Source of the DNA: a virus
Length of the DNA: 64,000 bases
Virus record (IMG/VR): IMGVR_UViG_3300036818_000127
Location: 1 to 64,000 of that record
Direction: 5' to 3' (one strand)
The notes beneath the pieces were generated by a model. It searched no databases, was not told the origin of the DNA, and saw only the letters and a program-made list of their open reading frames with translations. The position numbers and the translations under genes were made by a program. This document shows positions 1 to 64,000 of this stretch, in pieces. Positions within the stretch are counted from its first letter, which is position 1, and each line of letters begins with the position of its first letter.

Positions 1-640
1 AGCATGAATGATGCAACCATGACAGAGCAAGCAACACACATGTGGTACATTGCAGCATTGGAAAGCAACTAGAGGGGAAATAAGCAGCAGGTAAACGGAA
101 TAATAGATGCAACAATATCTGTAGGACAATGCAACTGAGCTTGTCGAACCTTGCAATAAACAGGATTTACTGTGCAACAGTGGACCATGCGACACAATAG
201 AAGGAGACTTCTAGAGCAACACAGACTGGCGATTCGATCAGTCAGTCACCAAGCAACACGAGAGGTTAGTTACCAAGCTTGCAGCTAGGATGGTCTAAAG
301 TATGCAATGCAACAAGATAGCGTGAGGGATAAGTGCTGCAATGATATACCAATAATGCAACAATGGGAAATGATTGGCTTGCAACTTTGATATGTTATCC
401 ACCAAATGCAACTTTGATCAGAGAGTACTTATCCTTAGCAACATATGAGCGGCAACCACAACACGTAATGAGACCACTTAGTCAGAAGGTAACACAGAGA
501 CAAGCACCATGCAACACAGAGGATGAAATGCAATGAGAGGCAAGTGAGGATACAACTGGCGATCCAAGGTAAGCAACAAAGATGCCTATAAGGAGTACTG
601 CAACGTCAGGAAGAAAAGGTGCAACTACTGAAGTGCTACG
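1..640. repeat. Gene-free array of oriented TGCAAC hexamers
   Basis: About 25 copies of TGCAAC or one-mismatch versions (gcaac, tgcaat, tgcgac) lie at irregular 20-45 bp intervals, nearly all in the same orientation, with no credible gene. Examples start near 12, 108, 130, 173, 308, 356, 380, 408, 510 and 599. Some are preceded by GGGA-A-rich stretches (for example 363-385), recalling the complement of the 36-bp units at 32.5-32.9 kb. The array continues off the left edge. It is the opposite orientation of the array at 31.4-32.9 kb. Function unknown: CRISPR-repeat relics, iterons or a partition/packaging site are all possible. Confidence 0.75.
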
Positions 641-1313
641 ACTTCCTTTTCTTCTTAGTCCTCTTGTAGCTCATTGTGCTTCTCTTGCGTGGAATATTAG
701 TGGTAAGGGGACCTTTTATATACGCCTCTCTCTCAAAGATCTGCTTCGACATTTCTCGGATATCTTCTCCAGTAGCATCAGGACCCATCTTTTTTGCTAT
801 AGCATCATTGCGCTGCTCTTCTGACATTTTACTACTTCCAAATCCCGCCATGAAGGCGATAAGTAGCGGGGAGTGAACTTCACCATCCTCAAAGTGCATA
901 TTGAGAAGGTCAACAAGCTTCCCTGATCCATCTCGTATTAGCTCATAGATGTGCATATGTTGTTCAATGCATTTTTTATCATCTTCTTTGATGACATCAA
1001 GTGTCACAATGGATAGGCATTCTTTTCTCTCTGGATCTAGTGACGGCCTATCTATATTTCGATTAAAACTCCCAAATACCTCTACAATAAAGGCAATATA
1101 TGTAATGTTTGCCTTTGGCTTGCTTCTCCCTAACAGTCTCCCAGCAGTAAAGAATCGATGCTGTTTCTCTAAACTGCTGTCAGAGTTCACAATGTCAGGA
1201 GATGCAAATATACACATTTCCTGTGTATCCAACTCTATAATGATCTCTGGGATGTGTCTCCCATGTTCTAGGATATGATCTTTAGCTTGCTGGATTATCT
1301 GTTCAATCTGCAT
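636..1313 (-). CDS. Hypothetical protein, lysine-rich C-terminus
   Basis: 225 residues from the ATG at 1313, chosen over the ATG at 1325 because GAGG lies 6 nt before it. I do not recognise the family. The last 25 residues are strongly basic (ending KRTKKKRKS), suggesting nucleic-acid contact. Its layout (N-terminal helix, central beta region, a 'RKECLSIVTLDV' strand, a helix with 'LIAFMAGFGSS') resembles the 214-residue product at 2188-2832, so the two may be distant paralogues. It is transcribed towards the hexamer array and away from the 1462-3282 genes. Confidence 0.75.
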   Translation of the reverse strand: MQIEQIIQQAKDHILEHGRHIPEIIIELDTQEMCIFASPDIVNSDSSLEKQHRFFTAGRLLGRSKPKANITYIAFIVEVFGSFNRNIDRPSLDPERKECLSIVTLDVIKEDDKKCIEQHMHIYELIRDGSGKLVDLLNMHFEDGEVHSPLLIAFMAGFGSSKMSEEQRNDAIAKKMGPDATGEDIREMSKQIFEREAYIKGPLTTNIPRKRSTMSYKRTKKKRKS

Positions 1314-1461
1314 ACTTAACCTCATCTATATATCTTAGCTAAAAAGATCCTAACACATACCGAAAAATGTTGCAAATAGGTAGCTAGTTTGCTAGAATGT
1401 TGTTGCTGCTTGGTATACTATTTGTTGTCGGGATGCATAATGCATACTTGATTGAGATGGT

Positions 1462-1932
1462 ATGGACAGGAGAAACCAAGCAGTACTTCTAAATAGGAAG
1501 ATGAAGAGAATGAACAGTAACCTACCTATGTTTGGGCCCCCGATATGGTACCTGCTAGATGATGATGGTAATCCCTATCCGACGCATGATACCATTGCTG
1601 CTGCTGAACTCCTTGGTGATGTCGAGAGGCGGCGCATTGGTCAGGTAGAGAAAGAGATTGCGGGCCACAGGGTTTGGCTATCTACTGTCTTTCTTGTGCT
1701 GGAGCATATGGATTGGTCTTATCGACCACCTCGGCCAGCACTCTTTGAAACAATGCTTTTTATTGACGGCAATGAGATAGGCAATGTGACAAACCGCTAT
1801 GCCACAAGTGATGAGGCACTTCAAGGGCATGCAGTTATCTTAGAGGGTGTTGAGCGGTTACTTTTGTTATTAGGTAAGAATAATATAGAGTATGAAGCAG
1901 TGGCAGGATTGCTAGAGGGAAAACATGAGTGA
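1462..1932 (+). CDS. Conserved phage-type hypothetical protein
   Basis: 156 residues. The core reads 'WLSTVFLVLEHMDW' then 'ALFETMLFIDG' then 'NRYATSDEALQGHAVI'. This pattern (STVFLGLDH / FETMVF / RYST-EEA-GH) is one I know from small uncharacterised proteins common in phages and ICEs; no function is established. First gene of a tightly packed plus-strand operon: its 3' end overlaps the next start by 8 nt. Confidence 0.8.
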   Translation: MDRRNQAVLLNRKMKRMNSNLPMFGPPIWYLLDDDGNPYPTHDTIAAAELLGDVERRRIGQVEKEIAGHRVWLSTVFLVLEHMDWSYRPPRPALFETMLFIDGNEIGNVTNRYATSDEALQGHAVILEGVERLLLLLGKNNIEYEAVAGLLEGKHE

Positions 1933-2188
1933 TAATAATCCAGAGGTATGGATACCTAGCAAAGATCGGATCGAAGAGATATTGGCAGAAGAGCTTTCAA
2001 TAGTCTTGAGAAACACATACTCAGGTAAAGGCATTAGGGAAAAGATATTCATGAGGTGGGTTAAGGACAATACCGCACTTCTTTCCTATCTTGGGGAGGC
2101 TCGTACAGGCTTCTTTATCACGAGGGTAGCCAATGACCTTGGATTAAAACAGAGTGAGCAGGGATACATAAAGCGAGAGGAGGACTAG
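1925..2188 (+). CDS. Small hypothetical protein
   Basis: 87 residues, ATG preceded by GAGGGAAAAC and overlapping the upstream gene. Soluble, mixed charge, no motif that I recognise. Its TAG overlaps the GTG start of the next gene (TAGTG), so the genes are probably translationally coupled. Confidence 0.75.
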   Translation: MSDNNPEVWIPSKDRIEEILAEELSIVLRNTYSGKGIREKIFMRWVKDNTALLSYLGEARTGFFITRVANDLGLKQSEQGYIKREED

Positions 2189-2832
2189 TGGATATTGAGT
2201 CCCTAATAGGCATAGCCAGTGATACTATGCTTACTGCTGGGAATGTGATGCCTATGGCGCACATTGAGCTAAAGAGCAATGATCCAGAGAAGGAAGATAT
2301 CCACTTGGTGCTGGCTCTTGACCTTTTCAGCAATGCACAAAGTATCCCTACCCAAGGTGGGATCATTGCCCGCGTAGGATGGGAGCAATGTAAGGAGTAT
2401 CCAGGATATAGTCCCATCTATGCGGGCATCTACGCGGAAGTGTGGAGGATCACTGATCCTGAAAATGATGCTGAGAAGTTGCGGCCAAAGCTCAGCTCAA
2501 AGCGGCAGGAAGCACTTATAGTTGAGATGTGGCATGCAGAAGGGAATAAATGTGAATCCTACCGACTGCCAGTGATTAGGGACAAGAAGAAACGTGTAGT
2601 TGACATTGGCAAGGCAGAAGGCCCATCGCATAAGGTTTCTGTTCTCTTTGGCTCATTTCTTCGAGGCATTCACGACTCCCAAAAACCAGACGATGAAACC
2701 ATCTCAGATCTAGAGGACATGATCTCAAAACGTGTTGCTAATCTCTCTCCTGAGCAGAGACAAGAGCTAATTGCTTTCGCTAAGAGTGAAGGGATGCCAG
2801 AGGATTTACTAAATAATCTAATAGGAGAGTGA
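2188..2832 (+). CDS. Hypothetical protein
   Basis: 214 residues from a GTG start with GGAGG 6 nt upstream. No family recognised. The C-terminal 45 residues form an acidic helical tail ('ISDLEDMISKRVANLSPEQRQELIAFAKSEG'-like, quoted in part), similar to linker or oligomerisation helices. The overall order of elements parallels the divergent gene at 636-1313 ('KRQEALIVEMWHAEG' versus 'RKECLSIVTLDVIKE'), which suggests a shared fold rather than proves it. Confidence 0.75.
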   Translation: MDIESLIGIASDTMLTAGNVMPMAHIELKSNDPEKEDIHLVLALDLFSNAQSIPTQGGIIARVGWEQCKEYPGYSPIYAGIYAEVWRITDPENDAEKLRPKLSSKRQEALIVEMWHAEGNKCESYRLPVIRDKKKRVVDIGKAEGPSHKVSVLFGSFLRGIHDSQKPDDETISDLEDMISKRVANLSPEQRQELIAFAKSEGMPEDLLNNLIGE

Positions 2833-2833
2833 C

Positions 2834-3103
2834 ATGCCACAGGAACCAGAATCATTAAGAGAAACACTAACAAAAGATGACCTTGGCCGCATTTTTATTC
2901 GTGCTCAAAAAGATGACTCCGCAGAGTGGGTCAATATCAGCGTGGAGAAAGCATCTAATATCCAGTTCGATACCTGGGCACGGAGCCGCATACCGATCCA
3001 GGGCGGCAATGGCCCTTGGTTGCCAGAAGAACGAGCGGCTTTCTGTGACCAACTATACCAAGTTGGCGCATTAGTCGTAGCCGTGAAAGGCGCATTCGAT
3101 TGA
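2834..3103 (+). CDS. Small hypothetical protein
   Basis: 89 residues, starts 2 nt after the previous gene with GGAGAG upstream. Contains a Trp/Pro-rich centre ('NGPWLPEERAAF') and a hydrophobic end. Unrecognised. Fourth gene of the operon; its TGA overlaps a TTG start for a putative membrane peptide. Confidence 0.7.
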   Translation: MPQEPESLRETLTKDDLGRIFIRAQKDDSAEWVNISVEKASNIQFDTWARSRIPIQGGNGPWLPEERAAFCDQLYQVGALVVAVKGAFD

Positions 3104-3282
3104 CACCTCGCCATCAGGTTCGAGCTTTCAAGCGACTTGCTGCCTGCATCATATGGTCATGTTCATTTTGTGCATGGAATGCTAAATGGTTTGATTATGG
3201 CCCTGCTCCACATATGGCAACAGGATATTACCTCTTTTCCACACTTATTTTGCTTGTTGCTGTTGGAATTACCCAACAATAA
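3100..3282 (+). CDS. Putative two-helix membrane peptide
   Basis: 60 residues from a TTG overlapping the previous stop (ATTGA), with AAAGG 9 nt upstream. Two hydrophobic segments ('LAACIIWSCSFCAW' and 'GYYLFSTLILLVAVGI') flank 'FDYGPAPHMAT', with a basic N-terminus, a layout typical of small inner-membrane proteins. The TTG start and small size leave real doubt. The stop codon lies at the first bases of the dispersed repeat element. Confidence 0.45.
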   Translation: MTPRHQVRAFKRLAACIIWSCSFCAWNAKWFDYGPAPHMATGYYLFSTLILLVAVGITQQ

Positions 3283-3445
3283 CGGGTATAACCAGCATAT
3301 AGGCTATATGCTACTACGATCCCATTCTGGTAGTTTTAGTGCCTAGTAGGGTAATCTATCCTTAGTTGGGTGTATGGCCCACTCCTGGACTCTACAACCA
3401 AAAAGTTGTAGAAAAATCTAGAAATAGTAGAGATGAATTCAAGTA
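3281..3445 (+). repeat. Dispersed 165-bp leader-like element, copy 1
   Basis: Shares long near-identical blocks with 19477-19643 and 38414-38578 (those on the minus strand): AACGGGTATAACCAGCA, then GGTAATCTATCCT, GTGTATGGCCC, and a hairpin CTACAAC-CAAAAA-GTTGTAG (3391-3410) followed by CTAGAAATAGTAG. The segment between the first two blocks varies in length and sequence. Each copy sits upstream of, and in the same direction as, a gene; here it is the HTH gene at 3609. No terminal inverted repeats or transposase, so it does not look like an IS. Confidence 0.8.
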
Positions 3446-3509
3446 GTATATTGAAAAGCTCAGCCATTGAATAGGTACGGGATAGAGGTGCGTATGTATC
3501 TGTAGACAC

Positions 3510-3538
3510 TTGACAATATTTATGTGTACAGATATTAT
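3510..3538 (+). promoter_or_regulatory. Sigma70-type promoter of the HTH gene
   Basis: TTGACA (3510-3515), 17-nt spacer, TATTAT (3533-3538). The expected transcript start is near 3545, leaving a leader of about 65 nt before the ATG at 3609. It lies downstream of the 165-bp element, so that element is not the only possible promoter for this gene. Confidence 0.7.
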
Positions 3539-3608
3539 TATGGGAGTGGAACCATATTGTATGTTCCAAGCCAACCAGAGAACCTATTTCATAAGGAGAG
3601 AAAGAACA

Positions 3609-3863
3609 ATGGAAACTAGTACACAAGAACGCACAGCAGGACTTAACACATCAACACTTCAGGTCATGGAAGAGTTGTTGACAGTACATGAGGTTGCCCA
3701 GCAATTGCGGGTGGATGATACCACTGTCCGCCGCTGGATTAAGAATGGTGTGCTGGAGGCGATTGCCTTGCCACATCGTGGGCTCCGTCAGGCTTACCGC
3801 ATTCGTCGATCAACACTAGATACTCTTTTGACATCTGCTGCCAGCACTAGTTTATCAGCATAG
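3609..3863 (+). CDS. Excisionase-like helix-turn-helix protein
   Basis: 84 residues from the ATG preceded by AAGGAGAG; upstream in-frame codons have no ribosome site. Residues 20-75 form a MerR/excisionase-type winged HTH: 'LLTVHEVAQQLRVDDTTVRR', 'WIKNGVLEAI', then 'RQAYRIRRSTLDTLL'. Such small domains act as recombination directionality factors or transcriptional regulators. It is far from the integrase (44.5 kb), so a Cro- or regulator-like role is as likely as excision. Strong own promoter upstream and terminator downstream make it a monocistronic unit. Confidence 0.8.
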   Translation: METSTQERTAGLNTSTLQVMEELLTVHEVAQQLRVDDTTVRRWIKNGVLEAIALPHRGLRQAYRIRRSTLDTLLTSAASTSLSA

Positions 3864-3881
3864 AAGGTGATGGAGGGGAGA

Positions 3882-3912
3882 AAGGCTAGAGATCCGCACT
3901 AGCCTTCTCTTT
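3882..3912 (+). terminator. Rho-independent terminator
   Basis: Perfect 8-bp stem AAGGCTAG / CTAGCCTT (3882-3889, 3899-3906) extended by GAG/CTC, followed by TCTTTAAAA. Ends the HTH transcript. Confidence 0.7.
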
Positions 3913-3919
3913 AAAAGAT

Positions 3920-4333
3920 ATGATGAATGATCTGCTATTATTTTCCCTTCTTCCTAAAATATTTTCAGGGTACCTTCTAGGATCAATCCTTATCATCTAC
4001 TATCAGATGCGACAAAGGAATCTAGTCCAGCCTTGGATCTACTTTGCGATAGGCATGGCTGGGTATTACATTGCTAATTCCTGGTCCTGTGGCTGGCTAT
4101 GGCTTCAGCAGGCTACTTTTATCTTGATGTTTGCCTGCACGGCAGGAATGTTTCTATCTCAATTCTTTTCCATGCACAAGCTACTGAAAAAGAAAAGCTA
4201 TATTGATGATCATATACGTCGATTAGACGACATAACTGATCGCGCCCTCAAAAATGATATATCAGAGGATGAGCTTAATAGACTCTTGCAAGAGTTAAGA
4301 GCTGACCGCGAGCGCATGATGGCAGTACAGTAA
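3920..4333 (+). CDS. Membrane protein with C-terminal helix
   Basis: 137 residues with three hydrophobic segments (about 5-25, 38-55, 60-88) and a charged helical tail ('DDHIRRLDDITDRALKNDIS'). Unrecognised. It converges with the minus-strand lysis cassette (16-nt gap) and has no strong ribosome site at the ATG. It may be a further holin/antiholin-like protein, but that rests only on position and topology. Confidence 0.6.
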   Translation: MMNDLLLFSLLPKIFSGYLLGSILIIYYQMRQRNLVQPWIYFAIGMAGYYIANSWSCGWLWLQQATFILMFACTAGMFLSQFFSMHKLLKKKSYIDDHIRRLDDITDRALKNDISEDELNRLLQELRADRERMMAVQ

Positions 4334-4349
4334 CGCATCAAACCTTCAT

Positions 4350-4769
4350 TTATGTCCCCAGGGGTTTAATAGGCGGCGGTCCTCCCAAATAATCAGGAGT
4401 AGGCATAGGAGCAAGCCCTGGGGTCCCCCTCACGATGTCACCAGACTTTACAGTCAATGGCGTACCTGCATTGGCCTGCTTCAGCGCAAAGACTGCTGAC
4501 TCAATAAATGTGTCGATTGCCTCATCACTTGGAATAGGGACTTTGGCAACCCTGAATAGCATTTTTACTGTGTTTACTGCAAAGGTTTTCTTTTCATGAT
4601 TAGGGATACTGGCCGAGACTTGCTCGACCATCTGAACTGCCTGTGGAGCAGAACGTTCAAGCATCTGTTGCTGCTTTACTGGTAAGAGATGAAAGACAAG
4701 ATGGTAGATGTATACAAGGATAATAGCAAGGGTCGGCAGAATCGTCTGAATAAGAGAGAGAGTCGTCAT
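4350..4769 (-). CDS. Putative holin, LLH-type
   Basis: 139 residues: one N-terminal membrane segment (about 8-30), then a soluble helical domain ('KKTFAVNTVKMLFRVAKVPI', 'DEAIDTFIESAVFALK') and a Pro/Gly-rich tail. That order matches the Holin_LLH family of phage holins (single TM, 'A-x-x-V-x-x-I-E-x-A-V' helix). It would form membrane lesions releasing the endolysin at 5924-7078. Start overlaps the stop of the upstream gene (ATGA) with GGAGG upstream. Last gene of the lysis cassette. Confidence 0.6.
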   Translation of the reverse strand: MTTLSLIQTILPTLAIILVYIYHLVFHLLPVKQQQMLERSAPQAVQMVEQVSASIPNHEKKTFAVNTVKMLFRVAKVPIPSDEAIDTFIESAVFALKQANAGTPLTVKSGDIVRGTPGLAPMPTPDYLGGPPPIKPLGT

Positions 4770-5368
4770 GGTTGTTTTTCCTCCTTCGGGATACGCTTCA
4801 GTAGGGCTCTAAAGAGGCATATCCAGATGATCAATAGGCCAATACTGATGGCCGTTCCAATGCCAAAGTAGATTTGCGATATTCCATGGATATGATCCTC
4901 AAAAAGCCCACTTACCTGGAACATCGTGAGGGAATATCCATGCTCATGTTGCAAAATGATCGTGAGCTGTATCTGGTCAACTGGAGATGGGTGCGCAAGT
5001 ATCTTACGAGCTGCGGTATCAATACTTGCAAAATCTGATAGTGATTGCAGGATAAGGAGCTTGATATCTGCTGGCAAATTTGGGGAGATACCAAGAGAGT
5101 CATCTCCCTTTTGTAGTCCGATCTGTACTTGCTCCCAGGCAGGTAGTGAGTTTTGAAGTTCACTAATTGCCTGTATATAGTTACCTGCGGGCCGATCTAG
5201 GATAAGGACATCTTTAACAATCTGCTGCTCTATTGTCCTTTGTCTTGCAATAAGCCGTATCACTCCTAGTGTGTTATTTGGGATAAGCGGTAAGGAAGCA
5301 AAGGCAATAGAGAGCACGATAAGGATAATTCCAAATATCCCTAGAGTCTGCGCTTTTCCATGTGACAT
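4766..5368 (-). CDS. Two-TM protein with PilJ-like sensor domain
   Basis: 200 residues: TM1 at about 8-28, an extracytoplasmic domain of about 135 residues, TM2 at about 163-187 and a short basic tail. The segment after TM1 ('RLIARQRTIEQQIVKDVLIL') resembles the 'GRQRMLSQ-x-x-K' motif of PilJ/type IV pili methyl-accepting N-terminal domains, but no HAMP or signalling domain follows. Position between holin candidates suggests a role in lysis timing, such as an antiholin or a sensor of the envelope. Family call is tentative. Confidence 0.5.
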   Translation of the reverse strand: MSHGKAQTLGIFGIILIVLSIAFASLPLIPNNTLGVIRLIARQRTIEQQIVKDVLILDRPAGNYIQAISELQNSLPAWEQVQIGLQKGDDSLGISPNLPADIKLLILQSLSDFASIDTAARKILAHPSPVDQIQLTIILQHEHGYSLTMFQVSGLFEDHIHGISQIYFGIGTAISIGLLIIWICLFRALLKRIPKEEKQP

Positions 5369-5383
5369 TTCTTTTATCCTTCC

Positions 5384-5722
5384 TTATCCTATACGATGTG
5401 TAAGATAGGCAATAAGCAATGCCATAAGAACAGTTATGACAAGCCCCCCAAACCACCTAAGAGCATTAATCTGGAGCTGATCCTGGTCCTTTTCCTGCTT
5501 AGATAGTTGCTTAGCTAAATCAGAAACTTGGCCTCTTGCATCTTTGACATCGCTCTCTATTCTCCCAACTGTAGATTGCAGCCCTAGCAACTGAACATCA
5601 TTTACGCTAGATTGGACGCATTGCCGTAGTTCGATGCGCATTTCCTGCATTTGCTTTTCCAGCATTTTTATCTGGTATTCTAAGACGGCAATATCATTTT
5701 GTGGTGGTTGTGGTGGCTGCAT
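5384..5722 (-). CDS. XhlA-like coiled-coil membrane protein
   Basis: 112 residues: Pro-rich start, a coiled coil over about 10-80 ('LEYQIKMLEKQMQEMRIEL', 'DVKDARGQVSDLAKQLSKQ') and one C-terminal TM ('ALRWFGGLVITVLMALLIAY'). This coiled coil plus tail anchor is the layout of haemolysin XhlA-type lysis proteins, which act with a holin. Lies 3 nt upstream-gene spacing within the cassette. Assignment is by architecture, not sequence identity. Confidence 0.6.
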   Translation of the reverse strand: MQPPQPPQNDIAVLEYQIKMLEKQMQEMRIELRQCVQSSVNDVQLLGLQSTVGRIESDVKDARGQVSDLAKQLSKQEKDQDQLQINALRWFGGLVITVLMALLIAYLTHRIG

Positions 5723-5725
5723 ATC

Positions 5726-5914
5726 CTAATGTCCGAGCAGTTTTGATACTAAGAAGAAGACATCACCTACTATGACAATAATAGTGACAAAAACCATAAA
5801 AAGGTTTAGTGCTCCTCGCCTATCTGTTGGGACTAAAGGTACAAATGACGGCCAAAGCATCAAAACAAACAGGTTGAGTATAACCAAGAAATTGAAGTCT
5901 ATCAGTGTAGACAT
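5726..5914 (-). CDS. Small two-TM membrane protein
   Basis: 62 residues, almost entirely hydrophobic: segments at about 8-28 and 38-58 separated by 'PTDRRGAL'. Probable phage membrane protein, possibly a second small holin of the cassette. Good ribosome site (AGGAGG near 5922). Confidence 0.6.
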   Translation of the reverse strand: MSTLIDFNFLVILNLFVLMLWPSFVPLVPTDRRGALNLFMVFVTIIVIVGDVFFLVSKLLGH

Positions 5915-5923
5915 AGTAACCTC

Positions 5924-7078
5924 CTATGACAGGTCTTTTACGGCCTGTGAAATCTTAGTTTTCAAGGCTGCAAGTTCCTGTGCGAGGGCACCTTGTTGAA
6001 GTGCAGCAATTTGCTTCTGTAGATCTGCAATTTGGGCAATAAGGATTGCATGTTGCTTCTGGTACCATTGCAATTCCTTCCCGAGCCAACCAGGGAAGAT
6101 ACCTAATTTAGGGTTATACTCTAGCCGATCTAGATTGAAGAGCTGGGCTTCTCCAGCTCCAAGCCCTGGGTTGCTCTGCTCCAGGATAGGGAAGTGCTTC
6201 ACGGTCTCAAGTGGGACATTTGCAGGGTCCCAATTAGATCCTCGTACAAGGTCTCGAAATCCTAGAGTGACGGGTGTCCCATCGGGTGCTTTGAGGGTGG
6301 TTCCATCATCACTCCACCCCTGCGGAGTAGTAGGCATAGTTGGTTGTCCTCCTGATACTGTCTTTGGAAATGCACTAAAGATTTGATCTAAGAGACTAGG
6401 ATTAGCTACAGCCGTTCCATAGTGCCAAATACTAATTGCAGTATGTCCTTGGTTATGAGCTAGTTTTGCAATATTTACAGGATCATTTGGCCCGACATCC
6501 TGTGTCATGTTTAGCGTTGGCTGTAGGCATGATGCCCCTATGAAGTCCTTCCAGAATGATGCAAGGAAGTTATTGTATTGCTGAGGAAGGTATACTGCCA
6601 CGCATGGGTTGAGTTCCGCCAGGACAGACTGCCATTTCTGCCAGCTCGGATCTCCCCATGTGCTCACAAGAAAGAGCCCGGGGTAGCCTTTCAGTTGCGC
6701 AGTAACGCGACGTGCCCAACCTGCCTGTCCATTCCACTCCACTTCCATATCAGCCACGACAGCCCCATCCTCTTGCATGAAGCTCTTGAGAATATTGATC
6801 TCACCATCAAGGAAGTTATAGGTATCCCCATACATCCATGTATAGGCAATGCACCCAACCCCTTCGCCGCGAATAACATCTCGCCGCTGCTTATATCCTG
6901 CCATTCCTCCATACCACCAGTTACCTCCATCTGCAGACTTGAGAATCAATGTATCTACCCCATGCGCTTTTGCAAACTGTGCCGCCTGGGTAAACTGGTT
7001 CATTTTCCACCCTGCGGTCTCAGTCCCCAAAAACAATAAGTGCTGACCTGTAACATTTGCTACATCTTGACATGCCAT
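5924..7078 (-). CDS. Putative endolysin, TIM-barrel glycoside hydrolase-like
   Basis: 384 residues. Residues 1-235 read like a TIM-barrel glycoside hydrolase domain: beta strands 'HGVDTLILKSADGGNWW', 'GVGCIAYTWMYGD', 'GAVVADMEVEW' (candidate acidic residues in D-x-E-x-E) and 'GLFLVSTWG'. A Gly/Pro-rich linker, a Trp-rich segment and a C-terminal coiled coil (about 345-384, 'IADLQKQIAALQQGALAQEL') follow. No signal peptide, so export would need the holin. Placed between tail genes and the holin cassette, it is either the endolysin or a tail-associated cell-wall hydrolase; the exact GH family is not determined. Confidence 0.6.
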   Translation of the reverse strand: MACQDVANVTGQHLLFLGTETAGWKMNQFTQAAQFAKAHGVDTLILKSADGGNWWYGGMAGYKQRRDVIRGEGVGCIAYTWMYGDTYNFLDGEINILKSFMQEDGAVVADMEVEWNGQAGWARRVTAQLKGYPGLFLVSTWGDPSWQKWQSVLAELNPCVAVYLPQQYNNFLASFWKDFIGASCLQPTLNMTQDVGPNDPVNIAKLAHNQGHTAISIWHYGTAVANPSLLDQIFSAFPKTVSGGQPTMPTTPQGWSDDGTTLKAPDGTPVTLGFRDLVRGSNWDPANVPLETVKHFPILEQSNPGLGAGEAQLFNLDRLEYNPKLGIFPGWLGKELQWYQKQHAILIAQIADLQKQIAALQQGALAQELAALKTKISQAVKDLS

Positions 7079-7093
7079 AGTTTACCCCTTTTG

Positions 7094-7423
7094 CTATGTT
7101 GGCTCTATTGATAATACCCCGAAGTCAAATGTTTGCGTTTTCCCTCCTGATGTAGCCTTGATCTGTTGGCGGAATGTACCTAGGCTTGCTACATCATTTA
7201 CTGATTGCTGGTAGGTGATCTGGGCAGGATCGCCGCCAGATGCTCCAAGCAGATTGCTAAAGACACCATCGCCTGGACGCTCAATGCCATTGGATATATT
7301 GCGTTGGAAGTAAGTAAAGTTCGACTCTGTTAATCCTGATGTATCGAAGTCTCCTGAGTCTGGTATGAGTTGGAAAGTCCAAGGTTCCAGGGTATCTCCT
7401 TGCGGCCAGGGTGATTGTGCCAT
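7094..7423 (-). CDS. Tail/baseplate-associated hypothetical protein
   Basis: 109 residues from the ATG at 7423 (MAQSPWPQGD), chosen because AAAGGA lies 9 nt upstream and because this avoids overlap with the gene ending at 7425. Beta-rich; 'DTSGLTESNFTYFQRN' and 'DVASLGTFRQQIKATSGGKT' recall the N-terminal fold of BppU-type baseplate upper proteins, but I would not assert it. Sits between the repetitive fibre-like protein and the endolysin. Confidence 0.6.
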   Translation of the reverse strand: MAQSPWPQGDTLEPWTFQLIPDSGDFDTSGLTESNFTYFQRNISNGIERPGDGVFSNLLGASGGDPAQITYQQSVNDVASLGTFRQQIKATSGGKTQTFDFGVLSIEPT

Positions 7424-7424
7424 G

Positions 7425-9680
7425 CTAGTCATTCCTTTCTGTTGCGATTCCATCTCGCGTGTTACCTATCCCTTGTCCGTCTCGTGTGTATCCTTTGATA
7501 GCGACATAATGAACTGATGTTCCACTTCCTATCTCTGCTACTAAGACAGTATCCGGCGGTGCTTGAGAGAAACCTAGTAGGGAGACAAGTTCAGATAGGG
7601 CCACGCTATCCGGCGGAGCTACAAAAACTGCTACTCCGCCTGATGTGAGCATGGCAAGCTCTGAAAGCTGCACATTCTCAGGTGTGGCTTGAACTTTTCC
7701 AAGCATGAATTTTTGTTCTAAAAGCTGTATAAGATCAGTAGATTGGGCATTCCCCACCACCTGTACCAATTCTGTAAGTTGAGCAAAGTCTGATGCCTGC
7801 ATGCTTCCCTGTAAGGCGGTAGTCTCTGCTGAAAACACGCTCTCGATGGACTGGATGATACCTTTTAATTGAGAGAGGTCAGAAAGTTGGGTAGTATCAG
7901 AGTTTTGGAGAGTACCTAGGGAATTGATAGCCTCACCTAACTGCACTGTTTCAGGCGAGATTACAGTGTTGCCTTGCAAGGAAGTTTGATCGCTTGGCCC
8001 AGTAGTATCTGTGATTTTAGGCAATCCAAGTAAGGATACAAGATCAGAAATGGCAACAGACTCCGGTGGTGCAATAAAGACGGTTGCTGTAAAGGAAGAA
8101 ACAGTCTCGCTAAGGAGGATACTCTCAAACCCTAGAGTAGTCGCCCCTAGTAGATTAAGCAGATCAGATAATGGTATAGCTTCTGATAGTTGAATAGAGC
8201 CTTTTAAGGAATAGCTTTCCCCTAATTGCAGGATCTCGATACTCTGAGATTGGTTCGTGAGCTGTGAAGTCTCTCCAGGTTGCACATTTTCAAGACTTTG
8301 AAGCTTCCCAGCCTGAGAACTATTCTCACTAAGTTGAACATTCTCACTAACTATAGAGGTCATGCCTAATAGATTGATAGTTTCTGTTAGCGGATCAGTA
8401 TCCGTATTTTGCATGGACCCTAAGAGCGTGGGTGTACTCTCTCCTGGCTGAGCAGTGTCTATAGAGGATGGCCGTCCTATCTGTGAGCCACTATCCCCTG
8501 GCTGTGCTAATTCTGCTGCTACCTGAGTACTTCCTAGTAGTGTCATTTGATCAGCAATTGGGTCGCTATCAATGATTGAAGGTCTTCCTACTAGTGCTGT
8601 TGTTCCCTCCCCTGGCTGTGCATTCTCTGCTGCTATTGATGTTATCCCTAAGAGCTGATTTAGGTCTGCTAGGGATGCAGTATCACTAGTGGATGGTTTC
8701 CCAGCTAAGGCTGGAGTATTCTCTCCAGGTTGTGCATTCTCAGAAGCTATTGAAGTAGATCCTGATAGATTTGACTGATCAGATAGTGGCGCACTATCAG
8801 GAACCTGGGTAGACCCTAAGAGAGAGGTAGTTAATTCTAGAGGTGACACACTCTCGCTGGGCTTTGGCATACCTGCTAGCAATGTCGTTTCCCCTATAGA
8901 TACATTCTCAGGAGTAGGTGATGCCTTCCCCGCAAGCGTGCTTAAATCAAGTACTGAAACAGTATCTATAGTGGACGGATTCCCTCCTATTGCAAGTATC
9001 TCTGAAAGCGATGGGGATTCAGATAATGATGGAAGTCCAATAATTGTATATATCTCTGAAACAGATACAGACTCATCAGGAGCGGTAAATGTATTGGTGG
9101 TAGATGCAGGTGTAAACGTACTAGTTGTTATTTGCATGTCATTGGCAACGCCAGCAGAAGATGAGTTGCCAATATAAATAGTGGGATTATCGCCACCTGC
9201 ATTAGAACTATTATCATGATACCATAAATCTGTATATAAACCATCAGTTGCATTAGCAAATGTTATTGTGCTCATAGAGGTATTTGTAAAGGTATAGGTT
9301 GTTTTAGCTGCCGTGTTTGTGGCCTTGTTAATAGTCCCAATTAGAGTATAAACACCACTTACCCATCTAAAAAAACGAATTGTGCAGTCTGACGTTGTTG
9401 ATGCGACGTGCGCAAATGTGAAGATGGCACCCCAATTTCCAGTTGCAAACGTGCCTGCGCCTGGGTAGACTATCCATCCATGGCCCGTTGGAGTCGCGGG
9501 AATGGCCGTAACAGTTGCAAGTCCCGCGCTTCCTTGTGACCACACTTCCGCAAAGACATTTGAGGCAGTCAGAATCGTCTGCTTCGATGTCTCAACACCG
9601 CCGCTAGCCGATGCCATTGCGCAAGCAGTTGCCAGCGTTCCATCTGCAATTGATGTACCGTAGTATGTCAATGTTGCCAT
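7425..9680 (-). CDS. Repetitive fibre-like tail protein
   Basis: 751 residues. Residues 1-195 are a beta-rich head domain (many Thr/Ala/Gly, 'GHGWIVYPGAGTFATGNWG'). From about 200 to 725 there are some 25-28 imperfect repeats of 18-20 residues with the pattern S-x-E-x-V-x-L-S-E-x-x-x-L-x-G (variants 'ENAQPGE', 'DTASLADL', 'ESVALSELVSLLG'). The 3' end is a short unique tail. Such Ser/Leu/Gly repeats usually build a long beta-solenoid or fibrous stalk, fitting a receptor-binding tail fibre or appendage. No catalytic motif seen. Repeat number is likely to vary between relatives. Confidence 0.75.
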   Translation of the reverse strand: MATLTYYGTSIADGTLATACAMASASGGVETSKQTILTASNVFAEVWSQGSAGLATVTAIPATPTGHGWIVYPGAGTFATGNWGAIFTFAHVASTTSDCTIRFFRWVSGVYTLIGTINKATNTAAKTTYTFTNTSMSTITFANATDGLYTDLWYHDNSSNAGGDNPTIYIGNSSSAGVANDMQITTSTFTPASTTNTFTAPDESVSVSEIYTIIGLPSLSESPSLSEILAIGGNPSTIDTVSVLDLSTLAGKASPTPENVSIGETTLLAGMPKPSESVSPLELTTSLLGSTQVPDSAPLSDQSNLSGSTSIASENAQPGENTPALAGKPSTSDTASLADLNQLLGITSIAAENAQPGEGTTALVGRPSIIDSDPIADQMTLLGSTQVAAELAQPGDSGSQIGRPSSIDTAQPGESTPTLLGSMQNTDTDPLTETINLLGMTSIVSENVQLSENSSQAGKLQSLENVQPGETSQLTNQSQSIEILQLGESYSLKGSIQLSEAIPLSDLLNLLGATTLGFESILLSETVSSFTATVFIAPPESVAISDLVSLLGLPKITDTTGPSDQTSLQGNTVISPETVQLGEAINSLGTLQNSDTTQLSDLSQLKGIIQSIESVFSAETTALQGSMQASDFAQLTELVQVVGNAQSTDLIQLLEQKFMLGKVQATPENVQLSELAMLTSGGVAVFVAPPDSVALSELVSLLGFSQAPPDTVLVAEIGSGTSVHYVAIKGYTRDGQGIGNTRDGIATERND

Positions 9681-9683
9681 TGA

Positions 9684-9968
9684 TCAAGTTACCCCTAACA
9701 CACCAGCACAGTTAAACAAAAACACGCTCCCTGTCGCGTGTGCCTGACCAGCGGCTAACAGATTGAAATTAGCAAGATCAGCTATAAAAGCTTGGATTAA
9801 GGCTTTATCTCCTGATGCAATACCAAGACCATCCATCACTGTTCCAGTCAAGTTCTGATTGTAAATGAACTGCCTGTCCTTAGCCCAATTGATGATCCTT
9901 CTCCACTCTTGCACGTCGTTTTGAAGTGCAACAGTTAAGTGTGTTGAGTCCATTGGAATGAATGACAT
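9684..9968 (-). CDS. Small tail-region protein
   Basis: 94 residues, AAAGGAG upstream. Helical first half ('LQNDVQEWRRIINWAKDRQF') and Ala/Gly-rich second half. Unrecognised; operon position between two fibre-type proteins suggests a virion or chaperone role. Confidence 0.7.
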   Translation of the reverse strand: MSFIPMDSTHLTVALQNDVQEWRRIINWAKDRQFIYNQNLTGTVMDGLGIASGDKALIQAFIADLANFNLLAAGQAHATGSVFLFNCAGVLGVT

Positions 9969-10009
9969 ATCTTTCTCCTTTCTGTTGATATACAGGCATT
10001 AGATGTATA

Positions 10010-10885
10010 TCAACACTTTTCGACCAAAGTGAGAGTTTCGTTTGTGCTTGAGTTGAGTACAAATCCAGGAATAATAATGTGAGAAGCTGTAGTGCCTGTT
10101 CCTATTGTTGCATTATTTGATGTGTATGCCTCCGTGTAAGTACCAGCATTGCCTGATGTACCCGTAATTGTTGCGACGATAGTTACCTGCCGATTACCGA
10201 GTCCCGAGGTTGCAAGGAATGTAAATGCGCCACCTGCCAGTGCTCCAGAGTCAACGGTCCCACTGACTGAAGAGGGATTGTCGGTAACTGAGGGGATCGC
10301 GCAGATGTCTGTGCCAATTGGAAAGTTTGCACTTGGAGTAAAGGAGGTAACTGTAAGAGATGTGGCAAGGGCAGCAGCGAGAGCACTTAGTGTTACTGTC
10401 TGTGGCGTTGCCCCATTGTAGCCAAGCGTCAACGTTGCGCCGTTAGCAAGTGCTGCGGTCAGAGCTGAAATGGAGAGCGATGTAATAGGAGAGACACCTG
10501 TAGCGGCAGTTAGTTTTGCACATGCTCCATTCGGAGACACCACTACATGACTCATGATAGCAATGGCACTACCTGCATTATTCCATAGATTCTTTAGCAG
10601 GGAGATGCCGCCATTGTCCGTAATAACGTTATGATGACATGATCTTTCATGCAGCTCGCCAGTATTGGCATCCCAATTCTCTAATTCCCAGATACACTGG
10701 TGGCGAGCTGACCCCTTGACTACTTCCTCAAAGGATATTGGTTTTTGCTTCCCTCTCCAGTAGCCTGGAATAGCAATATAGCGATACTCAGGGAGGTGAA
10801 GGCCAGATTTAAGCCTTTTTGTCTTCCATTCGTGGAGCATTCTCCTATTCTCAGGTATCTCATTAGGCAGAATGATATTAGCCAT
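10010..10885 (-). CDS. Probable tail fibre/appendage protein
   Basis: 291 residues. A hydrophilic N-terminal 100 residues ('YIAIPGYWRGKQKPISFEEV', 'CIWELENWDANTGELHERSC') of the type that anchors to the tail, then a Thr/Ser/Ala/Gly-rich beta region to the end ('LTLGYNGATPQTVTLSALAA'). This pattern matches phage appendage proteins. Start overlaps the upstream stop; GGAAGG precedes it. Confidence 0.65.
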   Translation of the reverse strand: MANIILPNEIPENRRMLHEWKTKRLKSGLHLPEYRYIAIPGYWRGKQKPISFEEVVKGSARHQCIWELENWDANTGELHERSCHHNVITDNGGISLLKNLWNNAGSAIAIMSHVVVSPNGACAKLTAATGVSPITSLSISALTAALANGATLTLGYNGATPQTVTLSALAAALATSLTVTSFTPSANFPIGTDICAIPSVTDNPSSVSGTVDSGALAGGAFTFLATSGLGNRQVTIVATITGTSGNAGTYTEAYTSNNATIGTGTTASHIIIPGFVLNSSTNETLTLVEKC

Positions 10886-11214
10886 TATTCACCTTCCTCT
10901 TCTTCTGTTTCAGAGTCTTCCTCATCCTCATATTCATAAGCAGGGATCTCCCCATAGAAATCTGGTTCGTTATGCCATTTGGTTTCTTCTGGATTTCTCG
11001 GGTGATTCCAGGAATGCTTCTCAGGAGAAGTATTGTAGACTGCACCTTTTACGCCTAGAGATTTCCCGCCCTTGTCAATCTCTAGATCAGCATAGTGAAG
11101 GCCATCTCTCTCTTCTATGCTCTTAATGGTTGCTTCGTATATCTGACCATCATGATCAATATAGAAGGCCTTCTCATCTATGCTTGTTTCTTTATTGTTT
11201 ACGATAATTGCCAT
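10885..11214 (-). CDS. Hypothetical protein with acidic tail
   Basis: 109 residues; small beta-type domain ('AFYIDHDGQIYEATIKSIEE') followed by an acidic run (last 22 residues almost all Glu/Asp). Unrecognised; minor virion or assembly protein by position. Confidence 0.7.
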   Translation of the reverse strand: MAIIVNNKETSIDEKAFYIDHDGQIYEATIKSIEERDGLHYADLEIDKGGKSLGVKGAVYNTSPEKHSWNHPRNPEETKWHNEPDFYGEIPAYEYEDEEDSETEEEEGE

Positions 11215-11277
11215 GTTGTCGCCTGCCCTCTCTTGAAAGGATCAAGCTGACGGCCAGTCATGCTGGTTTCTCATCAG

Positions 11278-11478
11278 TTACACTATGTTGATCATTCCCA
11301 TCATGATCAGGTTGACTGATGGGTTGATGCCTTGCGTCGCTTCGACATCTGTCTGGACTGGATCGGTCCAGAGCCATACAAGGAAGTATGTATCAGTATG
11401 GAGTAGGGTTGTCCCCCTGTATCCATTCATAGTATCAAGGTCGCTTTGTGTATTCTTCGTGACATACACAGAATTCAT
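11278..11478 (-). CDS. Small hypothetical protein
   Basis: 66 residues with AGGAGAGAG upstream. Hydrophobic, Trp-containing centre ('YFLVWLWTDPVQTD'). Unrecognised; lies between the hub and fibre genes. Confidence 0.6.
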   Translation of the reverse strand: MNSVYVTKNTQSDLDTMNGYRGTTLLHTDTYFLVWLWTDPVQTDVEATQGINPSVNLIMMGMINIV

Positions 11479-11494
11479 GTATTCTCTCTCCTTT

Positions 11495-14400
11495 CTAATT
11501 GACAGTAGAAGCTAGAAGCTTCATCCAGCTCCCAGCGTTAGGCCCCATCTCGCACGTCACTGCATACCAGTACATCTGCGTAGGGTTGCCGCTAGCAGGA
11601 TCTAGCGTTGTTGTTTGCGTCATGTCGATGGAGGTGATAAGTGCTGAGATATCATTCATGCTCGTTTCAGGATTGAAGATGGGAAGATACTGGCCGATTG
11701 CGAGACCTGATCGCAGTGTAGAGAACTGGATCTCATTGCCGATAACCCCATTCCTTTGAAGCAATTCATTAGCCAGGGCGGTGGCCGCTGCCATGTTGAG
11801 ATTTTGAGATGAGACATCAGTCGTTTCCTCTACAATTCCCGTACCTCCAGACAGTGCTGCAAATTGTGCTTGTGAGGTAGTTCCTGGAAACTGACCAATA
11901 TTGTCTACTGTGACTGTTGTCGTGAACTGATAGGTATAGCTTGGGAAGCTAAGCCGGTCTGTTGGTTGCAAGAGTTTGCCGGACGCATCCTGGTCGATTA
12001 CCGCACTATCAAGTGTCCAGTAGAAATCCTTACCTGTATCAATGCCTTTCACCCCGACCGCCTGGAGCTGGTCGTTGAGGTAGATGGTCGGTGTGTCAAT
12101 GAGGATGCCTCCGAGCGTCCAGGACCGCGTTGTGCTATCCCCTGTCTTGAATTCGCTCCCTACTCCAGTCGCAACAACGCCTGTGATGTTTTGCCTGTTC
12201 CTATAGAGGTCCCCATTATTAGTGACCTGGAGGGCTTGCGGGCCAGCAACAAGAATATCCTTATTCGTCAGAATCCAAGGTGCTGGAATAGCCTGATAGG
12301 ATGCAAAGATTATATTGAGACTCTTATCAATAACCCAATAGGTATTTGACTTCTTTGCAATATCATCATTATTTGCTGAGATATAGGTAAAGAGATAGCT
12401 TGCAGTAGGGATAAGGGCACCAAGGTTGATATTTGGATGAAGAGCAGCGAGCACTAGGTTCGTTAATTGTGGCGTAACTTCTGGATCTGCACTCATCATT
12501 GTTATTCGTGTATAGGCATTGATCCCACTAAGGGATTGCCCGAGCGGTTGTATCCTCAGATTATGGAAAGAGTCCCCATTTCCGCCTGTCCCGCTAACAT
12601 GGATGAGCCCTACTTTTCCAGGTCCTACGAGACTGCTATCTGTTGTTGAGATCACACTATTCCCATCGAAGAAGATCGTGATTGCCGTACCTACCATCAT
12701 GGCGCGGATGCGGTAGGGTGTTCCCCTATTGAAGGTGATCGCTGTACTTGTTCCCAGCTGCGTCTTGACATTGGCGACTACCTTGAATAGCTTCAGAGTA
12801 TTGATTGAACCTGCATTAGAGGCGCTATCAAAGAGGTCAAGCTCATAGAAGTTACTTGCATCTGTCTGCCGCCAGACCAGCCCGCCGCAATTAATCTGGT
12901 CAGCATCTACAATCACATCTATATCCTTGACGGAGACGGAAGATTGAGAAGTGAGAGCCCCGACAGCAAAGAAGGCAGAAGGATTAGCCTGACTGCTATA
13001 GGTAGTAGCAATCCAGCCAGGAGTACGTACCACATTTGAGACACGTACCTCATCTATAGATCCAAGATAATAGCCTAATGCATCAGTACGCCTGCCAATA
13101 TTGAATAAGCTAGAGGTCCCTAGGGCAAGGGAAAGGCTTCCATTATTCGCTGCTACTGCTCCATTGATGTAGAGCACAACTGTGTGTGAGCTGGCTACAT
13201 AGGTCCCGACGAGGTGATACCACGTGTTAATGTTCCATGCTTGACTTGCGATAATATGCTGTCCTGTAGCATCATTGACTGCAAAGGCGATGGTCCCGCC
13301 TCCAGCAGCATCTAAGGCAAATTGGTAGACATTTGTTCCATCGATATTGTTGATGAGGATGCGAGGGTCAGCTCCATTTGAGTCTATGGCAAAGGAGGCT
13401 GCATTGATCCATAGCTCAATAGTCTTATCTCCAGTGATATCTACAGCCGCACCTGCAACACTAAAATAATCTGCCAGCCCATCAAAGGTAAATCCCCCAT
13501 CGATCTTGCCGCTAGTTTGCACAGGAGCATTATTCTGTACTGCCGTTTGAGCATTGGAGGTAGAGTCTAGTTGGTTGGCACCTGATACTGCATCCATGTG
13601 CCAGACAGCTTTGTAGTTTGAGTCCCAGACGCTAGTAGCAGCCTCCTGAGTAGTAGAGATAGAGGCATTATTAAAGTAGATATAGAGTACGGTATCTACT
13701 GTATGAGAAAGTGTTGGTATTCGTATCCACATCTCTATCTCGCCTGTTACGGGATTATAGCTCTCTATCTCATGATCAAGCTTTATAGTCTCTGTACTAT
13801 CAACAAAGATAATATCAAACCCATTGATATTATGAACATACCCACCGTTATCAACTGTTGCAAGCTGTGGATCGACCATAGAGATGGGAAAGTTGAAGTT
13901 CGTGAGATCTGACCCACCAATCACTTTTGTATGACTGATAATAATTTGCTTCTTATTAAGGTAGGAAGTATTAAACCAGACAGGAGAATAGAGCAAGAGG
14001 GCACTTGTTCCGCTGTTGATAGTGACTCGTGAGTTTGCAGTATCAAAGTTCCAGGTCCCTACTACTCCGCTAGTCTTGAAGGTGCTGACATAGTTGAGAT
14101 GAGAGTCGATGGCAAAGGTATCAAGGACTGGAGGGGGTTGAGTAGTGATCCCAGCGATTGGACCGCCGTTGAGCACATTGGTATAAGTCACATTGTCAGG
14201 CGACGTGGCTACGACTACCGTCGTGTTTGGAGGCGTGATAGCACTCCAGTTCACGACGGTAGCCCCAGCCACTAACGCAGAGGCCAAGGAGAGAACAGGA
14301 GAAATACGTGTGCCACTACTGCTATACCCACCCAGAACACGGGCCACTAAACTTTGAAGCTGAGGGGCAGCACTAGCACTAGCTGTTGTTAAGGTAACTT

Positions 14401-16747
14401 TCAACTGGAAAGAAATACCTGATAGAGATTGACCTAATGTGAGGTTCGGGATAGGACCACCATTCGTGACCGTTTGGAAAGAGCTACCTCCATTGATGGT
14501 ACTCTCTACAAGAATGTTCGTGCTCTGGTTGCCAATTGACTCATCCTGCCAACTCACCACGCTATTGAGATAGGTTCCTGCTCCCGTCAAGGAAGTACTT
14601 GGATTTTTGAACGTCCCATTAAGTCCTACTACAGTTACCCCAAAGTTGTTGAACTGCCCTTGGTACCCCGATGATACATTGGCATTAGAAGCGCGAAATG
14701 AAATCTTACCAGAAGCAGTATAAGTACCATCAGTTGAATTAATGAGTACAGTATCATCTACCCATACCTGATGATTAGTCCCATTAAAAATGATTGTGAC
14801 GTGATGCCAGCTAGCCGTTGTAAGACCTGTAGATGCTGAGGCAACCTGTGTTCTTGTACCTGTAGAGGAAGCAGAACTATTTGATCCTTTTTGCAATGAT
14901 ACTGTATTTAGGGCACACTGAACAGAGTAGGCATAATTAGCATCCCAATTGCTATCATTTGTTCCTCTATAGCTAATGGCGGCGAACCCATCTGTTCTGT
15001 CAAAGTAGATATCACAGTCTATTCTTCCAGCCTGCCAACTCCCAGCAAAGTCTGCCCTTGCATGCCCTTCCATTGAGACGCCTGTTGCAACCCACAGCAC
15101 TCCGCGATTGCAGAACATCTTGATAGTTGTAGGGCCTGGGCCAGACCCAGAGGCACCAAAGAGAACTAATCCTGAAAGGTCTGCTGTACTCCATTCCCTG
15201 ACAACCTGCAATAGTATGAGAAGCGTCCCTGGAACCTGAGTATTCGTAAAAGTCATCCCTGGTGCATTCCACTCGGCATTTGTTGTTCCTGACCATGTTA
15301 CGTCTGATTTCGTGGCCGTATAGCTCGGGTCAAGGGTAACCTGCAAGCTATTAAGAGCAGGTGCCGACTCAGGAGAGGCACCAACGACCTGCTGAAAGGT
15401 TTGTTTAAACGTGAGGGTTTTCCCTGTAAGAGAAAGACCTGCGGGAAGATTAGGGAGGGCTACATTATTCTGGCAAATAGTAAAGGAGTTCCCACCATCA
15501 AGGCTATATTCTACTTGTACACTTGTCTTTTCTGGCTCTGTTACCTGCCATGATATGAATGAACTTCTTAGTATACTAACAGCGCCAATGGAATAATCAG
15601 AGCTGACACGGCTGGCTGTCGTAAAGTCATAGGTATCAACAATAGTACAGCTTACATTAGAATAGCCGCTATTGAATAATTGGCGAGGTGGGTTGACATC
15701 AAATGTGCTACTAAAGAAGGTATTGACAGTAGAACCGCCGCTATCAACTTCTAGGATATTTTTGAAGTATGCAGTATATGTGCCTGATGAATTTCCCTCT
15801 AACACAACAGTAAGATAGGCAATCGTTTTACCGCTGAAATTATCTAGTAAGAAACTACGATGGTACCACTTCCCTTTTGCATTGCCGCCTATCTCCTGAG
15901 ATGGATGAGGTGGAATATTTTGTGAGTCATAATAGCGATAATCCTGCACTGCATCTCGAAGTGTCGTCCCATCCGTAAACACGATGTCAACCCCGACTTG
16001 CCCTGATGGTGATGCTGGATCGATCCATACATCATAGACGAGATAGCGGCTGCCGACTACAGTAATGCCACCTCCTGAGAAGAATTGAATATAGGTATAG
16101 GCATTGCCATCCCCTGTTAAGCTTTGTGTCCCGACTAACTTAATTGCAGGTGTAGCTGTAGGTATCAGGCTATTGTTGGCTGCGGTGGTATTGGTGAGAG
16201 ATCCTGTAGAGAAGTTAGAAGTTGTATCCTCAACGATATTGACCTGAGATCCTGCAAGATTAAGTTCTAAATCCCCGCCGAGGTTAGGAGTTGCCATCGT
16301 TCCCGCGAGCGTGCCCTGACCAAAATCAGCTTGGTTATTATCCTCTCTGATTGCATAATTTGCGCTTACACCCTCTGCTGCAAGGACATCATTGACCATG
16401 CCTGCAACAATCACGCCTCCATATTGATTAGTATAGACTCTATTGCTTGTTCTCTTGTCTGCAATGAAGTGATTATCAATACATGCAATAGTATGGTAGC
16501 GCATTGTATTATTGCCAGGGACCTTATTAATTTGAGAGGTATTGATAAAACCTGTGAAGATTGTCCCTTGCAAGGTATCGGATATAGTAACTTGCTGCCC
16601 CTTCTGGAAGAGGAAGGCACTATTATCATCTCGTATAACAAAGTCACAGGTTGAACGCTCATCAATCTTAGTAGAGAGCTTGAAAGATCCCTGGAAAATG
16701 TTATAGGTGCTACCTGCCACTGTGACGGTGAGAGTCGTAACTGTCAT
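11495..16747 (-). CDS. Giant baseplate hub/receptor-binding protein with LamG-type insertions
   Basis: 1750 residues. Residues 1-150 look like the N-terminal part of a siphovirus baseplate hub ('GTIFTGFINTSQ', 'IACIDNHFIADKR', 'YGGVIVAGMVNDVLAAEGV'); the last 300 residues look like the matching C-terminal part ('TIYLNDQLQAVGVKG', 'NEIQFSTLRSGLAIGQYLPI'). Between them are about 1200 residues of beta-sandwich modules: a DUF2341-like domain ('WFNTSYLNKKQIIISH') and LamG/concanavalin-A-like domains ('GFTFDGLADYFSV', 'TIELWINAASF', 'WYHLVGTYVASSHTVVLYIN'), expected to bind glycans. It follows the tape measure directly, the normal place for the hub. Start has AGGTAAG upstream. Confidence 0.8.
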   Translation of the reverse strand: MTVTTLTVTVAGSTYNIFQGSFKLSTKIDERSTCDFVIRDDNSAFLFQKGQQVTISDTLQGTIFTGFINTSQINKVPGNNTMRYHTIACIDNHFIADKRTSNRVYTNQYGGVIVAGMVNDVLAAEGVSANYAIREDNNQADFGQGTLAGTMATPNLGGDLELNLAGSQVNIVEDTTSNFSTGSLTNTTAANNSLIPTATPAIKLVGTQSLTGDGNAYTYIQFFSGGGITVVGSRYLVYDVWIDPASPSGQVGVDIVFTDGTTLRDAVQDYRYYDSQNIPPHPSQEIGGNAKGKWYHRSFLLDNFSGKTIAYLTVVLEGNSSGTYTAYFKNILEVDSGGSTVNTFFSSTFDVNPPRQLFNSGYSNVSCTIVDTYDFTTASRVSSDYSIGAVSILRSSFISWQVTEPEKTSVQVEYSLDGGNSFTICQNNVALPNLPAGLSLTGKTLTFKQTFQQVVGASPESAPALNSLQVTLDPSYTATKSDVTWSGTTNAEWNAPGMTFTNTQVPGTLLILLQVVREWSTADLSGLVLFGASGSGPGPTTIKMFCNRGVLWVATGVSMEGHARADFAGSWQAGRIDCDIYFDRTDGFAAISYRGTNDSNWDANYAYSVQCALNTVSLQKGSNSSASSTGTRTQVASASTGLTTASWHHVTIIFNGTNHQVWVDDTVLINSTDGTYTASGKISFRASNANVSSGYQGQFNNFGVTVVGLNGTFKNPSTSLTGAGTYLNSVVSWQDESIGNQSTNILVESTINGGSSFQTVTNGGPIPNLTLGQSLSGISFQLKVTLTTASASAAPQLQSLVARVLGGYSSSGTRISPVLSLASALVAGATVVNWSAITPPNTTVVVATSPDNVTYTNVLNGGPIAGITTQPPPVLDTFAIDSHLNYVSTFKTSGVVGTWNFDTANSRVTINSGTSALLLYSPVWFNTSYLNKKQIIISHTKVIGGSDLTNFNFPISMVDPQLATVDNGGYVHNINGFDIIFVDSTETIKLDHEIESYNPVTGEIEMWIRIPTLSHTVDTVLYIYFNNASISTTQEAATSVWDSNYKAVWHMDAVSGANQLDSTSNAQTAVQNNAPVQTSGKIDGGFTFDGLADYFSVAGAAVDITGDKTIELWINAASFAIDSNGADPRILINNIDGTNVYQFALDAAGGGTIAFAVNDATGQHIIASQAWNINTWYHLVGTYVASSHTVVLYINGAVAANNGSLSLALGTSSLFNIGRRTDALGYYLGSIDEVRVSNVVRTPGWIATTYSSQANPSAFFAVGALTSQSSVSVKDIDVIVDADQINCGGLVWRQTDASNFYELDLFDSASNAGSINTLKLFKVVANVKTQLGTSTAITFNRGTPYRIRAMMVGTAITIFFDGNSVISTTDSSLVGPGKVGLIHVSGTGGNGDSFHNLRIQPLGQSLSGINAYTRITMMSADPEVTPQLTNLVLAALHPNINLGALIPTASYLFTYISANNDDIAKKSNTYWVIDKSLNIIFASYQAIPAPWILTNKDILVAGPQALQVTNNGDLYRNRQNITGVVATGVGSEFKTGDSTTRSWTLGGILIDTPTIYLNDQLQAVGVKGIDTGKDFYWTLDSAVIDQDASGKLLQPTDRLSFPSYTYQFTTTVTVDNIGQFPGTTSQAQFAALSGGTGIVEETTDVSSQNLNMAAATALANELLQRNGVIGNEIQFSTLRSGLAIGQYLPIFNPETSMNDISALITSIDMTQTTTLDPASGNPTQMYWYAVTCEMGPNAGSWMKLLASTVN

Positions 16748-16748
16748 C

Positions 16749-19460
16749 TTACCTATTCCTCACATTCGCAGCTCTAATAGCATTGGCAATATGAGGGCCA
16801 AGTTTCGATGTGACCTCTTTCCCGTCAATATAGATGTGGTTTTCGATAACCTGATTGCTACTGCTTCCAGATCCACCGGAGGCAATGGCAGCAAGGATCG
16901 CAGCAGAAGAGTTACTTTGACCTGAATAGGCTGGCGATCCTATCTTGAGGCTAGCTGATAGAGGAGCAGCAAGCTTGTTCATGGAAGCTTGGATTTTAGG
17001 AATACCTGCCTCTAGGCCAGCAGTATACATGTTCACAAAGTTTGGTGCCCACTTGTCCGCATCGCGCCCTGGCCCCTTTTCAGTTGGGGAATGAAAACCC
17101 AGGAATGCTGCTACCTGTGCAGCGCCTTTTGCTAAACTGGTACCGATGCCTGCGATCTTGCTCTCTATTCCTGAGATGAAACCAGCAATAACATTTGCTC
17201 CCCATGCTAGAGCTTGACTAGCAAGATTGCCGAACCATCCTGAGAAACTACTCCATAAGCCTGAAAGGGCTCCACTAAGACGGCCCCAGACACCCTGGAA
17301 TACCCCAACAACTCCATCCCATGCCCTTTGGGCCAGCCCTGAGATTGTCCCCCACAAAGCGCCGAGATTACTAACAGCCCCTTGCCATACCCCTCGTAGC
17401 CAGCCAATAAGTGGATTGATCACAGACATGACAACGCCACTTACAGCACCCCATGCAGTACTTGCAAGTCCTACCGCTCCGTTCCATAAACCTACGATAA
17501 AACTGATAGATGATTGCCATGCTATCCTCAAGGCATTTCCTGTAGCATTTGTTGCAATTGTTACAGCATTGCTTACAGCATTCCAGGCAGTACTTGCTAG
17601 CCCTACTGCTCCCTGCCATAACCCAACAAGCCATGAGATAAACCCTTGCCATGCTCCAGTCGCCCAGGTGAAGCATCCTTTGAAGAAATTGACTATTGAG
17701 TCTACTAAATCTTTAAAGTAGTAGTTATGGTTATATAGCCACAGGAAAAGTGCAACTATTGCTATGAATGGCGCAAATATCACAGCAAGAGCAAGAAGGG
17801 CACCTATCTTGATAATATTAACTATCACAACCCATGCAGCTTGCAGGAATGATATGATCCCATTCCATAATCCTGTGAAAAACCCCGTAACACCACCCCA
17901 AGCAGCTTTTAACCCTCCAATTATCCCATTCCACAATCCACTGAAAAATCCAGCAACTCCACTCCAAGCTACCTTTAGCCCTCCAATTATCCCATTCCAT
18001 AGACCTGCAAACCATGCTCCGACCCCGCCGAGCAAGCCCATAAACCATCCAGCGAAAGCATTCCAGACCCCTCGTAGCCAGTCAACGATTTGCCCCCAAT
18101 GCATTACTGCTAATATGATGCCTGCCACAACAAGAGCCACAATAGCCCCTATAGCAATGAAAGGAGCAGCAAATACAAGGAAGGGTAAAATGAAAGCCCA
18201 GGCAGCAATTGCCCCAGCAACGAGGGCGGCTACAAGTAGCCCTCCAACGGCCCCAGCTACAGCGATAATGACAGGTAGTAGGATATTCATCGCCATTTGA
18301 TTATGATTAAAGAAATTAACGATATTCGTTCCTACTCCGACTAAAAAGAGGAAAGCATTGGTAAGCTGTAGAACCACAGGCATCAGTGCTGTGCCTATTT
18401 TAATTCCCGTCACCTCTACAACTTCTTTTGCCTGAGACATCTTGAGATTGAAACTTTGCTGGGTCGTGCTCCACCCTTGCACTGCATTGCTGCCTGTATT
18501 CATAGATTTAGAGATAGAGTCTGAAGTTGATTTGAAAGAATCCATATTTTTCCCGCCGAGCATCAAGGCAGTCGTATATCCTGTTGCACCGCCCATGATG
18601 TTTTTGAATGCCTGGACAGACTCTACTGATCCTGCGGGAAACTTCTTACCAACATGATCCTCAATTAGCTGAAGCACACCAGTGAGGCCACCTGTGGACA
18701 TCGTGTCCTTGAGCTGCTGGGCGGAGAGCCCGACAGAAAGCATTGATTTTTCGGCAACTGCATTCGGAGCAGCAAGCGAACGGATAGTATTTGCCAGCCC
18801 TTGTGTCGCATCCTGTGCGCTCATACCTGCATTAGTCATCACAGAAACGGCTGCGCCAACTTGCGGGAAGGAAATACCTAGTGCGGAGGCAATAGGGAGG
18901 ACAGTACCCATTGAGCTTGCTAAATCCTGTAAGGTCATCTTGCCTGATGCTGCCGCCGCCATCATTCCATTCGTTGCTGATGCCGCCTGATCACTCTTCA
19001 TGTGGTAGTCAGTCATGATCGTAGTGAGCGTATTTGTCGTTAGTGCTAAATCTGCATTTCCTGTCTTTGCCGCCTTCGCTGCAACTCCAAGCACATTCAA
19101 TCCTTCAGCACCCCGAAACCCAGCAGACTCCACATCGAACATCCCATCAGTAAGTGCCTTGGTAGAGGTCCCTGTTTCTATGGCAAGACCGAGAATGCCA
19201 TCAGAAACAGTTTTCAGATTGCTATGGAGTTCGCCTGCTCCTGTTTCCAGTCCACTAATGCCTGCCTGAAAATCACCGCCCATCTTGACGGCCTGGGCTC
19301 CAGCAGAAACGGCTGCTGCACCTACAAGGAGCAACCCACCAGCAACGAGAGCACCACCAGATGAAACCTTTGCAAGGTTCGCCTGTGCAGCAGCAGTGCC
19401 AGCAGTAAGCCCTGTGATATTCGCGCCGAAGTTGACAACCATCGTGCCAAGGATGCCCAA
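16749..19460 (-). CDS. Phage tail tape measure protein
   Basis: 903 residues from a TTG (AAGGAG 12 nt upstream; the next ATG at 19442 is an alternative). Residues 60-330 match the TP901-type tape measure core ('GISGLETGAGELHSNLKTVS', 'TMTDYHM', 'MTNAGMSAQDATQGLANTIR', 'FKNIMGGATGYTTALMLGG'). Hydrophobic segments (about 390-455 and 555-580) follow, with repeated 'GLWNGIIGGLKAAWGGVTGF' units around 465-780. It sets tail length and reaches the host membrane. Unlike the other tail genes it is preceded by a strong terminator (19691-19726) and by the dispersed 165-bp element, so it probably starts a separate transcription unit. Confidence 0.92.
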   Translation of the reverse strand: MGILGTMVVNFGANITGLTAGTAAAQANLAKVSSGGALVAGGLLLVGAAAVSAGAQAVKMGGDFQAGISGLETGAGELHSNLKTVSDGILGLAIETGTSTKALTDGMFDVESAGFRGAEGLNVLGVAAKAAKTGNADLALTTNTLTTIMTDYHMKSDQAASATNGMMAAAASGKMTLQDLASSMGTVLPIASALGISFPQVGAAVSVMTNAGMSAQDATQGLANTIRSLAAPNAVAEKSMLSVGLSAQQLKDTMSTGGLTGVLQLIEDHVGKKFPAGSVESVQAFKNIMGGATGYTTALMLGGKNMDSFKSTSDSISKSMNTGSNAVQGWSTTQQSFNLKMSQAKEVVEVTGIKIGTALMPVVLQLTNAFLFLVGVGTNIVNFFNHNQMAMNILLPVIIAVAGAVGGLLVAALVAGAIAAWAFILPFLVFAAPFIAIGAIVALVVAGIILAVMHWGQIVDWLRGVWNAFAGWFMGLLGGVGAWFAGLWNGIIGGLKVAWSGVAGFFSGLWNGIIGGLKAAWGGVTGFFTGLWNGIISFLQAAWVVIVNIIKIGALLALAVIFAPFIAIVALFLWLYNHNYYFKDLVDSIVNFFKGCFTWATGAWQGFISWLVGLWQGAVGLASTAWNAVSNAVTIATNATGNALRIAWQSSISFIVGLWNGAVGLASTAWGAVSGVVMSVINPLIGWLRGVWQGAVSNLGALWGTISGLAQRAWDGVVGVFQGVWGRLSGALSGLWSSFSGWFGNLASQALAWGANVIAGFISGIESKIAGIGTSLAKGAAQVAAFLGFHSPTEKGPGRDADKWAPNFVNMYTAGLEAGIPKIQASMNKLAAPLSASLKIGSPAYSGQSNSSAAILAAIASGGSGSSSNQVIENHIYIDGKEVTSKLGPHIANAIRAANVRNR

Positions 19461-19476
19461 ATGCTTTCTCTACTCC

Positions 19477-19643
19477 TTACTTGAATTTCCTTCTACTATT
19501 TCTAGATTTTTCTACAACTTTTTGGTTGTAGAGTCCCGCAAGGGGCCATACACCCAAGAGAGGATAGATTACCCTACTTGACCATAAAACTACCAGAATG
19601 GCACTACAGGCCCATCTGAAGCATATGCTGGAATTGCCCGTTT
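19477..19643 (-). repeat. Dispersed 165-bp leader-like element, copy 2
   Basis: Minus-strand copy of the element at 3281-3445, ending about 17 nt before the tape-measure start. Contains the intact hairpin CTACAAC-CAAAAA-GTTGTAG (19511-19530) and the CTAGAAATAGTAG box. A terminator lies just upstream, so this copy probably supplies the promoter and/or the regulated leader for tape measure transcription. Confidence 0.85.
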
Positions 19644-19684
19644 CTATACCCTTTCTTTGCTTAAAACAAGGTCAATTGTTCTAA

Positions 19685-19726
19685 AAAAAGAGGCGTTTCC
19701 TCCAGAACTACCTAGAGGAAACGCCT
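19685..19726 (-). terminator. Strong rho-independent terminator after tail chaperone
   Basis: Perfect 12-bp stem AGGCGTTTCCTC / GAGGAAACGCCT (19691-19702, 19715-19726) followed on the minus strand by CTTTTTTTAG. Separates the head/tail-tube genes from the tape measure. Confidence 0.92.
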
Positions 19727-19758
19727 GATACTTTTCAGTATGGTCTAAGCGTTATGTA

Positions 19759-20306
19759 CTATCCCTTAGCTTTTTCAATGGCATTTTTCTCATCCTCATC
19801 CACGATTGAGTAGAATGCCATCCACTCATTGAATGTACTATTGCTGATCTCTTTCAGCATTTTGTCAGGGTCTACTCTTTTGAGGTCTCGGGCGAGTCGG
19901 AAAGTGAACCGTCGACGATCATCGGATCGAAGTCTTTTTTTTCCGCGTCAAGCTGTACATTCAAGCCTGAGAGCTTGATAGACTGCTGCGCTATTGCTAC
20001 GAACGGGGCCACGTTTGTCTTGAGTAGCGGCTTCATAAAGGACGTATTCCAGACCAGTGACTTGTGTGGATCGTCTGCATTCCTGACTGTAGCGGCCAGC
20101 ATCATGAACATGAGCTTCTTCTGATCTGTCGTTCCATCTTTGCGCGTGCAAGTATCCAGAATGTCACCAGCATTGTCAGCAGAGAGAGATCGGATGATCA
20201 GGTTGACCTTCTTGCCTTTTAATTTCTTGGGCAAGCTCTCTTCTGGGATTGGGACCTCTTCCAGTTCGTCATCAAGCCATAGCATTCTGATTTGATCATT
20301 GTCCAT
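19759..20306 (-). CDS. Tail assembly chaperone GT-type frameshift product
   Basis: A -1 slip on the A8 run at 19935-19942 (reading GAA AAA AAA GAC) joins the upstream chaperone frame to an open -1 frame that runs to TAG at 19759-19761. The extension contains 'MLKEISNSTFNEWMAFYSIV', which resembles the conserved C-terminal part of lambda gpG-T-like tail chaperones ('L-x-E-W-x-A-Y/F'). The zero frame stops 60 nt after the slip site. The protein would chaperone the tape measure during tail assembly; the ratio of short to long form matters in known phages. Confidence 0.85.
19872..20306 (-). CDS. Tail assembly chaperone (short, G-type form)
   Basis: 144 residues: acidic N-terminus ('LDDELEEVPIPEE'), central helical domain ('LMFMMLAATVRNADDPHKSL') and an A-rich coding run near the end. 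Position between tail tube and tape measure, size and the embedded slippery run identify it as the gpG-type chaperone. Ribosome site AGAGAGAAC upstream of the ATG. Confidence 0.85.
   Translation of the reverse strand: MDNDQIRMLWLDDELEEVPIPEESLPKKLKGKKVNLIIRSLSADNAGDILDTCTRKDGTTDQKKLMFMMLAATVRNADDPHKSLVWNTSFMKPLLKTNVAPFVAIAQQSIKLSGLNVQLDAEKKDFDPMIVDGSLSDSPETSKE
19934..19944 (-). promoter_or_regulatory. Programmed -1 ribosomal frameshift site
   Basis: On the minus strand the sequence is GGAAAAAAAAGAC with zero-frame codons GAA AAA AAA GAC, an A-AAA-AAA-G slippery heptamer in the right phase. Only the -1 frame is open downstream (the +1 frame stops after five codons). Confidence 0.85.
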
Positions 20307-20329
20307 ATATGTTCTCTCTTTTCTCTCTT

Positions 20330-20974
20330 CTAAGAAGGAATGTAGTAGAGTGGCCCATCTGATGTAAAATCTAAATCCTCACTAGTAAGATCTTTTACAG
20401 CAATCTTAATACTCTCGCTCTTCATAAAGGCAAAGCATTCAAGTCGCTGGTTAGCATTCTGCCCATCATAGACAGCAATCACAGCCCTATTGCTAAGATA
20501 GGGGAATAGCGTGATGTCGAGATACCACTTTGCTAGGGTGATATCAGCATCTGCAAGTGTTGCAACCTTTGTTTTCCAGGCAGTTGGTGGGTTGGTAAAG
20601 ACTGTTGCATCCATGACATCAACTGCTGCCTTCACGTCTACAGACTTAGCATCCCCTAGAAAGGAGAGGGCAAAGTATTTACCTGATGAGATCCGACAGC
20701 TTGGCGTGGCTCCAGTGACGATAGAGGGGAATGTGATCTTTCCATTGACATACTGCACGGTATAGGTCCCTACTGTTGCTGTAGTCCAGGTGGAACCATC
20801 CGGCGCAGTCTGCACGACTAATGCGGAGGCAGGGTCCCAATATCGCTTTGGATCATTGACAGGCACAGTAAAGACTTTGTGCGTCCCATCATCTACAAGG
20901 TTCAGATTTGTAAAACTTGTAGATGTCGTTGGAGTGAGCCATATGCCTGCAAGGTAGCCAGGAAGTGGAGCCAT
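20330..20974 (-). CDS. Putative tail protein
   Basis: 214 residues, beta-rich. N-terminal half ('VFTVPVNDPKRYWDPASALV') resembles a decoration/Ig-like part; the C-terminal half ('ATLADADITLAKWYLDITLF', 'ECFAFMKSESIKIAVKDL') resembles tail tube subunits of the TP901-1 type. Lies next to a second tail-tube-like gene, so one may be the tube and the other a variant or decoration. Confidence 0.65.
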   Translation of the reverse strand: MAPLPGYLAGIWLTPTTSTSFTNLNLVDDGTHKVFTVPVNDPKRYWDPASALVVQTAPDGSTWTTATVGTYTVQYVNGKITFPSIVTGATPSCRISSGKYFALSFLGDAKSVDVKAAVDVMDATVFTNPPTAWKTKVATLADADITLAKWYLDITLFPYLSNRAVIAVYDGQNANQRLECFAFMKSESIKIAVKDLTSEDLDFTSDGPLYYIPS

Positions 20975-20991
20975 CTCGTGCTTTCCTCTCC

Positions 20992-21405
20992 TTATAGAAC
21001 CCCAGCGACAATTGCGCCAGTTCCCTCACCATCAAAGGCAATGGTCTGCTCGCTCTTCACGTCAAATTTCATGGTATCGGATTTTAGGATGATGCTCCCT
21101 GTGTACTTTGGCTTCCCTGTACCCAGACCAAGCGGCGCAACTAACCATGCAACAGTTGTACCTGGAGTTGTGATAATGGCATTCTGAAGCACTGTTTGTT
21201 CCGCATCGGTCATGTCCATATTGCCTGAGAAGCTAATTGTGTAATCTGATAGGGCTCCCATCTTCTTCTTCCATTGCCCATCCGCAAGAGCCGTGATATC
21301 AATGATGTCCGTCCCGATCTTGAGATCTACACTCTTAATCCCTGTGATCGTTGTCGGCGTTGGCCCGATTTGCAGGATTGCTATATATCCAGGCTGTGCA
21401 GTCAC
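20992..21405 (-). CDS. Major tail tube protein (TP901-1-like)
   Basis: 137 residues from a GTG with AGGAG upstream. Core 'SVDLKIGTDIIDITALADGQ', 'WKKKMGALSDYTISFSGNMD', 'GKPKYTGSIILKSDTMKFDV' is the standard pattern of the TP901-1/phi13-type major tail protein. Correct position between tail terminator and chaperone. Confidence 0.8.
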   Translation of the reverse strand: MTAQPGYIAILQIGPTPTTITGIKSVDLKIGTDIIDITALADGQWKKKMGALSDYTISFSGNMDMTDAEQTVLQNAIITTPGTTVAWLVAPLGLGTGKPKYTGSIILKSDTMKFDVKSEQTIAFDGEGTGAIVAGVL

Positions 21406-21410
21406 GTGCG

Positions 21411-21833
21411 TTACTCCTCGCTATAGAACATATATCGAATAGGCGCATGAAGTGTCAGCCCGTCCGGTTGTGGTAAGTACATGCTCTGATCGTATCGTGT
21501 CGATACGTGAGCCTGTGTCGATAGATTTAAATGTACTTGATCTAGCAATTGATTAATACGGGATACAATAGCTTGCACTTTTTTCGTACTAAATGCCCTA
21601 CTCCATACGTGTACTGTAAAAGAATTATCATAGCCTCTTCTGCCTAGCGTATTATTTGGTCTTTCTAATGTATCCCCAATTGTGATGTAGTCAAACGGCT
21701 GGTTATCTTCGACTCCGCGAACATCGAAAACACCTACAATCCCTAGGCTGGAAAGAACTGTATCAGTTACCCCAGCGGGAGCAAGGATATCTCCAACTGC
21801 CTTTTCAATTTCACCTGCCGCTGTCTGTGTCAT
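21411..21833 (-). CDS. Tail terminator/completion protein (DUF3168-like)
   Basis: 140 residues. 'VFDVRGVEDNQPFDYITIGD', 'SFTVHVWSRAFSTKKVQAIV' and 'RINQLLD' match the DUF3168/gp17-type tail completion fold (V-F-D-x-x-P-Y-I-x-I-G; W-S-x-x-x-G-x-x-E-x). Caps the tail at the head-proximal end. Start overlaps the upstream stop (ATGA). Confidence 0.8.
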   Translation of the reverse strand: MTQTAAGEIEKAVGDILAPAGVTDTVLSSLGIVGVFDVRGVEDNQPFDYITIGDTLERPNNTLGRRGYDNSFTVHVWSRAFSTKKVQAIVSRINQLLDQVHLNLSTQAHVSTRYDQSMYLPQPDGLTLHAPIRYMFYSEE

Positions 21834-22219
21834 GGAAGGATGTCCTCTAGTTTCCCCTCTAACTCACTTGCTCCTAGTAAAAAGCTAGGATACAAATAAG
21901 GCTGAGCAGCTACATGGTTTCCCGCCCTACTCATATGGCCCAGCTCAGTAAACATCGAATACCCGATTTCTTCACTATCATCACCGAATGTCACACTATA
22001 CCCATTTTCTATCTTCTCAACTCTTCCTGTATCCTTGAGGTGAGGCTCACTACCTTTGTGGTTAGGATCATATGGAGCTGCTGCTGTAGCATCGGAAAGG
22101 GTACTGTTCGCCACCTCTTCAAAAACAGGCATTGCGGCAGCCATTGCTTTAACAGGAACCTGAGCCACTGCGAACATGACCTCGGGTCCACCTGTAATTG
22201 TGATGGTTTCATCTGCCAT
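21830..22219 (-). CDS. HK97 gp10-like head-tail protein
   Basis: 129 residues: N-terminal helix ('VPVKAMAAAMPVFEEVANST'), 'DATAAAPYDPNHKGSEPHLK' and 'YSMFTELGHMSRAGNHVAAQ' (the F-x-E-x-G-T-x-x-x-x-A-x-P-F-L signature in modified form). This is the HK97 gp10 family, which joins the tail terminator to the head connector. Confidence 0.8.
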   Translation of the reverse strand: MADETITITGGPEVMFAVAQVPVKAMAAAMPVFEEVANSTLSDATAAAPYDPNHKGSEPHLKDTGRVEKIENGYSVTFGDDSEEIGYSMFTELGHMSRAGNHVAAQPYLYPSFLLGASELEGKLEDILP

Positions 22220-22234
22220 AGCTTGTTTCCCCCT

Positions 22235-22621
22235 TTAATGTAGTGAACCTTGAGATTGGATCTCCTCACATTGCAACATGATGACTGTTTGCCGTTCTTT
22301 AGGGACAAAAACTGAACGAATATTAAATGTCTTTTTCCCATAGACAACGATCATCTTGTCATGAATATTCAATGAAGGACGATACCGTATCTTAAAGAGC
22401 ACAAAGGTTGTTACATACACCTGCTGTGCTACCCATGACTCATCCCCTCTTCGCGGCACTGCTGAATAGGTCATTGCTGCTGGTACTGACCTGCATCCTG
22501 GAACAGTAGCATAGGTACGTGTAAATCCCCGTTGACCATCCGGTGTATCTACTGGCTTGCGCAATTCAATGCGTCTATTCAGCTCTCCAGATTTGATAAT
22601 AGAAGGATCATTTACGGGCAC
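22235..22621 (-). CDS. Head closure/adaptor protein
   Basis: 128 residues from a GTG. 'GELNRRIELRKPVDTPDGQR', 'YVTTFVLFKIRYRPSLNIHD' and 'GKKTFNIRSVFVPKERQTVI' match the SPP1 gp16-like head-tail joining family. Start overlaps the end of the connector gene. Confidence 0.82.
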   Translation of the reverse strand: MPVNDPSIIKSGELNRRIELRKPVDTPDGQRGFTRTYATVPGCRSVPAAMTYSAVPRRGDESWVAQQVYVTTFVLFKIRYRPSLNIHDKMIVVYGKKTFNIRSVFVPKERQTVIMLQCEEIQSQGSLH

Positions 22622-22624
22622 AGT

Positions 22625-23293
22625 TCACAGCTCCCATATCCTATACCTAGCAATACCGTCAATAAGGGTTTGTGGCACTTCAGCCTCTTCGCGGTTATTA
22701 AACCAGTAGCCTACGAGCCGCTTGATCAAGGTATTCAAGTTTCCAGGAAGCATTCCTGAGTAGCCTGTTGTATAGGTGAAGCGGAACCTCGTGGCCGCAA
22801 GCGGTGCCCGAACATAGATCGTGCTCGGATCAGTCTCGACATCGAGCCGATAGTTCGCGGCCCCATTGTCATTAGCTGGATCTAACATTGTCCAGATTGT
22901 TGATGTCTCCCCTCCGTCATCATCAAAGGGTGTGAGCTGGTATTCCACAACTGACATTGCTATAGCTGGCGACATCGGCAACTTGAACGACGGGCCATAG
23001 AAACCGTAGGGGATTGCCGTTACCCTTTCCGCCAAGACCCATGGATCTGTCGGGTGATCAACTGGCCCGCTGAGCGATCCTTCTGCTATAGCATCTGGTC
23101 TGATAATGGCCCGAACTGTTTGAAGTGCTAATGATCGGTTCGTGATCTTCTCTGCTTCTTTTCGGGCATCAACGATCAATTCAGCAATGACATCATCCTC
23201 ATCATCATAGTCAACGCGCAGGTACTTCTTTGCATCTGATAATGCTAAAGGTTCAATACTTGGCAGTGCGAGCACGGTGTATGAGGTAGTCAT
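22625..23293 (-). CDS. Head-tail connector (gp6/gp15-like)
   Basis: 222 residues. 'LALSDAKKYLRVDYDDEDDV' and 'ELIVDARKEAEKITNRSLAL' are the hallmark of phage head-tail connector complex proteins; the C-terminal 'LIKRLVGYWFNNREE' helix is also typical. The central segment is longer than in most relatives. AGGAAAGG upstream. Confidence 0.88.
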   Translation of the reverse strand: MTTSYTVLALPSIEPLALSDAKKYLRVDYDDEDDVIAELIVDARKEAEKITNRSLALQTVRAIIRPDAIAEGSLSGPVDHPTDPWVLAERVTAIPYGFYGPSFKLPMSPAIAMSVVEYQLTPFDDDGGETSTIWTMLDPANDNGAANYRLDVETDPSTIYVRAPLAATRFRFTYTTGYSGMLPGNLNTLIKRLVGYWFNNREEAEVPQTLIDGIARYRIWEL

Positions 23294-23304
23294 TGAAACC
23301 TTTC

Positions 23305-23610
23305 CTAAGCTATCCGGTGATAGCTTCCTGGAGACTTCTCATGCTCATCATGCTCAACTGATGTTCGCCACATGATGCCAGACCCGCCTGGATGAGCTGT
23401 AATATAGTCGTTCATGCTGTCTGTAAAGACCTGGAGGTTCACGTATGAATCTGGCTGGTCTCCCCAAACCTTGACAATGACTGCTGGCCGGATTTCTCCT
23501 GGATAGGAACCATCAGGCAGGACATAGAGCACCATATCCCCAACCTTCGGGACAGCACCAGTAGCAGATTTAGCAGCAGCATCCTTTTTAGCTGTTTGTT
23601 CTGTAGCCAT
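23305..23610 (-). CDS. Hypothetical head-region protein
   Basis: 101 residues; Lys/Ala-rich start then a small beta domain ('DMVLYVLPDGSYPGEIRPAV', 'YVNLQVFTDSMNDY'). Unrecognised family, but similar small proteins are common between capsid and connector genes. Confidence 0.7.
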   Translation of the reverse strand: MATEQTAKKDAAAKSATGAVPKVGDMVLYVLPDGSYPGEIRPAVIVKVWGDQPDSYVNLQVFTDSMNDYITAHPGGSGIMWRTSVEHDEHEKSPGSYHRIA

Positions 23611-23625
23611 AACTCTCTATCTTTC

Positions 23626-23656
23626 AGCGGTGCCTCTTAGTTAGGGAGGCACCGCT
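23626..23656 (-). terminator. Strong hairpin downstream of capsid/decoration genes
   Basis: Perfect 11-bp stem AGCGGTGCCTC / GAGGCACCGCT (23626-23636, 23646-23656) in the only sizeable gap of the head operon. No T-run follows on the minus strand, so it may attenuate transcription or protect mRNA 3' ends, raising capsid mRNA relative to downstream genes. Confidence 0.6.
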
Positions 23657-23678
23657 ATAGTTTCTCTACTACACTAGC

Positions 23679-24095
23679 CTAGTTCGGGCTACCTGTCGGC
23701 AGGTTATGACCACTACCAACGATCCACAAGAAGCCATAGATAGCACCAGTTGTTGCACCGGATACAGTATCTACCGCCCTCACGTATCTTTGATAGCCTA
23801 GGTATCCAACCTTCTGTACTGCATTCTGCTGGCCTGCACTAGTGATAGCCGTGAAGCTACCTTGCAGGTATGGCGCTGCGACATCTGTCCATACAGAGTT
23901 ATCGGGGCTGTCCTGGAGCTTAAAGGTATGACTCCCATCAGTCCATGCGCCAACGACAAGCACACCAACAAGTGCATCGCTACCGCCTTCATAAAGCGTT
24001 CGGTCGATACCAGTTGAGTTCGTTGTGGCCGTTTTTGCAGCAGGATTGAGATCAGGCACCACGCCGATCCTGTTGTAGAGATCAGTTACTCCCAT
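23679..24095 (-). CDS. Putative capsid decoration protein
   Basis: 138 residues, GGAGGA upstream. Beta-rich ('DALVGVLVVGAWTDGSHTFK', 'LQDSPDNSVWTDVAAP', 'VGYLGYQRYVRAVDTV'), a pattern I know from small proteins encoded right after HK97-fold capsid genes. Role as head decoration is inferred from position and composition. Confidence 0.65.
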   Translation of the reverse strand: MGVTDLYNRIGVVPDLNPAAKTATTNSTGIDRTLYEGGSDALVGVLVVGAWTDGSHTFKLQDSPDNSVWTDVAAPYLQGSFTAITSAGQQNAVQKVGYLGYQRYVRAVDTVSGATTGAIYGFLWIVGSGHNLPTGSPN

Positions 24096-24116
24096 TGATT
24101 TTTCCTCCTTTCCTGC

Positions 24117-25400
24117 TTATGCATGAACCTTTAGCAATTTTATACACTCTGCAAGTTTCACTGTTCCACCAAACCTGTAATACCCGATGTACCCGACCGC
24201 ATTCTGGTCTGCATATCGTTCCTGTAGAACCTGAATGCTTATCTGCTTCCTAATAACAATCTGGTACCCTCTCTTGAAGTTCCCGAAAGCAATAGCGAAG
24301 GCATTGGCCGCGATCTGGGGCATGTCTGGTGCGATAGCAATCGGATAACCGAAGATCATGTCACTTGGAAGTGCTGTACCGAATGGGACCCACAGAGGTC
24401 GGCCCTGACTATCGGTTAACTGCTGGACAGCCCCGAGGGTCTCGTTTGCCATGACAAAGATGGACCCTGGAAGGTATCCAGGCTTCATTGTGCGAATAAG
24501 CTTGACGAGAGATGCATAGTCAAGCAAGAGGGAAGCAGCGGTCGTGGTAATCTGGACCAAACCGGAACCAGTCGCTGAGGCATTGGTTACAGCAGAATCA
24601 TTCAGAAAGCCAAGAGCCTGACCCGCAGGATTGCCGAGCCCATTGATGTATTCAGCACCTTGAAGCTTTGCAAATTGCTCAGCAAATTCATCCATGATGA
24701 ACTGGCCGAGATCAAGACTTGCATCGTCAAGATCTGTTCTGGAGATGAGGGCAAGGGCAGCAGCTTCATAGGGAAAGACCTGCACGAGACCGAACTTTGG
24801 ATTCTGGCCCTCAGTACGGGTTGCCTGCTCTGAGATCCTATAGGCACTTGCTGTCTGTGTCCTCTTCGGTATCATGATATAGGGAGCAGTTGTCTCACGA
24901 ACATCACAATATTGTTGAAGATTTGAGATCAAAACGATAGCCTTGATCAAAGAATCCACGTATTCTGGCACAGTTAGGAAGCCACCTGTTGTACCGTCCG
25001 CTGCATATAATGTCTTCTGCTCTAGTCCCCCGCTAGAAATGCCCATCTCGCCATCCCACTTCACATACTTCCGCTCTTCTTCATTGAGCCTTGCAGGACT
25101 CCCTAGACGGAGGGCTTTATTGAAGGCGTCCTTGCGCTTCTGGGAGATGTCTTGTTCCTGATCAGAAACCTTCGGCTGATTAAGCTTGGTAAGTAGACCA
25201 TCAATATGTTCCTTCTGTTCCCTTAATGCCTCTTGCATCTTTTCGATAGTCTGCTTTGTTTCACCTGGAAGGTCAGGATTTTCCTTGATAGCCTTGACTT
25301 CAGTACGTATCTCTCCAAGATTGTCGTCGAGATACTTCGTAAATTGATGGAATGTGCTGTTCTGCTCATTGGCAGCATCCCTTAATGCTGTAGTACTCAC
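24117..25400 (-). CDS. Major capsid protein, HK97 fold
   Basis: 427 residues from a GTG overlapping the protease stop. Residues 1-105 are a charged coiled-coil scaffold (delta) domain ending near 'ERKYVKWDGEMG'; the mature part has 'GGFLTVPEYVDSLIKAIVLI', 'ISEQATRTEGQNPKFGLVQV', 'LALISRTDLDDASLDLGQFI', 'GYQIVIRKQISIQVLQERYA'. These are standard phage_capsid-family features. The delta domain is expected to be removed by the neighbouring protease. Confidence 0.93.
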   Translation of the reverse strand: MSTTALRDAANEQNSTFHQFTKYLDDNLGEIRTEVKAIKENPDLPGETKQTIEKMQEALREQKEHIDGLLTKLNQPKVSDQEQDISQKRKDAFNKALRLGSPARLNEEERKYVKWDGEMGISSGGLEQKTLYAADGTTGGFLTVPEYVDSLIKAIVLISNLQQYCDVRETTAPYIMIPKRTQTASAYRISEQATRTEGQNPKFGLVQVFPYEAAALALISRTDLDDASLDLGQFIMDEFAEQFAKLQGAEYINGLGNPAGQALGFLNDSAVTNASATGSGLVQITTTAASLLLDYASLVKLIRTMKPGYLPGSIFVMANETLGAVQQLTDSQGRPLWVPFGTALPSDMIFGYPIAIAPDMPQIAANAFAIAFGNFKRGYQIVIRKQISIQVLQERYADQNAVGYIGYYRFGGTVKLAECIKLLKVHA

Positions 25401-26671
25401 GATCCTTTATTTTCCTTTGAACTAACTTTTGCTTCTAACCACGCTTGTAACTGTGCAAGATCGTAGTTCGCAGTGGAGTGTTGTTCATCCGGCTGCTGGT
25501 TCGTGAGTGCTACTTTGTCCGCTGGCGGCTCACTATTGCTCTTGCCTGATCGTGCTGCATCATCCTCTTCTGACTCATCGGCATTCGTCCCGTAGGCGGG
25601 TCGGCCAATGACCACGGAAAGATCATCTGCAACATTGTTGATAGCTTTAATGGCGAGCCTGTGGTCCTTGATCATGGACTTGTGCTGATCTGCCAATTTG
25701 TCTAAAGCGTCGATGTGTCCGCTAAGCTGGTCAGCGGTACCCTTTGCAATCTTTGCGCCTTTTTTGCGCTCTTGCTGGAGTTGGTCAATGTAGTATTTAA
25801 AATCTGGCATGTCTGACCTGCTCATGTAGGAATAGCCATAGCTCGATGTCCCAGAGGACTGCATTTGAGCGGCGAGATATTCAGAGAGGTCAGCGTCAAC
25901 GCCGCGCTGTACCCATGCGATTAGTGCTGGCCCGAACTGATCAAGAGCTATCTGTGCATCCTTGAGCGGCTCATCCCCTTGTGTGAAGGCATCGATGAGT
26001 GCATATTTGAGGCTGCAAGCTAGGTCATACCAATCCTCCAGAACGTCGCGTGCCATTGCTTCCGCATAACGAGAGTCAAAATCCTTCTCTTCATTATCAT
26101 TGGATTTTACTTGTGTAATTTGGGCGAGATCATTTGAAGCGAATAATTCAGTTATAACCGAACCTTCAAACAACTGTATTTCTGTTAAATCCCGTATACC
26201 CTCACTGTCATATGATTTCTGTATTGCCTTATACCCGATGCTGAGTTCCGTGTTATATCCCATCTTCAATCCTGAGAAGACAGACATAGCCAATGGGTTG
26301 AGAGGGATACCTTGTGCATTCGTCGTGATGTCTACCTGCGCCGTGACAAGTAGCCCAACCTTGTCCTCTGTAGCATCAATGAAACCGCCAATAGGTTTGT
26401 CAGGTTCGTGGTACCAAAGGAGCGGCCATAGAAACTTTTTACCTTTGTTGGACTTTCTTTGTAGTCCTTCTGAAATAGTCTTCTTAAATGCACCAGGACG
26501 TACCCTGTCCTTCTGCCCGTCAACGTTATTGAAGACTGACAAATATCCTTTGATAATGCCTTGATCTTCATCAATAACTTTCCACTGCAAATCAATGTCT
26601 GGGTACGCATCATATCCTATATTCTTTTGTTCTAGCTTCAATGGAGCTAACACCGTAGTTTTAGGTGGCAT
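25397..26671 (-). CDS. HK97-family prohead protease, long form
   Basis: 424 residues. Residues 25-205 carry the protease domain: 'GIIKGYLSVFNNVDGQKDRV', 'GAFKKTI', 'WPLLWYHEPDKPIGGF' (catalytic His in the W-x-H motif) and 'MGYNTELSIGYKAI' (catalytic Ser region), 'SVITELFASNDLAQI'. The remaining 220 residues form a helical, charged extension not found in minimal relatives, possibly a scaffold. TAAATG overlap with the portal stop. Confidence 0.88.
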   Translation of the reverse strand: MPPKTTVLAPLKLEQKNIGYDAYPDIDLQWKVIDEDQGIIKGYLSVFNNVDGQKDRVRPGAFKKTISEGLQRKSNKGKKFLWPLLWYHEPDKPIGGFIDATEDKVGLLVTAQVDITTNAQGIPLNPLAMSVFSGLKMGYNTELSIGYKAIQKSYDSEGIRDLTEIQLFEGSVITELFASNDLAQITQVKSNDNEEKDFDSRYAEAMARDVLEDWYDLACSLKYALIDAFTQGDEPLKDAQIALDQFGPALIAWVQRGVDADLSEYLAAQMQSSGTSSYGYSYMSRSDMPDFKYYIDQLQQERKKGAKIAKGTADQLSGHIDALDKLADQHKSMIKDHRLAIKAINNVADDLSVVIGRPAYGTNADESEEDDAARSGKSNSEPPADKVALTNQQPDEQHSTANYDLAQLQAWLEAKVSSKENKGS

Positions 26672-28702
26672 TTACATGTACCTTTCGATGAAGGATTGAT
26701 AATCGCTTCGTCTTCGTCGGCGATCCTTCTGTGAGTGAAAGGGGGATGTATCGGCCACTATAGCCGTTCCAGGTGTCTTCTTCTCTTGCATTGCTGCTTC
26801 GGATGGTAGACCATCGTACCTTTCCTGAGTGCGCGAAGTCTCCTTTGCTGACATGGCACGCAGTTGCAGGTATCTTTCGTCAACCGTAAAGACCGTAAGA
26901 GCTTTCTGATATGACCGATCATAAGATCTTCTCCTAAGCTTATCCTCTTGTGCTTGGCGTGCTGCTACATCTCTATCATGTCGGCTTTCTATGAAGTCCA
27001 CCGCGAATGCACTGACCATTGCAGCAATACTAAGGCCAGAGAGGTCAGTCTCATCAGGGATAGAGAGCGTCGTCATAGAGCACTGACAGTATTTATGGCA
27101 GTTATCTGGCTCTGCACAGCCATTCGGGAAATCATCATCTATCCCGACCATTGCGCTGTTATTCTCTAGGCAGAACTCACAGGCTCCAGACATGCAGTGC
27201 CAAACCTTGTAGTTGGCATCCTGTGTTGCTTTGCGTTGCATGCCCTTTCCGCTAGCAGGCTTCTCATTTCCGCTAGGGACAGGAGGTTGTTTCCCGTTAG
27301 GTGCGTGCGGGTTTTTCTGATTAGCACTTGCTGTTGTTCCCCCAGCTGGTGGCAACTCCTGAACAGTCGTGTTACCTTGCGGTAGCAGGCTAGGATCAGT
27401 TGGCGGTGGGATCTCAGGAGGAGCTGTAGTCTTATCTGCAAGCACATCAAGCTCATCAGCAGACACAACAGTTACCGTGCCCATAATCTTGAAGATATTG
27501 CCCTTGCCATTTGGAAGCTTCTCTAGTCCTTGGCCTTCTCTTGCCTCATCAAGGGTACACTGCATGCTATTCCAGAGGTTCGTAAACCGCTCGCTCTTAG
27601 CTGTGAGCTGGGATTGATACATTTCGGCAAGGGCTTCGATATCCTCTTTGTCATAGGTGAAGAATGCCTTTTTGTTCCTCAAGTCCTCATACATCGGGAC
27701 CAACCAGCTATTGACATGATCGCGCACTCGATCTATTTTCGGGAGGACATTCTCCGTGTAGAGTGCTGCCCTCGCCTCAGAGACATTTGCAAAAGTCTTA
27801 CCAGCAGAGTCACCGATCAACTCCGGTGCTACATCAAGGATTGCAGCAATTTCGCGGGTGTTCAATTCCCTACTCTGCATCCAGTCAAGCTCATAGGGGG
27901 AAAGGGACATATTTTGCCATGTCATGTCACCTTCCAAGACTAACGGCGTCCCAGCATTCCTCTTGCCTGAATACTTGCGCCGCAGCTCATCACGGATCTG
28001 GTTACGCGCCTCTACAGTTAAGAAACCTTTAGCAAAGAAGCCACTAGAAGGTTTCCCCATGTTTTGCATAAGAGCAGTATTCCAGGCATTGCCTTCATTC
28101 TGTTGGTCAATTAACTGGCTTGCTGTTTCTATAGGGGATAGCCCATAGTAGTCATCATCATAAGCGGGAAACTTGATATGCATAATATCTTCTGGCTCAT
28201 ACAGCTTCACGCCAGGAGTGCCATACCCATAGACATAGTTCTCAATACCTACTGAAGAGGGCACGATCTTGACGCGATCAGGACGAAGGTGCCAGAGTGC
28301 AAGAGGTGGCCCATTCTTGCTCGGGCGGAAGGCCCAGATATAGCTGTTGCCTGCAAGGTGCCAGAAACCAAAGAGCTTTTCAACAAATGCGCCGCTACTC
28401 TCATTTAGGTTGGGCTTGCGCCACAGATCCAGCAGGGGATGCTCTTCAATCTCTGTCTTCATCGTGCGATCTTCATAGAGCTTCCACGAGATACCTGCTG
28501 CTGCGCTAGAGATTTTATTGATAGAGGAATAGACCGCGGACGTCCGGCGGTAACCTTCCTTCACAAAGTTAGCATAGTTTTTCGGTGTCCAGACAGGCTG
28601 TCCAGGTGTGATAATCTGGAGGGAAGTCCCATAGTTCGGATCGACTGCTCTGGGGTCCGTGATTGCTTTTAAGGCTAGGGATAGCCTATTCCATATTCCC
28701 AT
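26672..28702 (-). CDS. Portal protein with C-terminal MuF-like Cys-rich domain
   Basis: 676 residues from the ATG in the TAATG overlap. Residues 20-400 are an HK97-type portal ('RRTSAVYSSINKISSAAAGI', 'YIWAFRPSKNGPPLALWHLR', 'HIKFPAYDDDYYGLSPIETA', 'LDWMQSRELNTREIAAILDV'). A Pro/Ala linker follows, then 'GACEFCLENNSAMVGIDDDF' and 'CHKYCQCSMT', which matches the Cys-x-x-Cys ... C-x-C core of the MuF minor head protein. This suggests a portal fused to a shortened MuF domain. In most phages these are separate genes. Confidence 0.88.
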   Translation of the reverse strand: MGIWNRLSLALKAITDPRAVDPNYGTSLQIITPGQPVWTPKNYANFVKEGYRRTSAVYSSINKISSAAAGISWKLYEDRTMKTEIEEHPLLDLWRKPNLNESSGAFVEKLFGFWHLAGNSYIWAFRPSKNGPPLALWHLRPDRVKIVPSSVGIENYVYGYGTPGVKLYEPEDIMHIKFPAYDDDYYGLSPIETASQLIDQQNEGNAWNTALMQNMGKPSSGFFAKGFLTVEARNQIRDELRRKYSGKRNAGTPLVLEGDMTWQNMSLSPYELDWMQSRELNTREIAAILDVAPELIGDSAGKTFANVSEARAALYTENVLPKIDRVRDHVNSWLVPMYEDLRNKKAFFTYDKEDIEALAEMYQSQLTAKSERFTNLWNSMQCTLDEAREGQGLEKLPNGKGNIFKIMGTVTVVSADELDVLADKTTAPPEIPPPTDPSLLPQGNTTVQELPPAGGTTASANQKNPHAPNGKQPPVPSGNEKPASGKGMQRKATQDANYKVWHCMSGACEFCLENNSAMVGIDDDFPNGCAEPDNCHKYCQCSMTTLSIPDETDLSGLSIAAMVSAFAVDFIESRHDRDVAARQAQEDKLRRRSYDRSYQKALTVFTVDERYLQLRAMSAKETSRTQERYDGLPSEAAMQEKKTPGTAIVADTSPFHSQKDRRRRRSDYQSFIERYM

Positions 28703-30242
28703 TACCAACTCACCTCCTCTATATATCCCTCATCCTCTGTAATCTCTTGATTCCAGGAACCACTCTCTAGTTGGAGCATGGCATATTCGCGGTTCTCATC
28801 CCTCGCTATTTCCATTGACTGTGGGGTGATCTCTATAGTTTCGGCTGACCATGCCATCGGGCCATCAGGAACAAGGTATAGTTCATTCATGGCACCAGAG
28901 CTAGCATCTACAGGATCATCATGGACAGTAGGGTTAGGGAATGCTACGAGGAAGTTAATCAGTCCCTTATTCCAATGAGCGCGGAGCATGCCAATGTTAC
29001 CGAATTTGGCCTGCGCAGACATCGTATTAGCACGGATTTCCTTGCTCCCTGTACTAGGCTTCCCATCCACGTCATAGCCCGCGAGCACTTTGGTCACGAG
29101 GCTAAAGATATAGCTCTTGCCGCTAGCACCAGGCTCTTGCTCAATCCTAATAACAGTATCGCGGCCATCCTTGATAGCCGTTTCCTGCAAGAGGTCTTCA
29201 ACTCCGCCAGGATCGCGCCGTTCCCAGATAGCATTGAGGATAAGGTAGCGTGGGTAGCAGCCTTCTTTTCTTCTAGCTAGAAGGACTCCAGCAGTATAGT
29301 CTGGTCCTGTCTTCTTGCTATTAGGCTTGACTTCTTCTGTGGCCGCGAGATCCCAGAACCTGCACTTGCGTTCAATGTCATCAGGGATATCATCAAGGAT
29401 ATGCTTTTCAAACCATTCCCGCCGGAACTTCTTACCAGATGGCCGAGCTGTCCAATCCCCATGCTTCAGTCGGCGCTTCTCAACTTCAGGCAGAGCATCC
29501 AGGCCAGCTTCATAGCCAGGATCTACATCCATCAGGATCTTATTGTCATAGAGGTTGGCGAAAACGAAGGTGATAGAAATGGCGCTTTTTACATCAGGAT
29601 CGCACCAGCGAACATTCTCATCCTCCACCACAAAGTATCTGACTTCTCCGCTCTCTGCTCGGGCACGGAATCGCTCAGGAGTATTAGAGTTACGCTCAGA
29701 GTCCTCCCAATCCTCATCAACCCAAGGAGCCAGTACGATCTTTACCCAGCTCTCAGGATCAGGATTAGTGAAGGCCCTCATGTAAGGGCGCACGCCGCAT
29801 AAGGACCGGTTCCTAGAGAAGAGATAGAAGAATTGAGTGAAGCTCATTTCAGTAACTTCATCAACCTCGATGAGCGGCATCTCACTACCCTTCCAAGATT
29901 GCACGTCGCTCTCGTACTGCATATAGGCAAACTTGACAGTTGCTCCGGAGGGGAATGTCCATTGCAGTTCAGACTTGTTCGCCCGTCCGCCTAGCTGGGG
30001 ATAGATATCATAGGAGCGTTTCCACAGACCACCAGGAGCCATGAGCTGCCGATAATATTTGCGGAAAATGACAGCCTGGAATTCAGGGTTATCAATATGG
30101 TAGGTAGGCTCTAAGAGGCAAGCATAAGATTTGCTCAGCCGCCGCCAGCAGCCCCGCCATAAAATCCGAGTCTCGTATTGGCACTTAGGAATATTTCTTG
30201 AGGGCCGGATTGCGGTCGTATGGCTTCAATTGCTAGCGACAT
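28702..30242 (-). pseudogene. Terminase large subunit, frameshifted in the Walker A motif
   Basis: N-terminal part starts at ATG 30242 (GGAGG 8 nt upstream), reads 'PQEIFLSANTRLGFYGGAAG' and stops at TGA just after GGG. The rest, in another frame, reads 'KSYACLLEPTYHIDNPEFQA' and continues through the ATPase ('MPLIEVDEVTEMSFTQFFYL', Walker B region) and nuclease domain ('KCRFWDLAATEEV', 'VIRIEQEPGASGKSYI', 'HDDPVDASSGAMNELY') to 28702. Removing 5 nt (30133-30137, TGAGC on the minus strand) restores the canonical P-loop GGAAGGGKSY. Either a real inactivating lesion or an assembly error. Without repair the packaging motor would not be made. Confidence 0.85.
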
Positions 30243-30371
30243 AAAAATAACCTCCTTCCAAGCATACTGTTCGTTTAATCCGAACATACGGCCTGAAAAG
30301 AGGTATCTCGTATGCGTATTCACATTGAGAATTTGTTGTTAAGAACAAGTATACAACATTAAATCACAATG

Positions 30372-30584
30372 TCAAATCAAGGGTTGTTTAGACGGGGGCC
30401 ACAACCTCTCTGCTGGGTAGGCTGTGTAGAGTGCCCTGCTCTCCATGCCCTCTGGAGAGAAGATTGCATGGAAAGTACCATCCTGTTCGATGACCACATA
30501 TGCGGGCTTACCCTCTTTGTCTGCATACCTCTGTGCTTGGCATTGTACTGGTACAAATGCTTGCATCATCTCTTTATCCGTCAT
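30372..30584 (-). CDS. Small hypothetical protein
   Basis: 70 residues with AAAGGATAAC upstream. Small beta-type domain ('GKPAYVVIEQDGTFHAIF'). Unrecognised. Second or third gene of a three-gene unit driven by the promoter at 31.35 kb. Confidence 0.7.
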   Translation of the reverse strand: MTDKEMMQAFVPVQCQAQRYADKEGKPAYVVIEQDGTFHAIFSPEGMESRALYTAYPAERLWPPSKQPLI

Positions 30585-30596
30585 AAGTTATCCTTT

Positions 30597-30800
30597 CTAG
30601 GCTTTTTCTTGTGACTCTGGATTCTTGGGGTACTTTGACCCCTTCGGCCAGATAATACATAGATCTCCGTTGACTTCAAGGGTCATCTCTGGATACTCTC
30701 CAGTCGATTTGAAAATGGAGTTACGTATCCTTTGAGTATCGATATAGAGTTTGGTAGCATCCTTATAGCCCTTTATCTTGGACAGAATACCTTGGAACAT
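30597..30800 (-). CDS. Small hypothetical protein
   Basis: 67 residues, AAAAGGAGAAG upstream. Basic first half and 'MTLEVNGDLCIIWPKGSKYP'. Unrecognised. Confidence 0.7.
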   Translation of the reverse strand: MFQGILSKIKGYKDATKLYIDTQRIRNSIFKSTGEYPEMTLEVNGDLCIIWPKGSKYPKNPESQEKA

Positions 30801-30814
30801 TTGTACTTCTCCTT

Positions 30815-31297
30815 TTACCTAACAACTAACTGGCAAGGCGTACCCCAGAACTTGCGTACAATCTTTTCAGCCAAGATCTCTTGTTTTGTGCCGCTAAATA
30901 CTTGGCCTGATTGTTGAAGTGCCATCTGGTCAATCTGGGAATGCGAGATACTACCTTGCTCTTTGTTGATTTTCACTGCTTCTTTTACAAGAGTAGTTAC
31001 TGCATTCTGAATGAACTCCTGTATACAATGCTTGGACTCTGCTTTCTGTGTATCCTTTTGTTGCTTCATGAATACCTGTACTTCTTCATTGGCGGGCTCC
31101 CAATTGAGTAATTTCTTGCAGCAAGTAGACCCAACATAATAGTCTCTGTTTTCTTGTGGGGCATTAACTACATACACCTTTGCATGCTCGCGTCCGCAAC
31201 GATCACAGATATTGCCGCTACCCTTTTCTAGAGGAATATACTCTTGACGGAGATAATCAAACTCTCTCATATCTTTGACGGCAATTAACTTAAACAT
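30815..31297 (-). CDS. Zinc-ribbon-containing hypothetical protein
   Basis: 160 residues from the ATG at 31297, which has AAGGAG upstream and fits the promoter at 31332-31361; the longer frame to 31351 would start inside the promoter. Contains 'CDRCGREHAKVYVV' and a following 'GSTCCKKLL', a likely Zn-binding C-x-x-C ... C-C arrangement, then helices rich in Lys/Glu/Gln. This small module (ICxxCG ... Y-x-V-G) is seen in several phage and ICE proteins of unknown role. Confidence 0.75.
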   Translation of the reverse strand: MFKLIAVKDMREFDYLRQEYIPLEKGSGNICDRCGREHAKVYVVNAPQENRDYYVGSTCCKKLLNWEPANEEVQVFMKQQKDTQKAESKHCIQEFIQNAVTTLVKEAVKINKEQGSISHSQIDQMALQQSGQVFSGTKQEILAEKIVRKFWGTPCQLVVR

Positions 31298-31331
31298 TGT
31301 ATTCTCCTTGCTTACTTTCTCATCTATTACT

Positions 31332-31361
31332 AAGTATATCATATCTTCCATAAACTATCAA
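31332..31361 (-). promoter_or_regulatory. Shared operator-promoter, copy 1
   Basis: TTGATA, 17-bp spacer GTTTATGGAAGATATGA, TATACT. Same spacer core (TTTATGGAAGATATG) as eight other sites in 49-64 kb. Drives 31297 to 30372. Confidence 0.88.
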
Positions 31362-31374
31362 GGATTTTGAGCAC

Positions 31375-31414
31375 AAAAATACCCACTTTCATTATATATT
31401 CTTTGAAAGTGGGT
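31375..31414 (-). terminator. Rho-independent terminator facing the repeat array
   Basis: Perfect 10-bp stem ACCCACTTTC / GAAAGTGGGT (31381-31390, 31405-31414); the minus strand continues ATTTTTGTG. It would stop transcripts coming through the repeat array before they reach the promoter at 31.35 kb. Confidence 0.75.
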
Positions 31415-31427
31415 ACTCATAATAATA

Positions 31428-32535
31428 GTTGCAAATTTAATCACAATGTCAAACTATTGAGTGACATTGGTGTGTGCTGCATCAATCCCCATAGATCAGG
31501 CTATTGCATCAATCCCTAGATGGCTGGCCCAACGTTGCATGTATCGCAGTTCATTCTTGGTTGCAATTCTCCCATATGGTTGTCTTGACAATATCTTCAA
31601 AGTTGCACTGGCCTTTTCGTGAGTATAGTTGCATCTTGATCACTAGTTTCATCGCATTCCTAACAGTTGCACTATGCTCCTGATATGCATTCATTGTTGC
31701 ATTGAAAGCATCAGGATGCTGCGGTGCTTTTCAAGGATAGCCGGTTGCCTAGTAGCATCCCATTGTTGCATGATGATAGCTATTAGTTACAGTTGCACTA
31801 TAGTTGAAACTTTCCCTGGATAGTTGCATTATCTATGCCTCCCTATAATGCTACAACTTCCCCTTATTTAGTTACATTGACGCTATGCTGTTGCATTGCA
31901 ATTCAGCCTATGGGTTGCATTGGTAGTCACTGGAAGATTACTAGGTTACATCAATAACTTAGATAGCTAGTTGCATTTCATGCTTCATTAGTTACACTTG
32001 CTTCCATTTCTACCCTTGTTGCATAAAAGGTATATGGTCGTATCTCTGTCGCATTTATTGTTGCATCCAAAACCATTATCAGTGTTGCATCCTGTGGTGA
32101 CTGTTGCATCCCACTAAGTCCTCTGCATGTTGCAGTCAATATTACCTTGTTGTTATTGTCACATTTGCAAGCTGCATTATCCCTAACAGGAGAGATTTTA
32201 TAGTGCTGCATGTCATTTCTGGTTGCATTATAGTTGCATGTACTACTTGCCTCCAGTTGCAGTTTCCCCTGGGTTATACTAGTTGCATTGTGTCACCTGA
32301 TGGGATTGTGTTGCATTAATCCCCTCAAGGGACTATCACGTCAAGAAACCCGTTGCAGTCTTGTGTTGCATAGAAAGGAGTAGCAGTCTGTATAGTTGCA
32401 GTATCCTCTAATTTCTGACAGTTGCATCAATCCCTAGTTGAGATTAGGATAGCATTGTTAGGTTACAATTATGCCCTTTGCTAGTGCTGTTGCAATCATT
32501 GGGCTAGATAACTTTCACTAGAGGGATAGAGCAAA
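31428..32535. repeat. Dense array of oriented GTTGCA hexamers
   Basis: More than 40 GTTGCA or one-mismatch hexamers (GTTACA, ATTGCA, GCTGCA, GTCGCA) in 1.1 kb, almost all in one orientation; chance expectation for the exact hexamer is below one. Common steps are 19-31 bp, with no fixed period. Several are followed by TCAATCCC(C)TAG (for example 31503, 32310, 32421), the start of the 36-bp units further right. No credible coding frame. Orientation is opposite to that in 1-640. Confidence 0.9.
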
Positions 32536-32892
32536 GTTACAATCATTCCCCTAGCAGCTAGATCTCGCAACCTGTTTACACCTTCACCGATTGCTGTCAG
32601 TCGCTCGCAGTTGCAATTATTCTTCCAGCAGCCAGCCATTGCAATGGAAGTACATTATATTGCAATTATTCCTCCAGCGGCCAGCCATTGCAATTAGAGA
32701 AGAATAAAGGAGATGAGATGGGAAACAGGTTGCAATCATCCCCCAGCGACTAGACCCTTGCAACATGAGTTAGATGAGGGTGAGCAGCTGGCCTGGGCTC
32801 GTTGCAATCATCCCCCCTGGCAACTATGCCATTGCAATCAGCATATTCTATATGATTTACAATATCATACCCATTGCAATCATTCCCCTATA
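32536..32892 (+). CRISPR. Degenerate CRISPR-like array of 36-bp units, no cas genes
   Basis: Units at 32536-32571, 32610-32645, 32659-32694, 32729-32764, 32801-32838 and a partial one from 32873 start GTTGCAAT-CAT-(C/T)CCC and end (A/C)TTGCAA(T/C), so their ends are inverted repeats. Spacers are 38, 13, 34, 36 and 34 bp and unrelated to each other. Repeat and spacer lengths are typical of CRISPR, but units differ at many positions and no cas gene is in the window. It may be a decayed or phage-borne array, solitary-repeat anti-CRISPR RNAs, or a repeat family that only resembles CRISPR. Confidence 0.5.
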
Positions 32893-33097
32893 TATTTTAA
32901 AAGAGCCAGCCTCAAGGGAGCCACCGCGAAGCGAGTACCCGCTAGGGTTTTGTGGCGATGTTCCTGCCAGAAAGAGTCAAGTCCCCTATACCCCTAAGAG
33001 TAATCTTCGGATCATACGGCCATTCCCCAGCAGCTCGGCCTGTAACTACTGAAGCGAACTTCGACGAGCCGAGACAATCCGAAGATTGCAAAGCAGA

Positions 33098-33316
33098 TTA
33101 TAACACAGGTTTTCTGAGAAGTGTATCCCTTTTCTCCAATGCTTCCTTGAACATTTTCCATGCCCAACTCCGGCCAGATCCACGACTCCAGATGTCACAG
33201 GTATATGGCCTCCGGTCTCGAAGTATGGCCGTTACTCTATCGAAGTCTGCCTTCGTAAATTCGACGCATTCCTCAACATACTCATACTGCTCATTGCTGG
33301 TATTCTGCGTGTCCAT
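33098..33316 (-). CDS. Small hypothetical protein
   Basis: 72 residues from ATG 33316 (GAGG just upstream; ATG 33325 is an alternative). Basic/acidic helical protein with 'FTKADFDRVTAILRD' and 'SWAWKMFKEALEK'. Overlaps the end of the upstream zinc-finger gene. Unrecognised. Between it and the array (32893-33097) I see no further gene. Confidence 0.55.
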   Translation of the reverse strand: MDTQNTSNEQYEYVEECVEFTKADFDRVTAILRDRRPYTCDIWSRGSGRSWAWKMFKEALEKRDTLLRKPVL

Positions 33317-33719
33317 AGCCCTCATCTTTCTGCGGGATAACCTTGGGTAGTGTTTGCCCACCGAGGTAGATCCTTGCCTCTTCTTTGGCCTTATCAAATC
33401 CATTGATGAAATGCACATCACATGCCCCGCATACAGGGATTACATTTCGGTAAATTAGCCCTTGGGCACGATCAAACATGCATATCTTGCTACAAGTGTA
33501 TTTCTGGCATAAGCAGCATAGGCCGTGCCAATCACTCAAAATGCTGAGCCACTCTGGAAGGACAAGAGAGATAGGAGATACACCTTGCCGTCGCGCTTGC
33601 TGAGCCGCTGACTCCACGCGATCAAATTCCCTAAGTCGATCTTTTGAGTAGCACTTCTCGCAAAGTCCATATGCGGTACGGGATGAGAATGTAAGGCCAC
33701 AGATACAGCAAGTGCTCAT
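33291..33719 (-). CDS. Zinc-binding HNH-like protein
   Basis: 142 residues with at least three Cys pairs: 'CCICGLTF' and 'CEKCYSKD' at the N-terminus, then 'GLCCLCQKYTCSKICMFDRA' and 'RNVIPVCGACDVHF'. The last part resembles the 'D-x-x-x-P-x-C-x-x-C-N' end of HNH endonucleases, but the catalytic His pair is not clear. A DNA-binding or nuclease role near the terminase genes is plausible. Confidence 0.6.
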   Translation of the reverse strand: MSTCCICGLTFSSRTAYGLCEKCYSKDRLREFDRVESAAQQARRQGVSPISLVLPEWLSILSDWHGLCCLCQKYTCSKICMFDRAQGLIYRNVIPVCGACDVHFINGFDKAKEEARIYLGGQTLPKVIPQKDEGYGHAEYQQ

Positions 33720-33725
33720 AATGCA

Positions 33726-34160
33726 TTATCCAGGAGGTATGGCTTGTAGGAATTGCATAACAGGAAAGTCTACTTGGATAACTAGGTATTCATGCTCATT
33801 AAATATCTGTAGCTGACCTTCTACCTTTTGTCTCTCTATTCTTTCTCTTATCCTTTGTTTCTTGTTAGCCTCAAGTACTTCAGCATTATGTTGTCTTTGT
33901 GCTTTCCCGTGGCAACGCAGGCAAAGTATGATCAGCTCTGCTTCTGGATTAAGAGTATCATAGTTTGGATGATGAGCAGTTAAAACCACCCCTTTCTTTT
34001 TTCGTTTCTTCTTGCGGCTTTTCAGGAGGGGAAGCTGAATAATACTTGGTACCTCCCCTCGTATGCGGAGGCACTGAGAACAGAATGGTTGTAGGTTTCT
34101 CAGGTCGCGTGATCGTTCAGGAAAATTATCTGCATACCATTGCTTGCCGATTTTTATCAT
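33726..34160 (-). CDS. HNH endonuclease-like protein
   Basis: 144 residues. 'FCSQCLRIRG' then 'VLTAHHPNYDTLNPEAELII' then 'LCLRCHGKAQRQHN' gives C-x-x-C, H-H-x-x-x-Y-D, C-x-x-C-H: a standard HNH core. Lys-rich insert between. HNH proteins beside terminase genes in HK97-like phages are needed for DNA packaging or cos cleavage, which fits its place between the two terminase subunits. Start overlaps the previous stop (TGATG). Confidence 0.75.
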   Translation of the reverse strand: MIKIGKQWYADNFPERSRDLRNLQPFCSQCLRIRGEVPSIIQLPLLKSRKKKRKKKGVVLTAHHPNYDTLNPEAELIILCLRCHGKAQRQHNAEVLEANKKQRIRERIERQKVEGQLQIFNEHEYLVIQVDFPVMQFLQAIPPG

Positions 34161-35260
34161 CAGTATGCTCCTGACTCCACAATGGTGTTTGTATCAATGA
34201 TCACGGAATGAGAATCAGATCTACTAACTACCTCTCTCAATACTGAGATAGCCCTTTCCATAACCTCAATACACTGTGCAGCCCTAATTCGATCATCATT
34301 CTCGAAGTTCTCTCGGTCAAGAGGGCTGGGTACTTTTCCCATAAAACCAGTCACATAGGTATATAATCCATTTGCGTCTTCGCGCCACTGTTGTCTAGTA
34401 CGTTCCTGTTGTATAAGGGCATGTCTCTCTTTGAAGCTAACACGGACCTCTTCACTAAGCTGGTCATTCTCGGCGGCTAATCTCGCAACGTGCTCCATTT
34501 TCTCTTTGAGCTTAGTCTCTTTCTCTTTGATTTGAGCTTGGGTTGCTTGCTTCTCAGTTTCGAGATCTACACCCATTTTGTCTATTTGCTTCTGTAGATC
34601 TTCTATAGTGTTCGTGACTGATTGGGGGATGACTTCCTTCTCAACTTCTACAATCTCAACTTCTGGTGTTGTTAGGGTTTCCATCTCTTGCTTCAGAGCA
34701 ATCATCTGTTTAGTAAGTTCATCTATCTCTTTTTGAGCCGCATCTTTGGAGTTGAAGAGTTGGAGCTGGGCAGCTTGTGCTTCTGCCTTTGATCTAGCAG
34801 CCTCTATTTTTGCTAGACGGACTTCTAGTTTTGCCTCTTTGATTGCCTCTTTTGTTGGGGGTAATTCACCTACGATAACCTGATCGACAACTTCTTCTGG
34901 AGCTGATGCCAACTCTCTCAGGACACTTACACCCAAAAGGGGATTTAATCCCTTTTTGTCTCCCAAATTCTTAGCAATGCTCATAAAGACTTTGGCATTA
35001 TCGTAAGATATCCCAAACTCACACTCTATCCAATCCCGAAACATCCCATGTGGTATATCCTCTTTTACCGTGATTAAGTTTTTCCCGATACTAATAATGT
35101 CCTCTGTTGTCCTCTTCAATAACCATTGCGTCTCAGCAGTCTTCTGGAGGACAAACCCGCGTCTATCTACTGGCACCTGCTCATAGTCAAACAAGGTCTG
35201 CCCAGGCTGTGTAGTCCCTGATTCATCATCAAAAAGACCTGGAAGCATATCATTACTCAT
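34160..35260 (-). CDS. DUF3102-like protein with long coiled coil
   Basis: 366 residues from the ATG at 35260 (GGAGGTGGTA upstream, overlapping the upstream stop). Residues 35-115 ('LLKRTTEDIISIGKNLITVK', 'MFRDWIECEFGISYDNAKVF') match the DUF3102 module common in plasmids and phages; 130-290 form a long charged coiled coil. Likely a structural DNA-associated protein; role unknown. Confidence 0.72.
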   Translation of the reverse strand: MSNDMLPGLFDDESGTTQPGQTLFDYEQVPVDRRGFVLQKTAETQWLLKRTTEDIISIGKNLITVKEDIPHGMFRDWIECEFGISYDNAKVFMSIAKNLGDKKGLNPLLGVSVLRELASAPEEVVDQVIVGELPPTKEAIKEAKLEVRLAKIEAARSKAEAQAAQLQLFNSKDAAQKEIDELTKQMIALKQEMETLTTPEVEIVEVEKEVIPQSVTNTIEDLQKQIDKMGVDLETEKQATQAQIKEKETKLKEKMEHVARLAAENDQLSEEVRVSFKERHALIQQERTRQQWREDANGLYTYVTGFMGKVPSPLDRENFENDDRIRAAQCIEVMERAISVLREVVSRSDSHSVIIDTNTIVESGAY

Positions 35261-36044
35261 TACCACCTCCAAGCAGAGACACAATAGGCAACTCTTCTGT
35301 CTGAGGGATATTCTTGCGGATTTCACCTACATCATCACGTATCTCTTTTGCAATGCTTTCTACGACTTCGCCCTTTGCGCTAATAATCTGCTCTTTTTCC
35401 CCTGCTGACAAATCTCTGATATCATCTTTCCCTAATCCCTGGAGTTTAAAGGCGCGATTAACGCCAGCGGCCTGCTTACCTAATGCCTCTCTATTCGTTA
35501 TAAGATTGACCATGAGTATCCTAATCGTATCATCCACAAATGTCTTTTTGCCGCTCCTGGCTTGCTCGTGCTTCTCTATTAAAATAGCATTCGTAACCGT
35601 TATATTGGCATTGTCATATACCCAGGCTCTCTGCTTTTCGCTCTTGATTAGCTTGAACTTCTCCCAACTCTCTGTGAGTATCCACTCAGCAAAAAGATCC
35701 CTTATGCGTTCTCGGACTCCTGTCAAGCGGCGCAACTGGATAGCAGCAAGCACGCTAGGATTTGTGTTAATGAACTCTTTCCATCTTCCATGTATCTCGC
35801 TTCCTTTAATATTATACGTCTTCTCTACCGTTGATGTGATGTTGCCCTTTCTGTCCCTTTTAATAATTGTCTCCATAACCTTCTGCTCTAGGGGAATATT
35901 ATTATAGAGCTGCATCTCATAGAAGGCCATCTTACAAATCCTGTCAAAGCCTTCTATTTCCTCTTTCTTCTCGCTTGCTTCAAAATCGTTGTGGGTTTCA
36001 GTAGACACTAGTGATGATATGGATAACAGATCAAGTGCTTGCAT
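35253..36044 (-). CDS. Hypothetical protein
   Basis: 263 residues from ATG 36044, which has GGAG 9 nt upstream (an in-frame ATG at 36083 is less well supported). Charged and helical, with 'NIKGSEIHGRWKEFINTNPS' and 'RRLTGVRERIRDLFAEWILT'. No family recognised. Coupled to the DUF3102-like gene, so the two products may act together. The 36.05-36.2 kb gap has a TATACT-type box on the minus strand. Confidence 0.7.
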   Translation of the reverse strand: MQALDLLSISSLVSTETHNDFEASEKKEEIEGFDRICKMAFYEMQLYNNIPLEQKVMETIIKRDRKGNITSTVEKTYNIKGSEIHGRWKEFINTNPSVLAAIQLRRLTGVRERIRDLFAEWILTESWEKFKLIKSEKQRAWVYDNANITVTNAILIEKHEQARSGKKTFVDDTIRILMVNLITNREALGKQAAGVNRAFKLQGLGKDDIRDLSAGEKEQIISAKGEVVESIAKEIRDDVGEIRKNIPQTEELPIVSLLGGGNE

Positions 36045-36213
36045 GCTGTTCATCTCCTGTGCGCTAATCAACGTTGCAATCATTCTCTGAATCGCGTCCT
36101 CCCGACATCAGGTACATCCATCCACATATATTTAGTATAGCACATGAATGCCATTGGCTCTTACCAGCATCATTGATCTCCCATTCTTTTTGTACTATTA
36201 CAAAGAGGTATTG

Positions 36214-36741
36214 TTACCGTTCCTCACCCTTCTTAGGCAGGTATATAGCAATTCCGCTTGTCTGGATTGGTCCTCCGTCTTTGCCAGCTAATTCAATCTT
36301 CTGCACGATGCTAGCACCTCTTGCTTCTCTTTCAGCCTCAAGCGCCAATTTCAAGAGACTTACGCTTGCAAGTGCTCCGAACTTCTCAGCCTTGATAAGT
36401 TCCTCAATCTGCTTTATTGCACGTGCTTGCTGAGTTGTACCAATCAATGCTTGACGCTCATTCATTAGGTCAACTTCCTTCTCAAGCTTCTTCATCTTTT
36501 CTTCAGCTACTTTTGCAATCTGCTCTTGATCAAATTTCTTGGCACGTGCAACCCACTGATACTTGCTACTCCATTCCTCAAGTGTTCGTAAACGCACCGT
36601 CGCTTTGCCGTCGCTTTGCCGTCGCTTTGCTTTAATGACCTCTGCAAGCTTTGTAAGCGAGCGGTCTGGTCCTAGGTAGCAATATTCTAGGAAGGCTGCA
36701 GCGGCAGGCGGTGTCTCAATTTCTTCTTTTCTGTGGGCCAT
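36214..36741 (-). CDS. Terminase small subunit-like protein
   Basis: 175 residues. N-terminal HTH-type region with 'TVRLRTLEEWSSKYQWVARA' and 'KKFDQEQIAKVAEEKMKKLE' is characteristic of phage small terminases ('R-T-L-x-x-W-S-x-x-x-x-W-x-x-R-x-x-x-Y-D'), followed by a helical oligomerisation part. It would recognise the packaging site. It is 6 kb from the large subunit, with the repeat array between, an unusual separation. Confidence 0.75.
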   Translation of the reverse strand: MAHRKEEIETPPAAAAFLEYCYLGPDRSLTKLAEVIKAKRRQSDGKATVRLRTLEEWSSKYQWVARAKKFDQEQIAKVAEEKMKKLEKEVDLMNERQALIGTTQQARAIKQIEELIKAEKFGALASVSLLKLALEAEREARGASIVQKIELAGKDGGPIQTSGIAIYLPKKGEER

Positions 36742-36745
36742 AGTC

Positions 36746-36952
36746 TTACTCTTCTTGCTCCAGTTGTTCGAGCAACTCTTCTAGCACGTCTACCTTGGAT
36801 TGCTTCCTTGCGGCATCTAATGCATCTTCACTCATTGTTTGAGAGTCCCCTGTCAGGACAGCGAGGCCGATCTTCTTCAGCAGCTCTGATGCCTCTGAAC
36901 TGTACTGCGCCTGGAGGATATAGATCATATCAGTAAACTGTTCTTTTCTCAT
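36746..36952 (-). CDS. Small helical protein
   Basis: 68 residues, GGAGG upstream. Acidic helical ending ('VDVLEELLEQLEQEE'). Unrecognised; 4 nt from the small terminase gene, so co-expressed with it. Confidence 0.7.
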   Translation of the reverse strand: MRKEQFTDMIYILQAQYSSEASELLKKIGLAVLTGDSQTMSEDALDAARKQSKVDVLEELLEQLEQEE

Positions 36953-36961
36953 ATTCTTTTG

Positions 36962-37150
36962 CTACCTCCAGAACCAGTGCATAAAAGCATACACGATAAA
37001 GTAGATAACCGTAGCTCCAACTGCAAGCCAGAATATAACCTGGAAGCATATGAGGATAGCAGTAAGGATGCCAACTCTCTTGATGGTCTTCTCTGTCCGC
37101 GCAAAGCTTCGATTGAACTGTTGTTCAAACTCTCTACCAAATGGATACAT
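36962..37150 (-). CDS. Small membrane protein
   Basis: 62 residues, AAGGAAGG upstream. Basic N-terminus and a long hydrophobic C-terminal half ('GILTAILICFQVIFWLAVGA', 'VIYFIVYAFMHWFW'), one long or two short TM helices. Function unknown. Confidence 0.7.
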   Translation of the reverse strand: MYPFGREFEQQFNRSFARTEKTIKRVGILTAILICFQVIFWLAVGATVIYFIVYAFMHWFWR

Positions 37151-37168
37151 GTACTCTTTCCCTTCCTT

Positions 37169-37662
37169 TTAATCGGGATAGTTCTCAGTAAGTCTCTTAA
37201 CCACCGAGGTATAATGCTCTGTGTCAAGATCCCAGCCTTGTGCTTTACAGAAGAGATCAACAAGCTTGTCCATCCCATCTTCATCAAGGTAAGATAGGAA
37301 CGGGCCAGAGTCCTTTTCTGGAGCCGTTCCAACTTGTGGATAGAGAGGTCCAAGTCTGTATCATCCACAGTAAGCTTCAATCTGAACTTATCATTTTCGA
37401 GCTTTTCTGGATCGGGCTTTTGTGCATGGCAGTAAGGGCATACATTGATGATATGAGCATTGACAGTTACATCTACAGCAGGTGCATGCATCCAGAGGAT
37501 TGCTTGGGGCATACCATGGACATCAAGGTCAACAAGCCTTACATGAAAGATCTTATCAATGAATTGGCCTGTATCTGCATCGGTAATCTTGGTCTGGTAT
37601 CCTGGCCCACCGTCATTCTGGATGTGAACACGGCGCGGTGGCTGCGGCTTCTCTTCAGACAT
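37169..37662 (-). pseudogene. Hypothetical protein with internal frameshift
   Basis: The frame from ATG 37662 is plausible for about 115 residues (includes a 'CPYCHAQKPDPE' zinc-type motif and 'RLKLTVDDTDLDLSIHKLE'). Near 37311-37325 the coding character moves to the -1 frame: 'PEKDSGPFLSYLDEDGMDKL', 'CKAQGWDLDTEHYT' and a stop at 37169. In the original frame the sequence turns unnatural. Either a 1-nt indel or an unrecognised -1 frameshift at CAG AAA AGG. Total restored length about 163 residues; unknown function. Confidence 0.65.
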
Positions 37663-37677
37663 GATTAATCCCTCCTT

Positions 37678-38403
37678 TTAATTCTCACGGATAGCAATCC
37701 AGCCAGCGAAATTAAGATAGCGCCAGAAACAGTCAATCTGCTGGAAACCAGCCATATGCAATAGTTCCTCATTCCACCTTGCTGTCACAGGCACAAGCAC
37801 ACCCTCTAATGAAAGCCTCTTTCGCTCAATAGCCTCTTGGGAGTAGCCATTTGTTGCCTTGAGAGCATAGTAATTCTTGACGAGCAGGGTATCAATCTCG
37901 GCGCTTGATCCCAGAAGCTTCTCAACAAGGATAAACACGCCGCCAGGGACAGTGTGCTTGAAGACCTCGCGGATGATCCGCTGGCGATACTCTATAGGAA
38001 CAAATTGAAGAGTCAGAATAGAAAGCGTGACACTTGCCTTCTCTGGCGGGTAGTCCTTCCGAAGATCAAGGGAACGGATAGAGGCATGTGGTTCTATCCA
38101 CCCATTTGAAAACCGATCACTTGCACACTGCAACATCGGCTGACTTACCTCAATCCCGACACATGTCGTCTGGTGCCAGAACTTCTCAACAAATGGAGCT
38201 AGGGCATCGCCGCGAGCACACCCAAGGTCAACAATAGCCGTATGGGGTTTCACGAAGGGAGAAGCAATATCGAACACAGATTGCCGCATCACCTCATATT
38301 GAGGGATAGAGCGAACAAGCATGTCCTCAAAGACATCTGTGACACTCTGGTCAAAATCCCATTTGGCATCTGTAGGCATGTGCCCTATACTATCTTTTGT
38401 CAT
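37678..38403 (-). CDS. CmoA-like carboxy-SAM synthase / SAM methyltransferase fold
   Basis: 241 residues. Class I SAM fold: motif I 'AIVDLGCARGDALAPF', acidic strand 'CVGIEVSQPM', motif IV region 'SVTLSILTLQFVPIEYRQ'. The pattern from there on closely parallels E. coli CmoA: 'GGVFILVEK', 'YYALKATNGYSQEAIERKRL', 'LHMAGFQQIDCFWRYLNFAG'. CmoA makes carboxy-S-adenosylmethionine from SAM and prephenate for tRNA cmo5U; the Arg in 'ERKRLSLE' matches the region of the carboxylate-binding Arg. Preceded by copy 3 of the 165-bp element. A simple methyltransferase is the alternative. Confidence 0.75.
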   Translation of the reverse strand: MTKDSIGHMPTDAKWDFDQSVTDVFEDMLVRSIPQYEVMRQSVFDIASPFVKPHTAIVDLGCARGDALAPFVEKFWHQTTCVGIEVSQPMLQCASDRFSNGWIEPHASIRSLDLRKDYPPEKASVTLSILTLQFVPIEYRQRIIREVFKHTVPGGVFILVEKLLGSSAEIDTLLVKNYYALKATNGYSQEAIERKRLSLEGVLVPVTARWNEELLHMAGFQQIDCFWRYLNFAGWIAIREN

Positions 38404-38413
38404 CGCTCTTTCC

Positions 38414-38578
38414 TACTTCAATTACTCTCTACTATTTGTAGAAAACTCTACAACTTTTTGGTTATGTACCCCAGGAAAGGGCCATACAACTAAGAGAGGA
38501 TAGATTACCCTACCTGACCATAAAACTTCCAGAATGGCACTACAGTGGCACCTGGTCCAATTGCTGGTTATACCCGTT
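38414..38578 (-). repeat. Dispersed 165-bp leader-like element, copy 3
   Basis: Minus-strand copy ending about 10 nt before the CmoA-like start. The first hairpin is imperfect here (ACATAAC / GTTGTAG) but the second is improved (TCTAC-AAATA-GTAGA). The 5' part of the element overlaps and encodes the last 13 residues of the SAM decarboxylase, so the element has inserted into, or been co-opted by, that gene's 3' end. Confidence 0.85.
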
Positions 38579-38938
38579 TCTTGGTGATCTATTTGCTCTC
38601 ATAATGAGATGAGCCTCAATATCATCTGTTTGGAAGATCTCTTTTGCAAAGGCAATTGCATCCTCCTGGCTAAATTCCTTGCAAGAGCAAATATCAATAT
38701 CAACCTCGCCGTGCTCCGGCCACGTATGCAGACTAACATGACTCTCTGCAATGATGACGAATCCTGATAGACCGGAATCTGCATAGCTCGGTGTTTGGAT
38801 ATTGTAGAGGGATGCTGGGCTTACCTTCTCCATCCCGATGCGAGAGGGATACTCATCAAGGATGCGGCGCATAAGTAATTCGTTACTCAGGATAGCTCGA
38901 TCAATATCGTACATTTCTAACATTAAGTGGATGAGCAT
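38540..38938 (-). CDS. speD: S-adenosylmethionine decarboxylase proenzyme
   Basis: 132 residues, AGGAGG upstream. 'SGLSGFVIIAESHVSLHTWP' and 'EHGEVDIDICSC' are the signature of bacterial/archaeal SpeD: autocleavage at E-S of 'AESH' makes the pyruvoyl cofactor; His of 'SLHTWPE' and Cys of 'ICSC' complete the site. Makes decarboxy-SAM, the aminopropyl donor for polyamines. No aminopropyltransferase is visible nearby. The C-terminal 13 residues come from the dispersed repeat. Confidence 0.88.
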   Translation of the reverse strand: MLIHLMLEMYDIDRAILSNELLMRRILDEYPSRIGMEKVSPASLYNIQTPSYADSGLSGFVIIAESHVSLHTWPEHGEVDIDICSCKEFSQEDAIAFAKEIFQTDDIEAHLIMRANRSPRNGYNQQLDQVPL

Positions 38939-38953
38939 GCTAGTTCTTTCCTC

Positions 38954-39466
38954 CTATAAAGATCCTGTCTTGAGTGCGTCGATTTTCCTCTGAAGATACC
39001 AGGAGAAAAACCCTTCATTTCTTTTTTGGAATTCAGGATCTTTCCAGGCATTGCCATCAATAGTGCCCCGACATTCAGGACTCCCACATTGACACTGCAT
39101 GCTCCAGACCCCATCATATCTCTCTGTTGTTTCATAATCGAAACATAGCTCTTCGCCTGCCAGGATATCACGGCGGGCAATGAATACCGTTTGGCCTTGC
39201 ACGCCGATATTCGGAGAGCAGCTATGATTCACCCCATAGGATTTCAGGTGGGGCACCCCGAGATAGACGTTATCACAAACATGATAGAAATTATCTGAGA
39301 TGGAGCGAGGAAAAGCATCAGTTTCCTCTTCAGTGATAATGTCCCCACCATATACAAAAGCGATTTCACCTTCTGGAATGAACTCTGTAGCAAAGAGGCC
39401 GATACCCTGGACAGGGCTGTTCTTGAATTCGCTCTTTGGCGAAAAGTAGGAATAATATTTATGCAT
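38954..39466 (-). CDS. SET-domain protein (protein lysine methyltransferase fold)
   Basis: 170 residues from ATG 39466 (AAGGAG upstream, overlapping the preceding stop). Shows SET motifs in order: 'GIGLFATEFIPEGEIAFVYG', 'YGVNHSCSPNIGVQG', 'DILAGEELCFDYETTERYDG' and the Cys-rich post-SET 'CQCGSPECRGTI'. Expected to methylate lysines using SAM. Most bacterial relatives have no known substrate. Here it sits among other SAM enzymes. Confidence 0.85.
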   Translation of the reverse strand: MHKYYSYFSPKSEFKNSPVQGIGLFATEFIPEGEIAFVYGGDIITEEETDAFPRSISDNFYHVCDNVYLGVPHLKSYGVNHSCSPNIGVQGQTVFIARRDILAGEELCFDYETTERYDGVWSMQCQCGSPECRGTIDGNAWKDPEFQKRNEGFFSWYLQRKIDALKTGSL

Positions 39467-40319
39467 TAGGAACTCCTTGGTGGATCTCACTAAAAAGACG
39501 GCGGTAAATGACAATAATTGCCTTCGCATGGCTTACATTGTACTTTGACTGAAGAAGCGTGTCATGCCACTCACGAAGTCCGCTGTTGATTTGCAATGGA
39601 CTATTTGTTCGGTACCATTTCCCACATTTCCAGAACTCAGGGAAGGCGCGGATAGCTAATCCCTTCTGGACAGGGATGTGGATATCATAGGATTTGCAAG
39701 AAAGAAGAAAGTCTATGAGGTCAGGATTGCGAAAGGAATCATAGATCTGTACCCCACATGAAAGTGCTGTTTTTATACAACTTATATCTGAACCACCTTC
39801 CCAAGCAAGCCATTCACGCCGCTTCTGCGTAAACCATTCCTCCCCATGTTCCTTGATACCTACAGAAAAAAAGCGAGATACGCCCCATAAGTCATCAGCA
39901 TTCATTGCGAATGATGCATCACGGTACCCATCATTAAAAGCTGCTTCTGCAAGATAGAGGAATGGATGCGCACATTGTATATGTATTTTTCTGAGTCTAC
40001 AGACAATTGGCAGCACACGGCGAATATCGGCAATGAGTGTTTCCTCATTCTGAGGGATTGAGACAATCGTATGGGGGATATCAAAGTACTTGCAGACAGA
40101 TCGAGAGACCTTTGCATCACTACTCTCACGGTTCCCTACCTGGAAGGTATAGCAGTGTGGTGGCTTATATCCGAGCGAGAGAATACCAGCAAGGTTTGTC
40201 ATACTATCAGTTCCGCCGCTTAGCATCAGCGGCATAGACACATAGGGCTTGATTGCCTCTTGGAACAGAGATCGGAATGTCTGCGCCTGCTGCTCTTGCT
40301 GTCTGCTCACTGCTCGCAT
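39459..40319 (-). CDS. Asparagine synthase-like PP-loop ATP pyrophosphatase
   Basis: 286 residues from ATG 40319, overlapping the methyltransferase stop. Has the PP-loop 'PLMLSGGTDSMTNLAGI', the adenylation-domain strand 'CYTFQVGNRESSDAKVSRSV' and 'SFAMNADDLWGVSRFFS' (D-D/E-L-W/F-G of asparagine synthases). There is no glutaminase domain, so it would use ammonia or another amine. Such proteins adenylate a carboxylate and couple an amine; a substrate made by the neighbouring enzymes is an attractive idea but unproven. Confidence 0.75.
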   Translation of the reverse strand: MRAVSRQQEQQAQTFRSLFQEAIKPYVSMPLMLSGGTDSMTNLAGILSLGYKPPHCYTFQVGNRESSDAKVSRSVCKYFDIPHTIVSIPQNEETLIADIRRVLPIVCRLRKIHIQCAHPFLYLAEAAFNDGYRDASFAMNADDLWGVSRFFSVGIKEHGEEWFTQKRREWLAWEGGSDISCIKTALSCGVQIYDSFRNPDLIDFLLSCKSYDIHIPVQKGLAIRAFPEFWKCGKWYRTNSPLQINSGLREWHDTLLQSKYNVSHAKAIIVIYRRLFSEIHQGVPNA

Positions 40320-41749
40320 TGATCTAGTATCCTCTCCTGTATCGTCTTGGCTACCTTTTCCATCATCACAGGAGGCACTGCACGGCCAAGTCGCTCCCAT
40401 TGCTGTGAATAGGTCCCTGTCAGAATAAAATCATCTGGAAATGCACAGATCCTCTTCAGTTCAGCAATAGAAAATTTCCGCTTCTCAGTTGGATGGGTAA
40501 CGCCAGCAGCAGCAGCAGGTGACCATGCAGTGCCAGCAGTCTGGGTGACAGTAGGGCATGGGCCATCAAGGGGTGCTCGCTGTAGAGAGAAGTATTTTTG
40601 ACTCTGTTCTCCAGGCTTTAATTTATCCCATTCCCTGCCGATTGCAAACTTGCTAATATCAGATTCAGGCTCAACAATCTGTTCCTCTATCCAGTGTGTT
40701 CCTACTGATCCAGATAAAACTGTTGGGCTCGGCTGGTCAGTAATATCGCTGCCATTACCAAAGGCCCCGCGATCATCACGGATAGCACGGATAGGGACAT
40801 GCTGTTCCTCGATATACCATTGCTGCATTGTCGTCAAGGTCGGAGAGGGAGTATCTGTAATGTCCCCCTTGCTATATTGAGGTTGGCCTTTTGCATCATG
40901 GATCGCACGTACAGGAATAGCTTCAATAAGGCTAGAAGGGGAAAGCCCATTTCCAAATGCTGGACTTGCGCCAATAGTGCCGCTAGGTGAGGTGGATGTA
41001 TCTCTCCATCCCTCTGTCCCGAATACTGGTCCAGCGCCTTGTCTGATGATCCAGGGCAATGCCTCACGTACTGTATAGGTATAAGGAAGTGGAGCCGGAT
41101 GGGCTGGCCTTATCTTGTACTGCTCAACAAGATCATTTCTCACACCGACAAAGATAAGGCGTTGGCGCATCTGGGGGACACCGAGCCACTGCGCATCAAG
41201 GATCTTGGCCTCAACAGTATAGCCACATGATTTTAGTTCCTTCAGTATCTCTAGGAAGTAGCCTTTAGCTGTCCCCTTCACAAGCCCGCTCACATTCTCA
41301 GCAACAAATACCTTTGGCTGTAATCCCTTGAGAAGTCGTACATATTCAAAGAAGAGATCATCAACCCGCTGGCGCGTATCACTGTAATCCTTGACTTTGC
41401 CCCAGCTTGCCTCACGCTTTCCAGCAGTTGAGAATGATGCACAGGGAGGACTTCCTTCAAAGACATCAAGCTCACCCTGATTTAGATGTATAGCTTTTAA
41501 AATCTCATCTGGTTTTATTTTACGGATATCACGCGCATCAAGAATAGAATGAGGATGATTAGCTTTATAGGTATCTCGTGCTGCTGGTATAAATTCATTT
41601 GCCCAAAGAATACGGTACCCTGCAAGACGGAATCCAAGGCAACTTCCGCCACACCCTGAGAATGTACTTACAACATTACGGCCATTCCATGGTATTTGTT
41701 CTATTTCCCTCATTGAAGGGACTCTGTAAGGAGGCTTGTCTTTTATCAT
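40307..41749 (-). CDS. DNA (cytosine-5) methyltransferase
   Basis: 480 residues from ATG 41749 (ATGA overlap with the ParB-like gene). Motifs in order: I 'VVSTFSGCGGSCLGFRLAG', IV 'EGSPPCASFS' with catalytic Cys, VI 'VFVAENVSGL', VIII 'GVPQMRQRLIFVG', and IX/X 'LGRAVPPVMMEKVAKTI'. The target-recognition part has three 'D-x-P-S/C-P-T' repeats (for example 'DITDTPSPTLTT'). It would methylate cytosine in phage DNA. No restriction partner is next to it, suggesting self-protection or base modification. Its neighbourhood of SAM-analogue enzymes raises the question whether it uses plain SAM. Confidence 0.92.
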   Translation of the reverse strand: MIKDKPPYRVPSMREIEQIPWNGRNVVSTFSGCGGSCLGFRLAGYRILWANEFIPAARDTYKANHPHSILDARDIRKIKPDEILKAIHLNQGELDVFEGSPPCASFSTAGKREASWGKVKDYSDTRQRVDDLFFEYVRLLKGLQPKVFVAENVSGLVKGTAKGYFLEILKELKSCGYTVEAKILDAQWLGVPQMRQRLIFVGVRNDLVEQYKIRPAHPAPLPYTYTVREALPWIIRQGAGPVFGTEGWRDTSTSPSGTIGASPAFGNGLSPSSLIEAIPVRAIHDAKGQPQYSKGDITDTPSPTLTTMQQWYIEEQHVPIRAIRDDRGAFGNGSDITDQPSPTVLSGSVGTHWIEEQIVEPESDISKFAIGREWDKLKPGEQSQKYFSLQRAPLDGPCPTVTQTAGTAWSPAAAAGVTHPTEKRKFSIAELKRICAFPDDFILTGTYSQQWERLGRAVPPVMMEKVAKTIQERILDQCEQ

Positions 41750-42342
41750 TTCGGCTTTCCAGACCATTGATAGCTGCATTTTGGGCAACAGTATTCTGTA
41801 TCGATACCTTCATCATAGCTCTTGAAATCATCTGGTGATTCCCTGCCATCATCCTCCTCATCTAGATAGGCATCCCCGAGCTTTTCTAACATCTGGCGGA
41901 GTGCTTCCCCGTCCGTCCCGAGACTTGCAAGATCAAACCCCGCCTGCTCCTGTTCCTCTAAGAGCTGGGCCAGGGACAATTCATCTGGTTCAGCTTTATT
42001 CCCTAAGTGATTGTCGCTAACCATATAGCCTTTGGCGTCTAATATGCTCCACTCTGGAGGTGCGATAACAACAGCCCAGCTATTGAGGTGAGCATACTTT
42101 GCAGGGTTTTCTGCATACAGTTCTTTTGCTGCCTCAGTGATTCCATGACCAGCAAGGATAATGTACTGTTCCTCGCCGACAGCCTGCTGGACGACAATGG
42201 GGCGCACCTGCTTGTACCTCATAAGTGAGGCTTTTAGGTCTGCAATTTGAGCAGGTGGATGTTGATTGTAGTTGGCCGGATGACCTTCAAGGCTATCAAG
42301 GGTTACTCTTTTGAATTGGACCTCATTGCTTGTTGCAGGCAT
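41746..42342 (-). CDS. ParB/Srx-fold nuclease-like protein
   Basis: 198 residues from ATG 42342 (GGAG 6 nt upstream; ATG 42411 is in frame but lies inside the terminator-like hairpin). 'VTLDSLEGHPANYNQHPPAQ', 'DLKASLMRYKQVRPIVVQ' and 'YIILAGHGITEAAKEL' form the ParB-N/sulfiredoxin fold (G-H-G replacing G-E-R). A C-terminal 'CCPKCSYQW' half zinc ribbon follows. Phages often pair such proteins with DNA methylases; role may be DNA recognition or nicking. Confidence 0.8.
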   Translation of the reverse strand: MPATSNEVQFKRVTLDSLEGHPANYNQHPPAQIADLKASLMRYKQVRPIVVQQAVGEEQYIILAGHGITEAAKELYAENPAKYAHLNSWAVVIAPPEWSILDAKGYMVSDNHLGNKAEPDELSLAQLLEEQEQAGFDLASLGTDGEALRQMLEKLGDAYLDEEDDGRESPDDFKSYDEGIDTEYCCPKCSYQWSGKPK

Positions 42343-42353
42343 GAATGTCTCCA

Positions 42354-42400
42354 TTAAAACAAAAAGGACACTTTTCAACCTCATAGTATGAGGGAAAAGC
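42354..42400 (-). terminator. Terminator-like hairpin before the ParB-like gene
   Basis: On the minus strand AGGCGCTTTTC pairs with GAAAAGTGTCC around an inner palindrome CCTCATA-C-TATGAGG (42379-42393), followed by TTTTTGTTTT. The sequence just upstream (ACATAACGCTTAGAC, 42421-42435) also precedes the terminator at 19.7 kb, so the two modules are related. Lying 18 nt before a start codon it could work as an attenuator. Confidence 0.65.
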
Positions 42401-42446
42401 GCCTGATGCATATTGCATTGTCTAAGCGTTATGTATTCTGTTTTTG

Positions 42447-42710
42447 TTAGTCTTGAGGCTGAGAAACTGCTACTCCGTTATACAAACCATACCTTTTACT
42501 TGGTCTTTTGTGTTTGTATGCTCTATTCGTTATGGAGTACGTCTTCGTACCCAGCCTCATCCCTTGGCCGTCATTCTGGAACTTAAATTCAACACGGCCA
42601 TGACCGCCCTCTCGCTCAATGAGGCGTTTACTGCTCTGGAGGTAGGCATACATCTCCAGGTCCTCATCGTTTGGTCCAGTCGGCAAGATTGAACTATTCT
42701 CTGAATCCAT
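42447..42710 (-). CDS. Small hypothetical protein
   Basis: 87 residues. 'LEMYAYLQSSKRLIEREGGH' and a basic C-terminal half ('RAYKHKRPSKRYGLY'). Unrecognised; basic half may bind nucleic acid. The 42711-42929 gap holds no gene that I can support. Confidence 0.6.
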   Translation of the reverse strand: MDSENSSILPTGPNDEDLEMYAYLQSSKRLIEREGGHGRVEFKFQNDGQGMRLGTKTYSITNRAYKHKRPSKRYGLYNGVAVSQPQD

Positions 42711-42929
42711 TGTATCCTATTCTTCTATGCTATAGGGACAATTATTCTAATAACAATGTAACATACGTTCGATATATAAATCAAGTGGACAAGCGGACAT
42801 GACACAAAAGAAGGAAGGGGTTTACCTCTAGATACTGAAATGTGTTGAAGAAATCAGAACTACGAGGTAGTTAGGAAGTACTCGGCCACGTTTATAGTAG
42901 AATCCCCTCCTGTCATCATCATAACATAT

Positions 42930-44159
42930 CTATAGTCTTTTGTTCATCAGCAAATGGACCCTACTCTTTTCTGCTACAATTTTGGGTATATGTTTTTCTA
43001 GAGAGAGTACAGTGCCGTGCTTCTGGAAAATATATTCTGAAACATCCATGTGCTCAAATACATAGGGCTTAAATACTGTATCCGATAAGTCCTCAACAAA
43101 ATAAGCCTTACTAGGCAAGTTCTCAATAAGAAGAGTAAATAATGCAGCATAGACACCAACAATCACCTGCATGCATGTTCCATTTGTGCCATTGGCAGCA
43201 AAGTTGAGTGCTGAATTAAAGTAGTATACTTTTTTATCATCATAGTCCAAGATGACACCAATATTATCTGAACCATTGATAGGGATGAGTATATTATCAC
43301 CATGAACAAGATCTGCATGACTGACATGATGTTTCCTGCTATAGATGTCATCCATATAATCCATTGTCTTCATGTGGATGGCATAGATGAATTGAGAGGG
43401 GATATCATACTTTTGTGCAATAGATACATTTTCATCATGCAGGATAATAAGTCCTTGGGGATAGGCATCCAGTTTCATAATAGGAGAGAGAAGAGGCTCC
43501 ATATCCATTCTATGTTTCAGTCCATTAGGGAAAAGTTCTCTAAGCTGATCTCTTCCGAGCATTATCCCGCTAGGGCTGCTGACTGCCTCGACTAGGAACT
43601 CATGAATAGACCATGTGATCGTAGGCATCCATTTTTCCCGAGCAGTTGACGTATCATATTCAAAATGGATAACCTCTCGCGGGACCCCATATTTTTCAAT
43701 GCCATACTGCACCCACATATTCACAACCCCTGGATTCATTCCAGTACAGAGAATATGAGGGGCACCTGTAAGTACCTCTTTCCTATCATAGATATCACGA
43801 ATAAGCTCTAAGCAGGATTGGTCATCATTATTCATGCATGCATTGACATAAGAGACATGAGCCTTATTTGTTGCTTCTAGGATAGGAAGTGAATCAGCAT
43901 CAGTCAGGTCCAGAACGATATCAATATGATACCTTTCGAGAATAGCAACGTAGTCAGCATAATCTGAGGTAAGTTCTTTTTGTATAAATGTGTAATCTAG
44001 CTTCTTGTGGTCAAGGCGTGGATTAACAAGAACACCATTAGACATATCAAGAAGAACGACTGTACCAAACATCTCTCTATAGAAAGGCAGATAGAGAAGG
44101 ACTGCATTAGAGATACTTCCAGAAGCACCAAGCAGCAGTAGGTTTTTTATTCTACTCAA
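42930..44159 (-). CDS. Homospermidine synthase/saccharopine dehydrogenase-like NAD(P)-dependent enzyme
   Basis: 409 residues from a TTG with AAGG 8 nt upstream, overlapping the HTH gene. Rossmann start 'NLLLLGASGSISNAVLLYL', acidic strand 'VVLLDM', and 'HIDIVLDLTDADSLPILEAT'. 'GMNPGVVNMWVQYGIEKYG' matches the 'G-x-N-P-G-x-V' motif of homospermidine and carboxynorspermidine synthases; 'INGSDNIGVILDYDDKKVYY' and 'NGTNGTCMQVIVGVYAA' resemble their C-terminal domain. Expected to join a polyamine to an aldehyde through a Schiff base and reduce it. Exact substrate not decided. Confidence 0.7.
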   Translation of the reverse strand: MSRIKNLLLLGASGSISNAVLLYLPFYREMFGTVVLLDMSNGVLVNPRLDHKKLDYTFIQKELTSDYADYVAILERYHIDIVLDLTDADSLPILEATNKAHVSYVNACMNNDDQSCLELIRDIYDRKEVLTGAPHILCTGMNPGVVNMWVQYGIEKYGVPREVIHFEYDTSTAREKWMPTITWSIHEFLVEAVSSPSGIMLGRDQLRELFPNGLKHRMDMEPLLSPIMKLDAYPQGLIILHDENVSIAQKYDIPSQFIYAIHMKTMDYMDDIYSRKHHVSHADLVHGDNILIPINGSDNIGVILDYDDKKVYYFNSALNFAANGTNGTCMQVIVGVYAALFTLLIENLPSKAYFVEDLSDTVFKPYVFEHMDVSEYIFQKHGTVLSLEKHIPKIVAEKSRVHLLMNKRL

Positions 44160-44374
44160 GAGCGTACCTTCTCCTTAATGATGCATGCTTCGATATCTTC
44201 TCTATTATAGAGTATTCGGTTACCGACAGGCTCAGTACGAACAGGATTTCTCTTCCTCTGTGATAGTCTCCTTATGTATTTTGGAGAGATCGGACGCTTA
44301 TATTTCAAGCTCAACAGTTCAGAGGCATCATGAGCAGAAATGTAGTCAGCAAGAGCGATGATTTTTCTTGGCAT
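44156..44374 (-). CDS. Excisionase-type helix-turn-helix protein
   Basis: 72 residues, GGAG upstream. 'YISAHDASELLSLKYKRPIS' plus 'RNPVRTEPVGNRILYNREDI' is a MerR/excisionase-like winged HTH. It is divergent from the integrase and next to it, so it is the best candidate for the recombination directionality factor or for the regulator of this island. Confidence 0.75.
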   Translation of the reverse strand: MPRKIIALADYISAHDASELLSLKYKRPISPKYIRRLSQRKRNPVRTEPVGNRILYNREDIEACIIKEKVRS

Positions 44375-44431
44375 GCAATGTATCTCCTGGCATATATCTA
44401 GCTCTTTCTAGTATATCACAAAAAAGAGGGG

Positions 44432-44479
44432 CCTAGGACACATAAAAGGCTTGACACAAGGAGTCCTAGGATGTAAAAT
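44432..44479 (+). promoter_or_regulatory. Integrase promoter with flanking inverted-repeat operators
   Basis: TTGACA (44451-44456), 17-nt spacer, TAAAAT (44474-44479). A perfect inverted repeat CCTAGGAC (44432-44439) / GTCCTAGG (44463-44470) brackets the -35 box, as expected for control by a dimeric repressor. Confidence 0.75.
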
Positions 44480-44538
44480 GAGAGGGTCTAGGTACCGATT
44501 ATTTAAGATAATCAGTATCCAGACAAATGGAGGTACTC

Positions 44539-45549
44539 ATGGAATATGAAGTTATCCCTGTTCATTCCACTCTTGACCAAGTTGGGCAAAGTGAGAATGT
44601 CATCTCAGCAAACAATGCTTTTAAGGACTATCATGACAGGATAGACCCAAATACTTTTGCACGTCAAAGTTATGACATGGCACTCTTTTGCGCATTTATT
44701 GCAAGCAAGAAAGTGCTAGTAGACAAAGATGAGCTATTATCCAGTCCCAGAGCATGGTTAGATATCACTCACGGAATGATTGACAGCTTTGCAAAATGGA
44801 TGATAGAAGAAGGCTTTGCTATAGGCTCAATAAATATACGTTTATCTACTGTAAAGACGTACTTCAAGCTTGCTTCTAGAGCAGGCTATATTCAACCTGA
44901 TGAAGCAGTAAAAGCCCATTTTGTAAAAGGGTACAGCTACAAGCAAGGGCTAAACGTTGATGAACGAAGGGAGATAAAGCGCAAGGATAAGAGCAAGAAA
45001 GCTGAGCCCATACCATTAACAAAAGAGCAAACGGATCTACTTAAAAAGCATCCAAATACACCACAAGGGCGACGTGATGCCTTGCTTATGTGCTTGCTCT
45101 TAGATCATGGTTTACGATGTGGGGAGGTTGCAGACCTTACACGTGCCAATATTCAACTTACCTCTGGAATACTTACCTTTCATAGGGAGAAAACCAAAGA
45201 AGAGGATAAGCATAAACTCACGAATGATACATTGGTTGCCCTCATGAGGTACTTTGAAGTCTACCATCCAACTGGCAAGCTCATAGCTGGCAGCCATAGG
45301 AGCGGCCAACTTATGGGGGAAATGAGCAGAAGAGCCATAACTAAGCGTGTACAAGTCTTAGGGGAGCAGATACTTGGGATAAAGAATCTCTCAGCGCATG
45401 ATTGCAGACACGCTTGGGTGGAAGCTGCCATACGAGGGGGAACCAATATCAAGACGCTCCAACAAGCGGGTGGCTGGTCAAGTCCCGCTATGCCACTGAG
45501 ATACGCCGCAAAGGCTGAAATTTCAAATGAAGGAGTAAAACTAGGATGA
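44539..45549 (+). CDS. Tyrosine recombinase/integrase
   Basis: 336 residues from ATG 44539 (GGAGG 6 nt upstream; the ATG at 44527 overlaps that site). SAM-like core-binding domain over residues 15-120, catalytic domain after 155: 'DHGLRCGEVADL' (Arg I), 'KTKEEDKHKLT' (Lys), 'SAHDCRHAWVEAA' (H-x-x-R), 'GGWSS' (His/Trp position is Trp) and 'RYAAKAE' (nucleophile Tyr). XerC/D-like. Catalyses integration or resolves dimers. Last codon overlaps the next start (ATGA). Confidence 0.92.
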   Translation: MEYEVIPVHSTLDQVGQSENVISANNAFKDYHDRIDPNTFARQSYDMALFCAFIASKKVLVDKDELLSSPRAWLDITHGMIDSFAKWMIEEGFAIGSINIRLSTVKTYFKLASRAGYIQPDEAVKAHFVKGYSYKQGLNVDERREIKRKDKSKKAEPIPLTKEQTDLLKKHPNTPQGRRDALLMCLLLDHGLRCGEVADLTRANIQLTSGILTFHREKTKEEDKHKLTNDTLVALMRYFEVYHPTGKLIAGSHRSGQLMGEMSRRAITKRVQVLGEQILGIKNLSAHDCRHAWVEAAIRGGTNIKTLQQAGGWSSPAMPLRYAAKAEISNEGVKLG

Positions 45550-45887
45550 ACCAACCAAATGATGACCGCTTCAAGAAGATAGAGGAACGCATTGACAAAC
45601 TGGAACAAGAGAATACAAAGAGCATAGAAGCTGAGCGGCTCCTGCTCCGGCTATCAAGGATGCATGACGTGAACGTAAAGGAACTGCTCGCCCTTTGCGG
45701 AAGGATCGATCTTGATACAGGAGATGCACGCGAGCGATTTGACGTGATTGAGAGGACTCTTTTCGATCATGGGAATAAGCTTGACAGAATAGAGGAACAC
45801 CAGTTCAAGCAAGATGACAGGCTTGGCAGGATAGAGGAATTGCTTGTACAGTTGGTTACTAGACTACCACAGCCAGAGGGGGAATAG
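45546..45887 (+). CDS. Coiled-coil protein downstream of integrase
   Basis: 113 residues, nearly all helical and charged: 'RFKKIEERIDKLEQENTKSI' and 'IERTLFDHGNKLDRIEEHQF'. Translationally coupled to the integrase, so it may regulate or assist recombination. Unrecognised. Confidence 0.75.
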   Translation: MNQPNDDRFKKIEERIDKLEQENTKSIEAERLLLRLSRMHDVNVKELLALCGRIDLDTGDARERFDVIERTLFDHGNKLDRIEEHQFKQDDRLGRIEELLVQLVTRLPQPEGE

Positions 45888-45892
45888 GGAGA

Positions 45893-45921
45893 TTGACAGA
45901 CTATCTAGTCTAAAATATACT
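45893..45921 (+). promoter_or_regulatory. Promoter of the sigma factor gene
   Basis: TTGACA (45893-45898), 17-nt spacer, TATACT (45916-45921). The spacer contains the palindrome GACTA-TC-TAGTC, a candidate operator. Confidence 0.75.
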
Positions 45922-45962
45922 TTTATTATCAAACAAAAGTACAGGTCCACCTAGCTCTTGTT

Positions 45963-45986
45963 TTGCCGCCAGAGAGAAGGCGGCAA
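45963..45986 (+). terminator. Hairpin in the sigma factor leader
   Basis: Perfect 8-bp stem TTGCCGCC / GGCGGCAA with an 8-nt purine loop, followed by ATTTCTT, 20 nt before the ATG. May attenuate transcription or shield the ribosome site. Confidence 0.6.
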
Positions 45987-46005
45987 ATTTCTTGAAAGGA
46001 CAGCA

Positions 46006-46512
46006 ATGATTGATGAATTCCTAGAAAATGCTAAAAATGGAGAGCATGAGGCGCTGAGTGAGATCTATCGGCATTTCTTTCCTAAGATATTTCATTTTAT
46101 CCTAAAAAGGGTGGGTTTTCATGAAACAGCAGAAGATCTCACCTCAGAGGTTTTTATTCAAATGCTCAAACATATCCGTCTATTTAAATCAGAAAATGCT
46201 ATGGCGTTTCACAAGTGGCTTTATCAGATTGCGAGGGCAGTGATAGCAGAGCATTACAGAAAAAGAAAAGATATACTCTCACTTGAACAGAATGATGAGA
46301 GCATCTTCGATGAAATCGCCCAGCATGAGGCATGGCTGGATCTTGTCCAAGGAATCAACAAGCTCCAAGACTCGCACCGTCAACTCATTATCGACCGCTT
46401 TATTTTAGGGTATAATCAGGCAACCATCGCAAGGCTTACAGGAAAGAAAGAGGGTACAATTAGAGTAACTGAATATCGTGCAACACAAAATCTACGAAAA
46501 TTGATACGTTGA
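46006..46512 (+). CDS. ECF-type RNA polymerase sigma factor
   Basis: 168 residues from ATG 46006 (GAAAGGAC upstream). Region 2: 'SEIYRHFFPKIFHFILKRVG', 'AEDLTSEVFIQMLKHI', 'FHKWLYQIARAVIAEHYRKR'. Region 4: 'QLIIDRFILGYNQATIARLT' and 'KKEGTIRVTEYRATQNLRK'. No anti-sigma gene follows. A phage-encoded sigma could redirect host polymerase to late genes; the 165-bp dispersed elements are possible targets. Confidence 0.88.
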   Translation: MIDEFLENAKNGEHEALSEIYRHFFPKIFHFILKRVGFHETAEDLTSEVFIQMLKHIRLFKSENAMAFHKWLYQIARAVIAEHYRKRKDILSLEQNDESIFDEIAQHEAWLDLVQGINKLQDSHRQLIIDRFILGYNQATIARLTGKKEGTIRVTEYRATQNLRKLIR

Positions 46513-46633
46513 GAAGGCGGGTTTTATTTTTTTGTTTCAAGAGAAAGCCGCTCGCAGGCAAAGTTGCCAGTACCACGAGCGGCCATATTGTGATCTCCCC
46601 AGACACAATAATATCAGGATACATTATAGCATA

Positions 46634-46826
46634 CTACCTTTTTAGGATGTCCTCTGGGATAGAGAACAGGCCGAGCTGGCCCCGACAGTAGATCTCAGGG
46701 TCTATCGGTCGGGCATTTTCCAGGACAAGCCCATAAGGGCCACAGAACCAAGGATCATCACTCTCTGTCACAGCAGTCGCACCACACAAGCTCTCGTACA
46801 ATTTTTTCACAGATATCGCACTTCAT
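46634..46826 (-). pseudogene. ASCH-like small protein broken at an A6 run
   Basis: From ATG 46826 (GAGGG upstream) the frame reads MKCDICEK and then stops 14 codons after an A6 run (46802-46807 on the plus strand as T6). With one A fewer the frame continues as 'LYESLCGATAVTESDDPWFC', 'GPYGLVLENARPID', 'CRGQLGLFSIPEDIL' to TAG at 46634, typical of C-terminal parts of phage ASCH-type proteins (P-W-F-x-G-P-Y-G-x-V-L). A GTG start at 46810 could give the last 58 residues alone. Sequencing error in a homopolymer is the simplest reading. Confidence 0.6.
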
Positions 46827-47020
46827 AGTCCCTCACTTAGTACATTCTCTAGTACTAACTGTACTGCATTTTTCTTATCCCAGAGCTTCGCCAGCATACG
46901 GGCATGATCAGCTTTCTCTATAGCATCTGTCTCTTTTTGATAGAGACTCTCAACCCTCCTGATTTCATATTCATATACCCATAGCTGAGATCGAATAAGA
47001 TCCTCTAATGAAAATGGCAT
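46823..47020 (-). CDS. Small helical protein
   Basis: 65 residues from ATG 47020 (GGAGG 8 nt upstream, TAATG overlap with the upstream gene). Helical, 'QLWVYEYEIRRVESLYQKET'. Unrecognised early-region protein. Confidence 0.7.
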   Translation of the reverse strand: MPFSLEDLIRSQLWVYEYEIRRVESLYQKETDAIEKADHARMLAKLWDKKNAVQLVLENVLSEGL

Positions 47021-47361
47021 TACTGTTTCCTCCATGCCAAGTCCCATTGTGTACTAAGAGTCTGCTTTACAAGATTATATGCATAGGGACTAGATCCGCC
47101 ATAGACCCAGAACCTTGAAAAGTGTACTGGTACCCATCGGCCTTCTTCATGGTCCCGACCAGCTAAGAAGTTTACCTCTGTCCCATACTCATCTATATAG
47201 TGGTACTGAGCGGGGAGTAGATAGGTGGAACTAAATTTCCTAGCTGCTGCCTGGAAACTCAGATGGAATCCGAGAGTTTCCAGTAGTGCGGTCACCTCCC
47301 TGACTGGAGGACATGTTCCACAAAATGCATCCAGATTAGCAAGGGTTGCTGTTTTGATCAT
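47020..47361 (-). CDS. Hypothetical early-region protein
   Basis: 113 residues, GGAGGTACC upstream. 'CGTCPPVREVTALLETLGF' and aromatic-rich 'WVPVHFSRFWVYGGSSPYAY'. Unrecognised. Confidence 0.75.
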   Translation of the reverse strand: MIKTATLANLDAFCGTCPPVREVTALLETLGFHLSFQAAARKFSSTYLLPAQYHYIDEYGTEVNFLAGRDHEEGRWVPVHFSRFWVYGGSSPYAYNLVKQTLSTQWDLAWRKQ

Positions 47362-47369
47362 GGTACCTC

Positions 47370-47762
47370 CTATTCATCTCCGTGATAATCAGTTTCGTTG
47401 TAACATTCATAAGCACTAGACAAGTCACGTTCCCATGCTGCCTCATTAGCATCTTTCATATCCGCCAATGATACAGGACTTTCTGCTAGTTGCTCTTCTA
47501 TTCTATGAGTCAGATAGCCCATGAGAGCGGAGTCTATATGAAAATCATGTTGACTTCCATGCAACTCATCGTCCTCGAAGTCCTCTGGGGAACCATTATA
47601 GTCATTATAACTCTTCATGAGGGCACGACGGTCTTCTAGGGCGGGCACCGATTTCGTCAGATCAAAATCATTGCAACCGTGATTACTAAAGCTATCTGAA
47701 GCAAGCTTTAGGAGTTCTATGAGAAGCTTCGCCTCAGCATCGGTAAGTGTAATGTTATGCAT
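47370..47762 (-). CDS. Acidic hypothetical protein
   Basis: 130 residues, GGAGTAAG upstream. Strongly acidic ('NDYNGSPEDFEDDELHGSQH', 'NETDYHGDE'); helical N-terminus. Acidity is compatible with DNA mimicry, but this is not shown. Confidence 0.75.
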   Translation of the reverse strand: MHNITLTDAEAKLLIELLKLASDSFSNHGCNDFDLTKSVPALEDRRALMKSYNDYNGSPEDFEDDELHGSQHDFHIDSALMGYLTHRIEEQLAESPVSLADMKDANEAAWERDLSSAYECYNETDYHGDE

Positions 47763-47765
47763 TGC

Positions 47766-48002
47766 TTACTCCTGCCTCTCAAAAGACCCTGTTTCAACAA
47801 AGCTTTGGAGGTATGGCAAAAGTGCTGCAACCTGCTCTCGCGAAAAGTGGGTAAAGGGCGCATGGAGGCTAATGTTGTCCTCTTCTCTTATCGCACACCG
47901 TAAAGAGTCTTTTTGTGCAACTATAGTGAATTTCTCATTATAGTTGGCTATAAAGGAAATGTACTGATCCCCAGTGGGGGAAACGCCTGTTTCAATGTTC
48001 AC
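47766..48002 (-). CDS. Small hypothetical protein
   Basis: 78 residues from GTG 48002. Beta-rich first half ('QYISFIANYNEKFTIVAQKD'), helical second half. Unrecognised. Confidence 0.65.
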   Translation of the reverse strand: MNIETGVSPTGDQYISFIANYNEKFTIVAQKDSLRCAIREEDNISLHAPFTHFSREQVAALLPYLQSFVETGSFERQE

Positions 48003-48040
48003 TTTGTTTCTCTTTTCTTGAGCCGTGATCTTTTTCTCCT

Positions 48041-48061
48041 GTGGGGCTTGTTAGGCCCCAC
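48041..48061 (-). terminator. GC-rich intergenic hairpin
   Basis: Perfect 7-bp stem GTGGGGC / GCCCCAC between two early genes. No T-run on the minus strand, so probably an attenuator or mRNA-stability hairpin. Confidence 0.5.
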
Positions 48062-48078
48062 TACTAACTAACTATCCT

Positions 48079-48510
48079 CTAGCTAAAATCAGAAGCACTG
48101 TAACGATGTATGGAAGTTGAACTTTCACATTCAAAACAGTAGTAAGTGTCATCTCCTGGAACCATATACATCCCGTGAGAATTGGATTGATTGTTCATAT
48201 CATCATTCCACTCGTCCCAATTCATAGCATGCCCACATTCAAACAGAACAGTACGATTGCCGAGTGGATTGCTCTCCCAAAACCTCCTGACTATGAGTCT
48301 CCCCTCTTCTATGCGGTCTAGCTCATTAGCAGTAAGTCTCATGCTGCTTGAGGATATCTCGCCCCGACTATCAGCACATACAATATGGATACCCTCTCGG
48401 GTAATCTCTGCAATGGTGGAGCTGACCTCCATAGTGCTCGTATTAAGGCTTTCACGAAGCCTCAAATACAAGATGCCTCTTTCAAAACTGATGATATGTC
48501 TCTCGTTCAT
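48079..48510 (-). CDS. Hypothetical protein
   Basis: 143 residues, AGGAACAA upstream. 'HIICADSRGEISSSSMRLTA', 'LFECGHAMNWDEWNDD' and 'DTYYCFECESSTSIHRYS' suggest a small domain with a Cys/His zinc site (C-G-H ... C-x-x-C). Unrecognised. Confidence 0.75.
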   Translation of the reverse strand: MNERHIISFERGILYLRLRESLNTSTMEVSSTIAEITREGIHIVCADSRGEISSSSMRLTANELDRIEEGRLIVRRFWESNPLGNRTVLFECGHAMNWDEWNDDMNNQSNSHGMYMVPGDDTYYCFECESSTSIHRYSASDFS

Positions 48511-48516
48511 TTGTTC

Positions 48517-48714
48517 CTACTTTCCTGTAAATTTCACATTATACACATGAGGGCTCAAGATATTGACCTTTTGCTCAAGCCCATCTCTATCTATGAAAAC
48601 TACGATTTGAGTATCATATGCGCCAATCTTCACTTTTCCACCTAGAGAGAGGACTTTTCCACTCTCTTTGACATACCTTCCGGTCTGCGTGTATGATCCG
48701 TGTGTAATCCTCAT
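48517..48714 (-). CDS. Small beta-rich protein
   Basis: 65 residues, GGGGAG upstream. 'SLGGKVKIGAYDTQIVVFID' looks like a small beta barrel. Unrecognised. Confidence 0.7.
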   Translation of the reverse strand: MRITHGSYTQTGRYVKESGKVLSLGGKVKIGAYDTQIVVFIDRDGLEQKVNILSPHVYNVKFTGK

Positions 48715-48728
48715 TTTAGTTGCTCCCC

Positions 48729-48941
48729 TTATGACTCTCGAAGTGCTACTTCAATAGTCATCAAAGACTGAACCTGATGGTAGAGGTCCATACTTTTTGT
48801 ATGTGCTGCTACCCATCCATTTTTGTTGATTAAAGAGTCTGTTAGATCTCGCTGAAGATCTAATGCTTTGTTCAATGCTGAGATTGTATTGAGCAAGGAC
48901 AATCTCCCTACTCCTATTGATGAATCTATCCTATAAAACAT
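48729..48941 (-). CDS. Small helical protein
   Basis: 70 residues, AAAGGAA upstream. Two helices ('LLNTISALNKALDLQRDLTD', 'MDLYHQVQSLMTIEVALRES'). Its pattern (S-x-x-N-x-I-S-x-L-x-K-A-L-x-x-Q) resembles the product at 59074-59307, so these are probably paralogues. Confidence 0.7.
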   Translation of the reverse strand: MFYRIDSSIGVGRLSLLNTISALNKALDLQRDLTDSLINKNGWVAAHTKSMDLYHQVQSLMTIEVALRES

Positions 48942-48967
48942 TGATTTTTCCTTTACTGTTTCCTAAC

Positions 48968-49267
48968 TTACTGAATACGGGCAGAAAATCCGCGTTTCGC
49001 TGGGACATAGGTCAATGTCCATCCGCTTGAAGTAAAGAGATTTCTGATTGTCATATACTGACTTGCTGCTTCGCTAACTGTGAGATTGTATCTCTGAATG
49101 TAACTCTGATTTCCTCTCATAACCTCATGACAGATTGCTACCCAAGTGAGCCACTGCTGAAGATGTTTTTGACTCCAACTTCGTGTAAACTCTTTATGAT
49201 CTTTTGCTACCTCATACTCAAGCATTGATGTAACTGCTTCTTTGGTCCATGCTAATGGTGCTTTCAT
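48968..49267 (-). CDS. Hypothetical early protein
   Basis: 99 residues, AAAGGAAAAAC upstream. Helical N-terminus with Trp-rich 'HLQQWLTWVAICHEVMRGNQ', beta ending. First gene after the shared promoter at 49320-49349, hence the head of the 49.3-46.6 kb operon. Confidence 0.72.
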   Translation of the reverse strand: MKAPLAWTKEAVTSMLEYEVAKDHKEFTRSWSQKHLQQWLTWVAICHEVMRGNQSYIQRYNLTVSEAASQYMTIRNLFTSSGWTLTYVPAKRGFSARIQ

Positions 49268-49319
49268 TTTGTTTTTCCTTTGCTATTTAACTAACTTGAT
49301 TAACTTCTTGATCTACTAG

Positions 49320-49349
49320 AAGTATATCATATCTTCCATAAACTGTCAA
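49320..49349 (-). promoter_or_regulatory. Shared operator-promoter, copy 2
   Basis: TTGACA, spacer GTTTATGGAAGATATGA, TATACT on the minus strand. The leader (CTAGTAGATCAAGAAGTTAA...) is also shared with other copies. Confidence 0.92.
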
Positions 49350-49361
49350 GGGTTTGAAGGG

Positions 49362-49393
49362 CAATTTATGGAAGATATGCTCTTTTACCATAA
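49362..49393. promoter_or_regulatory. Extra operator copy in a 9-bp inverted repeat
   Basis: TTTATGGAAGATATG in plus orientation without -35/-10 boxes; AATTTATGG (49362-49370) pairs with CCATAAATT (49385-49393). It lies just upstream of the minus promoter at 49.33 kb and overlaps the end of the helicase gene. Could be a second operator for looping or a terminator stem. Confidence 0.6.
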
Positions 49394-52300
49394 ATTGGTT
49401 TGAACGGCTGCTGCTACCTTTTTAGCTTTCCGTGTCCTCTTCAAGGCATCTCGCTTAGCCCTCAGAGCTGCCCAGGGGTCCTGAGTAAGTGCTACTGGTA
49501 TGATTATCATGGGCTCAACTGATCCCTTCAATGGCTCTGTGGTAATGTCTCCTGCAAGTGGTATCTCCATATCCTCCTGCTCAGGATCGGCATCGGCTGT
49601 GATGTATTCATTCCGTGCAAGGGCTGCTTCCTCAGATGCTTTGAATTGCCTCTGGAGTTCTTCGGCCTCGGCCATCAGGTCGGCTGTGTTATTTTTCCCG
49701 CTATCAAGGGCTTCCTTGACCTGTCGGGCAAGGGCAATTGAGAAGCTACTATCGCTGTCCCCTTCATCTACTCCAAAGGAGACAAGTCCCTCTCCTGGTA
49801 GCTGGCCCTCAACCATAAAGGCAGTTTCCATCTTCCGTGACATTAATAACAAGAGACGCTGCTCCATTGTCGGGTAGACTAATATGATGACCTTGGTGTG
49901 CTTTGTCTGCTTTGGTCTATGTATCCTTCTAAAGGATTGCCGCATCTGGGATGTCGATGTCGGGACCTCAGAACAGATAATCGTGTGGAAGTCTATTAGG
50001 TCGAGACCTACTTGGACCAGGGCGCTATTGCAGATAAGAACATTGCATCCGTTCTCGACATGCTTCTTGAGTACTGCTTCCCTTCCTAATGTATTACCTG
50101 ATCTCAGGATAGCAACCTGGGGGATGTTCCCATTGCGAGGGCGGACGTGAGTCTCTATCAGGGACTTATAGCGGGGCTGGATATCATGCTCCCCTGTATT
50201 TTCGCAGTAGATGATAACCTTTCTGTCCTGCTCCAGCTCCCCTTGGATAATGTCAATTATCCTTTGCTCTTTGGGATAGATCTCTGACTCATCGAGCTTC
50301 CTAGCCGTTCCAAGAATGTAGCCTGTCTTTTTGACTGAGCAGACAGTCTCTTCAAAGGGCATATTAGGGTAGCGCCTCAAACATTGGAACCAAGAACCTA
50401 ATGCCCTCTTATCCCCTAGTACTAGCATTGCAGCTAACTCAGCAGTGATTGTACTCTCAAACGATTTATATGCTTCTTCCAGGGGTCCCGACATTGGAAT
50501 GATGTCTACCTCTTCAGAGTAGGGAGGTAAGTACGGGGCCACATCTTTAAGCTCCAGGAAGGCAGATCGTTCAAACAAAGGCGGAAGGCCATTCGGTGAG
50601 AATGCGGCCATCTCATGTTCTTCTCCACGACCGCTGGACTTTTTCTTGCTTATAGCTCCATCTCCGCCGCTATCTAAGTCATCCTTCTTTTCCTTAATCA
50701 CAGTTTTTCTGGCTCCGTACCGATCAACCCATTCCCTCATGCCATCATAAGAGAATTGCTGGCGGACATCTGGATTAATACTCCAGGCGAAGGGGAATAA
50801 TGATGAGGCATACCCATTACATAAGGTCCCCGTTAGACCTAAGTAGGATTCGCATGCTCCCATCAGGGAACGTCGGGCAAAGTCGAGGGCTGTCCCCTCC
50901 TTCCCTTGGTGGATCTCATCGCTGATCAGGAGTTTGAAGAAACCTGAATGAAACTTTCTAATATAGTCGGCCACGCTGAACCGTCGAAAGCTGGTATCCT
51001 TGACAGTCTTAGGGAGACTTCCAAGGCTGTCTGGAAGAGGGAGGGCAACTACTGCATCGCCACTTCTCAATACTGACTTAGGCTCAAAGTCCTTCCCTGT
51101 CGTGTACTGCCATAAGGGACCACCGCAGGAACCGCACCATCTCTTTTTGTGCTTTTTAGCACTGATCCACAATTCTTGTTCAGTGACGTAAGCTCCTTCA
51201 TCCTCATCCATCTCTTCTTCTATTGAAGAGAGGGCTTTTCCATTTCGCTTCTTGCGTGCTATCTGATCCTTTTTTCTTTTGTAGTCAGGATTGCTTTTCA
51301 TTAAGCGATCAATGCGTGCCTGATCCTTTACAGGAGCAAAACAGCTCGGGCAGCATGGTGTCAATCTAGGAAGTTTCGTTTCCTCGTCATGCTGTACTGC
51401 CACCTTTCCATTCGCATCTAGTGTTCGCATTGGGGAAAGCCGATATGCCAACGTCCAGGCCATACTCAACTTGGCCGTCCCATTAGGGATAATGACTAGG
51501 TGACATGGCTTCTGAGGAAGTGGGCGACCATGCAATTTTGCTTCATCATATTGCTGCCGCCAGTCCTGGAGTTCATAGTCAATCCTTTTGATAACCCTCT
51601 CAATACATCCGACTGCCGACAGTTTCTCGCCTCTCCAGAATGGATCAAATTGCCTTAGCTCTCTTGACTTCTCAGGAGTATCAATTCTCTGAACAACAAT
51701 CGCATGGACATTTGGGATAGTATCCTCTGCCTCGCGTTTCCATTTGTACGCGATGATCTCTGGGACCATCACGACAGCTGGGGAAAGCTCAATCTTCTTA
51801 GCTGTTGAGGGAAGCATGTCAGCACAGCCATTCAGGTCCATATCCCCTAAGAAGAGGGTGGATAGGGATAAGTAGGTCTTGCCAGTCGCCATCTCGGCGA
51901 TCTCACCGACCCTATTCATAGGAGCATGATCTTTCCCTCCGACCATTGCATTCACAATAGCAAGGATAAAGCCTTTCTGTCTACCGAGCGGTTGACGTAG
52001 CATCCGAGAGAAGGCGGCGTTGGCCCAGGGGACTTGAGACGGGCTGTGATAGAGCGGGGGATTGCTCTCTAACAGCTTCTCTGTTAGGGCTCCACCAAAG
52101 TTATCCAGGAAGGAACGAAGAGACATTGTTTCATGGGGAATGCTGAGCATCCCGACCATTGGCCCTGTTTCAATCCTGATAAGCTGACCGAGGGTATCAC
52201 CTTCTGTCATATCGATACACCAGAGGGATGACTCGAAGCTATCACGTTTCTCTGTGATGATATTCTCTTCATCTTCAGAGACCTTGGTCACTTTGCGCTT

Positions 52301-53383
52301 TCTTGAGAAGCCCTTTACAACTACTGTACGGCCATCTTTACCTACAAGATAGGCCCCATTGACTATTCCAGCAGCAGCCATGATGGCCCGATGCCCATCT
52401 TTAAGTGGCTGGACGGGCCGACCAGAGGCATTGCCTCTATCTTGATCAGACGGCCAGTGAAGAGCCTTATATTGCAGTTTGCTATAGACCCCATTCGCTG
52501 GAAGGCTAGCACCCTGCGGAACTGCAAGGAGTGCAGCAGCCTCTTCTGGATCGAACCTGCTCGGAGACCAATACTTGATAGCAGATCTTGCTATGGGGAT
52601 AGAATACTGTCCATATCCATCACTCCGTGAAGTCACAGCCTCGATGGGTGAAATGTCATCATGGGGGTTATCTGTTGTGCCAAGCTCAATGAGGACTTTC
52701 TCTGTAGACCGATCTGATCGCTGGCCGAATCCCTTCTGGGCAATCACGACGACCTGATCAAACATCTCAAACATGGGGACAGGCTTCTCTTTGTTCTCTA
52801 CCATCTCAGGCGTGGCAAAGGGAGTATCAGGGAACCGCAGCACCTTGATGTCGGTGTACCACTGAGAAAGATATGATGCCCCTTTCTCAACGATCCATTG
52901 TGGGACAATCCAAATCAGGACCCCGCCAGGACATAATTTCTTCGTAGTTCGTCTGAGGAAAGTCAATTCTAGCCGCTCGCCGCCGGACTCTTTGTCCCAA
53001 TCATATGGCGGGTTTACGAATGCCAACTGGAACCCGCCATCAAGAGAGTCCCCGCTAGAGATAAGAGACTGGAAGAATGATGCATGCAGGACATCATCTA
53101 GAACTTTCCTCGCAGCCTTTACCCGCGAGATATTGGGCTCGATGCCATGGGTGAGGACTTGAGGGAATGTGTGACAGTAGTGCCACATCTGCTGAATGTG
53201 CTCTCTGTATTCCTTGGCGAGAAGTTCTAAGGCTCTCCCCTTGCCTGCACATGGATCAAGAAACCTCATCTCTTGAGCATCCCCTGATGGGTAGCGGCAA
53301 CTGAGGTATTGAGCTATCATCGATATAACTGGCTCAGGGGTTGGGTAGTACAACCCTTTGACCTGTGATTCTGTCCTAGGCAT
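49385..53383 (-). CDS. Giant DNA methylase-SF2 helicase fusion
   Basis: 1332 residues, AAGGAG upstream. Residues 1-225: class I methylase (DUF6094-like) with 'FLDPCAGKGRALELLAK' and catalytic 'AFVNPPYDW' at 124-127, as in N6-adenine methylases. Near 495: Walker A 'AEMATGKTYLS'; near 820: 'ISDEIHQGKEG' (D-E-x-H) and 'GLTGTLCNG'; near 1140-1160: 'VGLDLIDFHTII' and 'MRQSFRRIHRPKQ' (motif VI). A zinc-ribbon insertion ('CCPSCFAP' ... 'CGSCGGPLW') lies around 670-765. Likely remodels or protects phage DNA, as in anti-restriction or replication. Alternative: part of a defence-like system. Confidence 0.85.
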   Translation of the reverse strand: MPRTESQVKGLYYPTPEPVISMIAQYLSCRYPSGDAQEMRFLDPCAGKGRALELLAKEYREHIQQMWHYCHTFPQVLTHGIEPNISRVKAARKVLDDVLHASFFQSLISSGDSLDGGFQLAFVNPPYDWDKESGGERLELTFLRRTTKKLCPGGVLIWIVPQWIVEKGASYLSQWYTDIKVLRFPDTPFATPEMVENKEKPVPMFEMFDQVVVIAQKGFGQRSDRSTEKVLIELGTTDNPHDDISPIEAVTSRSDGYGQYSIPIARSAIKYWSPSRFDPEEAAALLAVPQGASLPANGVYSKLQYKALHWPSDQDRGNASGRPVQPLKDGHRAIMAAAGIVNGAYLVGKDGRTVVVKGFSRKRKVTKVSEDEENIITEKRDSFESSLWCIDMTEGDTLGQLIRIETGPMVGMLSIPHETMSLRSFLDNFGGALTEKLLESNPPLYHSPSQVPWANAAFSRMLRQPLGRQKGFILAIVNAMVGGKDHAPMNRVGEIAEMATGKTYLSLSTLFLGDMDLNGCADMLPSTAKKIELSPAVVMVPEIIAYKWKREAEDTIPNVHAIVVQRIDTPEKSRELRQFDPFWRGEKLSAVGCIERVIKRIDYELQDWRQQYDEAKLHGRPLPQKPCHLVIIPNGTAKLSMAWTLAYRLSPMRTLDANGKVAVQHDEETKLPRLTPCCPSCFAPVKDQARIDRLMKSNPDYKRKKDQIARKKRNGKALSSIEEEMDEDEGAYVTEQELWISAKKHKKRWCGSCGGPLWQYTTGKDFEPKSVLRSGDAVVALPLPDSLGSLPKTVKDTSFRRFSVADYIRKFHSGFFKLLISDEIHQGKEGTALDFARRSLMGACESYLGLTGTLCNGYASSLFPFAWSINPDVRQQFSYDGMREWVDRYGARKTVIKEKKDDLDSGGDGAISKKKSSGRGEEHEMAAFSPNGLPPLFERSAFLELKDVAPYLPPYSEEVDIIPMSGPLEEAYKSFESTITAELAAMLVLGDKRALGSWFQCLRRYPNMPFEETVCSVKKTGYILGTARKLDESEIYPKEQRIIDIIQGELEQDRKVIIYCENTGEHDIQPRYKSLIETHVRPRNGNIPQVAILRSGNTLGREAVLKKHVENGCNVLICNSALVQVGLDLIDFHTIICSEVPTSTSQMRQSFRRIHRPKQTKHTKVIILVYPTMEQRLLLLMSRKMETAFMVEGQLPGEGLVSFGVDEGDSDSSFSIALARQVKEALDSGKNNTADLMAEAEELQRQFKASEEAALARNEYITADADPEQEDMEIPLAGDITTEPLKGSVEPMIIIPVALTQDPWAALRAKRDALKRTRKAKKVAAAVQTNLW

Positions 53384-53395
53384 GACTTATACTCC

Positions 53396-53755
53396 TTATT
53401 TCACGCTGTATGTGTTTGAAACTGCATCAAAGGAAAATACTACAAATGACTGACGTGAGAACCTGACTATTTTGCTTATATGTTCCTGATAATCACTACC
53501 TGTATCGCCATCCCGTTGGACCCTATCAAGTGTCTGGCAAAGCTCATTAAGAGCATTCTTGAGATCTTTTATGGACCTTGCATACCATTGACGAAACCCC
53601 TTTGTAGTCTCTGGGAATGTACAATAGCCGCTCTCTACAAGGCTCTTGCGGATACTCTCAATTGCACTTGATATTTCTCTGTTTGATCCTTTTCCGTACT
53701 GCTTTTCTAAGGCATTGATCTCTTTTACCAGTTTTGCAACTTCTGTTTTATTCAT
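53396..53755 (-). CDS. Hypothetical helical protein
   Basis: 119 residues, AAAGGAGCAAG upstream. Helical ('VAKLVKEINALEKQYGKGSN', 'RSIKDLKNALNELCQTLDRV'), beta end. Follows the shared promoter at 53.8 kb and precedes the methylase-helicase by 12 nt, so the two are probably co-transcribed. Unrecognised. Confidence 0.75.
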   Translation of the reverse strand: MNKTEVAKLVKEINALEKQYGKGSNREISSAIESIRKSLVESGYCTFPETTKGFRQWYARSIKDLKNALNELCQTLDRVQRDGDTGSDYQEHISKIVRFSRQSFVVFSFDAVSNTYSVK

Positions 53756-53804
53756 TTTTGCTTGCTCCTTTGATACTAACTTGACTAACTTCTTGATCTA
53801 CTAG

Positions 53805-53834
53805 TAGTATAGCATATCTTCCATAAACTGTCAA
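53805..53834 (-). promoter_or_regulatory. Shared operator-promoter, copy 3
   Basis: TTGACA, spacer GTTTATGGAAGATATGC, TATACT, with shared leader and an upstream ATTGCCCTAAATACC block (around 53846-53860) also found before the copy at 63.9 kb. Confidence 0.92.
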
Positions 53835-53870
53835 GCATAAAAGAGGTATTTAGGGCAATGTTTGGAAATA

Positions 53871-53904
53871 AGAAAAACTGGAGCAAGTATCGAACCTGCT
53901 CCAG
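53871..53904 (-). terminator. Rho-independent terminator
   Basis: Perfect 8-bp stem CTGGAGCA / TGCTCCAG (53878-53885, 53897-53904), then TTTTTCTT on the minus strand. Ends the 54689-53913 transcript. The stem is identical to that of the terminator at 63867. Confidence 0.9.
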
Positions 53905-53912
53905 GATGGGGG

Positions 53913-54689
53913 TTATGCGGCGACTTCTTCCCTGCTTCCCTCTCTGATGTATAATGAGAGGTCTTTCATTATCTTCTCAAGATCTGGGAAGCAGAGATAG
54001 GCGGAAGCTACTAGTGAGCTGGTTCCATCTGGAGTAAAGGCCCAGACTTCCAGTTCCTCTATCTCTGGGGTTTTAAGGGCACGATCCCAAAGGAATGGTG
54101 CCCACTCATCAATCAGGGGAAATGGACATCTCTTGTCCAAATAGGAGAGGTGAAGCTTGCTGGCCTCTTCTCCTGGAGGGACCATCATAAAAAAGATCGG
54201 TCGGCGATCAATCACGCGGGCCACCTTCTCCGACATCTCGCCTTCCTTTGAAGCCACCTGCCGTAGCTTCTTACTGCCCCCATCTTGGGGAGTAACCTTC
54301 TTGACCTTGATAGCCTGCTGGGGGTCCCAAAGAGAAATGGCGTTGCTTTCAACTAGGGCATGGATTGCCTTGTTGGTCCCAAATTCCGCAAAAGAGCAGG
54401 ACCAACTTGGAGACATCCCAGGCATGCGCCCACTTCGATGCATGAGAGCAACTGGCCCGAGATCTTCGATATAGATCTCTCTAATGGATGGCTGGCTCAC
54501 CAATCCTGCAAAGATAGCATTCAGGCTTGATCCACTACCCTTCGGGCCAAACATTGAGAGGTAGTATAGCTCGTGCCTTCGTGTATCATCCTGCATGGTT
54601 TGCCTCTCCTTAGAGAAGATAGCCATATTAATGTATGCTTGAAATTGTGCTGACCCTTTATCGAATAGGGTGATCTGACGTACTGACAT
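53913..54689 (-). CDS. Hypothetical protein
   Basis: 258 residues, AGGAGGTACC upstream. Contains 'LYYLSMFGPKGSGSSLNAIF' (a P-loop-like G-x-x-G-S-G-S, unconvincing as a true Walker A) and 'RPIFFMMVPPGEEASKLHLS'. No family recognised. Linked to the annealing protein gene upstream, so a DNA-metabolism role is possible. Confidence 0.7.
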   Translation of the reverse strand: MSVRQITLFDKGSAQFQAYINMAIFSKERQTMQDDTRRHELYYLSMFGPKGSGSSLNAIFAGLVSQPSIREIYIEDLGPVALMHRSGRMPGMSPSWSCSFAEFGTNKAIHALVESNAISLWDPQQAIKVKKVTPQDGGSKKLRQVASKEGEMSEKVARVIDRRPIFFMMVPPGEEASKLHLSYLDKRCPFPLIDEWAPFLWDRALKTPEIEELEVWAFTPDGTSSLVASAYLCFPDLEKIMKDLSLYIREGSREEVAA

Positions 54690-54736
54690 GTGGTACCTCC
54701 TAGGGGTATCCTGAGATACCCCATCACATAAAGCAT

Positions 54737-55378
54737 TTAAGCCCCTTTACGGTTCGCTTGCACTCTCTTATTTAGTTCCGCTATAAGCTTTACCATATCC
54801 CCAAAAGACAATCCTTCTAAATCAACATCAGGTAAATTAAGCATCTGATGCAGCTTTTTTACGCTCGCAATCTGTTGAACCGTAGCTGGTGCTTCTGGAT
54901 CATAGGAGGGCTTGCGTTCTTGACGTTGAACAGGAGCATCGGCCAGCCGCTCGCCTTCCTCTAACTCATCGCCGCAAAACTGAGTTCCATAGCCTAGCCC
55001 GACTAGAGCCCTGCCGATGGCACCTGTCTCTGCCTTCTCTAGGTAGTCAGGGAAGCAGGCCGCATTCTCGGTTTTAGTGCCTGTTGAGCTACCTCCCTTG
55101 CCGTCGGTAACTATTGCCCTAAAGACTGCAACTCCACGGGCTTTCTTGATAACCTTGTCATAGCGGCGCTTCTCATCATTCCAGACACTAACCTCAGTCT
55201 CACACTCTTCCGAGCGATTGAGATCGAGTAACTCAGTCGTGATTGTGCCCTCTGGACATTGCTCTCTAAACCATACCAATCGCCACGCAACGGGGAGGTA
55301 GTCCTTGGGTCCCTGCTGAGACTTGAGCTGAATGATATGAGAATTAGGGTTGAACACTTTATCAATGGTAGTATTCAT
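54737..55378 (-). CDS. Putative single-strand annealing recombination protein
   Basis: 213 residues. 'YLPVAWRLVWFREQCPEGTI' at the start, 'GVAVFRAIVTDGKGGSSTGT' and above all 'YLEKAETGAIGRALVGLGYG' match the core of phage Rad52/ERF/DdrA-like annealing proteins (E-K-A-x-T-x-A-I-G-R-A-L-x-x-x-G-Y-G). A flexible linker and a C-terminal helix follow. It would pair complementary ssDNA in phage recombination or replication. AAAGGAC upstream. Confidence 0.75.
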   Translation of the reverse strand: MNTTIDKVFNPNSHIIQLKSQQGPKDYLPVAWRLVWFREQCPEGTITTELLDLNRSEECETEVSVWNDEKRRYDKVIKKARGVAVFRAIVTDGKGGSSTGTKTENAACFPDYLEKAETGAIGRALVGLGYGTQFCGDELEEGERLADAPVQRQERKPSYDPEAPATVQQIASVKKLHQMLNLPDVDLEGLSFGDMVKLIAELNKRVQANRKGA

Positions 55379-55867
55379 ATCGTCCTTTCTGGAGACCCAT
55401 TCCCTTCAGGGATTGGGAGGAAAGAAACAGCCCGCAGGCTGGATCTATACTGTTCTGTTGCTAGTCCCTTGCGGGAGGGCCTTTTTAGGAGAAAGACCCA
55501 GAAAACTCTTGCTCGATTGCGAGCCGCCGTGTCTAAGCACGGGTGATATGACCCTTCGAGATGGCAATACAGGCATAGGTCCGAGACCGTCTGCTTCGGC
55601 GTGGCAGGTAGTGGTTTAGACTAGGGTGGCATCCAAACATACTTTCGCTACTTCCACTAGCACATAAGCCTGTGGGTTCGCTATTTCTTAGCCCGTATCG
55701 CTGCTGCTTGTGCGGTGAGTTGCCTCTCCGACCAAGCCCTCTAGACAGGAACTTACGTTGCGCTAGCCGTTTCGCAAGCCCCTAGGATTTATCCAGGGGT
55801 TCTTGACTATTTTCTGATCCTTCTCTTTGGGAGGGCTCTTTGACGAATCCTCCCGACAATATACTGC
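55379..55867 (-). ncRNA. Candidate large structured RNA
   Basis: Nearly 490 nt without a coding frame but full of adjacent hairpins. On the minus strand: CCCAATCCC-TGAA-GGGAATGGG (55397-55418), CAGCC-TGCG-GGCTG with a UNCG loop (near 55430), TCCC-GCAA-GGGA with a GNRA loop (near 55470), GCTCG-CAAT-CGAGC, CCGTG-CTTAGA-CACGG, CTTGCG...CGCAA, CCCCTGGATAAATCCTAGGGG (55780-55800) and GGGAGG...CCTCCC (55830-55857). GNRA and UNCG loops appear only when read on the minus strand, the direction of the flanking genes. I cannot place it in a known class; no tRNA, tmRNA, RNase P or group I core was evident. Confidence 0.5.
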
Positions 55868-56284
55868 TTACTCTATTACTATTCCTTTTCCAGAGACCTC
55901 TTTCCCGATCCACTCAAAAGGTGTCTTGATCGAGAAGCCTTGAGTATCCGCGATGCCCCTGGAAAAGTAGAGAACCTTGTCATCAACTAGCCGCGTCACC
56001 TGCAGCCTCTGATTGACAGGCAAACCATTTTTCCCATTTCGATAGCTAATCCACCGGATGTCCTCTACTTTATAGAGGATGCAGCCGACTTCTAGAATAT
56101 CGCCGACTACTGCCTTGTAGATACTGCTGCAGGTCGGCTTTATTTTCTTCTGTCCTTTTGGGGCAATGATCATTAGTCCTGTGCCGCCGCATCCATAGCA
56201 GACAGTTCCATGCCTTAAGTTAAAACTGTATGATCCAGAGCCATGGCACCGTGTGCATTCTTTTGTGTTAATGGTAGCAATCAT
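55868..56284 (-). CDS. Protein with DnaJ-type zinc finger
   Basis: 138 residues, AAGGAG upstream. Two C-x-x-C-x-G-x-G motifs at residues 10-37 ('CTRCHGSGSY', 'CYGCGGTGL') as in the DnaJ zinc domain, then an unrelated beta-type domain ('GDILEVGCILYKVEDIRWIS'). No J domain. First gene behind the shared promoter at 56359-56388. Confidence 0.75.
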   Translation of the reverse strand: MIATINTKECTRCHGSGSYSFNLRHGTVCYGCGGTGLMIIAPKGQKKIKPTCSSIYKAVVGDILEVGCILYKVEDIRWISYRNGKNGLPVNQRLQVTRLVDDKVLYFSRGIADTQGFSIKTPFEWIGKEVSGKGIVIE

Positions 56285-56358
56285 TTTGTTTACTCCTTAT
56301 GATATACTTCCTTCACTATGGGAAGGTATGCTACTTATTTCTCTTGTTTACTAGTAGT

Positions 56359-56388
56359 AAGTATAGCATATCTTCCATAAACTGTCAA
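56359..56388 (-). promoter_or_regulatory. Shared operator-promoter, copy 4
   Basis: TTGACA, spacer GTTTATGGAAGATATGC, TATACT on the minus strand; drives 56284 leftward and possibly the candidate structured RNA and annealing protein. Confidence 0.92.
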
Positions 56389-56453
56389 GTGTTTTAGGAT
56401 GGATATCAGGCAATATTTTATTCTTTCACAAAACTGATGCAGGAACATCACGC

Positions 56454-56510
56454 CTTGACAAGGATACTATAACCAGCTAAACTTATACTATATCTTCCAT
56501 AAACAGTCAG
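56454..56510. promoter_or_regulatory. Plus-strand promoter overlapped by operator copy 5
   Basis: TTGACA (56454-56459), 17 nt, TAAACT (56477-56482) points towards the gene at 56530. The shared block TTTATGGAAGATATA lies on the minus strand at 56481-56510 with weak boxes (CTGACT, TATAAG), covering the likely start point of the plus promoter. This is the layout expected for autorepression by the 56530 product. Confidence 0.6.
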
Positions 56511-56529
56511 GAGAGAGAGAAAAAAACAT

Positions 56530-57303
56530 ATGCAAGAAGAAATAGTTACACCCATCCCCAAGGACCATCTAGCACTACTGTCAGGTATGTCCTTGTCATG
56601 GATACGCATACTCATTGACAGAGGAAGCCTTCCAGCACTGAAGCTTGTCCAGGATGAAGAGACATTAGAGAGTATCCTCGTGCCTTATACTCCGCGTGTC
56701 AAAAAGGCAAAGCCCCAAAGTTTATTCATCGCACCGGATGTGGCTGCGGAATATGTCCAGATACATCGGACAACAGCACATCATATAAAGCAAGGGGAAA
56801 TGGTTACTCCAGTGCCGCTTTCCCATCTTTCAAAGCGTGTAGGGATTGGAGTAGAATCGCTCTATAATGCTATCGATCACGGGAACCTCCAGGCAGTAGA
56901 GTTTGTTTTCGATGCAGATCTACTCTCTTCAAGTCTAGTGCTGTATGTACCCAATTCAGAATCTAGACAGGGGAAAGCACTGTATGTTCTACCTGCTGAA
57001 GCAAAGCGATTTGTTGAAGCAAAACAGCAGCAGCATGCCAAGTTTCTAGCATCCAGGCACACTGAGCCCATGGATATAAATCCTGGATTTGAGCAAGAAG
57101 TCCTGAAAGCAGCGCAGGCTGTGAAGCAAGAACATCCGCAGGGGATAGTTGAGAGGAAGAAAGTCCAGGAGAGGATGACGGTGCCCTCTTATGGAAAGGA
57201 ACAGATAAAAGCTATTAAATATATCATGGATCAGCACCTTAATGAGTTTCCGCCACCGAGACGTGGGCCTTATACATTCCTGGCAAAGAAGGAGGGAGAA
57301 TAG
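56530..57303 (+). CDS. Tandem-domain putative DNA-binding regulator
   Basis: 257 residues. Two similar units: 'IVTPIPKDHLALLSGMSLSW', 'IRILIDRGSLPALKLV' (4-60) and 'MVTPVPLSHLSKRVGIGVES', 'LYNAIDHGNLQAVEFV' (90-145). Each resembles an HTH of the excisionase type with a beta hairpin. A C-terminal charged helix region follows. Tandem HTH domains would suit an asymmetric operator such as TTTATGGAAGATATG, and one copy sits in its own promoter. The regulator role is inference. Confidence 0.6.
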   Translation: MQEEIVTPIPKDHLALLSGMSLSWIRILIDRGSLPALKLVQDEETLESILVPYTPRVKKAKPQSLFIAPDVAAEYVQIHRTTAHHIKQGEMVTPVPLSHLSKRVGIGVESLYNAIDHGNLQAVEFVFDADLLSSSLVLYVPNSESRQGKALYVLPAEAKRFVEAKQQQHAKFLASRHTEPMDINPGFEQEVLKAAQAVKQEHPQGIVERKKVQERMTVPSYGKEQIKAIKYIMDQHLNEFPPPRRGPYTFLAKKEGE

Positions 57304-57304
57304 G

Positions 57305-57652
57305 ATGCCATTCTACGCCCCAGGTGGACTCAAAATTTACATCCAGGCTATTCTTCAAGAGGGCCTGGATTTTGAGACCGAGCTACCTATAAACTTCCCG
57401 CGAAACCTTGAGAGCCTAGAGGAGCTTCGCGTGATTCATTCTGCGATGATCAAGAAACAGAAAGAGGTCAGTAACCTCTATAACTACCTTATTCTCATTA
57501 TCGACTCTCATAACCGAGGGGAGTATATCGGTTCTGTTATTGAGTATATACTTTCCACCAAGCATATCCAGGCAGTCAAGGAATATCTTGGAAAGCTTCA
57601 GCTCTGGACAAAAGAGCTAGAGGACAGAATTAGAATACTAAAGAGCATGTAA
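57305..57652 (+). CDS. Hypothetical helical protein
   Basis: 115 residues from ATG 57305 (GGAGGG upstream, 1 nt after the previous stop). Helical ('LESLEELRVIHSAMIKKQKE', 'AVKEYLGKLQLWTKELEDRI'). Unrecognised; co-transcribed with the candidate regulator. Its 3' end overlaps the convergent protease gene by 15 nt. Confidence 0.72.
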   Translation: MPFYAPGGLKIYIQAILQEGLDFETELPINFPRNLESLEELRVIHSAMIKKQKEVSNLYNYLILIIDSHNRGEYIGSVIEYILSTKHIQAVKEYLGKLQLWTKELEDRIRILKSM

Positions 57653-58372
57653 ATCCTGCTGGAGTGCTGCCCAATTGATAGCATTAGGGGCCACTCCATT
57701 TGCAAAGAAGTCTAGAGAGAGTACCCCATAGGACTCATCGCAATACTGGCCCCAGAAGCTCCAGGTCATCTTTTTAAGAGCACCCCAGGTAACTACCGTC
57801 AGATAATGAGAGTCCCAGGCCACCACGTTGCAACAATGTCCGCCCCAACTTCCAGGGGCTCCTCTTCCATGTGGTCCACCGCTAGGCACAGCCCAAATAG
57901 CCTGACTCTCTGCTGAGATGGGGAGGGCAAGCCCGATGTATACGCCGCCAAACAAGTAGACTGCTGCCTTGATATGAGTATGATTGGTCGGCTCTAAGGC
58001 TACATATGAATCAATCTTGCGGCCAGCGATTCCTGTATGCCTCCAATAATTGAGCACATCTAAGCAGTATGCGCCATTGTCATTGGCACCTGTCTGGGGG
58101 TTGTAGCCGCTAACATCGGAGTAGGCTTTAATGATGTCGCTATCTGAGGGGATGATCTCAGTACTGGCGTTAGCAGTCCATGCCTCTTCCATGTGAGCAC
58201 TAGAAGAAATTGTGCAGCAGCCCAGACGGTCATTGGCGAGCATGTTCCAGGTCGAAACCTTTGGGCTCCAGTCCTTTTGAGCAGGGATTGGAGGTAATGC
58301 CTCGGGGCGAAGGTAGTTAGCAAGCTGAAGAGTTCGGTGGTCGTGTTTCGTTGGAAGTTTTCCAAGTTTCAT
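57638..58372 (-). CDS. Papain-like (C1-type) cysteine peptidase
   Basis: 244 residues from ATG 58372 (AAGGAG upstream). 'DRLGCCTISSSAHMEEAW' supplies the nucleophile Cys region; 'SWGGHCCNVVAWDSHYLTVV' and 'TWGALKKMTWSFWGQYCDES' supply the His and the Asn/Trp segment of the papain fold. No signal peptide. Similar stand-alone peptidases occur in phages and actinobacterial/chloroflexal genomes without a known role. It is preceded by a 17-bp perfect inverted repeat. Confidence 0.75.
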   Translation of the reverse strand: MKLGKLPTKHDHRTLQLANYLRPEALPPIPAQKDWSPKVSTWNMLANDRLGCCTISSSAHMEEAWTANASTEIIPSDSDIIKAYSDVSGYNPQTGANDNGAYCLDVLNYWRHTGIAGRKIDSYVALEPTNHTHIKAAVYLFGGVYIGLALPISAESQAIWAVPSGGPHGRGAPGSWGGHCCNVVAWDSHYLTVVTWGALKKMTWSFWGQYCDESYGVLSLDFFANGVAPNAINWAALQQDLHAL

Positions 58373-58392
58373 CAAAATTCTCCTTAGATACA

Positions 58393-58438
58393 ATGTTAGA
58401 ACAAGTCATCCTAATTGTATCATGACTTGTTCTAACAT
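58393..58438. promoter_or_regulatory. Perfect 17-bp inverted repeat upstream of the peptidase
   Basis: ATGTTAGAACAAGTCAT (58393-58409), 12-nt centre, ATGACTTGTTCTAACAT (58422-58438). Lies 21 nt before the peptidase start. No T-run on either side, so an operator or a structured leader is more likely than a terminator. Confidence 0.8.
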
Positions 58439-58460
58439 GTCAGGGAGAAGGGATAAGCGC

Positions 58461-58730
58461 CTATGACATTTCTTCGTAGGCTTGCCACGCCTGATCAACT
58501 TGGATGCGGAGCAGACCAATGGAATATTCTACTTTTGCAATTTTTCGATTGAAGGGCTCCCAGGCAGCGCAGATAGCCTGAACCTTCTCATCAACAGAAC
58601 CCTTACAAGTAATTCTTGCTGTCCTTGCAGCATCCTCACCAGCGATTTGAAGCCTCTTCATTTCTTCTTTAGCCATGCTCAAGGACTTAAGTGCTGTCTG
58701 GTATGCATAATAAAGTGTTGTTACGTTCAT
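58461..58730 (-). CDS. Small helical protein
   Basis: 89 residues; helical throughout ('YQTALKSLSMAKEEMKRLQI', 'EYSIGLLRIQVDQAWQAYEE'). AGGAGAAAAC upstream. Unrecognised. Confidence 0.7.
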   Translation of the reverse strand: MNVTTLYYAYQTALKSLSMAKEEMKRLQIAGEDAARTARITCKGSVDEKVQAICAAWEPFNRKIAKVEYSIGLLRIQVDQAWQAYEEMS

Positions 58731-58744
58731 TTTTGTTTTCTCCT

Positions 58745-58772
58745 AAGAAAGAGGGAAGGGAATACCCTTCCC
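58745..58772 (-). terminator. Rho-independent terminator
   Basis: Perfect 8-bp stem GGGAAGGG / CCCTTCCC with a TATT loop, followed by TCTTTCTT on the minus strand. Lies after the gene ending at 58781. Confidence 0.75.
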
Positions 58773-58780
58773 AGATGATT

Positions 58781-59059
58781 TTACTGATGTCTACGCTCAT
58801 CGTTGTAGAGGATATCTTCAAGCTCGGACTCATCATAGTCAACACCCGTCCTTAAATCATACACAACATCCTCATCCTTCTCTTCTTCTCTTCTCAGAGA
58901 AATTACTGATCTCTCAAGTCCTGACTTTACAAAGATGTTCCAGTACTCATCGCTACCTTCAACAAGAACGGTATCAAAAACATTTTCGCCACCTACAGCG
59001 ATCTTTCGTAGTTGCCCTGCTACCAATTCAGCAGTTTCTTGTGTGTGTCGTTTTACCAT
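58781..59059 (-). CDS. Small acidic protein
   Basis: 92 residues, AAAAGGAG upstream. 'RHTQETAELVAGQLRKIAVG' and an acidic end ('DYDESELEDILYNDERRHQ'). Unrecognised. Confidence 0.7.
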   Translation of the reverse strand: MVKRHTQETAELVAGQLRKIAVGGENVFDTVLVEGSDEYWNIFVKSGLERSVISLRREEEKDEDVVYDLRTGVDYDESELEDILYNDERRHQ

Positions 59060-59073
59060 GATATTTTCTCCTT

Positions 59074-59307
59074 TTATGATTGCAGTCCTGCTGCAACTAT
59101 TTCCATAGCCTGGATTTGATCCCTAAGCTTACTAGCCTCTACATAGGCTTCGATATACGCATCGCCTGTTGGATTTTCGATGAGCGACTGCTTTATCTTA
59201 TTTTGATACTCTAAAGCCTTCCCTAAAATGCTGATCGAGTTCAGCAAAGATGCTAGGCTATGCTCGCGGAATGCAAGGACTCCGCGCTGTAGGTCGTCAT
59301 TTTTCAT
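59074..59307 (-). CDS. Small helical protein
   Basis: 77 residues from ATG 59307 (AAAGGAG upstream). 'ASLLNSISILGKALEYQNKI' and 'KLRDQIQAMEIVAAGLQS' parallel the 70-residue product at 48729-48941, suggesting a duplicated early-gene family. Confidence 0.7.
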   Translation of the reverse strand: MKNDDLQRGVLAFREHSLASLLNSISILGKALEYQNKIKQSLIENPTGDAYIEAYVEASKLRDQIQAMEIVAAGLQS

Positions 59308-59324
59308 AGTATTTTCTCCTTTAT

Positions 59325-59507
59325 TTACTGCTCTAAACAATTCAAACAAAGCTCACGATTTTCATGGGATCTATAATGAAGGCTGCATTTTGAACACTGG
59401 CGGGCTGCACCATGTATTCTTATCTGCAATTCCTCTGCCTTGGCTGCTTCGCGCTCTTTCGCGGCTTTCCTCGATGCCCTCATGGCTTTCTGCACTGCGG
59501 GGGACAT
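59325..59507 (-). CDS. Small zinc-ribbon protein
   Basis: 60 residues. Basic helix ('MRASRKAAKEREAAKAEELQ') followed by 'CSKCSLHYRSHENRELCLNC', a C-x-x-C ... C-x-x-C zinc motif. Likely nucleic-acid binding. The ATG lacks a strong ribosome site. Confidence 0.6.
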   Translation of the reverse strand: MSPAVQKAMRASRKAAKEREAAKAEELQIRIHGAARQCSKCSLHYRSHENRELCLNCLEQ

Positions 59508-59572
59508 TGAGTTTTCTGCCGCTTTTGCCTGACGGGCTGTTACTTGTTTACTCCTTCATGTGTACTTGATAT

Positions 59573-59722
59573 TTACTGATTGTTTGATCTAGACAAATAC
59601 ATGTCTAGATATGCATCCATTGCATCGGACAACTCCTGCTGCAACTCTTCCAGTGTGAGCAGCCCCCATTCCCAAAGGTCCCAAGTGGTATAGGTGGTAA
59701 CTGCATTATATGTAACTTCCAT
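59573..59722 (-). CDS. Very small acidic protein
   Basis: 49 residues starting MEVTYNAVTT, with AAGGAG 9 nt upstream and the shared promoter at 59772-59801. Trp-rich ('WDLWEWGLLTLEELQQELSD') and acidic. Unrecognised; supported by start signals rather than homology. Confidence 0.6.
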   Translation of the reverse strand: MEVTYNAVTTYTTWDLWEWGLLTLEELQQELSDAMDAYLDMYLSRSNNQ

Positions 59723-59771
59723 GATTGCTTACTCCTTGTTTACTAACTTGTTTAACTTCTTGATCTATAAT

Positions 59772-59801
59772 AAGTATAGCATATCTTCCATAAACTGTCA
59801 A
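59772..59801 (-). promoter_or_regulatory. Shared operator-promoter, copy 6
   Basis: TTGACA, spacer GTTTATGGAAGATATGC, TATACT on the minus strand; heads the 59.7-58.5 kb genes. Divergent from copy 7. Confidence 0.92.
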
Positions 59802-59918
59802 GCTTTTTATGGTGAATACTAGCCAGTTTCCTACTCCTATAGAATACTCACCTAAATGCATCAATTCTTCTTATTTTTAGCCTTCTATAGGAACAATTTT
59901 AAACTGGACCCAAAACCC

Positions 59919-59948
59919 TTGACAGTTTATGGAAGATATGCTATACTT
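59919..59948 (+). promoter_or_regulatory. Shared operator-promoter, copy 7
   Basis: Plus-strand TTGACA, spacer GTTTATGGAAGATATGC, TATACT followed by the shared leader (TATAGATCAAGAAGTTAA). Confidence 0.92.
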
Positions 59949-59996
59949 TCTATAGATCAAGAAGTTAAACAAGAAGTTCTAAAGGAGCAAACAATC

Positions 59997-60314
59997 ATGG
60001 CAACCAATAAAACCATCAAAGTCGGAGAGATGTCGGATACCGGAATACTTGTAACAGCAGCACGCGAATTTGCAAAAACATATGGGCAAGTGAAAGAGGA
60101 TTGGGAAAAAGTTGAAAACCTGTATACTTTCTATAAAAAGGAAATTGCAGACAAGCTTATAAAAGAGCAGCTGGGAGAGGACTATCTCCTAGATATTGAA
60201 GAGTGTAGAGAGTACCTTGCAGGTGAAGAAGAATGGGATGCAGAACAAAGGAATAGAGAAGCAGAAAAAATGTATCATTCAGTATATGAGTCTCTTGGAG
60301 TGATTGAAGGCTAG
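59997..60314 (+). CDS. Hypothetical acidic early protein
   Basis: 105 residues from ATG 59997 (AAAGGAG upstream), 49 nt after the -10 box. Helical and acidic ('DYLLDIEECREYLAGEEEWD'). Unrecognised. Confidence 0.72.
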   Translation: MATNKTIKVGEMSDTGILVTAAREFAKTYGQVKEDWEKVENLYTFYKKEIADKLIKEQLGEDYLLDIEECREYLAGEEEWDAEQRNREAEKMYHSVYESLGVIEG

Positions 60315-60320
60315 GTTAGT

Positions 60321-60372
60321 AGACCAGAGGTACTAGGGAAACTTAGTACCTGGGGCTTGCTAAGTGAGCAAG
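60321..60372 (+). repeat. 52-bp two-hairpin leader repeat, copy A
   Basis: Identical over 52 bp to 61587-61638. Folds as AGGTACTA-gggaaact-TAGTACCT then CTTGCT-aagtg-AGCAAG, both perfect. Each copy lies about 25 nt before a gene start, so it looks like a regulatory leader or processing signal. Confidence 0.85.
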
Positions 60373-60397
60373 GATATCAAGAAGGGATTATACTTTT

Positions 60398-60679
60398 ATG
60401 ACTGGTCATGATTTAGCACAGGTTATCATTTGTATTCAGGAATGTAAGTCCCAGGGCATACGATGTGAGGTTACTCCCTCACTCGTCTTTGGGATGGCGA
60501 GTGTTATTGATCCAACAGTTACGATGGAGCAGTGCAAGGAAGCTATTGAAGTATCAGTACACGGCCATGAAGCAGAGTGGGACAAAAAGGTAGACGACGC
60601 TGAAAAAGCTGAGTATCAATCTTGGCTTGATAGAGGCGAGGCTGAATACGACAATACAAGCTGGTGGCGATACAGCTAG
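60398..60679 (+). CDS. Hypothetical early protein
   Basis: 93 residues. 'HDLAQVIICIQECKSQGIRC' then a helical acidic part ('AEWDKKVDDAEKAEYQSWLD'). Weak ribosome site; 25 nt after the two-hairpin leader. Unrecognised. Confidence 0.68.
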   Translation: MTGHDLAQVIICIQECKSQGIRCEVTPSLVFGMASVIDPTVTMEQCKEAIEVSVHGHEAEWDKKVDDAEKAEYQSWLDRGEAEYDNTSWWRYS

Positions 60680-60696
60680 CAGACAACTGCACCAGG

Positions 60697-60738
60697 AGCA
60701 ATTCTTAGTACAAAGGCTACCTCATACTAAGAATTGCT
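60697..60738 (+). terminator. Long intergenic hairpin
   Basis: Perfect 13-bp stem AGCAATTCTTAGT / ACTAAGAATTGCT (60697-60709, 60726-60738) with a 16-nt loop. No T-run, so mRNA processing or attenuation is more likely than simple termination. Confidence 0.65.
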
Positions 60739-60772
60739 AGGTAGGTAAGAACAAAAGAAAGAGAAGTCTTCG

Positions 60773-61546
60773 ATGAGTAATATCCCATACAAGCAATGCA
60801 CAGGACCTTGCAGACAAGAATATCCTGCAACTACTGAATATTGGTATTCTGAAAAAAGGTCAAAGGATGGATTCAGAAACAGATGCAGAAAATGCATAAA
60901 ATGGCATCAAAAAGAATACCAACAACAAACAGAAGTCCAGGAGCAAAAAAAAGATTATAACAAAGAGTACTATGGTAGACCAGAAGTTAAAGAACAGCGT
61001 AAGGAGTCCTTCAAGCAATACAGCAAGGAGTATTATAGCCGTCCAAAAGTTAAAGAACAGCGTAAAAAATATTACAGCCGCCTAGAAGCAATAGAACAGC
61101 GCAAGGAGTATTATAGCCGTCCAAAAGTTAAACAACATAAAAAGGAGTACAACAATCGTCCAGAAGTACAAGAACGACATAAGGAGTTCTTTAAACAATA
61201 CGGCAAAGAGTACCGTAATCGTCCAGAAGTACAAGAACGTCTTCGTGTACATAGGATTAATCGTCGGGCACGCGAACATTCTGTTTTAGGAAAACATAGT
61301 CCTCAACAGATTAAAAATCAACTTAGGCATCAAAAACATAAATGCTACTATTGTCATAAACGTTTACGGAGGACTAAGGGAAAGTATGTTTATCACATAG
61401 AACATACTTTCCCTTTAAGCAGGGTAGCAGGTACTACTATACCTGCTAACAGCATTGAGTACATAGTGTTAGCTTGCCCTGCTTGCAATTTAAACAAAGG
61501 AGACAAATTTCCATGGGAGTATCCAGAAGGGGGAAGACTACTATAA
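60773..61546 (+). CDS. HNH endonuclease with repeated Tyr/Lys/Arg units
   Basis: 257 residues. N-terminal zinc motif ('CTGPCRQEYPATTEYWYSEK', 'CRKCIKWH'), then about ten imperfect repeats of 9-12 residues like 'YYSRPKVKEQRKE' (45-160), then an HNH core: 'KCYYCHKRL', 'YHIEHTFPLSR', 'LACPACNLNKGDKFPWE'. The basic repeats probably track along DNA. Resembles free-standing homing-type HNH proteins of phages. AT-rich codon use differs from neighbours, compatible with recent transfer. Confidence 0.85.
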   Translation: MSNIPYKQCTGPCRQEYPATTEYWYSEKRSKDGFRNRCRKCIKWHQKEYQQQTEVQEQKKDYNKEYYGRPEVKEQRKESFKQYSKEYYSRPKVKEQRKKYYSRLEAIEQRKEYYSRPKVKQHKKEYNNRPEVQERHKEFFKQYGKEYRNRPEVQERLRVHRINRRAREHSVLGKHSPQQIKNQLRHQKHKCYYCHKRLRRTKGKYVYHIEHTFPLSRVAGTTIPANSIEYIVLACPACNLNKGDKFPWEYPEGGRLL

Positions 61547-61586
61547 GGAAGATAACCAATAAATACAGAACAGGTAATCACTTATC

Positions 61587-61638
61587 AGACCAGAGGTACT
61601 AGGGAAACTTAGTACCTGGGGCTTGCTAAGTGAGCAAG
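61587..61638 (+). repeat. 52-bp two-hairpin leader repeat, copy B
   Basis: Second exact copy of 60321-60372, 27 nt before the DUF2786-like gene. Its presence on both sides of the HNH gene could mean the HNH gene was inserted between duplicated leaders. Confidence 0.85.
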
Positions 61639-61665
61639 ATTATCTTACTTAAAGGAGCACAACCC

Positions 61666-62328
61666 ATGGCAACCGATACCAAACTAGTTCTCTCAAAAAT
61701 CAAGAAGTTGCTGGCGCTATCAACCTCCAGCAACCCTAATGAAGCGGCAGCGGCAGCGGCGAAAGCCCAGGAGCTGCTCATGCTCCACAATCTTAGCATG
61801 AGTCAGATCCAGACACAAGAGCCATCTAGCTATGAACAGACATTCTTAAATCTAGGTAGGAGTATCTGGAAGCGAGTGCTGCTTTCAGTTATTGCACGAA
61901 ATAATTTCTGTGAAGTAGTCTATACTCCCTCCAAGGCGGAGTCTGCTCTCATTGGTGAGGCGCACAATCGTGAGGTGGTGACCTACCTCTATCACTATCT
62001 CATCGGGCAATTAGAGCCAATGGCAATAGACGCCTATCACCGATCTCTTTCATCTATGCATGCCAAGAGCTGGCTTGATGCCTTCTATATGGGAGCTGCC
62101 ACAAGTATCGACCATCGATTGGAGGAACAGCAACGAGAAATGGAAGCCGCATCAAATGCATGCAAGGCTCTTATTATCAGCAAGGATGCAGAGTTAAAAT
62201 CTGCAATGCGACATTTCTACCCACAAACTAAGAATGGAAGCTCGAAGCGGATAAGAAGCAAAGATGGCTACTATTCAGGCCAGGAGGCAGGCAGAAAAGT
62301 AGCACTCAACCGAGGGATTGAGGCATAG
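61666..62328 (+). CDS. DUF2786-domain protein
   Basis: 220 residues from ATG 61666 (AAAGGAG upstream). Residues 6-45 'VLSKIKKLLALSTSSNPNEA', 'AKAQELLMLHNLSMSQI' are the DUF2786 signature, seen in many phage and mobile-element proteins of unknown role. The rest resembles the usual C-terminal partner region ('WLDAFYMGAATSIDHRLEEQ'). Confidence 0.85.
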   Translation: MATDTKLVLSKIKKLLALSTSSNPNEAAAAAAKAQELLMLHNLSMSQIQTQEPSSYEQTFLNLGRSIWKRVLLSVIARNNFCEVVYTPSKAESALIGEAHNREVVTYLYHYLIGQLEPMAIDAYHRSLSSMHAKSWLDAFYMGAATSIDHRLEEQQREMEAASNACKALIISKDAELKSAMRHFYPQTKNGSSKRIRSKDGYYSGQEAGRKVALNRGIEA

Positions 62329-62335
62329 CAAGAAG

Positions 62336-62382
62336 GCGATAAGACTTCTAGGTCTTCAGAGCACTCATAATGCTCATCGCCA
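62336..62382 (+). terminator. Three-way-junction RNA structure
   Basis: Outer stem GGCGAT / ATCGCC (62336-62341, 62377-62382) encloses two hairpins AAGAC-TTCTAG-GTCTT and GAGCA-CTCATAA-TGCTC, followed by ATTTAAAATTATT. Compact cloverleaf-like fold right after the stop codon; terminator or 3' protective element. Confidence 0.65.
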
Positions 62383-62420
62383 TTTAAAATTATTCAACGG
62401 AATATTCACCCATAAGGGGC

Positions 62421-62450
62421 TTGACAGTTTATGGAAGATATGATATACTT
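62421..62450 (+). promoter_or_regulatory. Shared operator-promoter, copy 8
   Basis: TTGACA, spacer GTTTATGGAAGATATGA, TATACT; leader starts ACTAGTAGAT as in other copies. Heads 62493-63826. Confidence 0.92.
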
Positions 62451-62492
62451 ACTAGTAGATAAGAGTACTACTAGTAAACAAGGAGATTTGAA

Positions 62493-62852
62493 ATGGCGAT
62501 CAACTACTTCTATCAGTCAAGGGTGCTAAAGGAATTAGTCATAGATGAGGATGAAAAGGGCGTATTTATAACAATGCCCTCTGAAAGTGAAAAGGGTGTA
62601 TTTCACATTGTTAGGTGTATAGAGGACGGCAGAGGAATGTATGTTGATAGATGCGACTGTACTGGCTACAAATACAAGAGATATTGCCAGCACTGCACGA
62701 TTGTCTCAGAGTATTGGGAGGGCATCTACAAAAAGTCTTCTCCGGCCAAAGAAGAGAAGGTTGTTGGGCTGGAGGTAGTGGACAACAAATCAGAAGATTG
62801 GACAAAGGAAGCTCCACTTGGAGGGACCAGAAAGTATAGCTTGCTTAGATAG
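62493..62852 (+). CDS. SWIM-type zinc finger protein
   Basis: 119 residues, AAGGAG upstream. 'DRCDCTGYKYKRYCQHCTIV' gives C-x-C-x(n)-C-x-H, the SWIM zinc finger, preceded by a beta region ending 'HIVRCIEDGRGMYV'. SWIM fingers bind DNA or protein. Unknown specific role. Confidence 0.78.
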   Translation: MAINYFYQSRVLKELVIDEDEKGVFITMPSESEKGVFHIVRCIEDGRGMYVDRCDCTGYKYKRYCQHCTIVSEYWEGIYKKSSPAKEEKVVGLEVVDNKSEDWTKEAPLGGTRKYSLLR

Positions 62853-62881
62853 CAAGCTATAGAGGGAAAGGACACTTCAAA

Positions 62882-63250
62882 ATGAAACAGTTACTTGGAG
62901 TTGGGCTGCTTAGCTGGCCCCGATATGAGCGAATGTCAGGAAGGTACGGGCTAGTGGCCCTATTCCGGCCTGGAACTGAGGGTGAAGATGGTCTGCAAGG
63001 GTATCCCTTGAATACAGAGACCATCGCCCTCATAGTAGGAAATCGCGGTTCTCTTATTGCAGTCCTGGATGGTCAAGAGATTGACCTTGGTTCAGGCAAG
63101 CTATTTACTGAGTTTCAGTATGACATCATCTATGTCGGATTGAAGCCTGATGAGCCTAGAGAAGAGAACTGGCTCAACGTCGATAACCTCTACAAAGTAG
63201 ATGGGATCATGCATCACCGAACAATAGAGCTATACTTCCAACCAAGATAA
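62882..63250 (+). CDS. Hypothetical early protein
   Basis: 122 residues. Beta-rich ('ALIVGNRGSLIAVLDGQEID', 'FQYDIIYVGLKPDEPREENW'). Unrecognised; weak ribosome site (GAAAGGACAC). Confidence 0.72.
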   Translation: MKQLLGVGLLSWPRYERMSGRYGLVALFRPGTEGEDGLQGYPLNTETIALIVGNRGSLIAVLDGQEIDLGSGKLFTEFQYDIIYVGLKPDEPREENWLNVDNLYKVDGIMHHRTIELYFQPR

Positions 63251-63284
63251 GCCATCTACTGAAAAATTGGAGCAGGGAAATTAC

Positions 63285-63497
63285 ATGTTCAAACACGTTA
63301 TATGGCTTCTCACCATTGCAAAACGAGATGTAGCAAGAGAGTGGATCAAACACAATTTTGATGTATTCACGGACGAGGCTTTCGTCCTCTCGAAGATCTA
63401 CACATTCTATACAGCCGCTTCTCTCAACGAGGAGCAAGTAGCCCAGATTTCAAACATCGTAGGGCTTGAAGAGCATTTCTTAAATGAAGAAATGTAA
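63285..63497 (+). CDS. Small helical protein
   Basis: 70 residues from ATG 63285 (GGAGCAGGG upstream); the ATG at 63267 lacks a site. Helical ('HVIWLLTIAKRDVAREWIKH'). Unrecognised. Confidence 0.68.
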   Translation: MFKHVIWLLTIAKRDVAREWIKHNFDVFTDEAFVLSKIYTFYTAASLNEEQVAQISNIVGLEEHFLNEEM

Positions 63498-63508
63498 AGG
63501 AGCAACAC

Positions 63509-63826
63509 ATGTACATTGATTATAACGGCAGGGAAATCGAGGACTTGGAAATGGAAAACATGAGACGAGATGCAAGAGAGGAGCAAAAACAGGAGCAACA
63601 CTCCACTATGATGTGTAATGATGGGACACAGTTAACGTTTTACACCTCAAACGGCTTTTTAGTCATAGCACGCCACGATGGTGAATTGCTACTTAGTAGT
63701 TATACCATCACACTTGCAACTGACGAGATCAATGAGCTTCAAGTATTCCTGGCAAGTCTGGTAGAGACTGATCCAGAAGAGTCGGACCTGGAATACAAAG
63801 AACTAGTTGATCTTGAAGGCGGATGA
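63509..63826 (+). CDS. Hypothetical early protein
   Basis: 105 residues, AAGGAG upstream. Charged helix, a beta part ('TQLTFYTSNGFLVIARHDGE') and an acidic end. Unrecognised. Followed by a terminator. Confidence 0.72.
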   Translation: MYIDYNGREIEDLEMENMRRDAREEQKQEQHSTMMCNDGTQLTFYTSNGFLVIARHDGELLLSSYTITLATDEINELQVFLASLVETDPEESDLEYKELVDLEGG

Positions 63827-63866
63827 GCCTAAGAACTACCTAGAGAATTAGTAATCTATACATCAA

Positions 63867-63899
63867 CTGGAGCAGGCTTGCTACTTGCTCCAGTTTTTT
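63867..63899 (+). terminator. Rho-independent terminator
   Basis: Perfect 8-bp stem CTGGAGCA / TGCTCCAG (63867-63874, 63886-63893) followed by TTTTTTG. Same stem as the terminator at 53878. Confidence 0.93.
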
Positions 63900-63939
63900 G
63901 TTGCCTTCAAATATTGCCCTAAATACCCCTTATAGCTGC

Positions 63940-63969
63940 TTGACAGTTTATGGAAGATATGCTATACTT
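63940..63969 (+). promoter_or_regulatory. Shared operator-promoter, copy 9
   Basis: TTGACA, spacer GTTTATGGAAGATATGC, TATACT, preceded by ATTGCCCTAAATACC and followed by the shared leader. Drives a gene beyond the right edge. Confidence 0.92.
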
Positions 63970-64000
63970 ACAGTAGATCAAAAGTTAGTCAAGTTAGTAT

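What the first reader, a model, noticed from the sequence alone, without database searches (positions are those of the whole stretch)
32536..32892. CRISPR-like units with 34-38 bp spacers and no cas genes
Six 36-bp units with inverted-repeat ends (GTTGCAA ... TTGCAAC) are separated by unrelated 34-38 bp segments (one only 13 bp). Lengths and end structure fit CRISPR repeats, but the units are divergent. Phages can carry mini-arrays or solitary repeat units that act as RNA anti-CRISPRs.
Basis: partly seen in the sequence, partly recalled or inferred. Interest (0 to 1): 0.82.

Follow-up and report, generated by a model that had tools for sequence, protein, structure and literature searches.

The report
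Phage guide-RNA arrays with six-base repeats
A phage carries long non-coding RNA genes built like CRISPR arrays whose repeat has shrunk to about six letters, together with a matching helper RNA and, elsewhere in the same genome, a small Cas12-like protein that looks unable to cut DNA; it may be a new, stripped-down way for a virus to make very many guide or decoy RNAs.

Summary
The units are real but are the end of something larger. The window belongs to a 109-kb phage record. Units 32536-32892 (five complete 36-38 bp repeats plus a half) lead into a 1.45-kb non-coding array (31428-32888, minus strand) of about 47 units, mostly a 6-nt TGCAAC handle plus about 20 variable bases, closed by a hairpin terminator. 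Upstream lies a tracrRNA-like RNA (32893-33106). Its second copy, beside a 563-aa Cas12f/TnpB-like gene at 105.0-106.7 kb, heads a ~100-unit array running into window 1-640. So a cas-type gene exists, outside the window. Two related contigs share the mini-array; Salinibacter phages and a plasmid pair a homologous effector with ordinary arrays. Handle variants are those that still pair by G-U wobble with the helper RNA's GUUGCA (67 seen, 14.5 expected); non-pairing ones are not enriched (19 vs 31). The arrays therefore look like RNAs that dock on a tracrRNA. The effector lacks the third RuvC aspartate, so it probably binds without cutting. Most likely: a type V-F-like system whose repeat shrank to the short repeat:anti-repeat handle. 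Guide versus decoy function is unresolved: no targets found, and inter-handle sequence drifts at the local neutral rate.

The parts
32536..32892 (-). the units of the finding: five complete 36-38 bp repeats (sense strand e.g. GTTGCAAGGGTCTAGTCGCTGGGGGATGATTGCAAC) and one half unit, separated by 38, 13, 34, 36 and 34 bp
31428..32535 (-). mini-array: about 40 units, each a TGCAAC-type handle plus ~13-24 variable nt
   Evidence: motif strand bias 31:1, unit length mean 26-27, CV 0.40 vs 0.73 for random placement, 0 of 2000
32893..33106 (-). tracrRNA-like RNA element, homologous to L013 2820-3120(+) and L002 1240-1430(-)
   Evidence: alignment; not in Rfam
33037..33048 (-). candidate anti-repeat TAGTTACAGGCC (TAGTTGCAGGCC in the copy beside the effector gene, C1:106880-106891)
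33097..33102 (-). TATAAT, possible -10 box of the tracr-like RNA; the copy at C1:106804-106832 has TTGACA-17-TATACT
   Evidence: read from sequence; for the other copy
31375..31417 (-). terminator-like hairpin with T run directly after the last unit
   Evidence: z -5.7; sequence
1..640 (+). end of the ~100-unit mini-array that starts at C1:107130 behind the Cas12f-like gene (C1:105024-106715, minus) and its tracr-like RNA; runs across the record ends, which overlap by 127 bp

Best explanation
The units belong to a phage-encoded type V (Cas12f/TnpB-like) guide-RNA module. A tracrRNA-like RNA and the array behind it are transcribed on the minus strand and end at a terminator. [quoted passage not shown] The ~13-24 nt that follow act as a short guide loaded into the phage's 563-aa Cas12f-like protein. 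That protein lacks the third RuvC aspartate (G521), so it probably occupies DNA without cutting and silences host or rival genes. Shown here by computation: array anatomy and RNA strand, terminator, homologous tracr-like RNAs, handle/anti-repeat complementarity with wobble-limited variation, effector homology and RuvC residues. Inferred: co-transcription, RNP loading, guide use, silencing.
For: Enriched handle variants are exactly the four wobble-compatible ones, 67 vs 14.5 expected, the other 11 internal changes 19 vs 31. Complementary GUUGCA in the conserved upstream RNA; in Salinibacter handle TGAAAG and CTTTCA in the upstream RNA, two compensatory differences. Unit length is constrained to guide-like size. 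Effector: Pfam Cas12f1-like_TNB above cut-off, PADLOC Cas12f 1.6e-21, PDB CasX/Cas12f/TnpB; G521 aligns with the mutated catalytic position of dPlmCasX. Effector homologues sit beside ordinary arrays in Salinibacter phages and a plasmid. Short repeat:anti-repeat stem known from Cas12f1 (PMC11246509).
Against: No unit has a recognisable target in the phage, L002, Salinibacter loci or G001 beyond shuffles. Inter-handle sequence between L142 and L002 (480/539) drifts like fourfold sites of the adjacent ORF (34/38), unlike a kept guide. No Cas1 found. A long repeat:anti-repeat duplex was not convincingly found. The window's own tracr copy has GUUACA, one mismatch to TGCAAC. Transition bias could mimic part of the wobble pattern. 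Effector homology covers only the RuvC half. No expression data.
Confidence: 0.5

Rival explanations
1. Decoy array (multi-site RNA anti-CRISPR or sponge). Each unit is a crRNA mimic with a meaningless guide; the long RNAs soak up tracrRNA-Cas12f complexes of the host or a rival, helped by the phage's RuvC-defective Cas12f-like protein and its own tracrRNA.
For: Handles kept (93/96) while the text between them drifts at the local neutral rate; handles are gained and lost singly between L142 and L002; no adaptation gene found; no targets. Precedents: Racr RNAs and an inactivated phage Cas9c with tracrRNA thought to sequester crRNAs (PMC11656645).
Against: A plain sponge would not need unit lengths held near handle plus 20 nt nor regular 36-bp repeats with 34-38 nt spacers; the phage has its own tracr-like RNAs beside the arrays; no host system with a GUUGCA anti-repeat is known because the host is unknown.
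Confidence: 0.28
2. Nuclease-active CRISPR immunity of the phage against rival phages or plasmids, with G521 harmless.
For: Arrays plus effector plus tracr-like RNA; Salinibacter relatives keep the full RuvC triad.
Against: Third catalytic Asp is Gly in this effector; no protospacers found; no adaptation gene found.
Confidence: 0.07
3. DNA-binding sites of a phage protein (iterons, partition or packaging sites).
For: Clustered motif in non-coding DNA; GTTGCAAC is a palindrome.
Against: Variation follows RNA wobble on one strand only; spacing is loose; a terminator follows the last unit; complementary helper RNA and Cas12-like gene.
Confidence: 0.05
4. Decayed relic of a host-type CRISPR array.
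For: Units in 32536-32892 diverge from one another; most others are reduced to six bases.
Against: Handles are maintained and change only in pairing-compatible ways; three phages keep arrays of 47-100 units at matching sites, with terminators.
Confidence: 0.05

Closest known systems
Type V-F CRISPR-Cas (Cas12f1/Cas14)
   Same: Compact RuvC/zinc-ribbon effector; tracrRNA; repeat with GTTGCA...TGCAAC-type ends (the Un1Cas12f1 repeat, from memory); [quoted passage not shown]
   Different: Here most repeats are only that 6-nt stem, the effector N-half has no match, a RuvC Asp is missing, and the carrier is a phage.
Cas12-like loci of Salinibacter ruber phages and plasmid pSR16
   Same: Effector homologous over 92% of its length in the phages (24% identity); tracr-like region and array in the same order; handle complementary to the upstream RNA.
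   Different: Ordinary ~29-nt repeats with ~35-nt spacers, handle TGAAAG, RuvC triad complete, no mini-array.
TldR, phage-encoded nuclease-dead TnpB-like repressors (PMC13418256)
   Same: Phage-encoded TnpB/Cas12-family protein with damaged RuvC; RNA-guided silencing is the model here.
   Different: TldR loci have a guide cassette beside the gene; here there are a separate tracr-like RNA and arrays of 47-100 units.
Cas12m (V-M)
   Same: CRISPR effector that binds without cutting because of an altered RuvC site (PMC10442227).
   Different: Ordinary repeats; no mini-arrays; only marginal sequence match.
Viral mini-CRISPR arrays and Racr single repeats (PMC11656645, PMC10651486)
   Same: Repeat-like units in a viral genome that could compete with host crRNAs.
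   Different: Those are one or a few full-length, host-like repeats; here there are dozens of 6-nt handles with the phage's own tracr-like RNA and effector.

Membership tests
Classical CRISPR array | Near-identical direct repeats of ~20-50 bp | tested here: not met
   Mini-units share 6 nt only; the 36-38 bp units diverge. The small array at C1:82808-82979 is closer to classical.
Classical CRISPR array | Unique spacers of near-constant length | tested here: not met
   Unique, but unit length runs from ~12 to ~50 with CV 0.40-0.43; the regular part has 34-38 nt plus one of 13.
Classical CRISPR array | Spacers match mobile elements | tested here: inconclusive
   No match found, but host and its elements are unknown.
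Type V-F (Cas12f) | Cas12f-like RuvC and TNB zinc-ribbon domains | tested here: met
   PF07282 35 bits over cut-off 26.3; PADLOC Cas12f 1.6e-21.
Type V-F (Cas12f) | Full-length match to a Cas12f family model | tested here: not met
   NCBIfam Cas12f2 69 bits vs cut-off 450; match confined to residues 323-531.
Type V-F (Cas12f) | Complete RuvC catalytic triad | tested here: not met
   D346, E432, G521.
Type V-F (Cas12f) | tracrRNA with short anti-repeat pairing to the 3' end of the repeat | tested here: met
   By sequence and variation only; no experiment.
Type V-F (Cas12f) | Long repeat:anti-repeat duplex | tested here: inconclusive
   Absent for mini-units by length; for 36-bp units no better than shuffles except two or three cases.
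RNA anti-CRISPR (Racr) | Unit mimics the host's CRISPR repeat | not testable with these tools
   Host unknown.
RNA anti-CRISPR (Racr) | Solitary units or a few, without own effector | tested here: not met
   47-100 units and a Cas12-like gene in the genome.
TldR | RuvC-inactivated TnpB-family protein | tested here: met
   Sequence only.
TldR | Guide cassette adjacent to the gene, no separate tracr and array | tested here: not met
   Separate tracr-like RNA and arrays of 47-100 units.

The most novel reading that the evidence does not exclude
A virus-encoded, nuclease-dead Cas12 system whose CRISPR repeat has been cut down to the six-base tracrRNA-docking handle, so that about 150 different short guide RNAs fit in about 4 kb and let the phage silence many host or rival genes at once.
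Probability: 0.33. Interest if true: 0.95.

Novelty: new variant of a known kind. Interest (0 to 1): 0.82.

Why it matters
If the core reading holds, the repeat of a tracrRNA-dependent CRISPR RNA can be as short as six bases. That blurs the line between arrays, transposon guide RNAs and RNA sponges, shows how a virus can encode over a hundred guides or decoys without an adaptation module, and suggests a very compact format for many guides. Whether docking on the tracrRNA alone is enough to define a guide becomes directly testable.

Tried and rejected
Rfam: no match at the gathering threshold over the window, nor at E<=1 over 30.5-34.5 kb. A tracr pattern scan found only the L002 contig. An effector-only scan of IMG/VR found nothing. 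Alignment-based scans found Salinibacter phage loci and RuvC-only relatives, one of them (L152) with a plain 36-bp array. Targeting of the phage itself or of the relative G001 was tested and was not clearly above shuffles. The 91-kb relative G001 has neither effector nor array. Considered and rejected: chance, coding repeats, iterons.

Full report
1. Observation. The six units exist at the stated coordinates, with corrections. Four are 36 bp with inverted ends, the fifth is 38 bp, and the sixth is a half unit. Intervening segments are 38, 13, 34, 36 and 34 bp. They are the end of a larger object: from 32888 down to 31428 the plus strand carries GTTGCA(T/A) every ~26 bp, almost never in the other orientation (31:1). 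Flanking genes run on the minus strand, and on that strand the motif reads TGCAAC. The array ends in a hairpin with a 14-pair stem (z -5.7) followed by a run of T (31375-31417).

2. The same thing elsewhere in this genome. The window is the first 64 kb of a 109,417-bp virus record. The ends of the record overlap by 127 bp, so the genome is probably circular or terminally redundant. At its far end (C1:104001-109417 = L013) lies a 563-aa gene (C1:105024-106715, minus), then a conserved RNA-like stretch, then ~100 TGCAAC units that run across the record end into window 1-640. That copy of the RNA has a good promoter match, TTGACA-17-TATACT. A third, small array at C1:82808-82979 has hairpin repeats (type GACCCGTTAGAGGGTACTGCAAC) with ~30-36 nt spacers.

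3. Relatives. Contig 3300044718_000034 (L002; terminase 84% identical) has at the corresponding site the HNH gene, a homologous RNA element, regular ~72-bp units and a ~65-unit mini-array that ends in a terminator-like hairpin. In L002 the RNA element and its regular units point away from the mini-array, so there the mini-array is not directly behind the tracr-like RNA. Contig 3300044831_000039 (L142) has an array 90% identical to that of L002. A 91-kb relative (G001) lacks both array and effector, so the module varies between phages of this group.

4. The effector. Pfam Cas12f1-like_TNB is above its cut-off; NCBIfam guided_TnpB, Cas12f2 and CasX models match but stay below cut-off; PADLOC gives Cas12f 1.6e-21; PDB sequences give CasX, TnpB and Cas12f. 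These matches cover the RuvC/zinc-ribbon half only. D346 and E432 of the RuvC triad are present; the third Asp is G521, aligned without gaps to the alanine that replaces the catalytic Asp in dead PlmCasX. Inactivity is inferred from sequence, and a sequencing error in a single record is not excluded. Homologues of 24% identity and 92% coverage are in 182 Salinibacter ruber phages, and a shorter one is on plasmid pSR16. The loci examined (L134, L137, L136) have a plain array of ~29-nt repeats just downstream, absent from the annotation shown. The Salinibacter phage protein keeps the Asp (HADLNAA). A tie between this effector family and arrays therefore exists outside this phage.

5. The handle works by RNA pairing. 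Positions after the six bases carry almost no information, and the base before is weakly A. Of the 15 possible single changes at positions 2-6, the four strongly enriched ones are exactly those that remain paired to GUUGCA through G-U wobble: 67 seen, 14.5 expected; the other 11 total 19 against 31 expected. Position 1, a helix end, is loose. The chance that the four enriched of 15 are the four predicted is 1 in 1365; among the five internal transitions it is only 1 in 5, so transition bias is not fully excluded, and TGCAAT is the weakest of the four because it is also frequent on the other strand. The direction of the wobble also says which strand is the RNA: the TGCAAC strand. The predicted partner exists: the conserved RNA element contains TAGTTGCA(G/C)GCC, or TAGTTACAGGCC in the window copy. 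In Salinibacter the handle is TGAAAG and the RNA upstream of the array has CTTTCA followed closely by GGCC: two paired positions differ in a compensatory way. [quoted passage not shown] The mini-units look like crRNAs that kept only this short stem. A long anti-repeat was sought and not convincingly found.

6. Guide or decoy. In the paired L142/L002 arrays handles are kept at 93/96 bases and the rest at 480/539 (Fisher p 0.014). Fourfold sites of the ORF next to the array are kept at 34/38, so the inter-handle text drifts at about the local neutral rate. Fourfold sites of terminase and portal are lower (334/433), so this block may have a younger common ancestor. No unit shows a target above chance in the phage itself, L002, the Salinibacter loci or G001, and no convincing database match was found for the arrays tested; matches of 13-24 nt cannot be recognised in large databases, and the host is unknown. 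No Cas1 was found in the record. Guides that co-drift with host genes, guides tolerant of mismatches, and decoys all remain possible. I commit to RNA-guided binding by the RuvC-defective effector (0.5 for the whole chain; about 0.75 for the core claim that the arrays are tracrRNA-docking crRNA-like RNAs) over the decoy (0.28).

7. Novelty. Full-text searches of the open library found no description of arrays with six-base repeats; preprints and most subscription papers are not held, so this is weak evidence of absence. The parts are of known kinds (compact Cas12, tracrRNA, phage arrays); the reduction of the repeat to its docking handle is, to my knowledge, new. I file it as a new variant of a known kind and not as a member of subtype V-F, since a full-length family match and the complete RuvC triad were tested and not met.

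Noticed in passing
window 1-127 and L013 5291-5417 (C1:109291-109417): The first and last 127 bases of the record are identical: probably a circular or terminally redundant genome, with the big mini-array running across the junction.
   Followed up: partly
L134, L137 (Salinibacter phages), L136 (plasmid pSR16): Cas12-like protein followed by an array of ~29-nt repeats and a tracr-like region; the shown annotation says hypothetical protein or zinc ribbon protein and lists no array.
   Followed up: partly
L152 5566-5775: An 85-kb viral contig with a Cas12/TnpB-like match directly followed by 3-4 copies of a 36-nt repeat at 73-bp spacing.
   Followed up: no
L013 3134-3340: Between tracr-like RNA and mini-array, GTTGCA occurs four times on the sense strand; two copies lie in hairpin loops (CTACCTGCTCAT...ATGAGCAGGTAG; TTTCAG...CTGAAA), as if presenting further anti-repeats.
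   Followed up: partly
window 33037-33048: The window's own tracr copy has GUUACA instead of GUUGCA, a mismatch to most handles of its array but a match to the TGTAAC variant.
   Followed up: partly
L002 5848-5873 and L142 168-194: A single mini-unit (27 identical bases) sits alone before a second terminator-like hairpin in L002 and inside the array in L142: units move or are copied.
   Followed up: no
L002 1720-2060: Dense GTGTACGAC/GTCGTACAC palindromic repeats in the non-coding gap before the mini-array.
   Followed up: no
window 38540-40400: By eye, genes resembling an S-adenosylmethionine decarboxylase, a SET-domain methyltransferase and an asparagine-synthase-like protein, unusual cargo for a phage (no family search done).
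   Followed up: no
arrays A, B, C (sense strand): Inter-handle sequence is A-rich on the transcribed strand (A 0.33-0.35, T 0.23-0.26) unlike the window average (A 0.26, T 0.28).
   Followed up: no

Follow-up and report, generated by a model that had tools for sequence, protein, structure and literature searches.

Polyamine-making genes inside a viral cytosine-hypermodification cluster suggest a polyamine as the amine coupled to carboxymethylcytosine

Which group is placed on the DNA of a virus that encodes, side by side, enzymes acting on SAM, an asparagine-synthase-like ligase, a cytosine methyltransferase and enzymes of polyamine metabolism? The question is raised by a cluster in a 64,000-nucleotide stretch (the window; positions 1 to 64,000 of IMG/VR record IMGVR_UViG_3300036818_000127) from a virus of bacteria or archaea. 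The first-pass annotation had named seven genes here; all were found, each on the minus strand and with coordinates equal or close to those that it gave, and profile searches for each protein (Pfam, PHROG and family profiles against PDB) returned identities matching its description. The stretch also holds two small genes, for an 87-aa protein and an HTH protein. The predicted products are:

37678..38403, minus strand: CmoA, carboxy-SAM synthase (Pfam methyltransferase; phrog_4752, 4e-70; E. coli CmoA)
38540..38938, minus strand: SpeD, class 1b AdoMet decarboxylase homologue, pyruvoyl (PF02675, 1e-24)
38954..39466, minus strand: SET-domain N-methyltransferase with post-SET cysteines (PF00856, 9e-14)
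39459..40400, minus strand: CmoY, Q-class ATP-dependent amide ligase, AsnB fold (PF00733, 3e-7)
40307..41788, minus strand: CmoX, DNA cytosine C5-carboxymethyltransferase (PF00145, 8e-59)
40382..40384, minus strand: codon of CmoX Arg469 (RLGRAVPP, motif X), aligned to SpCmoX R350
41746..42411, minus strand: ParB-like protein with a C-terminal zinc ribbon (phrog_620, 7e-22)
42447..42710, minus strand: 87-aa protein (no match in Pfam or PHROG searches)
42930..44159, minus strand: divergent homospermidine synthase, HSS-like dehydrogenase (family profile against PDB HSS, 5e-16)
44156..44374, minus strand: small HTH protein (PF12728, weak)

Overlaps join HTH and HSS (4 bases), ParB and CmoX, CmoX and CmoY, and SET and CmoY. 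SpeD follows SET after 15 bases and CmoA follows SpeD after 136 bases; SpeD and SET lie between CmoY and CmoA. HSS is upstream of ParB across a gap of 220 bases and might be a unit separate from the rest of the cluster. The small HTH gene is divergent from an integrase at 44527. Promoter and terminator scans gave counts no higher than in shuffled sequence, and an Rfam search gave no match.

The S-B43 system, which forms 5-glycyl-carboxymethylcytosine, uses CmoA to make carboxy-SAM, CmoX to place a carboxymethyl on cytosine C5, and CmoY for amidation (PMC12783734, Nat Commun Dec 2025). The window shares with it CmoA, a CmoX with the SPPC motif and the motif X Arg, an AsnB-like ligase lacking a glutaminase domain, and a co-directional cluster. 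Residues 14-239 of CmoA match E. coli CmoA (4gek, 3e-30), and the Arg aligned to EcCmoA R199, which we take to be a position with a functional role in CmoA, is kept (KR in AIERKRLSLEGV). CmoX is 40% identical to that of S-B43, and its Arg469 replaces the Asn of ordinary C5-MTases; an Arg was found at this position in 92/92 collected CmoX proteins. In SpCmoX, R350 binds the carboxylate of carboxy-SAM and the enzyme with this Arg takes only carboxy-SAM, the negative control being M.HhaI, with its Asn counterpart N304 (PMC12783734).

CmoA is present in 76/80 CmoX loci and a ParB-like gene lies upstream of CmoX in 73/80; the window's ParB-like gene thus has an association seen in many CmoX contigs. 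Mcat8, picked as a phage without CmoA, proved to be another CmoX phage. The ParB-CmoX-CmoA-ligase neighbourhood also occurs in Pseudomonas phage PaBG and in Streptomyces phage TurkishDelight, the CmoX of which is the nearest annotated relative of the window's (47% identity in a tblastn match). However, the PaBG ligase is E-class, that of TurkishDelight has a glutaminase domain, and no polyamine genes are annotated near the island of either phage, unlike in the window. Judged by sequence, the window's CmoA, CmoX, ligase and ParB-like gene are the published CmoA-CmoX-CmoY system. Very probably, then, the virus adds a carboxymethyl to its DNA cytosines and couples an amine to it, the CmoA and CmoX chemistry shown in relatives being carried over to the window by homology. 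The first-pass proposal of carboxymethylcytosine, made from carboxy-SAM and joined to an amine by a PP-loop ligase, is strongly supported because the methyltransferase has the diagnostic Arg and because the S-B43 system is the same. This chemistry is already published (PMC12783734) and so is not new; new in the window are the class of the ligase and the extra genes.

The CmoY model (AlphaFold pLDDT 90.8) has its best fold matches in AsnB (1ct9) and beta-lactam synthetase, and its sequence keeps both the SGGTDS PP-loop and the conserved PVQK lysine. An N-terminal glutaminase (GATase) domain was not identified in a Pfam search, one being present in the ligase of another locus, L008; the expected substrate is therefore a free amine and not ammonia released from glutamine. 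The enzyme differs in class from the S-B43 ligase, to which it is 26% identical: the conserved Glu and His are replaced and, in the alignment, it has Q, N and H instead of the glycine-ligase residues in KxxxEC (KIHIQC in the window), H.NLQ and NKPxQK. The residues replaced are conserved in 14 E-class ligases, the S-B43 glycine ligase among them, and relative to these the window's enzyme has also gained an Asp before the PY motif. The pattern YRxNxxLQxxSGxREWHD is common to the window CmoY and five other Q/H-class ligases from IMG/VR (L019, L040, L170, L171 and L159). We assign the window CmoY to this rare Q-class, a class defined by residues read from alignments and noticed after the data had been seen, and we infer that the amine it couples is not glycine. 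Searches of viral contigs for close ligase relatives found none by single-protein patterns, and a ligase-clade scan found only two already known.

The five relatives share the ligase class and a CmoA cluster, with CmoX in all but the truncated L159. In two of them (L170 and L159) a DegT aminotransferase directly follows CmoY, in place of the window's SET and SpeD, and L170 also encodes an inositol-1-phosphate synthase; no other locus of the 154 surveyed has relatives of either. The other three have neither SET/SpeD nor aminotransferase-type genes nearby. In an Erwinia phage with an E-class ligase, the ligase gene is separated from CmoA by alanine-racemase-like and DUF1611 genes. Because two other Q-class loci have an aminotransferase beside the ligase, the analogy suggests that the Q-class amine is supplied by co-encoded enzymes.

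We predict that the HSS-like gene of the window encodes a real but divergent homospermidine synthase. It gave a weak match in Pfam, and a family profile finds solved homospermidine synthases. Residues N142, E167, W183, E191, H241, E243, Y259 and D298, invariant in 23 aligned family members, correspond to BvHSS N162, E210, W229, E237, H296, E298, Y323 and D361. The AlphaFold model (pLDDT 92.8) has a TM of 0.75 to HSS 6y87, with carboxyspermidine dehydrogenase close behind (TM 0.71). The fold and the eight catalytic residues are shared with the HSS of Blastochloris viridis (PMC4725965) and with those of phages RSL1 and Motura (PMC9992855), but identity to solved bacterial HSS is about 16-18%. 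The position of the BvHSS pore residue E117 (the ionic slide) is Asn here and is also not Glu in archaeal members; therefore the entrance may differ, a change that would affect substrate entry and not chemistry.

The closest HSS relatives are from DPANN archaea and CPR. Neighbours of HSS relatives include SpeD (two adjacent homologues, found by phmmer), arginase-family, CASDH-like and SET genes. Close relatives of the window's HSS were not found in viral contigs, either by single-protein patterns or by family alignments, or in phage records by tblastn; tblastn against plasmids gave one match, in Niallia taxi.

SpeD matches T. maritima AdoMetDC (6e-11) and keeps S63, H68 and C83 as well as W70, P71 and E72. 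Class 1b AdoMet decarboxylases are marked by S63, H68, C83 and a conserved Pro; the catalytic residues are thus in place here, and of the two prolines that could be meant, P71 is kept whereas the window has no Pro opposite T. maritima P51. Pyruvoyl ornithine decarboxylases (SpeDC) are marked by Gln, Thr, Phe and Tyr in a central region (PMC10407285). The corresponding region here, ESHVSLHTWPEHGEVDIDICSC, contains neither Gln nor Phe nor Tyr; judged by composition and not column by column, the signature is missing. An ornithine decarboxylase was rejected on this ground, and from its sequence SpeD looks closer to AdoMet decarboxylase. Close SpeD relatives were not found in viral contigs by a single-protein pattern. 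An aminopropyltransferase (PF01564) was not identified anywhere on the 109,417-base contig, which may be incomplete; therefore the gap noted in the first-pass annotation is real.

The SET gene probably starts at 39466, not 39529; this start overlaps the CmoY stop codon (ATGCATAA) and has AGGAG upstream, so that translational coupling to CmoY is predicted. The protein has the motifs of SET lysine methyltransferases, NHSCSPN (NHSxxPN), FDY (GEExxxDY) and post-SET CQCGSPEC, and aligns with SETs linked to HSS. HSS-SET pairs also occur in Woesearchaeota and Bacilli (6 seen against 0.26 expected).

We propose, with a probability of about one half, that the locus is a CmoA-CmoX-CmoY cytosine-hypermodification island with its own polyamine supply, the product being a polyamine-amide of 5-carboxymethylcytosine (5cxmC). 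CmoA would convert SAM to carboxy-SAM, and CmoX, with guidance or help from the ParB-like protein, would carboxymethylate cytosine C5. The Q-class CmoY would then activate the 5cxmC carboxylate with ATP and couple it to a free amine other than glycine, most likely a polyamine of the homospermidine or putrescine type, made or topped up by HSS and SpeD. SET might N-methylate the polyamine at its lysine-like aminobutyl end. The cationic 5cxmC amide would block restriction and neutralise DNA charge. The polyamine and the roles of SET and SpeD are suggested by gene context and analogy. At somewhat less than even odds, we extend this to cytosines carrying amide-linked homospermidine, spermidine or putrescine, perhaps SET-methylated, and to a Q-class CmoY that travels with amine-making genes; the amine in L170 and L159 would then be an aminocyclitol or amino sugar.

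The first-pass annotation had named independent occurrence of these genes in related phages as evidence against its reading, and by that measure the seven do not form a single conserved unit: CmoA, CmoX and ParB are conserved together, but SpeD, HSS and SET occur in 0/154 other CmoA/CmoX loci and are a module added to that core. The evidence linking the island to polyamines therefore comes from one genome and from analogy. The first-pass suggestion of a polyamine-derived group draws its support from operon context, from the divergence of the ligase's active site and from two analogous loci that have other amine-making genes, but not from the survey. The same absence, together with the nearest CmoY relatives (L019 and L040), which have no SpeD, HSS or SET within the sequence covered, speaks for an ordinary island in which the ligase takes ammonia, an amino acid or some other amine of the host. 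In that case SpeD, HSS and SET would be unrelated auxiliaries, serving to increase the free polyamines available to packaging and translation or to modify a protein. Phages often have SpeD or HSS by itself (PMC9992855), and we found SpeD-like matches in 134 phage records. We nevertheless consider this unlikely: SET overlaps the CmoY stop codon with SpeD directly after it, the ligase is without the residues that the glycine ligase and related enzymes have in common, and other Q-class loci have amine-making genes at the same place. Plain 5-methylcytosine with unrelated neighbours is extremely improbable; membership of the C5-MTase family would allow it, but it was rejected on the motif X Arg, and the cluster of co-directional genes includes CmoA.

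Two further alternatives concern the polyamine enzymes. SpeD could be an arginine/ornithine decarboxylase, giving with HSS a full route from amino acid to homospermidine and leaving no aminopropyltransferase gap. SpeD without SpeE is a published sign of such enzymes (PMC10407285), a SpeD homologue and an agmatinase-like member of the arginase family lie beside an HSS relative in a Nanoarchaeota genome, and the Pro at the P51 position is missing. We regard this as on the doubtful side, given the central region described above and the retained W70, P71 and E72, as SAM binding would need; it is compatible with a polyamine amide and would refine that explanation. Deoxyhypusine synthase, which transfers an aminobutyl onto a protein lysine, is the model for the other alternative: CmoY would add putrescine or a diamino acid, HSS would then aminobutylate the base-linked amine and SET would methylate it. 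HSS chemistry is indeed aminobutyl transfer to a primary amine, and a possibly different entrance could accommodate the idea, but the catalytic pocket is of the free-diamine type and the ~17 kb surrounding the HSS relatives of Bacilli and DPANN archaea contain no CmoX module. We consider it very unlikely.

DNA of Delftia phage phiW-14 contains alpha-putrescinylthymine. There, as proposed for the window, a polyamine is attached to a phage DNA pyrimidine, but the base is thymine, reached via 5-hydroxymethyl-dU and by other enzymes, whereas the window would modify cytosine via carboxy-SAM. A polyamine amide would thus be a cationic base unlike those of hydroxymethyl-based hypermodification, with a use in DNA labelling. 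The amines of other CmoY ligases were left open (PMC12783734); if the Q-class rule is true, the amine could be read from the genome, named by the genes beside the ligase. Unusual in the window are the polyamine-making genes inside a cytosine-hypermodification cluster, which suggest that here it is a polyamine. Compared with S-B43, the window adds SpeD, HSS and SET and has a different gene order. A polyamine amide would also provide a setting for testing a SET enzyme on a small polyamine, which is of wider relevance because HSS-SET pairs are found in archaea and Bacilli as well.

The window, bases 1-64000 of the 109,417-base IMG/VR virus record, carries genes for portal, capsid, prohead protease and terminase, and a family A DNA polymerase is encoded on the contig past the window's end. 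Nine minus-strand genes run from 44374 to 37678 and encode, in transcription order, an HTH protein, a homospermidine synthase (HSS)-like protein, an 87-aa orphan, a ParB-like protein, a C5-methyltransferase, an AsnB-like ligase, a SET protein, SpeD and CmoA. The SET start lies within the ligase stop codon region (ATGCATAA), with AGGAG upstream of it; SpeD and then CmoA follow closely downstream.

37678-44374, minus strand: the nine-gene island
44527-45549: tyrosine integrase, adjoining the island

Beside the integrase is an ECF-like sigma-70 family sigma factor with regions 2 and 4 only (45958-46512). The contig also encodes an H-NOX (haem-NO-binding) protein adjoining a histidine kinase (L003:1771-3788, contig 65771-67788) and, near its end, a TnpB-like protein with a Cas12f1-like TNB domain (L005:1024-2715, contig 105024-106715).

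The island is a variant of the recently described CmoA-CmoX-CmoY system, and each step yields a specific prediction that can be tested. In phage S-B43, carboxy-SAM made by CmoA is used by CmoX to place a carboxymethyl on C5 of cytosines in GC motifs, and the AsnB-like ligase CmoY couples glycine to this group (PMC12783734, December 2025). The key residue, R350 of CmoX, replaces the Asn of ordinary enzymes, and carboxy-SAM is the sole donor accepted by the wild type (PMC12783734). The window shares this known core: Arg469 of its methyltransferase aligns at the R350 place, and SPPC is present. CmoX and CmoA loci were gathered from IMG/VR in two scans, and Arg occupies this place in 92/92 CmoX (three, of which two come from Erwinia phage records, were read by eye). 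Around the loci of the first scan, CmoA was found in 76/80 and a ParB-like gene in 73/80; thus CmoA and ParB form a conserved unit with CmoX, and the window belongs to it. We put the probability that cytosine is carboxymethylated at about 0.93. The first-pass annotation grouped seven of the island genes and asked whether they co-occur in other phages. CmoA, CmoX and ParB do, but SpeD, HSS and SET occur in 0/154 other CmoA/CmoX loci, and the window is therefore a single case.

The PP-loop of the window ligase reads SGGTDS, and a Pfam search found no glutaminase domain. Its model (pLDDT 90.8) is nearest in fold to asparagine synthetase B and beta-lactam synthetase, and amidation of 5-carboxymethylcytosine (5cxmC) by CmoY is very likely. 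An alignment of 20 stand-alone ligases, from which the classes were drawn, splits them in two. The E-class (n=14, including the S-B43 glycine enzyme) shares KxxxEC, NKPxQK and H.NLQ, with a His ending SKKAMIH in most. The Q/H-class (n=6: window, L019, L040, L170, L171, L159) has Q or H in place of the KxxxEC Glu, lacks the SKKAMIH-end His, and shares YRxNxxLQxxSGxREWHD; five of the six have an acidic residue ahead of the PY motif. Judging from these residues, the amine bound probably differs between the classes. By the account in PMC12783734, the active sites of other ligase clusters are distinct and their amines not known. We consider it likely that the window CmoY couples an amine other than glycine; that this is a polyamine is close to an even proposition, if slightly under.

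A DegT/DnrJ aminotransferase directly follows the Q-class ligase in L170 and L159, and inositol-1-phosphate synthase lies ahead of CmoA in L170; relatives of these enzymes are in no other locus of the 154. Alanine-racemase-like and DUF1611 genes lie between CmoA and the ligase in an E-class Erwinia phage. Thus, CmoY ligases tend to be accompanied by enzymes that could produce their amine. SET and SpeD occupy the equivalent places in the window, with HSS upstream.

A single run in IMGVR_UViG_3300028840_004217 (L170:4820-10693) encodes CmoX, Q-class CmoY, the DegT aminotransferase, myo-inositol-1-phosphate synthase, a UDG-like protein and CmoA, which suggests that 5cxmC is amidated there with an inosamine-like aminocyclitol. 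L159:48-2729, with Q-class CmoY, directly the DegT/DnrJ aminotransferase and then CmoA, suggests an amino-sugar amide. The interval from CmoA to the CmoY-like ligase in Erwinia phage pEa_SNUABM_3 (L010:3253-8131) encodes a DUF1611 protein, an alanine-racemase-like one and one of 420 aa that matches no Pfam family; the ligase substrate is possibly a D-amino acid. In phage Y3 (L011), the corresponding interval holds a 2OG-Fe(II) oxygenase.

A single-protein search with the window HSS barely reaches solved HSS. Relatives were found by tblastn in 57 genome loci (best-segment identity 41-55% in DPANN archaea, Parcubacteria and Verrucomicrobia, 24-30% in Bacilli), and a profile built from them matches HSS at 5e-16. 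The eight residues named for catalysis in Blastochloris viridis HSS (PMC4725965) are invariant in 23/23 aligned family members, and the window protein has the HSS-type Asn of NPG and Trp of TWS; the N162D B. viridis enzyme is inactive (PMC4725965). The model (pLDDT 92.8) has TM 0.75 to HSS and 0.71 to carboxyspermidine dehydrogenase (CASDH). Profile match, invariant residues and model fold together identify the protein, by sequence, as a homospermidine synthase; its substrate entrance may differ.

Window SpeD keeps the catalytic S63, H68 and C83, along with W70, P71 and E72, and lacks the ornithine-decarboxylase signature. No aminopropyltransferase was found on the 109,417-base contig. AdoMet decarboxylase, supplying a host spermidine synthase, is the likelier activity, and arginine decarboxylase the less likely one.

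Elsewhere, a SET gene lies in the ~17 kb HSS locus of Woesearchaeota (L100), Fictibacillus (L108), Gottfriedia (L109), Paenibacillus (L121), Clostridiaceae (L132) and Peribacillus (L147), and also of Niallia (L092). Given 46 SET genes in the 49 genomes searched, six HSS-SET pairs were seen against 0.26 expected by chance (Poisson P 3.5e-7, which overstates the significance because related genomes are counted as independent). HSS has a SpeD homologue beside it in L139, and in L095 a SpeD homologue together with an arginase-family gene; in L096, L097, L123 and L143 the genes after HSS are saccharopine-dehydrogenase-like or CASDH-like. Thus, HSS, SET and SpeD belong to a polyamine setting that exists apart from CmoX and that the window phage has joined to a CmoX operon. 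In HSS-SET neighbourhoods SET might methylate polyamines; action of the window SET on the coupled amine is unlikely. The HSS-SET neighbourhood is conserved in Woesearchaeota and Bacilli, and the seven SET-bearing regions show no phage DNA-modification context.

CmoX was not detected near CmoA in L164, L213 or L201. In L164:6957-10678 a few genes separate CmoA from an upstream gene for an N6/N4 DNA methylase (PF01555); in L213:7907-10684 and L201 a 530-aa protein with a ParB domain and an apparent class I methyltransferase domain lies just upstream. These are possible carboxymethyltransferases of another type, of which none were found in PMC12783734. The nearest phage-record CmoA (47% identity) is that of Alcaligenes phage Afa-NA1 (L007:9962-10714); the annotation shows no CmoX in the 10 kb around it, and thymidylate synthase-like and dTMP kinase-like genes lie nearby. 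Two Erwinia phage CmoX genes (L010:23986-26115, L011:21410-23539) carry an apparent intein-like insert, ending VVHN, just ahead of the catalytic Cys.

Follow-up and report, generated by a model that had tools for sequence, protein, structure and literature searches.

An intergenic region of some 490 nt in a viral genome raises the question of what so long a sequence without an ORF does between two genes. It lies at positions 55379-55867 of the 64-kb window (the whole stretch of 64,000 nt that was analysed, the first part of IMG/VR record IMGVR_UViG_3300036818_000127), and a sequence-only reading had put it forward as a possible new large structured RNA of the minus strand, to be set beside ornate phage RNAs such as GOLLD and ROOL. 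The 109,417-base record contains terminase, portal and capsid genes, which identifies it as that of a tailed phage. Our data indicate that the region holds a known type of RNA in an unusual form, namely an IsrB-type omega-RNA that stands without its effector gene, an assignment that is well supported by sequence comparison.

That a structured RNA lies on the minus strand was borne out both by folding against shuffled sequences and by helices found in homologues. The minus strand of 55379-55867 folds at -170.1 kcal/mol (z=-2.85) and none of 100 shuffled sequences did as well, while the plus strand folds less well (z=-1.98, with 5 of 100 shuffles as good). The direction claimed for the flanking transcription also holds, both neighbouring genes being read from the minus strand, downstream of a strong promoter-like site (Table 1). 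Only short mechanical ORFs run across the region, in agreement with the earlier statement that it has none, and a protein-coding region was rejected because there is no conserved ORF and the indels between homologues are out of frame, that is, not multiples of three. As to the GNRA and UNCG tetraloops described for this strand, GNRA-type GCAA loops are visible in GAGGCAACUC and CCCGCAAGGG, and a C(UUCG)G loop is clear at the same position in two relatives (L079 and L081, see below).

With Rfam at its curated thresholds, no match was found anywhere in the 64-kb window. A permissive covariance-model search, a check that the sequence-only reading had itself proposed, matched the HEARO model (RF02033), the omega-RNA that guides IscB and IsrB, along 55543-55807 of the minus strand with 33.9 bits. 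The whole model (1-211) was aligned in the same helix order, E was 3.4e-5 when 801 bases were searched and 0.0027 for the 64-kb window, and no other Rfam family reached a meaningful score there; GOLLD and ROOL were rejected, their covariance models being without a match, as were group I and II introns, tRNA and tmRNA. The score lies below the curated HEARO cut-off of 83 bits, and IsrB-linked and other effectorless relatives of the same subtype reach only 41-49 bits, the phage copy being the lowest of the subtype. Since RNAs that adjoin isrB genes also stay below it, a low HEARO score is a property of the subtype, which the cut-off of 83 bits does not cover. An undescribed class of large structured RNA from phages, akin to GOLLD or ROOL, would be in keeping with a window devoid of matches above any curated threshold, but the whole-model HEARO match and the pseudoknots in common with IsrB-linked omega-RNAs speak against it, and the homology to those RNAs already refutes it, so that we give it practically no credence. 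What remains of the earlier interpretation is the large structured RNA on the minus strand, whereas its novelty and its likeness to GOLLD and ROOL have fallen away. This calls for some caution elsewhere, as divergent omega-RNAs without an adjoining effector score below Rfam cut-offs and get taken for new RNAs.

Nine homologues gave a consensus of ten helices with 57 pairs, two of the helices being pseudoknots, and the earlier estimate of at least eight stems therefore holds. In this consensus 97.6% of cells are paired, compared with 36-44% after the partners were slid by 1-3 columns; changes on both sides were seen in 21 of the 57 pairs, compared with 0-6 in the slid controls; and the covariation score was reached by none of 500 shuffles. 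Compensatory changes, the lack of which had been named as an argument against a structured RNA, are present in both pseudoknots. The adaptor pseudoknot between SL2 and SL5 reads CGGC/GCCG in the phage copy and GGGC/GCCC in the relatives L079-L081, and the nexus pseudoknot, which joins SL4 to the region after S2, reads ACCCU/AGGGU and CCCCU/AGGGG, respectively. They are the counterparts of the two pseudoknots so named in IsrB omega-RNAs; the adaptor pseudoknot is kept in these and degenerate in the omega-RNAs of IscB (PMC9581776). The structurally characterized IsrB omega-RNA (8DMB; PMC9581776) also has the same 5' stem, SL1, SL2, SL4 and SL5, as well as the guide at the 5' end and an NTGA motif after the target. 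The phage element differs from it in having no adjoining isrB gene, in whose place it carries a 3' module and a transposon right end, and in standing on a phage record without any RRXRR gene.

The boundaries first given to the region were correct on one side: the element proper covers 55379-55807, while the other 60 nt (55808-55867), the guide among them, form the native leader of the gene downstream. The ends of the element are supported by a right end common to it, to an element at 92.4 kb of the same record and to an IscB transposon (viral contig L023), and by L079-L081, which have the same ends. The S1 stem of the phage copy, read straight from the sequence, forms 7 of 9 pairs, with two mismatches. 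The 3' module, of about 100 nt, contains a conserved hairpin with three compensated pairs and a GNRA-like hairpin; it is kept in the effectorless L079-L081 and missing from the IsrB-linked loci.

Table 1. Features of the element and its surroundings, in window coordinates
Feature	Position	Strand	Remarks
Phage promoter-like site TTGACA-17-TATACT	56360-56388	minus	matches the consensus at 11 of 12 positions; nine near-identical copies in the window
Upstream gene, 138 aa	55868-56284	minus	same direction as element
Native leader of downstream gene, now guide segment	55808-55828	minus	last 16 nt GAAGGATCAGAAAATA; directly 5' of HEARO model start
Effectorless IsrB-type omega-RNA element, 429 nt	55379-55807	minus	left end GTCAAG, right end ...AGAAAGGACGAT
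5' stem S1 region	55744-55807	minus	55799-55807 pairs with 55744-55752; encloses SL1 (55779-55799) and SL2 (55758-55777)
CGGC, SL2 loop	55766-55769	minus	adaptor pseudoknot with GCCG, 55597-55600
ACCCU, SL4 loop	55623-55627	minus	nexus pseudoknot with AGGGU, 55551-55555
3' module	55438-55541	minus	hairpin CCGUG...CACGG and GNRA hairpin CCCGCAAGGG
Terminator-like hairpin CAGCCTGCGGGCTG, then TTTCTTTCCT	55428-55441	minus	first right-end hairpin
Second right-end hairpin CCCAATCCCTGAAGGGAATGGG	55396-55417	minus	other right ends have the same hairpin with different bases
Shine-Dalgarno AGAAAGGA from element right end	55383-55390	minus	motif also in most other right ends
ATGA, start codon of downstream gene	55375-55378	minus	fits IsrB NTGA motif
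Downstream gene, 213 aa	54737-55378	minus	homologue in most Ktedonobacteria, closest 55-67% identity
1332-aa protein with methyltransferase and helicase domains	49385-53383	minus	
Cytosine-5 DNA methylase, 493 aa	40307-41788	minus	
TTGACAGTTTATGGAAGATATGCTATA-type sites	31335, 49323, 53808, 56362, 56484, 59775	minus	
TTGACAGTTTATGGAAGATATGCTATA-type sites	59919, 62421, 63940	plus	

The last 62 nt of the element recur at 89% just behind a second HEARO RNA of the same record (92399-92682, 102.9 bits, above the cut-off of 83). That RNA belongs to a second effectorless HEARO element, IscB-like, which occupies record positions 92399-92815 on the plus strand, beyond the 64-kb window, and stands before an ATGA start codon. 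The shared tail consists of two hairpins and AGAAAGGA, followed by the start codon; it also occurs in two viral contigs, behind an effectorless HEARO RNA in L019, where the motif is AGAAGGA, and behind a complete iscB gene in L023. The last of these occurrences makes the tail the right end of an IscB-type transposon, and its place directly behind the RNA in the window makes the phage element an omega-RNA plus right end without effector gene. The transposon in L023 (IMG/VR 3300035695_000149) has the same right end, with the hairpins and AGAAAGGAC before a start codon, but its omega-RNA is of the IscB type and a complete 433-aa iscB lies between RNA and right end. An initial scan of the viral contigs with a right-end pattern returned unrelated sequences only, and a strict right-end pattern had no match in the genomes.

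The IscB of L023 led to the Ktedonobacteria, of which a single one, K. racemifer, contains 64 HEARO matches. When 47 Ktedonobacteria genomes were searched at the DNA level, the closest relatives, at about 82% identity over 258 nt, were one locus each in K. racemifer (L079), Ktedonobacter sp. SOSP1-85 (L080) and K. robiniae (L081). All three are effectorless and 443-446 nt long, share the left end GTCAA and have a right end of the same kind as the phage element. The next relatives are omega-RNAs of the same genomes that lie directly upstream of genes for RRXRR proteins of 347-354 aa, which are devoid of HNH and for which IsrB is the best PDB match (8dmb, 6e-48); the IsrB of K. racemifer (L165) has 354 aa. 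The isrB-linked RNA loci homologous to the element are L087/L165, L088, L092, L094, L096 and L099, and this neighbourhood assigns the phage element to the IsrB branch. The right end of the element is like those of the IscB-type elements of the same phage and of L023. Two conserved patterns found no further phages with the same subtype, and the phage is most likely one of soil bacteria, with a host among the Ktedonobacteria. Within 60 HEARO loci, mostly from K. racemifer and taken with 3.4-3.7 kb of sequence, an IscB/IsrB match was present in 52 and absent from 8, which is a minimum for effectorless loci since a few of the 52 have only a distant or partial match. Another effectorless HEARO subfamily of K. 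racemifer (GTGAACTACC...CTATATAAA; loci L138-L143, L148 and L153) has different ends, a long 3' part and no obvious placement at start codons.

No RRXRR (IscB/IsrB) domain is encoded in the whole 109,417-base record, and hence there is no adjoining isrB gene, nor is there a Y1 transposase in the phage element or the record. Of six Ktedonobacteria genomes searched for such a transposase, five have one; K. robiniae, the carrier of L081, gave no match. IsrB itself (E<=1e-40) occurs in 3 of the 47 Ktedonobacteria genomes, exactly those three with elements of the same subtype, which suggests that these elements act in trans. The chance of this co-occurrence would be 1 in 16215 if the genomes were independent; as the three are related they are not independent evidence, and the co-occurrence is support rather than proof.

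The element sits between the native leader, which serves as guide segment, and the ATGA start codon of the 213-aa gene. The old Shine-Dalgarno AGAAGGA is contained in the leader segment 55808-55828, and when 55379-55807 is excised in silico, ...AAAGAGAAGGATCAGAAAATA|ATGAATACT are joined, giving an ordinary Shine-Dalgarno and start codon. As it stands, the sequence of the right end supplies the gene with a Shine-Dalgarno of the element's own. All four members of the subtype are followed by RTGA (ATGA for the phage element, L079 and L081, GTGA for L080), and the ATGA at the phage junction fits NTGA, the published target motif (TAM) of DtIsrB (PMC9581776); the alignment of the Ktedonobacteria IsrB to DtIsrB stops before the TAM-reading residues. 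For the insertion shared by L079 and L081, an empty site in SOSP1-85 (L224) aligns without a gap at the junction, so that precise insertion without target duplication is seen in this sibling and extends to the phage copy by homology only. The empty allele L224 has GCGA in place of the target motif ATGA. No empty site of the phage element itself was found in a second genome, no relative of the 213-aa gene and no exact target of the guide was found in the viral contigs, and the rest of the record offers no good target for the guide (best match 4 mismatches in 16). The guide of the element in L019 agrees at 13 of 16 positions with the uninterrupted homologous gene in the phage record studied here; ATGG comes next after the match, which is the best site for that guide in the record.

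A sister effectorless element has multiplied in brp13 to at least 15 near-identical copies of 443 nt (loci L083, L089, L093, L095, L098, L101, L104, L106, L108 and L204-L212). All 15 copies considered stand before ATGG, mostly at gene starts, and each brings AGAAAGGATTTCTT ahead of the start codon. An ORF of at least 70 aa starts at 11 of the 15 copies, where 23% would be expected (binomial p about 5e-5). Of the 9 ORF-start sites with a known left flank, 7 have a Shine-Dalgarno upstream, and of 4 others none has, compared with 14% expected. Insertion directly ahead of a start codon could leave translation intact, because the target motif (ATGA or ATGG) is itself the start codon and a Shine-Dalgarno comes with the right end.

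Taken together, it is quite probable that the phage carries an IsrB-type omega-RNA as a short mobile element whose effector gene was lost. Non-autonomous elements of the IS200/IS605 type have hairpin ends, make no target duplication and need a transposase in trans. The phage element has such ends, would by homology to L079/L081 make no duplication and would depend on a transposase in trans in the same way, but omega-RNA elements differ in carrying an RNA guide, and in the present data no transposase is linked to them. Standalone (trans-acting) omega-RNAs can function with IscB (PMC9581776), and the phage element resembles these in having no adjoining effector, but differs in being of the IsrB subtype, in its location on a phage and in its mapped ends and start-codon insertion site. 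A literature search in which the main subscription papers were out of reach found no effectorless omega-RNA elements with a ribosome binding site. The original report of standalone omega-RNAs is said to be that of Altae-Tran in 2021, from Ktedonobacter racemifer.

An omega-RNA element without a nickase gene, placed exactly ahead of a phage start codon, probably borrows the enzyme of its host. We infer that a Y1 transposase of the host, of the IS200/IS605 type, would insert the element by acting on its ends; the element would then be transcribed with the operon, its RNA cut or terminated near 55430 and loaded into host IsrB in trans. As the native leader is now the guide, the complex would recognize and nick the same gene, where the leader is followed by ATGA, in element-free genomes, and would spare the copy that carries the element, in which GTCA comes next after the guide. 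Nicking only of element-free copies would favour the retention or spread of the element among phages, a drive-like role modelled by analogy on TnpB-type elements, which bias inheritance by cutting copies without them (PMC11870625). The carrier would be kept unharmed by an insertion that falls between Shine-Dalgarno and start codon and replaces the former, so that the downstream gene would still be translated. We put forward only tentatively, and with clearly less than even confidence, this idea of a guide-only selfish element whose omega-RNA enlists host IsrB to home into competing phages in which the gene is uninterrupted, or to exclude them. Should the mechanism as a whole hold, the minimal RNA-guided mobile unit would be a guide RNA and two DNA ends, the host would provide both enzymes, phages would be vehicles of such elements, and IsrB, an enzyme of poorly known biological role, would have a natural trans-acting guide RNA.

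The main rival reading is decay of a once complete transposon, according to which the effector of an IsrB or IscB transposon was deleted and a non-functional omega-RNA has been kept by chance. This would account for the two S1 mismatches, for a HEARO score that at 33.9, compared with 43-49 bits, is the lowest of the subtype, for the occurrence of at most one clear copy of the subtype per genome and for the lack of a target for the guide in the sequences searched. However, the same effectorless architecture, with the extra 3' module and this kind of right end, has been kept at 82% in three bacterial genomes, where L079/L081 and L080 stand at different insertion sites; the phage copy retains both pseudoknots and every helix other than S1; and the sister element of brp13 is effectorless and has nevertheless multiplied. 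We therefore regard decay as unlikely. Less likely still, indeed improbable in our view, is an adopted regulator, which would bind with host IsrB to the leader or promoter of the gene in other replicons or act in cis as a leader of the 213-aa gene. By construction the guide is the gene leader, and the RNA lies in the operon directly before the start codon with its own Shine-Dalgarno, as such a role would have it, but the guide bears no resemblance to the leaders of the host genes homologous to the 213-aa gene, and from one relative to the next the element stands at different genes, which leaves no conserved regulatory target.

Apart from the effectorless elements, the record encodes, beyond the window, a TnpB/Cas12-like protein of 563 aa with a Cas12f1-like zinc domain (record positions 105024-106715, minus strand; L006:6024-7715). 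It reaches 70.8 of the 100 bits of the NCBIfam TnpB cut-off, has weak matches to CasX and, judged by eye from its RuvC-III region (CGYTTDVGQQSGINI), may be without the third catalytic aspartate. Within the 64-kb window, nine copies of TTGACAGTTTATGGAAGATATGCTATA or near variants are present where none is expected by chance, and these probably form a phage promoter series.
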